This document shows, piece by piece, positions 1-36,024 of a stretch of DNA of 36,024 nt. The notes under the pieces were generated by a model, which saw nothing but the letters and a program-made list of their open reading frames with translations, did no database searches and was not told the DNA's origin. Numbering within the stretch: the stretch's first letter is position 1; every line of letters begins with the position of its first letter. The DNA lies in assembly GCA_030749035.1 (NCBI GenBank), contig JASMKV010000527.1:1-36024 (forward strand). Reading direction: 5' to 3'. The stretch comes from Myxococcota bacterium. GTDB taxonomy: Bacteria > Myxococcota > XYA12-FULL-58-9 > JASMKV01. The position numbers were made by a program, and so were the translations under genes.

Positions 1-183
1 GCCACTCGGCTGTATCCACTAGTCTTCGACGCGCCTTTGTGGCCACTCACCTATTCGACTACAAGTTTTTTGCTTCCAAAACGCAAAAAACTTAAGTCTC
101 TTAACGGTTCGCATCTCGGACAGTCTCACAACGGCTCGCACGGTTATCGGTTTTCGGACTTCGACCATCGAAAAAAAGTTTAG
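1..183 (+). CDS. Possible 3' end of an unidentified gene entering from the left edge
   Basis: Frame 1 is open from the first base to a TAG at 181-183, giving 60 codons without a start inside the window. The C-terminal part contains the short motif NGSH twice, nine codons apart, in step with a direct repeat in the DNA at 95-140. If real, this gene ends 19 bases before the stop of the convergent lipoprotein gene. I recognise no family. An open frame of 60 codons can occur by chance, and the minus strand is also open here, so this is a weak call; the stretch may simply be intergenic. Confidence 0.22.
   Translation, partial: ATRLYPLVFDAPLWPLTYSTTSFLLPKRKKLKSLNGSHLGQSHNGSHGYRFSDFDHRKKV
63..93. 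repeat. Perfect 11-bp inverted repeat (AT-rich hairpin)
   Basis: AAGTTTTTTGC at 63-73 is exactly complementary to GCAAAAAACTT at 83-93, around a 9-base loop. It lies 110 bases beyond the stop of the lipoprotein gene, which reads leftward. No T-run follows the stem on either strand outside the stem itself, so it is not a standard intrinsic terminator, although it may still help end transcription between convergent genes. Confidence 0.55.
95..140. repeat. Imperfect direct repeat, two 19-base copies
   Basis: The segments 95-113 and 122-140 both run AGTCTC-NN-AACGG-N-TCGCA and match at 16 of 19 positions, with starts 27 bases apart. The spacing is a multiple of three and in phase with the open frame 1-183, so it may be a coding repeat. 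Otherwise it could be a pair of binding sites in an intergenic region. Confidence 0.5.
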
Positions 184-202
184 GTGTGAATTTGTCCCAA
201 GC

Positions 203-3200
203 TTAATTACAGCTTCCTTCGGTGCATATATTACTGAGGCATTCATAATTTGCCGTGCACACCACGCCAGCACCTTTAAGGGTACATTCACCACTGAGAC
301 CTACGCTATCACAACAATATTTGCCCGCCGAAGCCGTATTGGTCTCCATGTCTTTACATACCGCAAAGATGCCATAGGTGTCGTCGGTGGTGTGGTGGTT
401 ACGCCAGGCGGCGCAGAGGGTTTGGTTATGATTTGTATCGCGCGGGCCCAAAGCAAAGCTCAGCTCCGCGGCAACACCACTGGCATCGTTGATTTGCGCT
501 AGAATTGTCGAGGTTTCGGTGGCGCTTTTAGCGCGGCCCATCGTTGTCCAGGCACCATTAAAATGGCCAACAATCTGTACATTGGAGCTGCTGCCGTCCG
601 CTTCCGTGCAGGCGCCATTCCAGGCACAACCTTTTTCTTCGCACTCTGATTGCGTGGTATAGCTATCGCAATCATTTTGCCAACCGAGAATATTGTGAGC
701 GCAGGCGCTGGTTTCATAATTCAGGGTACCCAGCAGCAGATTGGCATCACCACTACTGTTCACGTCGTTCACAGCAGAAGCCACCTCCCAAGTATTGGTT
801 TCTGTTTTATAGTACAGACCTTTTACTTCCTGCGCATCGTTGTTGAGAAAAGTTATTCTGGGCGTACCGTAGGCACCGTTGCGGACGCGGGGTTGGCTGA
901 AATCCTGGGTGGTGTCAGCGCTGAGGCCATAAGATTCATCGGTAGCGTGGCCCGCAGGTGCATTTCCGGCATCGCCCCATTTGTTTTCGGGATCGAGGCG
1001 CCGCACAAAAACGCCCGATTGCGCCACAGATGTACTTGCTGAGGTGGTGTAGCCATCTTGTTCCCAGGCGATATAGTAGGTCCAGTCATCGTTGAGGCTA
1101 GCGCCAGTCACTGGTGCTTCGCAAGCGCCAGCATCCCAAAAGCAGTAGTTGTCCGCATTGCAATTTCCCGCACCGGTCCGGCTGCTGCAGTCAATATGGA
1201 TACGGCTCCAACTCAAATCGGGACGACTGACATTGTTGTAAAGTATTATACATGTATCATTATCCCAGTAACAGCCCGCGGTTGCACAAGCTGGTGAGGC
1301 AACATGTTGACTACAAATACCCGGATCGGCTTCGAGTTTGTGAGCAATATTATCGCTGCCCGCGTATTCGCCGACGCCCTCAACATCGCCCGAAAGCACA
1401 CAGGCACTGGAGTTGCTGGCGTAACAATCATCGCTTGAACCGTTCCAGGTACATCCCTGTTCAACGCAGGAATCATAATTTCCAATGTACTGAGAGCAGG
1501 CCTCTTTTTTCCAGTAGTAGCAGGCATAAATTGCGCTGGGATCCTTAAAAGTGTAGGACGACACCGGTATTTTCCAGGTTGTAATGTCATCTCCATCGCT
1601 CTTGTCTTCACTTTTAACCACATAGCTTAAGGCCACATCTCCGGGCTCTACAGAGTTTGATGCATTGGTGGTCGTGCCGTGGGTGACAATAGCGATATCT
1701 GGATCGTAGAGCGTATAGGTGACGTCGTCCGTGTTTTCATAATCATTATGATAACCCAGGAGCTTATGCTGCCATGTCCCTTCACCGGCCGGTTTGGCAA
1801 AGGCCAGCGCCTGAACCATCTGCTTCTGGGCGGTGATATCGACATCACAGCAGGTGTTCGTCCAGGTTGAATCGGAATTGTAGCTGCAGGTATGGCTGTC
1901 GGGACAGTTTGTATCGCTGTCGCATGGAAGGTAAAACTGGCCGCTGCTCTGGTTATATTCACAGGAATCCCCGTCCCATTCACACTGCCACGCGTTTTCA
2001 CAAATGGACTCTGTTAAATCCCCACACACGTAGCTTTCCTGAGAGCATATAAATTTCTCGGCCCAGACGATGGCAACGACTTCCACCTCCTCCGCGGTGC
2101 CCGCACCCACATCGACGTCTATCTTTTCATACGTCAGACGAGGCATCGCCAGACCATCATGGGCTTGCTCGCGTGTATTGAGTGGAAAGACAGGGAATTT
2201 GTTGTTCCAGAATTCCAGCATTCTATCCCAATAGAGCCAGGCACCCTCTGTAGGATCCCAGCGGCGCAAATAGATGTCGTTGGTGTGCGTATCCCGGTAG
2301 ACGATCCAGGGATTGCCATCCTTATCGACAATCATATCGGGTTCAGCGTGGTCGTGTTGATTGGCCTCGGGTGAACTTCCATCAACGCTTTCAATAAAGA
2401 CCTCATCCGCACTCAATCCGTATGCGCACACAGAATTGCCCGAACCGGTCCAGGCGTTGGAATAGTCATTGGTCGTATTGTTGCCGGCAAAGGGACAGGT
2501 ACAGGCCTCCGTATCCCAGGGTGTTGCGGCCGGGCAGCCCTGGCCACCGGTGGGGGCTGCCGTGCAGACAGAATCCTCACAGATTTTCCCCGGATGCAAA
2601 ATGGAGCATTCCTCTCCTGCGCAGGCTAGATCGTCACAATCGCTGACATCATTGTCGTTATTATCCAGAATATCACTGCACTCGGTTTCAGGTCCGGAGA
2701 TACAGGTGCCACCTTGTTCGGCACCGCCTGAGGGGCAATGCGGATCACAAGCGCAACCCTCATCGCAGGTACCGTCTATGATATCGCAGCCGCAATAGCA
2801 GTCGTTTGCGGTGCATTCTGCGTTGCTTTCACAATACGCGCCATAATTATGCGTGCATTGGCTGCCATCGCATGTCCAGTAGCCACTACAGTTGTTCCCG
2901 TTAAAGTTACAGCCCGTGGTGCATTCATCATCGTAACAATGGGCGCCACCGCCACCGTTGCTCTCACAGGCATTTACATCACATACACAGTGATTGGAAT
3001 ACGTGTCGATTTGACAAGCTTCCTCATCCCCACAATGGGTATCCTCTGTACATTCGACACATGCATATTGGCTGCTGTTGACTTCTTTGCAATATTCCTC
3101 TTCCCCGCAATGGGCATCTTCGGTGCAGTCGACACAGACACTGGATATATTGGAGATTGTGATACAATGTTGTTCTGTGTTGCAGGAATAGGTCCCTTCA

Positions 3201-5869
3201 TAATTTCGGCAGTGTCCGGCGAAACAGTCCGGGTCGGCTGCATCGATGGCACCGTCGAAATCGTCGTCTGCTTCATTGTCGCACCAGCCAGGCACCAGGG
3301 CTTCGTTACGACCCTGACTGGTGCATTCGACCCGGTCGTCATCGATATAGTAGGAACCGCTTTTGGCGCGACAATATTCACTGGTGCCGCTACAAGAGGC
3401 CGGGCATTCGACACAGGTGGAAAAAGTCGTATCGTTTAAGTCGAGAGTTGTATCCTCATTGTCATTCCAGCCCAGCACGTTGACACAGACAGCAACGTAG
3501 TTTCCGGCGGGACAGGACTCCCAATCATTCGAGCCTACATCTTTTGTCGCGCAGGCATCGAGTACTTCGTAGCAAACCCCCTGAGGGGAACCATCCCGCC
3601 AGAGCGTGACGCATTGACCACTGCAAGGCTCATTGTTGTCGCATGTTGTCCGGCATTGGTATTCATGGGTGCAGATTTCGTCCTGACCACATTCACCGTC
3701 GGTAAGACACTGGATACACCCGGTTGTGTTGTCCTCAGCGGTGAAGCATTTCTTTCCATTCGTACTGCAGGTGGTGTTTGTTTGGCCTGGTGTACAGAGG
3801 CCATCTTCACATCTGCTGCAGCTGTCATCCCCCGTATAACACTCCGCATTGGTCGTACACTCAAGCGTGCAAGCATTATAGCCGGAGACGCAACCATACC
3901 CTTCTTCGCAATGCTCATTGCCTTCACAATCCACACAGTCGTAGTAACCATTGTCTGTACGGCAAATTTGACCCTCGCCGCAGTCGTCATTGTTGCCGCA
4001 AGACCCACAGGTCGATCCGGTGCTGTTGCCGCCGTATTCGTAGACAACACAGGATGTTCCGTTGGTGCAGCCAGGATTGTTGCTCCAGTATTGACAGATG
4101 TTGTCGATACACGAATAACATTCCGAACCATAGTTGAAACAATCGGGGTGCTCTGTACATTCGTAATCGCATTCAAGCGCGTCCGTATAACTCCGCGCCT
4201 CGTTCGAACAATTCCCGTCCAGGCAGCGACAACCCTCTGCACAAAAACAGGGAATGCAGACCACTTCGGTTTCTGCAGCGCCCTCAGCATCGTACTTGGT
4301 GCTCCAGTTGCAGAGTCCACCCCTGTCATCGGGCAGGGTGCAGTCATCGCCGGCAGAATCGCTCTCATCATCATCGCAGACCGGCGCGCAGCGCTTTTCC
4401 TCATCGCCGAAATCCACACAGCTTTCACCTTCCCCACACTCTGTTGCATTTGTGCACGTGCTGAACATGCAGTAGGGCGCAGCGTCTATTGTCATACAAA
4501 AGGTGAGCCCAGGGTTCTGCGCACACTCAGCGTGGGAGTCGCAGGCACGACAGCGGATGTATTCGTTGGCGGGCTCACCATAAGCCACATCATCCCAGAC
4601 GTTATAAGCACAATCTCCGGCACATTCGCTTGGGCAGGGCACGCAGACCGACTCCGCATTGCGTTCCTCTGTGCTTTCGAGCCACTCCTCGGCAAGCAGA
4701 ACGGATGCACAAACCCCGTCGTTGTTGTTGATGTCGGTGCACTCGCCTTCGACATTACCACAAAAGTTCATTACATCGCTGGTGGGAATGTTGTCCCCGT
4801 TAACTTCCGTAATGACGCAAAAGCCGCTGCCGTCGAGGTAGGCAGGATTGTCCAGGCAGCCCTGCATGGCGTCGTGACAGTCCGCATCGCATCTGCACAT
4901 TTCGCCCATAAACGCACCGTCGTTATTGTAGTCACAATCGCCGGTGTTGTAATCGCAGTCGCAGCGGCAAAATTTTGTACCGTTGTTTTCAGCGCAGTAT
5001 TCGTGGTCGTCGCAGTAGGGATTTTCCTCGATGCAACTTATCACGCAGTCCGGGCAATCGTATTCCCAACCTTCGCAAGTGCCATCAAAATCGCATGTAT
5101 TGTTATTATCACAATCCGAACAATTGGTTTCATCCGCGCCACAAAATCCATCGTAGTTGCATTTTTCATTGGACGCATTGCCGGCACATGCAAGGGCATC
5201 GGTAAAATAGCCGCCCTGGCCACCGGAACTAAAATCGCAATCGTTCATATCGGCACAGATTGAGTTGGCGGAACATGGGGCACAAGCTTGCGTGGTGTTG
5301 CCCTTCACGCCTTCGAGGACCAGACAATGCCCTTCGTCGCCGCGGTAGTGGGCGCATTGATCACCGATATTGTCGCATTGCGGCACGCAGATGCCCGGAG
5401 CGGCTGGGTTGTCGGTCGCCACACAGCGGTGGTTGCCCGGGCATTGGTCATTATCGTTGCAGCCAATGCAAGCAAAGCCGCCGGGGAGCTGTCTGTCGTT
5501 GTGGCACTCGAGTGCGGGGTAGCGTGAACAAAACGTCGTACCCACAGCATCGCAGGGATTTAGGCATTGGTTATGCTGACCGGAGCCATAACAGATTTCT
5601 TCTTGTTCACAGTTTTGAGTCTCGCTGCAGCTGATCGAGTTTTCCGCATTGACGCATACGCCTTTGGAGTAATCGGTTTCTGAATCGCCATAGCCTGAGT
5701 GATGTAGTGCTTCGAGCCATTTATAGCAGACAAAGAATTTCCCCTGGGTGTTGAGGCAGTCGTCGTCGCTTTGACACACGTAGGTTTGCTCAAAAGCGTC
5801 GGGCAAATCCGGGATACAGCCAAAGACCGTGAACAAAACAAGCAGAAGTGGGGCAAAAATGCGTTGCAT
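203..5869 (-). CDS. Giant cysteine-rich lipoprotein with beta-propeller-like C-terminal region
   Basis: A 1888-residue protein of unknown function. The N-terminus is a lipoprotein signal: a hydrophobic stretch ending VFGC, with Cys18 as the likely lipidated residue, so it is probably anchored in the outer membrane. Cysteine makes up about one residue in eight of the first 350. Short disulfide-rich repeats include two tandem C-x5-C units near 238-280 and two near-identical CVxCTEDxHCGxEExC units near 911-950. Asp-rich loops such as DDDFDGAID and LDNNDNDVSDCDD resemble the calcium-binding motifs of myxobacterial MopE-like proteins. From about 1160 to 1850 the chain becomes propeller-like, with strands such as PDMIVDKDGNPWIVYRD and GVFVRRLDP, interrupted by five small modules with a CxW core. 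The extreme C-terminus returns to a Cys-rich repeat. It is transcribed away from tatD. A surface adhesion or binding role is only a guess. Confidence 0.88.
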   Translation of the reverse strand: MQRIFAPLLLVLFTVFGCIPDLPDAFEQTYVCQSDDDCLNTQGKFFVCYKWLEALHHSGYGDSETDYSKGVCVNAENSISCSETQNCEQEEICYGSGQHNQCLNPCDAVGTTFCSRYPALECHNDRQLPGGFACIGCNDNDQCPGNHRCVATDNPAAPGICVPQCDNIGDQCAHYRGDEGHCLVLEGVKGNTTQACAPCSANSICADMNDCDFSSGGQGGYFTDALACAGNASNEKCNYDGFCGADETNCSDCDNNNTCDFDGTCEGWEYDCPDCVISCIEENPYCDDHEYCAENNGTKFCRCDCDYNTGDCDYNNDGAFMGEMCRCDADCHDAMQGCLDNPAYLDGSGFCVITEVNGDNIPTSDVMNFCGNVEGECTDINNNDGVCASVLLAEEWLESTEERNAESVCVPCPSECAGDCAYNVWDDVAYGEPANEYIRCRACDSHAECAQNPGLTFCMTIDAAPYCMFSTCTNATECGEGESCVDFGDEEKRCAPVCDDDESDSAGDDCTLPDDRGGLCNWSTKYDAEGAAETEVVCIPCFCAEGCRCLDGNCSNEARSYTDALECDYECTEHPDCFNYGSECYSCIDNICQYWSNNPGCTNGTSCVVYEYGGNSTGSTCGSCGNNDDCGEGQICRTDNGYYDCVDCEGNEHCEEGYGCVSGYNACTLECTTNAECYTGDDSCSRCEDGLCTPGQTNTTCSTNGKKCFTAEDNTTGCIQCLTDGECGQDEICTHEYQCRTTCDNNEPCSGQCVTLWRDGSPQGVCYEVLDACATKDVGSNDWESCPAGNYVAVCVNVLGWNDNEDTTLDLNDTTFSTCVECPASCSGTSEYCRAKSGSYYIDDDRVECTSQGRNEALVPGWCDNEADDDFDGAIDAADPDCFAGHCRNYEGTYSCNTEQHCITISNISSVCVDCTEDAHCGEEEYCKEVNSSQYACVECTEDTHCGDEEACQIDTYSNHCVCDVNACESNGGGGAHCYDDECTTGCNFNGNNCSGYWTCDGSQCTHNYGAYCESNAECTANDCYCGCDIIDGTCDEGCACDPHCPSGGAEQGGTCISGPETECSDILDNNDNDVSDCDDLACAGEECSILHPGKICEDSVCTAAPTGGQGCPAATPWDTEACTCPFAGNNTTNDYSNAWTGSGNSVCAYGLSADEVFIESVDGSSPEANQHDHAEPDMIVDKDGNPWIVYRDTHTNDIYLRRWDPTEGAWLYWDRMLEFWNNKFPVFPLNTREQAHDGLAMPRLTYEKIDVDVGAGTAEEVEVVAIVWAEKFICSQESYVCGDLTESICENAWQCEWDGDSCEYNQSSGQFYLPCDSDTNCPDSHTCSYNSDSTWTNTCCDVDITAQKQMVQALAFAKPAGEGTWQHKLLGYHNDYENTDDVTYTLYDPDIAIVTHGTTTNASNSVEPGDVALSYVVKSEDKSDGDDITTWKIPVSSYTFKDPSAIYACYYWKKEACSQYIGNYDSCVEQGCTWNGSSDDCYASNSSACVLSGDVEGVGEYAGSDNIAHKLEADPGICSQHVASPACATAGCYWDNDTCIILYNNVSRPDLSWSRIHIDCSSRTGAGNCNADNYCFWDAGACEAPVTGASLNDDWTYYIAWEQDGYTTSASTSVAQSGVFVRRLDPENKWGDAGNAPAGHATDESYGLSADTTQDFSQPRVRNGAYGTPRITFLNNDAQEVKGLYYKTETNTWEVASAVNDVNSSGDANLLLGTLNYETSACAHNILGWQNDCDSYTTQSECEEKGCAWNGACTEADGSSSNVQIVGHFNGAWTTMGRAKSATETSTILAQINDASGVAAELSFALGPRDTNHNQTLCAAWRNHHTTDDTYGIFAVCKDMETNTASAGKYCCDSVGLSGECTLKGAGVVCTANYECLSNICTEGSCN

Positions 5870-6038
5870 ATTGTTCGTTTAGACTCTCTTACGTTGCGTT
5901 GGTTCAATGCCAATTCTGGGCCAGCCATAACCCATTCATTCATGACGTCGCAAGAGCACATTTTATTTTGTTTTTAGAGCCCTTTTTGTGCCCGCTGCCG
6001 GCCGCTTTGAGAGATAAAAGGTAAGAAGTTTTAGGTCC

Positions 6039-6067
6039 TTGGCTTTATCTGGTGCTTTGTTTATGCT
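6039..6067 (+). promoter_or_regulatory. Candidate promoter for the TatD gene
   Basis: TTGGCT at 6039-6044 and TATGCT at 6062-6067 each match the sigma-70 consensus at four of six positions and are separated by exactly 17 bases. Transcription would begin near 6074, leaving a short leader before the ATG at 6094. This also argues against starts upstream of the -10 box, such as 6052. Confidence 0.4.
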
Positions 6068-6093
6068 CAAAGCCAAGATCGGAAATGAGAGCC

Positions 6094-6873
6094 ATGTACA
6101 TTGATGCCCACTGTCATTTGGAAAAAGAAACCTACGGCGATGAACTCGAAGCGGTTATTGAGCGGGCCGGGCAGGCTGGTTTGAGCCATTTGATTGCGGT
6201 TGGCGCTTCCCGGGTCTGCGCCGGCGCCGCCGAAGCACAGGCCTTGGCCGAGCGTTACGCCCACATCTATTTTACAGCGGGTATCCATCCGCATGAGGCC
6301 CAGCATGCAAGTGCGGAAGAAATCGCCAAAATTCGTGGATTTTTAGACCATCCCAAGCTGGTGGCCCTTGGCGAGATTGGCTTGGACTTCTTCTACGACA
6401 ACTCACCGCGAGATGAGCAACGCTCTGTTTTTAAAGAACTTTTAGCTATGTCTCGGGATACGAATGTGCCGGCCATGTTTCATATTCGTGATGCGCATCC
6501 AGAGACTCTGGCCATCATCGATGAAGTGGGTTTACCGGAGCGTGGCGCCGTGGTGCACTGCTTTACAGCCGGACCCGCGGAGGCCCAGGAGTATTTAAAA
6601 CGCGGGGTGTATTTGTCCATTCCTGGGGTGGTGACTTTTAAGAAGGCTGAAGAATTACGCCAAGCGGTGGCGCAAATTCCCTTAGAGCGGATGTTGATTG
6701 AGACCGATTGTCCTTATTTGGCACCGGTGCCTTATCGGGGTCAGCGTAACGAGCCGGCCTACGTGGTGAAAACAGCCGAAAAAATAGCTGAAATCAGGAA
6801 CTTACCCTTGGAAGAGGTGGCCAGGGCGACAAGTCAAAACGCCTCGGCTTTTTACCGGCTCGATGGGGCGTAA
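6094..6873 (+). CDS. TatD-family metal-dependent hydrolase (DNase)
   Basis: A 259-residue TIM-barrel hydrolase of the TatD/YcfH family, cytoplasmic 3'-5' exonucleases that use two metal ions. The family's metal ligands are visible: DAHCHL with His6 and His8, the Glu of LGEIGLDF near 94, His130 in MFHIRDAH, His155 in VVHCFTAG, and Asp205 in IETDCPYLAP followed by the usual RGQRNEP. I start at MYIDAHCHL because YcfH-type proteins have only three or four residues before the DxHCH motif. An ATG three codons upstream at 6085 is also possible; the longer start at 6052 overlaps the candidate promoter. The gene stands alone between the divergent lipoprotein and the rimP operon. TatD and YcfH subgroups cannot be separated here. 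Confidence 0.93.
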   Translation: MYIDAHCHLEKETYGDELEAVIERAGQAGLSHLIAVGASRVCAGAAEAQALAERYAHIYFTAGIHPHEAQHASAEEIAKIRGFLDHPKLVALGEIGLDFFYDNSPRDEQRSVFKELLAMSRDTNVPAMFHIRDAHPETLAIIDEVGLPERGAVVHCFTAGPAEAQEYLKRGVYLSIPGVVTFKKAEELRQAVAQIPLERMLIETDCPYLAPVPYRGQRNEPAYVVKTAEKIAEIRNLPLEEVARATSQNASAFYRLDGA

Positions 6874-6879
6874 AGCCCC
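6865..6879 (+). terminator. Short GC hairpin over the TatD stop codon
   Basis: GGGGC at 6865-6869 pairs with GCCCC at 6875-6879 around a 5-base loop that contains the TAA stop. The downstream sequence is T-rich (a run of five T begins around 6893) but the run is not directly at the stem, so termination would be weak at best. Confidence 0.25.
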
Positions 6880-6911
6880 TTGAATGCCTATATTTTTCCG
6901 TTTTTGATCGA

Positions 6912-6938
6912 TTGACAAGCCTGGCTTGGCGTTATAGC
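6912..6938 (+). promoter_or_regulatory. Candidate promoter of the rimP-nusA-infB operon
   Basis: TTGACA at 6912-6917 is a perfect -35 hexamer. The best -10 is TATAGC at 6933-6938, with four of six matches and a short 15-base spacer; TAGCTA at 6935-6940 has the ideal 17-base spacer but a poor match. Transcription would start near 6945, giving a leader of about 100 bases that contains the hairpin at 7010-7036. Confidence 0.45.
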
Positions 6939-7009
6939 TAAGCGCCGTTGGTTGGGTGGAGTCCAGGGCGCTGGGTTCCAAGGTCGAGGAAATCGCTGGC
7001 TTAAACAAG

Positions 7010-7036
7010 TGGGCTTTAACGAAGCCCATTTTTTTT
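7010..7036 (+). terminator. Intrinsic terminator in the rimP leader (probable attenuator)
   Basis: TGGGCTT at 7010-7016 pairs perfectly with AAGCCCA at 7022-7028 around the loop TAACG and is followed directly by eight T at 7029-7036, a textbook Rho-independent terminator. It stands 14 bases before the rimP ATG and after the only evident promoter, so it can act only as an attenuator or as the end of a short leader RNA. Leader hairpins before rimP are known in gammaproteobacteria (the Rfam family called rimP leader). Upstream, TGGGTTC at 6972-6978 could pair with GAAGCCCA at 7021-7028 with one bulged G and so block the terminator. Confidence 0.75.
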
Positions 7037-7050
7037 ATCTACGGATGGAT

Positions 7051-7512
7051 ATGAGTACTGCCTTAGAATCTAAAATTGAAGAGCTATTACAGCCACTTAT
7101 TGAGGCTGAGGGCTACGATTTGGTTTTGGTGGAATATCTGTCTGGATCGAAGATTTTGCGTCTTTTTGTGGATAAAGAGGGAGGCATCTCCTTAGAAGAT
7201 TGTGGGACGGTCTCGCATTTGGTCAGTGATGTTTTGGATGCGGACGGTGCGATGCAAGGCATCGATGGTTCTTATAAATTAGAAGTGTCATCGCCAGGCT
7301 TGGATCGACCACTGGTGCGGCCCAAGGATTTTATACGTTTTGTTGGCTCTGAGGCGAAGATCACCACGGCGATGGCGGTTGATGGTCGGCGTCGGTTTTT
7401 AGGTGAACTTAAAGAGGCGAATGAAGATGGAATATGTATCGTAAGTGCTGGTCAGGCATGGCTTATCGCTTATGAAAATATAGAGAAAGCGCGTTTGGTG
7501 CCTACTTTTTAA
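7051..7512 (+). CDS. rimP: Ribosome maturation factor RimP
   Basis: A 153-residue cytoplasmic factor needed for late maturation of the 30S subunit. The two-domain pattern is clear: an N-terminal alpha/beta domain with EGYDLVLVEY and LRLFVDKEGG, the family signature YKLEVSSPGLDRPL near the middle, then an SH3-like C-terminal domain ending NIEKARLVPTF. The start at MSTALESK mirrors the E. coli start MSTLEQK and gives normal length. An ATG two codons upstream at 7045 is nearly as good. Starts further up would run through the terminator hairpin. The gene is followed by nusA after 37 bases, the standard order. Expression is probably controlled by the leader hairpin. Confidence 0.95.
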   Translation: MSTALESKIEELLQPLIEAEGYDLVLVEYLSGSKILRLFVDKEGGISLEDCGTVSHLVSDVLDADGAMQGIDGSYKLEVSSPGLDRPLVRPKDFIRFVGSEAKITTAMAVDGRRRFLGELKEANEDGICIVSAGQAWLIAYENIEKARLVPTF

Positions 7513-7549
7513 AGGCAGCATGAGTGCAAAGCGTTTGTGAGGAAATAAA

Positions 7550-9436
7550 ATGGAACCCAATTTGAGTATTGTTCTTGATCAGGTAAGCCGGGACAAAGGC
7601 ATTGAGCGGAAGATTTTGGTCTCCGCCTTAGAGGAAGCGATTTTGGCCTCGGCGAAGAAAGCCTTTGGCATGGATCGTAACCTTGTGGCTGAGTTTAACG
7701 AAGAAAAAGGCGCAGTTGATTTAACCCAAACCATTACGGTTGTGGTGGAATTAACAGATGCGGCGAATGAATTTACCGTGGCCCAATGCGAGGAACTTGA
7801 AATTGAGGTCGAGGAAGGCGATGAGATGGTTTTTCCAATTTATTATTTGGAAGAAGATGCTCAGGCCGCCCAAGAGCAAGACGAGGAATATGGAGATATC
7901 TTGCGTCTGAAAACTTACCGCCACTCTTTTGGTCGTATTGCCGCCCAGACCGCCAAGCAGGTTATCATGCAGCGTATTCGCGATGCGGAGCGCGGCATTG
8001 TTTATGGCGAGTATAAAGACCGTCGTGGTGAAATGGTCACCGGTATTGTACGTCGTTTCGAACGTGGCAATTTAATCATCGATTTAGGCCGTGCAGAAGC
8101 GATTTTGCCGGCGCGCGAACAGGCGCCCCGTGAATCCTATCGTTCAGGCGACAGGGTTTCAGCGTTCGTGAAGGAAGTTCAGGAAATCGCCCGTGGCCCA
8201 CAAATTGTTTTATCAAGAACATGTCCAGAAATTCTGATTAAACTTTTTGAAGCAGAGGTTCCCGAAATTCACGAAGGTATTGTGCGTATTGAAAGCGCAG
8301 CTCGAGAACCAGGCGCGCGCGCTAAAATTGCGGTGGCGTCTTCTGATCGAGATGTCGATCCAGTAGGGGCATGTGTTGGCATGAAGGGTTCACGCGTTCA
8401 GGCTGTGGTGCAGGAACTTCGTGGTGAGAAGATTGATATTGTGCCTTGGTCGCCAGATCCGGCAACTTTCGTGTGCAATGCGTTGCAGCCCGCAGAAGTG
8501 ACGCGTGTTCTTATTGATGAAGCCAATCAGCGTATGGAAATTATTGTTCCTGATGACCAACTTTCTTTGGCGATTGGTCGTAAAGGGCAAAATGTACGTT
8601 TGGCATCGGAAGTCACCGGTTGGAAACTCGATATTTATTCTGAATCCCGTATTAACGAGATTAAGGACCGCGCTTGGGTGAGCTTGGGCAAGGTTGAAGG
8701 CTGTAATGAGTTTATGATTCAAACGCTTTATAACCACGGTATTCGTTCGGCTGGCGATTTGTCCGGCGCTGAGCGTGACTTTATTGCACAGTTTCCAGGC
8801 TTGCAGGAAGAAGGCTTAGATGACCTTTTGGCGAGTGCTCGGGTTGTGGCCAAAGAAGAGCGCGCATCTGAAGCTGCCGCTGAAATTGAAGCACAGCGTG
8901 CCGTACGTGCGGCGAATGCGGCAAAGCGTCTACAAGCGATTTTAGGATTAAGTGCAGAAGACCGAATTCGCAAAATTAGAGGTTTGGGTGAGACCAGCTT
9001 AAAGGCCTTGTTGGAAGGTGGTTACAACACCTTGGAAGCTGTTGCAGAAGCCACAGTTGAAAAGTTGGCCGAAGACACCGAATTGCTTGATCGAAAAGCC
9101 AAGCAGCTTGTGTATGGTGCGAAGACCGCGATCAAGGACGAGAATGAAATTCGCGAGTTGGCTGAGCAGTATGAGATCGAAGTGGTCGATGGTGTCGCCA
9201 AGTTGCCTTTTGATGAGGCCGCTGAAGCCGAAGCTGAGGCCGAAGCTGCTGCAGATGACACCGAAGCGACCGAGGAAGTTGCGGCTGCAGATGAAGCCAA
9301 AGCGACCAAGGATGTTGCTGCTGCAGATGATGCTGAAGCAACCGAAAAAGCTGCCGGCGAAGACGCTCAAGAGGTTTCGCCAGCTTTGAATGAAGTTGAA
9401 GAGAGCGAAGCCAACACAGAAGGTGCTGGCGCTTAA
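7550..9436 (+). CDS. nusA: Transcription termination/antitermination factor NusA
   Basis: A 628-residue RNA polymerase-binding elongation factor that affects pausing, termination and antitermination. In order: the N-terminal polymerase-binding domain (1 to about 150), S1 domain (about 157-222), KH1 with [13 protein letters not shown] near 270-300, and KH2 with [14 protein letters not shown] near 335-365. Helix-hairpin-helix acidic repeats follow, including [17 protein letters not shown]. The last 75 residues are an Ala/Glu/Asp tail containing three imperfect 12-residue repeats beginning [24 protein letters not shown] and [13 protein letters not shown]. coli NusA is 495 residues, so the tail accounts for much of the extra length. 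An AGGA ribosome site lies just before the ATG. It sits in the conserved rimP-nusA-infB order. Confidence 0.97.
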
Positions 9437-9485
9437 GCGTTTGAGACAATAAAAAACAGTGTTCTAGACTTTGGGGGTCTATTTA

Positions 9486-10073
9486 ATGATGCAGGCAAGC
9501 ATAAAACCAAAACCAGACAATGTCTTACGGACGAAGCCGTCGGTACGCACGTGTGTGGTTTGTCGTGAAAGCTCTCCAGCAAAAGAGCTTTTGGGGCTGA
9601 AGGTTTTGAATCAGATGCTGGTCGCTGACGAAAAAGTTGCCGGCCGAGGAGCTTGGGTACATCTTCGTGCAGCTTGCTTAGATGGGCTCGAGCTTGATCT
9701 TCTTGAAAAAGCGTTACGTACAAAAATCGACTTTGAAAATCAGAAAGCGTGGCTGACGAATTTACGTCTTCTGGCGCAAAAGCGCGTACTCGAATGTGTC
9801 GGTTTAGCCCGGCGTTCGGGAAAGCTCTTGATTGGTTTAGATCATATTGGAAAAGCAAAAGCCCATGGCTCGTTGGTTTTGTGCGCTGATGATTTGGCCG
9901 ACGGCTCGATAAAAAAATGTGGCGCGCATGCGCGACAGTTTTGTTCTGGAGATGAGTTGGGTAAAGCAGTTGGGCGGCAATGGGCAGGCGTGGTTGGCTT
10001 TTGTGATGTTCGGCACAGGGGTCGTGCATTTTTTTGGTGGAATTTGTGGGAGCAATTAAGTTTCGTTGCGTGA
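9486..10073 (+). CDS. YlxR (RnpM)-YlxQ (L7Ae-like) fusion protein
   Basis: A 195-residue fusion of two small RNA-binding proteins that many bacteria encode as separate genes between nusA and infB. Residues 10-85 form a YlxR/DUF448 domain with RTCVVCRE and the signature VAGRGAWVH. YlxR (RnpM) was recently linked to RNase P control in Gram-positives. Residues 100-180 form an L7Ae/YlxQ-type domain, with LARRSGKLLIGLDHI and the terminal GDELGKAVGRQWAGVVGFCD. The tail RAFFWWNLWEQL is strongly aromatic, unusual for a soluble RNA-binding protein. The chosen ATG has GGGGG eight bases upstream; ATG 9489 directly follows and is an alternative. It lies 49 bases after nusA and 8 before infB. Confidence 0.88.
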   Translation: MMQASIKPKPDNVLRTKPSVRTCVVCRESSPAKELLGLKVLNQMLVADEKVAGRGAWVHLRAACLDGLELDLLEKALRTKIDFENQKAWLTNLRLLAQKRVLECVGLARRSGKLLIGLDHIGKAKAHGSLVLCADDLADGSIKKCGAHARQFCSGDELGKAVGRQWAGVVGFCDVRHRGRAFFWWNLWEQLSFVA

Positions 10074-10081
10074 GGTAAAAC

Positions 10082-12778
10082 ATGGGAAAAGTAAGAGTAC
10101 ACGAATTGGCAAAGAAGGTCGGTTTAACGAACAGTGAAGTGATCGGCAAATTACAGGCCGGTGGCTTGGCGGTGAAGACCCATTCAAGTTCGGTGCATGA
10201 AGATGAAGCCATGGGGATTTTGGGCAAAGAAGGCATCAGCGCGCCCGTAGAGAAGGCCAAACCTAAGCGTAAGGGCATGATGATTGTCCGTAAGAAAGAC
10301 AAAGAGGCTGCCAGTGTCGAGGCTTCTGAAGAAGCCCCCGCAGCGGATGTGGTGGCTGAGCCCACAACGGAGACTCAGCTAAGTGAAGGAAGCAGCGATG
10401 CGGTTGAAACAAGCGACCTCTCGGGTGCTGATGTCGACAATGTTGCAGGTGAGGCCTCTGTGGATGAACCCGTTGCGCTTGAGGAAGAGAAAGTCGCCGT
10501 CGCCGTTGAAAGTTCGACTGAGGAAATTGAAAAGAGTGAGGCGGATGCACAAGAATCTCCTGACGATGTGCAAAATGTAGATGCACAAGAAGTCAAAAAA
10601 GACACATCACCAGTTTTGCGTATGATTGATGTGGATAAGCTCAAGGCACGTACGACAAATCACCGATTAAGTGGCAACGCACCACGACCAGCACCAACAT
10701 CTCGTCAGCCTAAGTTTGGCGCGGTTCAAGAACTCCAGGTGGTTCAGGATCCGTTTGGCCGTGGCCGTGAAATGATTGATGTGGGTCGGGATAAGAAAGG
10801 CAACAAGGTCAAACCGACAACGCAGCGTAAAGTCCGTACTCCCGGTAAGCGTGAAATGAGCCCCATGCGTGAGCGCGTGATGTATCCTACACGTTTACGT
10901 AAGAAAAAAGGCTCGAAGCGTACGGCGGTAGAAAAGGTCAGCACGGCAGATGAGCGCAAAGCGTCTAAACGTGTGATTAAGATGAAGGAAAGCATTACGG
11001 TTGCAGATCTTGCTCATCAATTAGGTTTAAAAGGTGCTGAGGTTGTTGGCCAATTGATGGATATGGGCACGATGGTGACCATCAATCAAGCTGTTGATTT
11101 TGATACAGCGCAGATCATTGCTGAGCAACACGAGTTCACCATTGATTCGATTGCTTTTAGTGAAGATTCGATTATTGATTCGGCACCACAAGAGGAAGTT
11201 GATGAGAGCAAGTTAAAGCCAAGGCCACCCGTGGTGACTGTCATGGGCCATGTTGATCATGGTAAAACGTCTATTCTGGATGCGATTCGTCGTACGAAAG
11301 TTGCTGATGGCGAAGCCGGTGGTATTACACAGCATATTGGTGCTTATACAGTAAGCTTGGATCAGGGTGAGATCACTTTCTTGGATACTCCTGGTCACGC
11401 CGCATTTACATCGATGCGTGCAAGAGGTGCCGGTATCACAGATATCGTCATTATTGTTGTTGCTGCTGACGACGGTCTTATGCCGCAAACAGAGGAAGCC
11501 ATTAAGCACGCCCAAGCAGCTGGGGTACCTATTATTGTTGCTCTGAATAAAATTGATAAGGCTGAGGCTGAACCGGATCGTGTTATCCAGGAATTAACCC
11601 AGTTCAATTTGCTGCCTGAAGATTGGGGCGGTGATACGCTTTATGTCAAAACATCAGCAACCGAAGGAACCGGAATCAAGGAGCTCTTGGAATCGATACT
11701 TTTGCAGGCAGAAGTTTTAGAGCTTAAGTCCGATCCTGATCGGGCCGCACAAGGCGTGGTTGTTGAGGCGAAGCTTGATAAAGGCCGTGGCGCTGTTGCA
11801 ACGGTACTTATTCAGGAAGGAACCTTGAATCGTGGTGATGCGGTGGTTGTCGGAGAATATTACGGTAAAGTCCGTGCCATGAGTGATGAACATGCCAAAC
11901 AAATGAAAACAGCTGGCCCATCTTATGCGTGTGAGATTATTGGTTTAAATGGTGTGCCTGATGCGGGTGATACACTCAATATGGTGAAGAATACGGATGC
12001 AGCTCGCACTGTCGCCGAACACCGAGAGAATCAACGTAAGACCAAGGCGATGGATGCGAATAAATCGATGTCTTTGGATGATTTGATGGCGCGTATGGAC
12101 AGCTCTAAAATGCATGAGCTTCATGTGGTTCTTAAAGCAGATGTACAGGGTTCTGTTGAGGCAGTCACCCAAGCATTTATGAAGCTTTCTGATGATGAAG
12201 TGAAGGTCAATGTTGTTTACGGCGGTGTGGGGGCGATTAAGGAATCAGACATTATGCTTGCGTCGGCTTCAGAAGGGGTTGTCATTGGCTTTTCAGTGCG
12301 TCCTGATGCGAAGGCAAGACAGATTGCTGAAAAAGAAGGTGTGGATATTCGTCTCTATAACGTGATTTATGAAGCGGTCGATGAAATCAAGAAGTCCATG
12401 GAAGGTCTCTTAGATCCTGATTTGGTCGAGAAAACAATTGGTCGTGCTGAGGTTCGTGAACTTTTTCGTATTACGAAAGTGGGTACGATTGCCGGTTGTC
12501 GTGTTTTGGATGGTAAGGCACAGCGGGCAGCCAAGATTCGCGTGGTGCGTGATTCGGTTCCTGTTTACGAAGGACGCCCGAGTTCATTGAAGCACTTCAA
12601 AAATGATGTTCGTGAAGTGGATTCCGGCGCTGAATGCGGTGTGGGCGTTGAAGGCTTTAATGATCTCAAGATGGGTGACGTTTTAGAATTCTTTATGGTT
12701 GAAGAAATTGAGCGAAAACTAGGAAGCGCTAAGCCTATCGAGAAGAGTGAGGTTGCACCGAGCGCACCGAGTGCATAG
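10082..12778 (+). CDS. infB: Translation initiation factor IF-2
   Basis: An 898-residue GTPase that places initiator tRNA on the 30S subunit and promotes subunit joining. Residues 1-50 are an IF2N domain ([20 protein letters not shown]). About 60-180 is an acidic, low-complexity linker, followed by a basic stretch (about 240-300). A second IF2N-like domain begins at [15 protein letters not shown] near 304. The G domain starts near 380, with G1 GHVDHGKT near 388, G3 DTPGH near 434 and G4 NKID near 488, followed by domains II, III and the C-terminal fMet-tRNA-binding domain. GAGGT in the upstream GTGAGGTAAAAC leader is a suitable ribosome site. Length is close to E. coli IF2 (890). The position after nusA and the YlxR/YlxQ gene is standard. 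Confidence 0.97.
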
Positions 12779-12793
12779 AGAGCTCTTTCCACG

Positions 12794-15425
<2,632 letters not shown>

Positions 15426-15429
<4 letters not shown>

Positions 15430-18400
15430 TTCTGCAGGGCGTAGAGATGGCGTTGCAGTCTGTCGGCGCTAATCACCAAACCTGAAAGTTCTTCACGCTC
15501 AGAGTGAAGTGATTTAAATTCTTGCTGCAATTCACGAAGCCATTTTCGGGTGCTGGGGTGTTGTAGTGTTTCAGCACCATGTTTTTGTACCAGGTTTTCT
15601 GCTAAGGTGACAATTTGACGACGAACCAGGTCTTTAATTGCGAATTTTGCCGGCTTGTCGACAGGGTTTTGTCGTTCTTTGCTCAGATAAAGAATATCGT
15701 TAAGCTCTAATGCTTTGCCAATAGCACTAATAATATTCATTGAGGTTTCATCGGAAAGATCAACTTTTTGACGTAAAGCGCAGGCGTCAAGAACGAGAGA
15801 TGTAGAGCGTATAGAGGTCAGCATTTCTACAAAGTCTTGGTGCATACCTTTCTTTTTAATGAGTTTCATTTCCGGCGAAAGTATTTTTCGAAAATCCTTA
15901 GGTAATTTCGAACTTAATTTTGTTGAGCATTCCTGGAAATGGCTTGTGAATAGATTTGTGCTTTGCGGGGGGAGGCGTCGTAAAATCCAATGAATCATGT
16001 TCTCTAAAGCATCCGACAGCTCGAGTCGCAGAGCGTATTCGTTCTGTGCATTTAAGAGCGGGAGTTTCTCATTGATGTCGTTTTTAATTGCACTGATGTT
16101 CAGGAATTTCTGCGCCAGAAAAAAGGCGTCAATGATATCACCCGTATGCCTGCCGGTAAGTATGGATGCCTCGCTCAGAAAACACGACCCCGTGTCGGCC
16201 ATGATGTGGTTGGCCAGTACGGCGTTACTTATCTCATTACGCAGAGGGTGATTGAGAATATCATTTTTAAATGTTTTAATAAGGGGAACCGGGAAATAAT
16301 TGATGTATTCATCCATACATTTTTCAAAGGCAGGCGCTTGTCCGGAGATGAGTTCTTGGCGCATATACAGTTTTGCATTTGAGATCAGCGCAGCAAGCTC
16401 AGGCCGGTATAGCCCGAGATTATTTTGTGCACGTTCGTTGATAATACGCTCGCCGGGGAGATAATAATCGCGACGTTTAAAGGGCACATGCTCACAAAGG
16501 AATTCTATGGCGCGTTGAAATCGCGGTATATCTGTTTTAGACCTGATTTTGTCCAAACTGATGATTCGACTTTGCACCCAGTTATTTTGTAATACCTGGC
16601 TGTTCACCTCTTCCCGAACTTTTTCGAGCCAGCTGTCCCGTTTAGCGATTGATAATTCATTTCTTTTAAGCGCCAGCTCAAAAAGAATCTTTAAATTGAC
16701 CTCGTGGTCAGAAAGGTCAACTCCTGCGGAGTTATCAATATAATCGGTATTAAGTTTGACATCATTTTGTGCCAGTTCAATGCGGCCTGCAGGACTAATT
16801 CCAAGATTTCCCCCTTCTCCGATAACACGCGCTTTGATTTGTGTGGCATCAATACGGACCAGATCATTTGCAGGGTCGCCAATATCGTGATGGCTCTCAG
16901 AGCTCGCTTTTATATATGTGCCGATGCCGCCGTTCCAAAGTAGATCTGCAGGGGCGGCAAGCACTTTTTGAATAAGGTCGGGCCCGCTCAGTGTTTTGGC
17001 TTGTGTGCGCAGCATGGCTTGCATTTCGTTTGTCAGCGCAATGGCCTTTGCGGCTCGGGGAAAAACGCCACCGCCTTGAGAGATCAGTTCTTTTGGATAG
17101 TCTTTCCAGGTAGAGTGCCCCGCATCAAACATCGTTTGCCGCGCATCAAAGCTTTTTTGGGGATCGGGAGTTGGATCGATGAATATATGTCTATGGTCAA
17201 ATGCAGCAATGAGTTGAATAGATTTGGAGCGAAGCATGCCGTTCCCAAAAACATCGCCACTCATATCACCGATACCCACAACTTTAATGGGATCGGATTC
17301 AGGATCAATTTCAATTTCATAGAAATGGCGTTTCACACACTCCCATGCGCCTCTGGCCGTGATCGCTTCTTTTTTGTGGTCGTAGCCTTGCGAGCCGCCG
17401 GAGGCGAAAGCATCATTGAGCCAAAAACCGCTATTTTTCGCCACTTGATTTGCGGTATCGGATAAGTGCGCCGTACCTTTGTCGGCGGCAACAACAAGGT
17501 AGGCGTCATCCGGGTCATGCGAAAGAACGCGGTTGGGTTTGGTTATCTCTCCATCGACTAAATTGTCCGTGACATCTAAAAGTCCCTGAATAAAAACTTT
17601 ATAAAGTTCATCGGCTTCCTTGCGGCGTTTACGCATGTCTTGAGGAGGATCAAGGAGAACAAATGCGCCTTTCGCACCCCTTGGTACAATCAACACATTC
17701 TTAAGATTCTGCGTTGTCATGAGTCCAAGAACTTCTGTTCTAAAGTCAAGGTTGCGGTCTGACCAGCGAATTCCGCCGCGTGCGAGTTGTCCACCACGAA
17801 GATGCAAACCCACAACTTTAGGATGGTGTACGAGAATTTCCCTATAGGGAAGGGGTTCAGGCATTGTGGGGATTTTTTTCGGATTGAACTTAAGGGCCAG
17901 GTGGTAGGCCTGCAAAGGGTTGCGTTGATAAAAATTGGTGCGCAGAGTTGCTTGAATCATATTAAAAAATACGCGGAGAATTTGATCTGTCGTCAAATCA
18001 GTAACGCCACCGAGCAAGTCTGTAATATGCCCTCTTGTGTTTTGAATCGCAGTTTCCCGCGCCGCGTCGACATGTGTTGGCGAAAGGCCCTCAAAGTCAG
18101 GATCGAATTTGGCGCGAAAGAGTTCGGTCATAGAGCGAACAGTGTTGGGATGGGCCAGAAGAGCATTTTCATATGTTTGACGGTTATAGGGCAGGCCGAG
18201 TTGGCGGGCATAGCGTTCGTATGCGCGAATTAAAACGACATAAGTCCATGGGATATCCGCGGCCAGAAGCAATTTATTTAAAGGGTCATTGGTCATCGCA
18301 CCGTAGAGTAACGCCTGTATCGCGGCTCTTAGGCGATTACGACGCGCCAATAGATTCATCATCGGGCTTGCTGCGGCGCGCACTCGAAACGTTGCAATAA

Positions 18401-20174
18401 AATATTCCCGCCTTCCAGGAACCTGTACATTGGCAGGAAATTGGTCGATGGCAATAAGACCCAAATTATCAAGAATAGGCAGTATATTCGAGAGTAAGAC
18501 ACGCTCTTTACTAAAAAGCCTGATGCGTGCGATGCCTGTACCGGCATCAGCAGGTTCTCGGTAAATATCACAATCAATATGATTGTTGTTGTCGAGGCCC
18601 TCGATCAAGTTGATATCACTGACGGTGCGTGCCACGGAGGTCTGCTCTTGGTATTGTCGTGAAAAAGCGTCGTTGTAGAGTGCATAAAGAGGTTGTGCTT
18701 TTTTAATGCTGTGGCGCTTTGCCAATTCATTTTCGAGACGCTCAATCCAGGGACTGGCCATCAGATCGATCTCTTGTTTAAGCTTTTCTTCTTCTTCTGG
18801 TTTAAGAGATTCTGCATTGGTTAAAAAGAAATGCAGGCCAACGAAATCTTTGTCTCCGGCGTAAACACCGTCTGTAAGAGAGCTTTGCGGGAATTTCTCT
18901 CTGAGTAAAAGCTGTAATTCAGAGCGCAGATCTTCACTGTAGTTTTGTCGTGGTAGAGCCACGAAAAGAAAAGCAAACGTCTTTTCTGCATTATATCTTA
19001 AGTCAACCTGGGTTCGCTTCTGACTTCCGGCATTTAGGATATGTTCAATCAGGGCTTCAATGTGGTCAATGCTAAGTGAAAAAAGAAATTCCAGTGGAAG
19101 CGAATTAAACGCATTGCGAATCGTTCTGTAGTGATGCGAGCCTTTTGTGGCTTGTAGTCGCTCATAAATTCGATTTGAAATCCCGTCAAGAAAAGGTACT
19201 CGAGTTGGTGGTTCGGCCAATGCTTCAAAGCTGAAAAGACCTTCGACCACAATAGCGCCATTGGGTTTTCCCTTGTCATCGAGGGTACGAATGAAGACAT
19301 GGTCGGTGTGACCAGAACGATAGATCCATGATTCGGTTTGACTTTTGCGGATTTCAAGGATGGCGTTTTTTTCCTCCAGCCACTCGTTGACACTTTTGCT
19401 TGTGCACGTGATTGCTGGCGTGCTGTTGAGCTTACCAATGCCAAGGGCGTACTTGTCTTTGCCCACAGAAGTTTGAGAAAGTGAGCGCATACCGAGAACC
19501 ACAAAATGCTCGTTAAGCATCCAGCGTAAGAGTCGCGCGTGACTGTCAAAATCCGAACCGTTGTCTTTTTGTGCTTTTAGTTCGAAATGTTGTGCGATTT
19601 CTTCCAGGCAAGATCGCATTTTTGGAAAATCGTTGACGGCACACTGCGCTGCTTTTAATCTTGCATGAATGGTGTCGACAATGACAGTTTGTTCTTTCTG
19701 CAGTTGGCCACATTCAATGTCCTGCCAAAAGATTGTTTCTTTCGGATTTTTGCTAAGGCCAATTTGCGTGATCGATTTGTTTTTGTCGCGTTTGATCGGA
19801 ACCGATGTACTGATGTGTCTTGTGCTTTTTATCTGGAGTTTTTCCAGGGCTAAGCGAATTGTTGAAGTAATGAAGGGCTGCGTGGGCAGACAGACAATCA
19901 GTTTGCCGTGTGTTTTAGGGTTTTCTGGCGCGGGTAAAATTTTGACGATAATCTCTTCAGGGTCACGTTCTTGTGTGGCTTTCAAGATTGCAAAGACCGT
20001 GTCCAGCAGATCGGGAATGGGGTGCTGGGATATATATCTGGCATCGATGCTGCGTGAAAGAAATCGACTAAAAAGAGGAAATATTTCCGCAAACCCATCT
20101 TCTTTGGGGGTGTAGTGATCTATAGCCTCGATAAAGCTTTCAACTCGATCTCGTTCAATATTGGCTTGTGTCAT
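15426..20174 (-). CDS. Large NAD-specific glutamate dehydrogenase (about 180 kDa class)
   Basis: A 1582-residue enzyme that oxidises glutamate to 2-oxoglutarate and ammonium with NAD, used mainly in amino acid breakdown. This class was characterised in Streptomyces and Pseudomonas and is usually about 1600 residues. The long N-terminal half carries regulatory ACT-like regions. The catalytic core begins near 770, with [20 protein letters not shown] near 785-805, [11 protein letters not shown] near 835, [15 protein letters not shown] near 968 and [11 protein letters not shown] near 1081. A helical C-terminal region completes it. The start lies 13 bases from the stop of the PilZ/Hsp70-like gene, so it is probably the last gene of the alaS operon. 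Confidence 0.93.
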
Positions 20175-20187
20175 TTTTAGACTTCGC

Positions 20188-21921
20188 TTAGCTTTTCTTT
20201 TGTTCCAGATTGTCGGAGATATCGGCGATGCGGCTCCAGATTCCAGTGTTGGGTAATATGGAATGCAGCTGCAGTCGTTGAGAAAGCGCAGGTGCCAATC
20301 CTGGCCAACTGGTCTCTTCTAAGTTCCAATCGATAAACTCCAGGGTCTTAATGTCGATAGCATGTTCATCGAGGAGCTGTGCGCAAGTGCTCAGTATGCG
20401 ATCTGTGATGGGCTGACACCAGGCGATCAGTGTTTCCAATCCGACATGTATGGTTTTGTCCTGGATCGTGAATTCCCATGTTTCATTTGGATGTTTGGTG
20501 CGCCGAAGCTGCGTCACCTGGCCTAATAATTCTTGCATGGCGATAGGATCGTTGCCGATATCGATGTGATGCTGCCTTAAAAGCTCTAAAGCCAAGTGTT
20601 CGAGGATATTTCGATCTGCTTCCCAAAGACTGTCATCAATATTCCAACGATGCCCTATGATCTCTTCATGACTTCGCATAAGCGCAATGCGTGTTTCAAA
20701 AAGAGTCATGGTCATCTTTAGCCATATACTTGAATCCGTGATGTTTTTCTTTGGGGCGCGGTGGGCTGCTTGATGTTCACGGAAGATTTTCACGACTGAA
20801 AAACCAAGTTGTACAAGGCCACTGTGTACGTCCTCTTCAGCTTGAAGCGTCGCATTGCTTGGCAGGATAACGCGTGCGGAGGCATTATCAACGTCATGTT
20901 TAGACACAATATGCTTAAGCCATGCATTTAAAAACAAATTGCTCGCCTGCGCCTTTTCACCGCTTGATATTTTAAGTGCATCAGTTTCCTTTTCGTCAAA
21001 GGAAATATGAAGTCTTTTTAAAACCAATTCAGCATACGGAGCCGGGCGTTTGGTTGAATACCAGGACATAAAATTGGGCAGCCATATGCCTTGTTCGCCA
21101 AAGTTAAAAGTGTCGTCTTTGACTTCAACTTTTTCGGTATAAAGTGTGGCCTCACGTACATCAGCAGGGGGATTTTCGTTTTCATAAAGCAGGGCCAAGG
21201 GGCTGGCTCCAGCAAGATCAATAATCAATATTTTATTGTCGGCTTGGGTTGCCGTTTCATTGTCATCTTTTTCTTCAAGTTCGTCCGTATTGATTTCAAA
21301 GGAACCTGTTTTTGTCTTTTTCGAATTATTTTCAACAGGTTCGGATTCTTCTTTCTGCTCAGCATTTTCAGCAGTGTCTAAATCCAAATCAATATCGAAA
21401 TCGTCAAGAGTCCCAGCCTTGGGCGTTGTTTCAGGTGCATCAAGAACGCCCAGCAGGTCGTCCAGAACAGAATCTTCCGCATTCAATATTTGTGGCGCTG
21501 CTTTAGGAGCGAGCTCAGCTTTTTTCGCTTGTAGAACTTCATCTGTTGTTCGCGCGCGTTTTGGCGCCAATTTTCCTTCGCCAAATTTCTCCAGGGATTC
21601 ACTCAGCAGTGCCTCCGAGAGAGCATCGATATCAATCAGTTCAACGGCAATTCCCGGAGGAATATCTTTTGTGTTCCCTTCATTGCAGCGACGAACAATA
21701 CCCACGCCATGAAAGACCCTACGCTCATTGTTGAGGAGATATTCAAATTCGATCCGACTGCCTTTAGGCGCGGTTTCCTTCGTTTTGATGTATATCCCGG
21801 TTCTGCCAAAGTAGGCAGAGTGCTTTTTGATAAATTCGGCACGCGAACCGAGATTCAGATTGATCCGAAGCTTTATGTGTATTCGGTCACTTGTTTGTTC
21901 TGGTTCTAAAGAATGTGCCAT
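20188..21921 (-). CDS. PilZ-like domain fused to a degenerate Hsp70-like ATPase domain
   Basis: A 577-residue cytoplasmic protein of unknown function. Residues 12-115 look like a PilZ domain of the type seen in myxobacterial multidomain proteins, but where the c-di-GMP motif D/NxSxxG is expected the sequence is FGRTG (38-42). About 120-225 is an acidic disordered linker. From 227 on, segments fall in the order of the Hsp70 nucleotide-binding domain. KILIIDLAGASPLALLYE sits where phosphate-1 would be, and YAELVLKRLHISFDE recalls the KRLIGRKFDD segment. RVILPSNATLQAEED then VVKIFREHQAAHRA parallel VTVPAYFND then VLRIINEPTAAA. Helical segments near 440-530 match subdomain IIB. The phosphate-2 DLGGGT and adenosine GGSTR signatures are absent, so ATPase activity is doubtful. 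The Hsp70 match is by eye and needs structural confirmation. It lies between alaS (23 bases) and glutamate dehydrogenase (13 bases). Confidence 0.72.
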   Translation of the reverse strand: MAHSLEPEQTSDRIHIKLRINLNLGSRAEFIKKHSAYFGRTGIYIKTKETAPKGSRIEFEYLLNNERRVFHGVGIVRRCNEGNTKDIPPGIAVELIDIDALSEALLSESLEKFGEGKLAPKRARTTDEVLQAKKAELAPKAAPQILNAEDSVLDDLLGVLDAPETTPKAGTLDDFDIDLDLDTAENAEQKEESEPVENNSKKTKTGSFEINTDELEEKDDNETATQADNKILIIDLAGASPLALLYENENPPADVREATLYTEKVEVKDDTFNFGEQGIWLPNFMSWYSTKRPAPYAELVLKRLHISFDEKETDALKISSGEKAQASNLFLNAWLKHIVSKHDVDNASARVILPSNATLQAEEDVHSGLVQLGFSVVKIFREHQAAHRAPKKNITDSSIWLKMTMTLFETRIALMRSHEEIIGHRWNIDDSLWEADRNILEHLALELLRQHHIDIGNDPIAMQELLGQVTQLRRTKHPNETWEFTIQDKTIHVGLETLIAWCQPITDRILSTCAQLLDEHAIDIKTLEFIDWNLEETSWPGLAPALSQRLQLHSILPNTGIWSRIADISDNLEQKKS

Positions 21922-21944
21922 GTTGAGTCTCGTTGTTACTTTCT

Positions 21945-24917
21945 TCAGCCTTGCTCAATGAGCTCAGCACATTTAGTGAAAAGCTCACTAAGGCCTTGAG
22001 CTGTATCGCCTCCAGCTTGTGCCAGTTGGGGTTTACCACCACCTCGGCCACCAATCATAGGTGCCAATGTCTTGATCATCGTTCCGGCTTGAAAGCGGGG
22101 TAGGAGGTCATCGGTGACGGCGATGAGTAAGCTCACTTTTGATTCGTTGGTGGCGCTTAAACAAAATATTCCTGAACCCATTCGATTTCGTAATTCATCA
22201 GCGACAGTACGAAGACTTTTACCATCGGCATTAGGAACTTGAGTGGCAATCAGTGTGACTTCACCAATGGTTTGCTTTTGTTCTGCGAGTGCGGCAACCT
22301 GATCAATAAGCGAGGCATTGTCTAATTTCCGAACCGCTTCTTCATTCATCTTGTTTGCATTGAGCATTTCTACAAATTTACGCAAAAGGTTGTTCTTGTC
22401 CCATGACGCATATTGCAGAACAAGATCATGTGTATCTTGCACGCGCGCATTCTGAATGCGGGAAAGTCCCTGCCATTGATTTCTAATTTGGCATGCTCTT
22501 TGAAAATTCAGTTTTTCAGGCCAAGACAAGGTTTCAACATCATCAAATGAGCACGTTGTGGGTTCGCGCGATGCTTTCTGAAGCGTTTCAACCATTTGGT
22601 TTTGTGTGCGAACACTTTTTTGGAGTCCTTGCAGTACCGTTTCTTCCTGGGGTGAGTCCGTATCTGACGTTTTTAAGATGTGTACTGCTTGATTGAGCTG
22701 TGCAAAAAGTTTTTTTGCTCTTTGCGTTGCGGATTGCTTAACCTCTGCTTCAATACGTCTTACACCACTGGCGATAGCCTCTTCGCGTGTGACCAAGAGC
22801 ATTTCGATGTTGCTGGTGTTTGCAATGTGCGTTCCGCCACAAAATTCAATGGATGGCCCCATGCTTACGACTCTTACGGTGTCCCCATATTTTTCACCAA
22901 ATAAAGCCAATGCGCCTTTTTCTTTCGCACTATCGAAATCTAAAATTTCAGTTGTGACTGAGCTTCCCGAGGAGATTTGCGTATTGACAATTGTTTCAAT
23001 CTCTTCAATTTGCTCTGGGGTTAATGCTTCAAAATGTGAAAAGTCAAAACGCAGATGTCGATGGTCGACCAATGAGCCGGCCTGCTGGACGTGTTCCCCA
23101 AGAACTTTTCGTAAAGCGCCGTGCAGCAGATGTGTGGCGGAGTGGTGTGCTCGTATTTCTTGTCTCAGATTGGGGTTGCAACCGGCCCAAACGCTTTGGC
23201 CAGCAGTGCAGGTACCAGAGAGAATTCTTGCTTTAGAAACGGTCAGTGTGTCGATGGGCTTTTGGCTGTCAAGGACCTCAACAACAAGGTTATTCTCGCC
23301 GATAATTAAACCAGTGTCGCCAACTTGCCCGCCAGATTCGCCATAAAACGGAGTAGGGTTAAGAACAAGTTCGACAAGCCCCTCTGTGGCATTCTCAATT
23401 TGCATATCGTCTTGAATGATTGCTTTAATTTGACACTCAACTTGCTGATAAGGGGCATCCTGATATTCGAAGTGTCTCCATGTCGCATCGCGTTTTTCAA
23501 GTGGGCTCTTTTCATCGAGATAACCGACAAAAGATGTCTCCACATTTTGTGCAATTTCTTTGTAGATCTCTTGCACAGCGCTGCCGCCGATTTGTCCGCC
23601 TTTGCTGCGCTCTTTCTGGGTGTTCATCTCTTGTGTGAAGCCCTCTTCATCGACGTCAAGGCCATGTTCGGTGGCAATGACTTCGGTGAGATCTTTAGGA
23701 AAGCCGTAGGTGTCGTAGAGTTTAAAAACAGCTGTACCGGATAATGTTTTCTGGTTTGTAGATTTGAGCGTTTGTATTTCTTGTCCAAGTATCCTGAGGC
23801 CCGTATCCAGTGTGCGTCGAAATGTTGTTTCCTCAAGTTCTGCGACTTTAGAGATGAGTGCGCGGGCATCATGAAGTTCGGAAAAAGCAGCGCCCATACG
23901 GTCGACAACGGCGTCACATATTTGATGAAAAAAGAGGTCCGCAAAACCTAAGCGACGCCCGTGGCGAATAGCGCGTCGCATAATACGACGCAGGACGTAA
24001 CCGCGACCTTCGTTGCTGGGCTGAATACCATCTGCGACAAGAAAGCTTGTCGCGCGAGCATGGTCAGCGATGATCTGCATTGAAATATCATCGTCGCTAA
24101 AGCTTTTTGTATAGGTTTTGTCGGAGAGCCCTGCTGTCTTCTCAATCAGCGGCATAAAGAGATCGGTGTGATAGTTCGATTTAGCGCCATTTAAAACGGT
24201 GACCAGGCGCTCTAAGCCCATACCCGTATCCACACATGGTTTAGGTAGCGGGGTTACGGTGCCGTCGGCATGACGTTCAAACTGCATAAAAACATTATTC
24301 CAAATTTCGACGACGCGGCCGCTTTCAAAGTCCTCTAAAGAAGGCGCGGTCTCTCCGCCGGTGTCATAATGAATTTCAGTACATGGTCCGCAAGGCCCTG
24401 TGTCGCCCATGGCCCAGAAATTATCCTTCATGCCCATACCGATAATACGTTCCTTGGGCAGACCCGATATCTTTTGCCATAGCTTTGTCGCTTCATCATC
24501 AGCGGCAAAGTCAGGTGTGCCTTCAAAGACGGTGACCCAGAGTCGATCCGGTGGAAGTTGCATCTCTTTGGTAAGCAGTTCCCAAGCCCAGTATATGGCT
24601 TCCTCTTTAAAGTAGTCTCCAAAGGAAAAGTTCCCGAGCATTTCAAAAAGCGTATGGTGTCTTGTTGTGCGACCAACCTCTTCTAAGTCATTGTGCTTTC
24701 CCGATACACGAAGACATTTTTGACTTGTTGTCGCTCGTTTATAGGGACGTGCTTCTTGCCCCGTAAAGACATCTTTGAACTGCACCATACCTGCATTGGT
24801 AAACATGAGGGTTGGGTCATTTGCAGGGATCAATGGGCTGGATTTTACAATCGTATGATTGTGGCTGGCAAAATAGTCTAGAAAAGCCTGCCTAATATGG
24901 GCTGCGGAAGTCGGCAT
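21945..24917 (-). CDS. alaS: Alanyl-tRNA synthetase
   Basis: A 990-residue class II synthetase that charges tRNA-Ala and edits Ser/Gly mischarging. The N-terminal catalytic part has the motif LIPANDPTLMFTNAGMVQFK and RTTRHHTLFEMLGNFSFGDY. The editing domain carries the zinc ligands of HSATH and CGGTH. The C-Ala domain ends with GGRGGGKPQLAQAGG. E. coli AlaS is 876 residues. Much of the extra length seems to lie between the editing site and C-Ala, where the usual coiled coil is extended by about 110 residues, around FDDVETLSWPEKLNFQRA to AALAEQKQTIGEVTL. The ATG has no strong ribosome site and lies 23 bases after the stop of the small upstream gene, which suggests coupling. Confidence 0.96.
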   Translation of the reverse strand: MPTSAAHIRQAFLDYFASHNHTIVKSSPLIPANDPTLMFTNAGMVQFKDVFTGQEARPYKRATTSQKCLRVSGKHNDLEEVGRTTRHHTLFEMLGNFSFGDYFKEEAIYWAWELLTKEMQLPPDRLWVTVFEGTPDFAADDEATKLWQKISGLPKERIIGMGMKDNFWAMGDTGPCGPCTEIHYDTGGETAPSLEDFESGRVVEIWNNVFMQFERHADGTVTPLPKPCVDTGMGLERLVTVLNGAKSNYHTDLFMPLIEKTAGLSDKTYTKSFSDDDISMQIIADHARATSFLVADGIQPSNEGRGYVLRRIMRRAIRHGRRLGFADLFFHQICDAVVDRMGAAFSELHDARALISKVAELEETTFRRTLDTGLRILGQEIQTLKSTNQKTLSGTAVFKLYDTYGFPKDLTEVIATEHGLDVDEEGFTQEMNTQKERSKGGQIGGSAVQEIYKEIAQNVETSFVGYLDEKSPLEKRDATWRHFEYQDAPYQQVECQIKAIIQDDMQIENATEGLVELVLNPTPFYGESGGQVGDTGLIIGENNLVVEVLDSQKPIDTLTVSKARILSGTCTAGQSVWAGCNPNLRQEIRAHHSATHLLHGALRKVLGEHVQQAGSLVDHRHLRFDFSHFEALTPEQIEEIETIVNTQISSGSSVTTEILDFDSAKEKGALALFGEKYGDTVRVVSMGPSIEFCGGTHIANTSNIEMLLVTREEAIASGVRRIEAEVKQSATQRAKKLFAQLNQAVHILKTSDTDSPQEETVLQGLQKSVRTQNQMVETLQKASREPTTCSFDDVETLSWPEKLNFQRACQIRNQWQGLSRIQNARVQDTHDLVLQYASWDKNNLLRKFVEMLNANKMNEEAVRKLDNASLIDQVAALAEQKQTIGEVTLIATQVPNADGKSLRTVADELRNRMGSGIFCLSATNESKVSLLIAVTDDLLPRFQAGTMIKTLAPMIGGRGGGKPQLAQAGGDTAQGLSELFTKCAELIEQG

Positions 24918-24940
24918 GGTTTGCCACGATAAAGGGTGTA

Positions 24941-25123
24941 CTATTCTTCGATGATATTCTTTGGCACGTTGTAATAATGATCATCATCATCTTTAACCAG
25001 AACGTGATTGCTCCAGGTGTCGACGAGTTCAACTTCGTCGCCCGCAGAGAAATTGGTTTCCTCTATGTCGCCATCCGTTGTGGTTTGATATTTCCCCACG
25101 AAATCTTCTGTAAACGTTGCCAT
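24941..25123 (-). CDS. Small acidic protein, SH3-like fold suspected
   Basis: A 60-residue protein of unknown function. The sequence reads like a small five-stranded beta barrel: VGKYQTTTDGDIEET, then FSAGDEVELVDTWSNHVLVKDD, then HYYNVPKNIIEE. The pattern GDEVELVDTW...VLVKDD..YYNVP resembles SH3-type domains that carry a conserved tail after a hydrophobic strand. The ATG at 25123 is chosen because AAAGGA lies about eight bases upstream; a TTG two codons earlier is less likely. It is the first gene of the block leading into alaS, and its stop is 23 bases before that gene's start. I do not recognise a named family. Confidence 0.7.
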   Translation of the reverse strand: MATFTEDFVGKYQTTTDGDIEETNFSAGDEVELVDTWSNHVLVKDDDDHYYNVPKNIIEE

Positions 25124-25203
25124 GACCAAATTCCTTTAGTTTAAATAATTCACTAACGCGGCGGATATTCGCAAAAAGATGCAGTGATGACAAGGGTTTT
25201 TGC

Positions 25204-26028
25204 TTACCAATAATTGCCAATATAGGTCTTGTAGAGCTGCATGGCTTCAGGGTGAAGCGTGCTAAATATCTGTTCAGCCTGCTCAAGATTGGCCTGAGCC
25301 AGAGAGAAGGTACCGATGCTTGTGGTGCCGATGGGGTGATCTTGCAGCGCCACAACGTGTGGTTTTGTGGCTGTGTTAAGGATTTCGCCCTCCAAAAGGA
25401 CAAATTTGTTGAGCACGACGATTTTACGGCCAGAGGGTGAGTGAAAGCCAATAATTTCTGCGTTAAGAAGGCCGTTGTCGGCGTGCGTGGCCCTGACATG
25501 CCCCAAAGCTAAATGCTGCCCATTCGATAAACGAACCACCGGTTGATAGCCGATGCCTGAGCCTGGAAGCGCAGATATTTCAATCTTACGTGGATCACCG
25601 GTGACATTCACACGTACATCATCATCCAGAGATAGGCGTAACGTGCTGTCATTCATGGTGATAGGAATCTTCTGGAATCGTGTTTTCTTGCGTATACGGG
25701 TCCAACCGTCTTCTTCTTCGGCCAGCAGCCATTCTGGATTTTGTGCCGCCAGGATTTCATGTGGTGTGGTGCTGGTCGTTTTTTCGTGGGGTGTACGCTC
25801 AATACGTCCCTGGCGAAAGGTGGCGAGTATGGCTGCGGTATCGACGCGCCACAATTCGATAAGGCTATAGGTGTCGGTATAGAGATCAAATCGAGTCTGA
25901 ACCTGGACCTCGAAGGCGGCCACTTCTTCATTGTGTGAAAAACCGATGAGGCTGTATTCTTTCTCTGCGGCAGGCGCAGAGCCATCATTGACAACACCCA
26001 AAATGAGACAAAAGATCGCAATACCCAT
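25204..26028 (-). CDS. Secreted protein of unknown function (possibly DUF2259-like)
   Basis: A 274-residue exported protein. MGIAIFCLILGVVNDGSAPAAE is a probable Sec signal peptide with cleavage after an Ala near residue 20, placing the protein in the periplasm or outside. The mature part begins KEYSLIGFSHNEEVAAFEVQV, which recalls the DUF2259 family of predicted secreted proteins, where a similar strand precedes a statement of state or time. That link is weak. The rest is beta-rich, with repeated short strands such as VVRLSNGQHLALGHV and KIVVLNKFVLLEGEI. The family's function is unknown. I use the ATG at 26028 rather than a TTG ten codons upstream because it gives a normal signal peptide. 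The small SH3-like gene follows after 80 bases. Confidence 0.72.
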   Translation of the reverse strand: MGIAIFCLILGVVNDGSAPAAEKEYSLIGFSHNEEVAAFEVQVQTRFDLYTDTYSLIELWRVDTAAILATFRQGRIERTPHEKTTSTTPHEILAAQNPEWLLAEEEDGWTRIRKKTRFQKIPITMNDSTLRLSLDDDVRVNVTGDPRKIEISALPGSGIGYQPVVRLSNGQHLALGHVRATHADNGLLNAEIIGFHSPSGRKIVVLNKFVLLEGEILNTATKPHVVALQDHPIGTTSIGTFSLAQANLEQAEQIFSTLHPEAMQLYKTYIGNYW

Positions 26029-26165
26029 GACAGAGGGATTTTCGGTATAATGCGTCAAATGTTGCGCTTTGCGTGTGCCTTTTCAAGATCGTCGATGTTT
26101 TTCTCAACGCGCCTGAGCGCATGCGCGATGCCCGCGCTAAGCCTCTTGAATTGCAGGAGAAATTA

Positions 26166-26216
26166 ATGCGAAGAAGGTGCGCCTCAGGTCTTGCTCCACG
26201 TTGCGCTTTCGCTTAG
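26166..26216 (+). CDS. Possible 16-codon leader peptide before the oxidoreductase gene
   Basis: ATG at 26166 follows an excellent ribosome site, AGGAG at 26155-26159 with a six-base spacer, and reads 16 codons, MRRRCASGLAPRCAFA, to TAG at 26214-26216. The main gene's ATG at 26227 is 10 bases further on and has no good ribosome site of its own, so translation could be coupled. The frame is also open upstream to a GTG at 26073, giving 47 codons. It may be chance; the arginine and cysteine content is unusual but not diagnostic. Confidence 0.3.
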   Translation: MRRRCASGLAPRCAFA

Positions 26217-26226
26217 CAATAAGATT

Positions 26227-28431
26227 ATGGCTCGACCCCGTGTTTCAGCTGGAGGTGGTTTACCCGCCCTGATCTATTCTTGGCGTATGGGGCGTCAAGC
26301 CGGCGGATTTTGGAAGCTTTATAAGCGTCTGCGCTCCAAGAATGCCTGCAAAACTTGCGCGTTGGGCATGGGTGGTCAAGAAGGCGGAATGGTCAACGAA
26401 GGCGGCCATTTTCCCGAGGTTTGTAAAAAATCACTGCAAGCGCAGGCCGCAGATATGATCGCACCCCTGAGCGATGATTTTTTCAGCAAAAACTCGATTG
26501 AACTCTTAGGCAAAATGACCCCACGGCAGCTCGAATTTGCCGGTCGTTTATCCTATCCAGTCATGGCACAAGCCGGAGAAAGTCATTATCGACGCGTTTC
26601 CTGGCAGGAAGCATTGGCCGCATCTGCATCTGCTTTCAAAGCCATTTCTCCGGAGGAAACGTTTTTCTATGCCTCAGGTCGGTCCAGCAATGAGGCCGCT
26701 TTTCTGCTCAATTTGATCGCCAGGGCTTATGGCACCAACAATGTCCACAATTGTTCCTATTATTGCCACAGCGCCTCAGGTGTGGCGCTTTCGAAAGTTT
26801 ATGGTTCTGGCACAGCGTCTGTGGTTTTGGACGATCTACAGTCGGCGGATTTTGTGATGATTGTTGGCGCTAATCCGGCCAGCAACCACCCACGTTTATT
26901 GACCCAACTCATGCATCTGCGGCGCCGTGGAGGTAAGGTTGTGGTGGTTAACCCACTTAAGGAATTGGGCCTGGTTCGATTTCGTGTGCCATCGGATTGG
27001 CGTTCAATGCTCTGGGGCTCAAAAATTTCAAATGTTTATATTCAGCCTCGAGTCGGCAGTGATGTGGCCTTGTTTCAGGGCGTGCTTAAGGCGCTGATGG
27101 AGCGCAAAGGCGTGAATGAAGCGTTCGTGTCTGAGCACACAGAGGGCTGGGAGGCGCTGCGTGAAGATATTGAGGCGCAAGATTGGTCGCAAATTATTGA
27201 TTGTTGCGGTGTGACAAAAAAAGAAATCGAACAAGTTGCCGAAATGATTTTTGCCTCTGAGCGCGGTATTTTTTGTTGGGCTATGGGCTTAACCCACCAT
27301 GCGCATGGTGTCGATAATATTTTATCCCTAAGCAATATTGCTTTAGCCAAAGGTTGGTTGGGACGACCAGGCTGTGGCTTGATGCCCATCCGCGGTCATT
27401 CAAATGTTCAAGGCGTCGGTTCGGTAGGGGTTTCACCAAAGTTGAAAGAGGATTTTGCACGTAAGCTTGAGGCGCTTTATGGCTTTTCGATGCCAACGCA
27501 TGAAGGACAGCATACCTATGCGTCGATGCAAGCGGCCCATGCGGGAAAAGTTCGCGGAGCGTTTTTACTCGGGGGCAATCTGTACGGTTCGAATCCCGAT
27601 CTCGATTGGGCAGAAAAAGCTTTACGTTCAATTGATACGACTGTGTTTGTTTCGACAAAACTCAATCCGGGGCATATTTTTGGCCGTGGCAAAACATCGA
27701 TCATTCTGCCCGCGTTGGCCAGAGACGAAGAGTCACAACAGACAACGCAAGAGTCGATGTTTAATTTTGTGCGTTTGTCTGAAGGGGGAACGCCTGCGGT
27801 CGCAGGTGAGATGCGTTCAGAGGTTGATATTGTGGCCAGCTTTGCCGAGGGTGTTTTAGACAAGGGGCTTTTTGACTGGAGTGAACTTCGCTCACACGCG
27901 TCTTTGCGTGCGGCGATTGCGAAAATTGTTCCAGGGTATGCACCTATCGATAAGGTCGAAGTTGATGGCGAGTTTCAGATCCCAGGGCGGACCTTTCACC
28001 GGCCAAGTTTTAATACACCTAGTGGTAAAGCGGCTTTTTGCGTGACCAAACAACCAGAGAGCAAATTCCCAAGAGATGCTTTGCGTTTGATGACAATACG
28101 TTCAGAAGGACAATTCAATACGGTTGTCTATGATGAAGAGGACCTATATCGAGGAGCCGAGCATCGGTATGTTGTGTTAATGGCAGATGAAGATGTGAAA
28201 GCGAGAAACTTTGTTGATGGAGATTGGGTTTTGGTTGAAACAGATACAGGTGCGCTCAAGGTGCAAATTTCAACCTGTGATATTCGCGGTGGTTCCATTG
28301 CGATGTATTTTCCTGAGGCCAATGTGCTGGTTCCACAGTTGCTTGACCCACAATCTAAAACACCAGCATTTAAAGGGATTCCGGCCTATATTAAAGCGCT
28401 GGATGAGTCAGCCCTTCAGGTTGTTTCCTGA
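26227..28431 (+). CDS. FdhF/YdeP-family molybdopterin oxidoreductase
   Basis: A 734-residue enzyme of the molybdopterin oxidoreductase superfamily, closest to the FdhF/YdeP subgroup, whose substrates are unclear. The N-terminal ACKTCALGMGGQEGGM...VCKK has three cysteines (41, 44, 66) in an iron-sulfur-like arrangement rather than four. Next come the cofactor-binding core with YASGRSSNEAAFLL, HNCSYYCHSASG, VIVGANPASNHPRLL and LSNIALAKGWLGRPGCGLMPIRGHSNVQG. A C-terminal beta-barrel domain (DYVLVETDTGALKV pattern, about 640-730) is typical of the dinucleotide-binding domain. E. coli YdeP was linked to acid resistance; nothing here points to that. I use the ATG at 26227 because family members begin close before GGGLPALIYSW. 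A diguanylate cyclase follows after 32 bases. Formate oxidation should not be assumed. Confidence 0.9.
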   Translation: MARPRVSAGGGLPALIYSWRMGRQAGGFWKLYKRLRSKNACKTCALGMGGQEGGMVNEGGHFPEVCKKSLQAQAADMIAPLSDDFFSKNSIELLGKMTPRQLEFAGRLSYPVMAQAGESHYRRVSWQEALAASASAFKAISPEETFFYASGRSSNEAAFLLNLIARAYGTNNVHNCSYYCHSASGVALSKVYGSGTASVVLDDLQSADFVMIVGANPASNHPRLLTQLMHLRRRGGKVVVVNPLKELGLVRFRVPSDWRSMLWGSKISNVYIQPRVGSDVALFQGVLKALMERKGVNEAFVSEHTEGWEALREDIEAQDWSQIIDCCGVTKKEIEQVAEMIFASERGIFCWAMGLTHHAHGVDNILSLSNIALAKGWLGRPGCGLMPIRGHSNVQGVGSVGVSPKLKEDFARKLEALYGFSMPTHEGQHTYASMQAAHAGKVRGAFLLGGNLYGSNPDLDWAEKALRSIDTTVFVSTKLNPGHIFGRGKTSIILPALARDEESQQTTQESMFNFVRLSEGGTPAVAGEMRSEVDIVASFAEGVLDKGLFDWSELRSHASLRAAIAKIVPGYAPIDKVEVDGEFQIPGRTFHRPSFNTPSGKAAFCVTKQPESKFPRDALRLMTIRSEGQFNTVVYDEEDLYRGAEHRYVVLMADEDVKARNFVDGDWVLVETDTGALKVQISTCDIRGGSIAMYFPEANVLVPQLLDPQSKTPAFKGIPAYIKALDESALQVVS

Positions 28432-28463
28432 TAAGAACAAGTGTTGTGAGCTGAGTTGGTTGT

Positions 28464-30212
28464 ATGTGGCGCCGTGAATCAAGTTTGTTAAAGGTTACAT
28501 TTTGGGTGGCATTTGGTTTGGCTGGCTGGTGTGCTTTGCTTTACTTGAGTCTTTATCCTTTAGAGTATTTTCGCACATGGCACGTCGAAATGCCTTTAAT
28601 TCTTCTTCTCGCGCTTTGTGTGATGGCGCGCTTTCTTACTTTTAAGGTGTTTGGCGGTGTGTCGATTGCTTTGGATTCAGCCTTTTATATCAGTGGAGCA
28701 TTTATTTTCGGTTTGGTTCCAGCGGCGTGGCTAATGGTTTTGGTTTTAACCGCAGATGGTATTTTTCGTGCATTACTCGACAGAACAAGTCTCTCCGCTT
28801 CAGAGCAGCTTTATTGGAGCATTCCCATTGAAATTATTTATAAAGGTGGATTACCGGCTTTCGTGTTGCTGAGCTTGGGGTTCGCATTTAATCTTGATGG
28901 TTATGACTTTTCCTCATCTCTGCATTTTGTTTGGTTGTTGCCGGCTTTTAGTTTGAGCTTTTTAGGGGTGCATTACTTTCTTGCTGGAGGGCCGCATTGG
29001 TTACAGGGTGAACACTCGATGGTTTTGTTGCAAAAGTATTTCTCAAAAGTGTTCTCAGCAGAGCTGAATATGATTCCCTTAGCATTGGCCATGGTTTGGG
29101 GGTATTTTGCGCAAGGTTTTGAGCTTTTCGCCCTGCTTGGGGGAACATCATTGGTCTTGAATCTTATTTTTCGTCGAGCGGTGATTTATTCGAATAAGTT
29201 ACGTGACAGGGTAAAAGAGTTAGCGACTTTAAATAAAGTAGGGCATTTGCTGGCGAGTTCGTTGGAAAATAGATTTCTGATTAACAATATTGCAAAAGCG
29301 ACTCTGGGGCTTGTCAAAACAGGTTCTGGTTTCATGTTGGTTGCGCCCGAAGGCAAGGAAAAATTATACCAGTATCATTATTTTGACGAAAAAGGTGAAC
29401 GCCTCCTTGCCCCTGAGGATGCGGGTAAAAAAAATCTGGCGCAATGGGTGATGCAGGAACGCAAACCATTGCTGGTTGGACATATGCGCAAGGAGGGAAG
29501 TCAATATTTATCAGACGGGGTTTCCCCGGCTTGTAAATCCTGGCTTGGTGTGCCGATGATTATTCATGATGAGGTCATTGGTGTGCTTGCGGTTTTTAGT
29601 CAGGTGAAGCGCGCATACAGTTTTGACCATCTACGGGTGCTGACCACGATTGCAGATCAAGCGGCATTGGCATTAGAAAATGCCAGGCTCTATGAGTTGG
29701 CCACCATCGATGGTCTGACCGGACTTTTTGTCAGAAGATATTTCGACCAGCGTCTTGCAGAAGAGCTTTTACGCTCTGAGCGCTATGGCAGTCATTTTGT
29801 CTTGGGCTTGGCTGATTTAGATGATTTTAAACAGCTCAATGATTCTTATGGACATCAAGCTGGAGATGTCTTCTTGAAAAAAAGTGCGGCAATTTTACAG
29901 AAGAATATGCGGGATACAGATTTGGCTGCGCGCTATGGCGGTGAAGAATTTGCCTTCATTTTGCCCCGAACGCATTTGGCTGAAGCACAAAAAGTTGCTG
30001 AGCGCATGTGTGATGAAATTGCAAATACCGATTTTAGTCTGGACGGAAAAAAGGTTCAATTGACGATATCCATAGGATTGGCCGGTTTTCCTGAATCAGG
30101 AGACGGAAAGGTCGCAGATGTTATTGCAAGGGCTGACAAGGCATTGTATTTGGCAAAGCGAGAAGGCAAGAATAGAGTTCTGTTGGCACCAAGAATTGGG
30201 CAGCGCATATAG
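28464..30212 (+). CDS. Membrane-anchored GAF-GGDEF diguanylate cyclase
   Basis: A 582-residue protein that should make cyclic di-GMP from two GTP. Residues 10-245 are hydrophobic with several membrane helices, a sensory region I do not assign to a named MASE type. A GAF domain spans about 265-410, with KSWLGVPMIIHDEVIGVLAVFS and ADQAALALENARLYELA. The GGDEF domain spans about 420-582, with the active site GGEEF at 492-496. The product-inhibition I-site RDTD at 483-486 (RxxD, five residues before the active site) is intact, so the enzyme is probably active and feedback-controlled. It sits between the oxidoreductase and lon (20 bases), so it is likely co-transcribed with them. Confidence 0.93.
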   Translation: MWRRESSLLKVTFWVAFGLAGWCALLYLSLYPLEYFRTWHVEMPLILLLALCVMARFLTFKVFGGVSIALDSAFYISGAFIFGLVPAAWLMVLVLTADGIFRALLDRTSLSASEQLYWSIPIEIIYKGGLPAFVLLSLGFAFNLDGYDFSSSLHFVWLLPAFSLSFLGVHYFLAGGPHWLQGEHSMVLLQKYFSKVFSAELNMIPLALAMVWGYFAQGFELFALLGGTSLVLNLIFRRAVIYSNKLRDRVKELATLNKVGHLLASSLENRFLINNIAKATLGLVKTGSGFMLVAPEGKEKLYQYHYFDEKGERLLAPEDAGKKNLAQWVMQERKPLLVGHMRKEGSQYLSDGVSPACKSWLGVPMIIHDEVIGVLAVFSQVKRAYSFDHLRVLTTIADQAALALENARLYELATIDGLTGLFVRRYFDQRLAEELLRSERYGSHFVLGLADLDDFKQLNDSYGHQAGDVFLKKSAAILQKNMRDTDLAARYGGEEFAFILPRTHLAEAQKVAERMCDEIANTDFSLDGKKVQLTISIGLAGFPESGDGKVADVIARADKALYLAKREGKNRVLLAPRIGQRI

Positions 30213-30232
30213 ATGGTACAAGGATCTTAAAG

Positions 30233-32860
30233 ATGCACCGGGATGATGAGAGTGATTTGAGGGATGAGATGCTGGCGCCAGAGCCAGAATTGGAATCGGA
30301 ACAGGATCCGATGGACCCAGAGGTCATTTCGCAGGCCCTGGTGGCCCTTAGGGAACAGCCGCCTCAGGTTTTGCCCACGGTTCTTCTGGATGATTTGGTA
30401 CCCTTTCCAGGCCTTATTGTGCCGATTCTATTGGATGACCATGCACGTCGGGACGCCATTTTAAACGCCAAAAGCAATCATGGTTTTTTTCTGGGCATCA
30501 ATCGTTGCGAGCCGCTTGAGCAAGGCGATATTCGTGCTGCCATGGAAATATTAAAAGCCAAGCCAAATATGGGGGCTTTTGCGGCAGGTTTTTTAAATAT
30601 GGATGAGGAGGAGGAAGACGCAGAAGCAAGCGAGCCCGAATCGGTTCCCGCCAATGATTCTTTAGAAGACGCTGTGTCGGATACAGACGATTTTGAACTG
30701 ACACTTGCTGATTTGGCTTCGGTGGGAACGCTCGGCAAAGTGATTAAAATGTTTCGAATGCCCGATGACCGCAATGCTGCATTGGTGCAATTTGAACGGC
30801 GCGCAAGACCCGAGGAAATTTTGCGCATTGAACCATTCCCGGCTTTTAAGGTGCACTATCCTCTCGATGTTGTCGACAGTGTAAAAAGCAAAGAATTTGA
30901 AGCTTTATCCCGGCAGGTGCGAAGCCATTTACGGTCATTTTTAGATAAACATCCGCATGTTCCCGAGGAAATTAAAGTGGCCGCCATGGGCTTAAATGTC
31001 CCCGGGTTATTGGCGGATTTTGTAGCACAACACCTCTCCCGTGATTTTGAAGAACGACTTAGTTTTTTATGTGAAGTAGAGCTTGGCAAAAGAATGCAGA
31101 AAGCGTTGGAGGTGACATTACGTGAACTCGATTTTGTGGTTGTCGGCAATAAAATTTCAGACGAGATTCGTGATAAAATTGAAAGTCACCAAAGAGAATA
31201 TTTTCTTCGCGAACAATTGAAAAGTATTCGTCGGGAATTAGGCGAGGAGAAAGATCCAGGCGTACTGGCTTTAGAAGAACTCAAAAAGAAGATTGAGGAT
31301 GTTAATTTACCAGAACATGCGAAAGAGCGAGCCGAAGAGGAACTTAAGCGTTTAGAAATCCTGCCTGTGGAATCTCCGGAACACAATGTGATTCGCTCTT
31401 ATCTGGAATGGATAGGCGGTCTTCCGTGGGGAAAAGTGAAAGAAGAATCTGCGAATATCGTGCACGCCCGTGACGTTTTAGATGAAGACCACTATGGTTT
31501 GGATGAGATCAAAGACCGTATTGTCGAGTTTTTGGCTGTTCGACAGCTCAACCCGGCACATAAGGGCTCTATCATGTGTTTTGCAGGACCACCGGGAGTA
31601 GGGAAGACCTCTCTTGGACAAAGCATTGCGCGCGCTCTTGGACGTGATTTTTTTCGATTGTCGGTTGGTGGCATGCGTGATGAGGCAGAGATCAAAGGCC
31701 ATCGGCGGACATACGTGGGGGCCATGCCGGGACGCATCATACAGGGCCTAAAGCAAGCCAAGAGTGCAAATCCGGTTTTTATGCTGGATGAAATCGATAA
31801 GATGGGAAAAGATTGGCGTGGTGATCCATCGAGCGCCATGTTGGAGGTTTTAGATCCTGCTCAGAACACGGGTTTTTTGGATCACTATCTCGATTTGACG
31901 TTTGATTTAAGTAAAGTGATGTTTATTGCAACAGCCAATGTGCAGAGTGAAATCCCAGGACCCTTACGTGATCGCATGGAGATTATTGATTTGGCTGGCT
32001 ACATACCTGAGGAAAAAGAAGAAATCGCTCAACGTTATCTTTTTCCCCGGCAACGCAAGTCGAATGGACTCTTGGCAAGAGAGATTAAATTGGGGCGCCC
32101 TGCTTTACGCCGAATTATTTGCGAATATACTTATGAAGCAGGGGTGCGTAACCTGGAGCGTCAAATTGCCAAGGTTTGTAGAAAAAGAGCAACACAAAAA
32201 GTTCAGGGTAAAAAGAAAACTGGAAATATTCCCGCAAAGGCCTTGGTAGAATATCTTGGTCCGCCTAAAATCCATGATGATCGGATAAAGCAAAAGCCCA
32301 AACCAGGCTTGGCTTTAGGATTGGCGTGGACCTCTGCAGGAGGCGAAGTACTTTTTATTGAAGCGGCAAAAATGCATGGAAAAGGTGGTGTGCGAGTGAC
32401 CGGGCACCTGGGAGAAGTCATGCAAGAATCCACAAAGCTTGCGGTGTCTTATGTGCAAAGTGCATGCAACCGACTTGCTGTAGAGCGAAAGGTCTTTGCG
32501 GAAAACGACTTTCATATCCATTTCCCAGCAGGCGCTGTACGAAAGGATGGTCCGTCTGCGGGAATTACGATTACAACCGCATTGATTTCACTGCTCACAG
32601 GTAAGCCTGTTAAACCGTTTCTGGCCATGACAGGGGAAATGACTTTAAGAGGTGATGTGCTCCCGGTTGGCGGTATTCGTGAAAAAGTTGTTGCTGCTCG
32701 TCGTGCGGGTATTCGAACGATTATTCTTCCTGAAAAGAACAAGGCTGATGTTGATTTAATACCTGATTATGTGCAGAAAAATATCAACTTTCTGTTTGCT
32801 TCAACTTATCAAGATGTACTCGGTTGGGCTTTTCCACAACGAAAAAAAAGAAAGAAATAA
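30233..32860 (+). CDS. lon: ATP-dependent Lon protease
   Basis: An 875-residue cytoplasmic AAA+ serine protease that degrades damaged and regulatory proteins. The substrate-binding domain begins with VLLDDLVPFPGLIVPILLDD near 60. The ATPase has Walker A GPPGVGKTS near 452 and Walker B FMLDEIDK near 516. The protease has the catalytic dyad Ser775 in KDGPSAGIT and Lys818 in REKVVAARR, 43 residues apart as in E. coli Lon. Compared with E. coli (784) it has an acidic N-terminal extension. It also has a highly acidic insertion near 124-162 (EEEEDAEASEPES and onward) inside the substrate-binding region. AAGGA precedes the ATG. It is followed nine bases later by hisS, an unusual pairing. Confidence 0.97.
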   Translation: MHRDDESDLRDEMLAPEPELESEQDPMDPEVISQALVALREQPPQVLPTVLLDDLVPFPGLIVPILLDDHARRDAILNAKSNHGFFLGINRCEPLEQGDIRAAMEILKAKPNMGAFAAGFLNMDEEEEDAEASEPESVPANDSLEDAVSDTDDFELTLADLASVGTLGKVIKMFRMPDDRNAALVQFERRARPEEILRIEPFPAFKVHYPLDVVDSVKSKEFEALSRQVRSHLRSFLDKHPHVPEEIKVAAMGLNVPGLLADFVAQHLSRDFEERLSFLCEVELGKRMQKALEVTLRELDFVVVGNKISDEIRDKIESHQREYFLREQLKSIRRELGEEKDPGVLALEELKKKIEDVNLPEHAKERAEEELKRLEILPVESPEHNVIRSYLEWIGGLPWGKVKEESANIVHARDVLDEDHYGLDEIKDRIVEFLAVRQLNPAHKGSIMCFAGPPGVGKTSLGQSIARALGRDFFRLSVGGMRDEAEIKGHRRTYVGAMPGRIIQGLKQAKSANPVFMLDEIDKMGKDWRGDPSSAMLEVLDPAQNTGFLDHYLDLTFDLSKVMFIATANVQSEIPGPLRDRMEIIDLAGYIPEEKEEIAQRYLFPRQRKSNGLLAREIKLGRPALRRIICEYTYEAGVRNLERQIAKVCRKRATQKVQGKKKTGNIPAKALVEYLGPPKIHDDRIKQKPKPGLALGLAWTSAGGEVLFIEAAKMHGKGGVRVTGHLGEVMQESTKLAVSYVQSACNRLAVERKVFAENDFHIHFPAGAVRKDGPSAGITITTALISLLTGKPVKPFLAMTGEMTLRGDVLPVGGIREKVVAARRAGIRTIILPEKNKADVDLIPDYVQKNINFLFASTYQDVLGWAFPQRKKRKK

Positions 32861-32869
32861 GGACAAGCT

Positions 32870-34186
32870 ATGGCTAAAAGTGAAATCGTGCGCGCCATTA
32901 AGGGGATGAATGATATCGTTCCATTTGCACCTGAAAACTTTCTCGATTCTAAAATATGGCAGAAGATTGTTCATGCGGCGGAAGAAACCTTTGAAGCTTA
33001 TGGGTACCGATTTGTTCGTTTGCCGGTCGTTGAAGACACGCAGCTTTTTATTCGCGGAGTCGGCTCTGAGACAGATATTGTGTCGAAAGAAATGTATTCG
33101 TTTGAGGATAGAGGTGGACGCCGGTTAACACTTCGCCCCGAAGGTACAGCAGGGGCTGTTCGTGCATATGTGGAGCACAGCTATTTTCATCACCAGCCGG
33201 TGCAACGTTGGTGGTATTTGGGCCCGATGTTTCGTGCAGAACGCCCACAAAAAGGGCGTTATCGACAGTTTTATCAGATTGGTGTCGAGTTTTTCGGCGT
33301 GGATTCTGTGGCGTCGGATGTCGAGATTCTTTGTACGCTTAATCGTTTTTTTCAGGCACTCAAGCTTGATACTCTGACTTTACGCATCAATAGCCTTGGC
33401 GATGAGAAGTCACGCCAAAATTATGAAGCAACATTGTGTGTCTTTTTTGATAAGATTAAAAAAGATTTTCCAGACGATTTGCATGACCGCATGAAAAATA
33501 ATCCTCTGCGATTTCTGGACTCTAAAGTCTTTCGTCAAAGTGGGCATGCCGATAGCGCACCCGATATGATCGATTCTCTTTCAGAGGATGCCCGGACACG
33601 CTTTGATGGGGTCCTGTCTGGATTAAATCGAGTGGGTATACCCTTTAAGCGCGATCCGACCTTAGTACGTGGGTTGGATTATTATAGCCATACGGTGTTT
33701 GAGTTTTCCACTCAGGATTTGGGCGCGCAGGACGCTATTGGTGGTGGTGGTCGCTACGATCAACTGGTAAGTGAGCTGGGGGGGCCTGCGACCCCTGCGA
33801 TTGGTTTTGCAGCTGGTATTGAGCGTTTGGCTTTGTTGCTTGCGGCTCAAGAAGAGCAAGATAAAGCCTTTGAACTCTGCATTTTACCGATGGAGGGTTA
33901 TGCGCAAGAGGCCATCATTTTGGCCGAGTCGATTCGCGATGTTGGTGATATCAAGATTGAGGTGGATTTGACGGGGTTGCGTTTGAAGGCTATGTTTAAG
34001 CGAGCGGATAAAATAGGCGCACGATTGGCGATGGTGGTTGGTGAAGACGAAATTGCGCATAAAAGGAGTACAATTCGTGATTTAAGCCAAAGGGATGCGG
34101 AGCAAGAGGTTGCTTTGGATGCTCGGCTGATACATGATGTGGCAAGAGACATGCTTGATGGAAGGATGGGTTCAGATGAAAGTTAA
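32870..34186 (+). CDS. hisS: Histidyl-tRNA synthetase
   Basis: A 438-residue class II synthetase that charges tRNA-His. Motif 1 lies near 60-85. Motif 2 is GPMFRAERPQKGRYRQFYQ near 120-140, and the histidine-specific signature is LVRGLDYYSHTVFEF near 264. Then follow GGGGRYDQLVSELGG, the active-site strand PAIGFAAGIERLALLL, and a C-terminal anticodon-binding domain. Length is close to E. coli (424). AAGGA lies just before the ATG. The end overlaps the TlpA-like gene by 11 bases, so the two are coupled. Confidence 0.97.
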   Translation: MAKSEIVRAIKGMNDIVPFAPENFLDSKIWQKIVHAAEETFEAYGYRFVRLPVVEDTQLFIRGVGSETDIVSKEMYSFEDRGGRRLTLRPEGTAGAVRAYVEHSYFHHQPVQRWWYLGPMFRAERPQKGRYRQFYQIGVEFFGVDSVASDVEILCTLNRFFQALKLDTLTLRINSLGDEKSRQNYEATLCVFFDKIKKDFPDDLHDRMKNNPLRFLDSKVFRQSGHADSAPDMIDSLSEDARTRFDGVLSGLNRVGIPFKRDPTLVRGLDYYSHTVFEFSTQDLGAQDAIGGGGRYDQLVSELGGPATPAIGFAAGIERLALLLAAQEEQDKAFELCILPMEGYAQEAIILAESIRDVGDIKIEVDLTGLRLKAMFKRADKIGARLAMVVGEDEIAHKRSTIRDLSQRDAEQEVALDARLIHDVARDMLDGRMGSDES

Positions 34187-34877
34187 ATCTTTAGTCGTAG
34201 GTGTTGTTCTGGGGGCTTTTTGTGCTCTTCCGGTATATGGCGCAGAGTTGGAGGCAGGCTTTAGCGCTGGCGATTCGGCTCCCAATTTTACTTTAAAAAC
34301 AGTGAATGGTGACGTTGTTGATCTCAAATATGCGGCGCTTGACCGTTACGTTGGTAAAGACCCCAAGGAGCCCAAAAAAGCTCTTTTACTGTCCTTTTTT
34401 GCGACCTATTGCGATCCATGTAAAAAAGAAATGCCTTTTTTGGCGACTCTTGTGAAGGAATATAGGGCTAAGGGATTAGAAGCTTTTCTGGTTTCTATTG
34501 ATAAAAAAGAAGAAGATATTAAGATTGCCAAGGATTTGGCTGCAGAGCATGGCGTTGACTTTCCCGTGTTGGCGGATCGTTATAATATTGTGGCAAAGCG
34601 TTATGGCGTCAACAATCTTCCATGTGTTTACTTAATCAATGCGGGCTCACAAATCGATTGGGTAAGTATTGGTTATGAGAAAGACAGCCCAGCCAAACTT
34701 TTGGCCGCTGTGAGACAAGCGATTGGTGAGCCATTGACGGATCCTGTGCCGGCACATATTCAGGTTTTTCTCGACCATGGTGAGGTCAAGAAGCAGTCCC
34801 AAAAGTCGAAGAAGTCGAAAAAATCGAAAAAAGCCAAAAAAGCCAAAAAAAAACGTAAATCGAAAAAGAAAAGTTAA
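34176..34877 (+). CDS. Secreted TlpA-like thioredoxin with lysine-rich tail
   Basis: A 233-residue exported thiol-disulfide protein of the AhpC/TSA-TlpA class. MKVKSLVVGVVLGAFCALPVYGAE is a signal peptide; one Cys lies in its hydrophobic part but no lipobox is evident at the cut. The redoxin fold follows: GDSAPNFTLKTVNGDVVDL, then the active site CDPC at 79-82 in FFATYCDPCKKEMPFL, and NNLPCVYLINAGS with the cis-proline loop. From about residue 205 the tail is almost pure Lys/Ser/Ala (KKSKKSKKAKKAKKKRK), odd for a periplasmic protein. Its coding DNA holds a run of nine A at 34845-34853. The ATG with GAAGGATGG upstream lies inside hisS. Its likely partner is the DsbD-like gene downstream, which could reduce it. 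Confidence 0.9.
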   Translation: MKVKSLVVGVVLGAFCALPVYGAELEAGFSAGDSAPNFTLKTVNGDVVDLKYAALDRYVGKDPKEPKKALLLSFFATYCDPCKKEMPFLATLVKEYRAKGLEAFLVSIDKKEEDIKIAKDLAAEHGVDFPVLADRYNIVAKRYGVNNLPCVYLINAGSQIDWVSIGYEKDSPAKLLAAVRQAIGEPLTDPVPAHIQVFLDHGEVKKQSQKSKKSKKSKKAKKAKKKRKSKKKS

Positions 34878-34949
34878 CACAAACTAAATCTGCTAAAAGA
34901 AAGCGCTTAGATCTTCGGGGTTTTGTGTTTGCGCTTTACTTTCGAGCCC

Positions 34950-34976
34950 TTGCCAATTCTTGCCACCATCTATAAA
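34950..34976 (+). promoter_or_regulatory. Weak candidate promoter for the DsbD-like gene
   Basis: TTGCCA at 34950-34955 and TATAAA at 34971-34976 are separated by a short 15-base spacer. A second TTGCCA-like copy at 34960-34965 makes a small direct repeat. The 191-base gap after the thioredoxin gene suggests a separate promoter, but neither this site nor a clear terminator is strong. Confidence 0.3.
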
Positions 34977-35068
34977 TAGGTTCGCAAGAGCATAGAATTC
35001 ATCTCAATCGGGCGAGCGACCTCTTGTCAGGTGTGCACTTTCCTGGAGAGATACGGGGCATGAATTAA

Positions 35069-36024
35069 ATGACAGGATATGACGAATATTTTGCCAAGCA
35101 CTTGAGTGGTGCCATCGAGTCAGGCCATTTTGCATGGTCTCTGCTTGCGGCTTGTGTGGGCGGTTTACTCACAAGCTTTACGCCCTGCGTTTATCCGTTG
35201 ATACCTATTACCATTCGTTTTTTTGGTGGCATGCAAAAAGAGAAGCGCACTTCTGTTAGGCGTCTCGCCTTAGTTTATGTTTTGGGTATGATGTTTCTTT
35301 ATACTCTTCTAGGCACTATTTTTGCCTCGCTTAATTTAGTCTTTGGCTCGTTCTTATCACACAAAGGAGTGCTTTGGGGGATTGTGGCTTTGTGTATAGC
35401 GATGGGGATCTCTATGTTGGGCGGCTTTTCATTGCAATTGCCCATGACGCTGAACACACGCGCAAGTCGTGCGGGCGGTCGCAGCATGGGTGGGGCATTT
35501 GTGATGGGTATGGTGAGTGGGTTAATTGCTGCGCCATGCACAGGACCCGTTTTGGCGGTGATTCTGACTTTAATCGCGAGTACGGGAGAATTGTTCTTTG
35601 GCTTCTTTTTGATGGTTTCTTTTTCATTAGGGCTTGGCTGTCCATTCCTGGTTCTCGCTCTTTCATCGACAGCGCTTCAAAATGTCCCGGGGAGTGGTCG
35701 ATGGATGGAATTGGTCAAAATTGTTTTGGCGGCGGCGATGTTTGTTGTGGCGGCTTACTTTTTACAATTTGCCTGGCCAGAAATGCAGATGGTGTTCAGT
35801 CTGATACCACGTGTTGACCTTTTCATTCTTGTTTTGGCTTTGTTGGGTTTCGGTTCTGTGTTTTTACTCTTTAAAACAAAAAACAGTGTTGTCGAATTGC
35901 GTGCGATGTGGGGCGGAGCAATTTTCTTTTCAGCAGCACTCATTTTTGGACTTTGGGGTGGCGAAAGCAAAGAGAAAACGATCAATTGGTATACAGAGCA
36001 TGATCGCGCATTAAGTGAAGCTCT
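35069..36024 (+). CDS. dsbD: DsbD/CcdA-type thiol-disulfide electron transporter (3' end outside window)
   Basis: The frame is open from the ATG at 35069 to the window edge, 318 codons without a stop. It encodes about eight membrane helices and carries the CcdA/DsbD reducing cysteines: Cys40 in SFTPCVYPLIPIT in the first helix region and Cys157 in AAPCTGPVLAV. The last visible residues, KTINWYTEHDRALSEA, match the linker before the C-terminal thioredoxin domain of DsbD, which would lie outside. The usual N-terminal periplasmic domain is absent, since the start is directly before helix 1 and a stop codon TAA precedes it in frame. It would pass electrons from cytoplasmic thioredoxin to the periplasm, plausibly to the TlpA-like protein just upstream. 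Confidence 0.9.
   Translation, partial: MTGYDEYFAKHLSGAIESGHFAWSLLAACVGGLLTSFTPCVYPLIPITIRFFGGMQKEKRTSVRRLALVYVLGMMFLYTLLGTIFASLNLVFGSFLSHKGVLWGIVALCIAMGISMLGGFSLQLPMTLNTRASRAGGRSMGGAFVMGMVSGLIAAPCTGPVLAVILTLIASTGELFFGFFLMVSFSLGLGCPFLVLALSSTALQNVPGSGRWMELVKIVLAAAMFVVAAYFLQFAWPEMQMVFSLIPRVDLFILVLALLGFGSVFLLFKTKNSVVELRAMWGGAIFFSAALIFGLWGGESKEKTINWYTEHDRALSEA

What the first reader, a model, noticed from the sequence alone, without database searches (positions are those of the whole stretch)
203..2400. Five CxW cysteine modules inserted in a propeller-like region
Near residues 1275-1305, 1456-1483, 1520-1542, 1560-1585 and 1722-1756 a short module recurs: two or three cysteines, a CxW core (GCTWNG, GCYWDN, YCFWDA, GCAWNG, QCEWDG) and a closing cysteine. 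They sit between beta-strands of the propeller-like part, as if decorating loops. The pattern recalls PSI-like knots and repeat motifs of protist surface proteins. This regular insertion in one bacterial lipoprotein may reflect a ligand-binding face.
Basis: partly seen in the sequence, partly recalled or inferred. Interest (0 to 1): 0.5.

Follow-up and report, generated by a model that had tools for sequence, protein, structure and literature searches.

The report
PSI-like cysteine modules in a lipoprotein
A large bacterial surface lipoprotein carries five copies of a tiny cysteine-and-tryptophan module, apparently inserted into loops of its main fold; the same module recurs in unrelated bacterial and archaeal proteins and resembles the core of the animal PSI domain, so it looks like a widely reused, clip-on surface decoration.

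Summary
The 1888-aa putative lipoprotein (window 203-5869, minus strand) holds five modules C-x7-9-C-x4-5-C-x-W-[DN]-x2-5-C; none of 5000 shuffles gave five. They lie in three Cys-rich stretches separated by Cys-free spans.

The module is not peculiar to this protein. A 48-module profile matches all eight held genomes of its order and 6 of 187 others in the phylum; a scrambled control matches 0 of 195. A DNA pattern found it in DPANN archaea, Oligoflexales, Dokdonia, a UBP15 bacterium and others. It occurs alone in 61-64-aa peptides, in long arrays, and in FG-GAP propellers, vWA-like proteins and a cytochrome-like protein. In one FG-GAP family a loop is 17-33 aa in 21 of 29 anchored loci, but 159 and 316 aa with 2 and 5 modules in two paralogs.

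A module model (pLDDT 82) is a short helix plus hairpin; the listed second-look matches are Sema/RON/plexin entries and the trypanosome VSG C-terminal domain, at low Z, 2.0-3.5.

The window protein's own propeller is not shown: its AlphaFold model failed (pLDDT 35). A ligand-binding face is untested.

The parts
203..5869 (-). Host gene: 1888-aa protein with 191 Cys and a lipobox-like start (Cys18)
   Evidence: ORF and translation; no Pfam or NCBIfam family on the whole protein at E up to 10; lipoprotein call by eye from the first 24 residues
1961..2026 (-). Module M1, residues 1282-1303, CGDLTESICENAWQCEWDGDSC; extra Cys 1275 upstream and five Cys (1316-1341) downstream
1424..1498 (-). Module M2, residues 1458-1482, flanked by Cys 1450 and 1490; the least typical of the five
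   Evidence: not found by profiles built without it
1250..1315 (-). Module M3, residues 1519-1540
1121..1189 (-). Module M4, residues 1561-1583; modelled with 47 other modules (pLDDT 82.3, pTM 0.44, helix plus hairpin)
608..670 (-). Module M5, residues 1734-1754; extra Cys 1723 upstream
2051..2422 (-). Cys-free scaffold segment, residues 1150-1273; BNR-like blade signal at 1177-1205
1523..1837 (-). Cys-free scaffold segment, residues 1345-1449
713..1099 (-). Cys-free scaffold segment, residues 1591-1719
341..595 (-). Scaffold segment, residues 1759-1843, two Cys (1819, 1838)
206..340 (-). C-terminal Cys-rich tail, residues 1844-1888, 7 Cys, no CxW

Best explanation
The five CxW units are copies of an autonomous disulfide mini-domain of about 22 residues (short helix, then a beta-hairpin carrying C-x-W-[DN]-G). 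It can stand alone, be strung into arrays or be inserted between strands of an unrelated host fold; here five copies, in three Cys-rich stretches, interrupt a Cys-poor and probably propeller-like part of a surface lipoprotein. Shown by computation: the repeat itself, its recurrence in other proteins and hosts, and its insertion in a propeller loop of relatives. Inferred: that the window scaffold is a propeller; that the protein is a surface lipoprotein; that the four cysteines pair 1-3 and 2-4 as the equivalent four do in the RON PSI domain; and that the units act as rigid, protease-resistant knobs that lengthen loops and enlarge or vary the exposed surface, for adhesion or recognition, rather than sharing one ligand pocket, since beyond Cys and Trp mainly turn- and helix-like positions (T, G, D/N-G) are conserved.
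For: Repeat beyond chance. Cys-free spans of 139, 125 and 108 aa between the module stretches; 0 of 20000 shuffles reach the third-longest span. Autonomy: one module makes up most of what follows the leader in 61-64-aa peptides of two Dokdonia genomes; single copies sit in otherwise Cys-poor 573-746-aa open frames (L028, L036, L045); 27 and 33 copies above 8 bits in L035 and L043. Loop insertion. Order-wide recurrence: a profile of the window modules alone matches 5 of the 7 other order genomes in long Cys-rich frames, and 3 of 187 others in frames of 40-52 aa; the 48-module profile matches 8 of 8 against 6 of 187; for the 4 order genomes that gave it no row, 4 of 4 against 5 of 186, one training genome dropped, Fisher p 2.4e-6; scrambled profile 0 of 195. 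Fold: pLDDT 82.3, weak matches to semaphorin/RON and VSG C-terminal structures. Cys spacing: in RON PSI, C527-C536 and C545-C552 are 9 and 7 apart, as C1-C2 and C3-C4 of M4 are, and pair 527-545 and 536-552 (PMC3405059, passages).
Against: The window's own scaffold could not be modelled, has no relative found in 57 other genomes, in plasmids or in a genome-collection scan, and only one blade is recognisable, with a partly circular profile. M2-M4 lie close together and could pack as one unit; M2 is not recognised by profiles built without it. M1, M2 and M5 have extra cysteines, so disulfides outside the four-Cys core are possible. The structural matches are weak: Foldseek E 3.3 or worse, Z at most 3.5, for 33 residues; pTM 0.44. 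No coordinates were available, so pairing was not measured. In one search modules were counted with a pattern that also takes F or Y for W (one of the two in the smaller paralog has F); the profile scores 3 and 1 in these paralogs above 8 bits. No experiment bears on function.
Confidence: 0.6

Rival explanations
1. The module is a true, reduced member of the PSI / Paramecium surface antigen / VSG C-terminal group, sharing descent with it, and does what PSI does: orient the domains next to a propeller.
For: Weak Pfam hits that vanish on scrambling: Paramecium_SA 14 to 0, PSI 6 to 0, VSG-C 2 to 0 of 48. The seven second-look rows are VSG C-terminal and Sema/RON/plexin entries. C1-C2 and C3-C4 spacing of M4 equals that of RON PSI.
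Against: No Pfam family is reported for the whole protein or for its last 739 residues, and the M2-M4 piece stays under every cut-off. RON PSI has eight Cys and four disulfides, the module four Cys. PSI follows the propeller, whereas these seem to sit within it. The VSG match in the PDB sequence search survives scrambling, so it owes to spacing. LNR and Trefoil are also hit weakly by 3 and 2 of 48. A 22-residue fold converges easily.
Confidence: 0.3
2. M2-M4, or all five, form one continuous Cys-rich domain, or are cross-linked to one another, and are not separate loop insertions.
For: M2, M3 and M4 are 36 and 20 residues apart; extra Cys at 1275, 1450, 1490 and 1723.
Against: Single-module proteins and the 61-64-aa peptides; the core Cys are even within each module; paralogs with different copy numbers in the same loop.
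Confidence: 0.13
3. The insertions are neutral: easily duplicated, soluble, stable units that persist because loops tolerate them, with no binding role.
For: Copy number differs between paralogs; near-identical tandem copies in L031; no strongly conserved surface residue apart from likely turn positions.
Against: Presence in all eight held genomes of the order and in several unrelated hosts suggests use; the cost in cysteine is high.
Confidence: 0.3
4. The modules bind a metal ion, as LNR (Notch) repeats bind calcium (recalled).
For: Three of 48 modules hit the LNR profile weakly, best E 0.081; one weak hit in the M2-M4 piece, E 0.2.
Against: No set of conserved acidic residues; the position after Trp is D in 34 and N in 28 of 82; LNR has six Cys (recalled).
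Confidence: 0.05

Closest known systems
PSI domain (PF01437, plexin/semaphorin/integrin; RON 4fww)
   Same: C-x-W core in a hairpin; M4 has the C1-C2 and C3-C4 spacing of RON PSI; found beside beta-propellers; among the few structural matches
   Different: Half the cysteines; D/N where the second Cys of CxWC stands (recalled); apparently within the propeller, not after it; no Pfam report for the window protein
Paramecium surface antigen domain (PF01508)
   Same: 14 of 48 modules hit it weakly, none after scrambling; matches the second half of the profile (30-57 of 62)
   Different: About half the profile length; the one score seen above the cut-off came from a built tandem of four copies, and two other tandem pieces in the same call did not hit it
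Trypanosome VSG C-terminal domain (PF10659; 2jwg)
   Same: Best second-look match, Z 3.5 over 33 residues; 17.8 bits on the M2-M4 piece, below the cut-off of 21.4
   Different: 2 of 48 modules hit the Pfam model; the PDB sequence hit survives scrambling; GPI-anchored protein of a eukaryote
BNR-type propellers (PF15892, BNR_4)
   Same: Residues 1177-1205 resemble BNR_4-like repeats of the phylum
   Different: BNR_4 itself does not match anywhere in the genome; other blades not recognisable

Membership tests
PSI (PF01437) | Curated Pfam score reached by the window protein | tested here: not met
   No family for the whole protein at E up to 10 or for residues 1150-1888 at E up to 1; the M2-M4 piece gave no PSI hit; M4 alone none. 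Among 48 modules from many genomes 6 hit PSI, best E 5.5e-4, bit scores not shown
PSI (PF01437) | Eight cysteines in four disulfides, with a CxWC signature | tested here: not met
   Four core Cys per module and D/N after the Trp; eight Cys and their pairing in RON PSI from passages of PMC3405059; the CxWC signature is recalled
PSI (PF01437) | Same fold | tested here: inconclusive
   Second look: 8 of 16 chains with Z of 2 or more, seven entries listed, VSG C-terminal and Sema/RON/plexin, Z 2.0-3.5; Foldseek E 3.3 or worse
Paramecium surface antigen domain (PF01508) | Curated Pfam score reached by the window protein | tested here: not met
   Best for the window: E 0.14, 13.1 bits against a cut-off of 21.2, on the M2-M4 piece; a built tandem of four L031 copies reached 28.7 bits
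Trypanosome VSG C-terminal domain (PF10659) | Curated Pfam score reached by the window protein | tested here: not met
   17.8 bits against 21.4 on the M2-M4 piece
BNR-like beta-propeller (scaffold of the window protein) | Several recognisable four-strand blades | tested here: inconclusive
   One blade at about 14 bits, best of 200 shuffles 6.1, profile partly circular; AlphaFold pLDDT 34.7; no BNR_4 match in the genome
Bacterial outer-surface lipoprotein | Lipidation at Cys18 and surface exposure | not testable with these tools
   Start MQRIFAPLLLVLFTVFGC read by eye

The most novel reading that the evidence does not exclude
A minimal four-cysteine PSI-like unit acts as a portable clip-on domain across bacteria and DPANN archaea: it inserts into loops of unrelated hosts (BNR-like and FG-GAP propellers, vWA-like domains, a cytochrome c7-like protein), multiplies in arrays and also travels alone as a secreted peptide. 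It would be the prokaryotic counterpart, perhaps the ancestor, of the eukaryotic PSI, Paramecium surface antigen and VSG C-terminal modules.
Probability: 0.3. Interest if true: 0.68.

Novelty: new variant of a known kind. Interest (0 to 1): 0.5.

Why it matters
Small disulfide modules that decorate the loops of larger folds are familiar from animal and protist surface proteins. This gives a well-delimited bacterial and archaeal example that no Pfam or NCBIfam model reports in the window protein, with a natural experiment (paralogs with different copy numbers in one propeller loop). It makes testable whether PSI-like modules arose in prokaryotes, and offers a 22-residue unit that might be placed in loops by design.

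Tried and rejected
Whole-protein Pfam and NCBIfam scans gave nothing. AlphaFold of residues 1150-1888 alone was useless (pLDDT 34.7). No relative of the scaffold: the own genome and 57 others, plasmids, genome contigs (two pattern matches, neither confirmed); a module-less scaffold query gave only E 0.07 or worse outside the own genome. PDB search with the last 739 residues: best E 0.21. Self-alignment of scaffold blocks gave one short match and no blade repeat. BNR_4 in the own genome: none. The blade profile was built from two proteins found by weak similarity to the same scaffold, so its score is not independent. Viral contigs: 4 pattern matches, all in frames of 23-46 aa, taken as chance. 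Of the 27 genome contigs stretches I count 20 as real from their open frames and pattern, by judgement, 5 as chance (L029, L032, L037, L042, L044), and 2 (L046, L049) as Cys-rich proteins in which my pattern found no module; L028 and L035 are one genome. The five chance ones and the four viral ones were dropped, as were L030, L041 and L047, which duplicate G002, G004 and G006. The seed set (82 modules) excludes M2 and variants without W by construction and is weighted by the arrays of L035 and L043. vWA identity of several hosts rests on a DxSGS-like motif seen by eye and on sub-threshold Pfam hits (best E 0.0067, 17.5 bits against 27); L115, L116 and L117 gave no Pfam hit. PDB sequence hits to Sema3A and VSG are above E 0.1. 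NCBIfam on the tandem pieces and on the small peptides gave nothing near a cut-off. Of the 6 phylum genomes outside the order, three (G011, G108, G156) match in frames of 87-178 aa, one with a stop, and may be chance. Paper searches for a description of the module in prokaryotes showed none in their listings; the library is partial. Searches were not useful. Folds not listed are not excluded.

Full report
What is there. The finding lies in one gene, window 203-5869 on the minus strand, 1888 aa with 191 cysteines and a lipobox-like start. Five modules occur in its last 739 residues, at 1282-1303, 1458-1482, 1519-1540, 1561-1583 and 1734-1754, with the form C-x7-9-C-x4-5-C-x-W-[DN]-x2-5-C. In 5000 shuffles of the region the pattern averaged 0.0044 and never exceeded 1. 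The spacing between modules is not regular, M2-M4 form a cluster, and M2 is the least typical: profiles built without it find the other four only.

How they sit in the protein. The modules lie in three Cys-rich stretches (M1; M2-M4; M5) separated or preceded by spans without any cysteine: 125, 108 and 139 residues; 0 of 20000 shuffles match the third longest. This is what insertion of Cys-rich units into a Cys-poor scaffold would leave. The scaffold itself is hard to name. No relative was found in 57 other genomes, in plasmids or in a genome collection. A profile of BNR-like blades taken from two proteins of the phylum scores the module-less scaffold at 14.9 bits, nearly all from residues 1177-1205, against a best of 6.1 in 200 shuffles; other blades are not recognisable. 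Those two proteins came from a weak search with the same scaffold, so the test is partly circular; the repeats themselves match BNR_4 (47.9 bits). AlphaFold without an alignment gave pLDDT 34.7. So 'propeller-like' is plausible for this protein, and not shown.

The module elsewhere. In the own genome a profile of the five modules finds this protein, and nothing else better than E 0.4. The same profile, which holds no outside sequence, matches 9 of 195 genomes of the phylum at E 0.01: the own, 5 of the 7 others of its order (open frames of 806-3559 aa) and 3 of 187 others (frames of 40-52 aa). A profile of 48 modules matches 14 of 195 at E 0.001: all 8 of the order and 6 of 187 others; three of those six may be chance (short or broken frames). 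Leaving out genomes that gave rows to the profile, it is 4 of 4 against 5 of 186 (Fisher p 2.4e-6). The same 48 modules with all residues but C and W scrambled match 0 of 195. A DNA pattern for a common spacing hit 27 stretches of genome contigs, of which I judge 20 real from their open frames: two Woesearchaeota, one other DPANN archaeon, Myxococcales and other former Deltaproteobacteria, Oligoflexales, a UBP15 bacterium and two relatives of its protein, two Dokdonia and an alphaproteobacterium among them. All 13 genomes behind 14 of these loci, which by choice hold a module, match the profile, with 1 to 28 matches.

Hosts. The module stands alone behind a Gly-Gly-type leader in 61-64-aa peptides of Dokdonia. 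It occurs once in 573-746-aa open frames that have only 6 or 7 Cys (L028, L036, L045). L035 and L043 hold 27 and 33 copies above 8 bits, L031 seven near-identical repeats. It sits in FG-GAP proteins of G002, in vWA-like proteins (vWA is below Pfam thresholds) and in one open frame with cytochrome c7 and LVIVD matches above their cut-offs.

A natural insertion experiment. Two neighbouring paralogs of G002 (1392- and 1206-aa frames) are 71% and 68% identical on the two sides of a variable stretch. Among 30 loci of this FG-GAP family, 29 could be anchored (L089 could not). The stretch between a strand motif ending like E-I-V and the following W-V motif is 17-33 aa in 21; 159 aa with 2 modules and 316 aa with 5 modules in the two G002 paralogs; 62 aa in L066; 100 and 101 aa with 12 Cys but no CxW module in L076 and L077; and in three (L083, L091, L093) the upstream anchor was a more distant strand, so the loop length is not known, though L083 and L093 also hold 12 Cys. 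Modules were counted with a pattern that also accepts F or Y for W; one of the two in the smaller paralog has F, and the stricter profile scores 3 and 1. The loci are the best hits of a search, not a random sample. The module is thus a loop insertion in a propeller of relatives, which makes the same reading likely for the window protein.

What it resembles. The 48-module alignment gives pLDDT 82.3 and pTM 0.44: a helix at 12-17 and a hairpin at 22-24/27-29 of the 33-aa M4 piece. Foldseek gives eight weak rows; ranks 1 and 2 are semaphorin structures (the second recalled), rank 4 is the VSG C-terminal domain 2jwg, the others look unrelated. The second look aligned 16 chains, 8 with Z of 2 or more; the seven listed entries are 2jwg (Z 3.5) and Sema/RON/plexin structures (Z 2.0-3.0). 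That the aligned part is the PSI domain follows for RON from its residue numbers and is inferred for the others. Single modules hit Paramecium_SA (14 of 48), PSI (6), LNR (3), Trefoil (2) and VSG-C (2) weakly; none of these families is hit by the 48 scrambled modules, so the likeness goes beyond the spacing of C and W. The VSG match in the PDB sequence search does survive scrambling and should not be counted. In RON, the PSI cysteines 527, 536, 545 and 552 pair 527-545 and 536-552 (PMC3405059, passages read). Their spacings of 9 and 7 are those of C1-C2 and C3-C4 in M4 (other modules vary), and the aligned ranges (model 1-32, RON 522-556) fit this register. I infer a 1-3/2-4 pairing. Two further PSI disulfides, 533-567 and 548-558, have no counterpart. 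The module is therefore PSI-like, and not a PSI domain by its defining features. That PSI follows the propeller in semaphorins is from passages of PMC4308982.

How it most likely works. A secreted, oxidised, self-contained knob that lengthens loops of larger exposed folds. Beyond C and W the conserved positions in 82 seed modules are G before the third Cys (45), D or N after the Trp (62), G next (59) and T in the first loop (37); the seeds were chosen for C and W, so those two say nothing. These look like turn and helix-cap positions, which argues for a structural core with variable surfaces and against one shared ligand site. Adhesion or recognition is a guess that fits a large outer lipoprotein.

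Organism. The window is the whole of contig 527 of its genome. Related genomes G002, G004 and G006 have contigs of the same lengths as JALHOP010000001.1 (Myxococcota bin.157), JACRCV010000116.1 and MGST01000136.1 (Deltaproteobacteria), so the order belongs to Myxococcota by inference.

The confidence of the main reading was lowered from 0.62 to 0.60 because M2 is missed by profiles built without it and because the blade profile is partly circular.

Noticed in passing
L038 2883-3068 and 5613-5801; L048 3022-3216: Dokdonia peptides with an ...INGG leader followed by a single CxW module; L048 also holds a long frame (6016-7602) that by eye looks like a peptidase-VKOR-thioredoxin fusion, which could make the disulfides.
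   Followed up: partly
L120 1-4245: A single CxW module inside an open frame with cytochrome c7 (6.6e-7) and LVIVD (3.5e-6) matches, near haem-type CxxCH motifs.
   Followed up: partly
L035, L043: Open frames of more than 2600 aa with 27 and 33 CxW modules above 8 bits, running off both ends of the loci.
   Followed up: partly
L031 1-708: Almost identical 31-aa CxW repeats in tandem at a contig end: recent expansion or an assembly effect.
   Followed up: no
L076, L077, L083, L093: The propeller loop that holds CxW modules in G002 holds a different 12-Cys insert in other members of the FG-GAP family (loop limits uncertain in L083 and L093), so this loop may be a general site for Cys-rich insertions.
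   Followed up: partly
window 2423-5869: The first 1149 residues of the same protein hold 153 cysteines in other patterns, without any Pfam or NCBIfam match.
   Followed up: no
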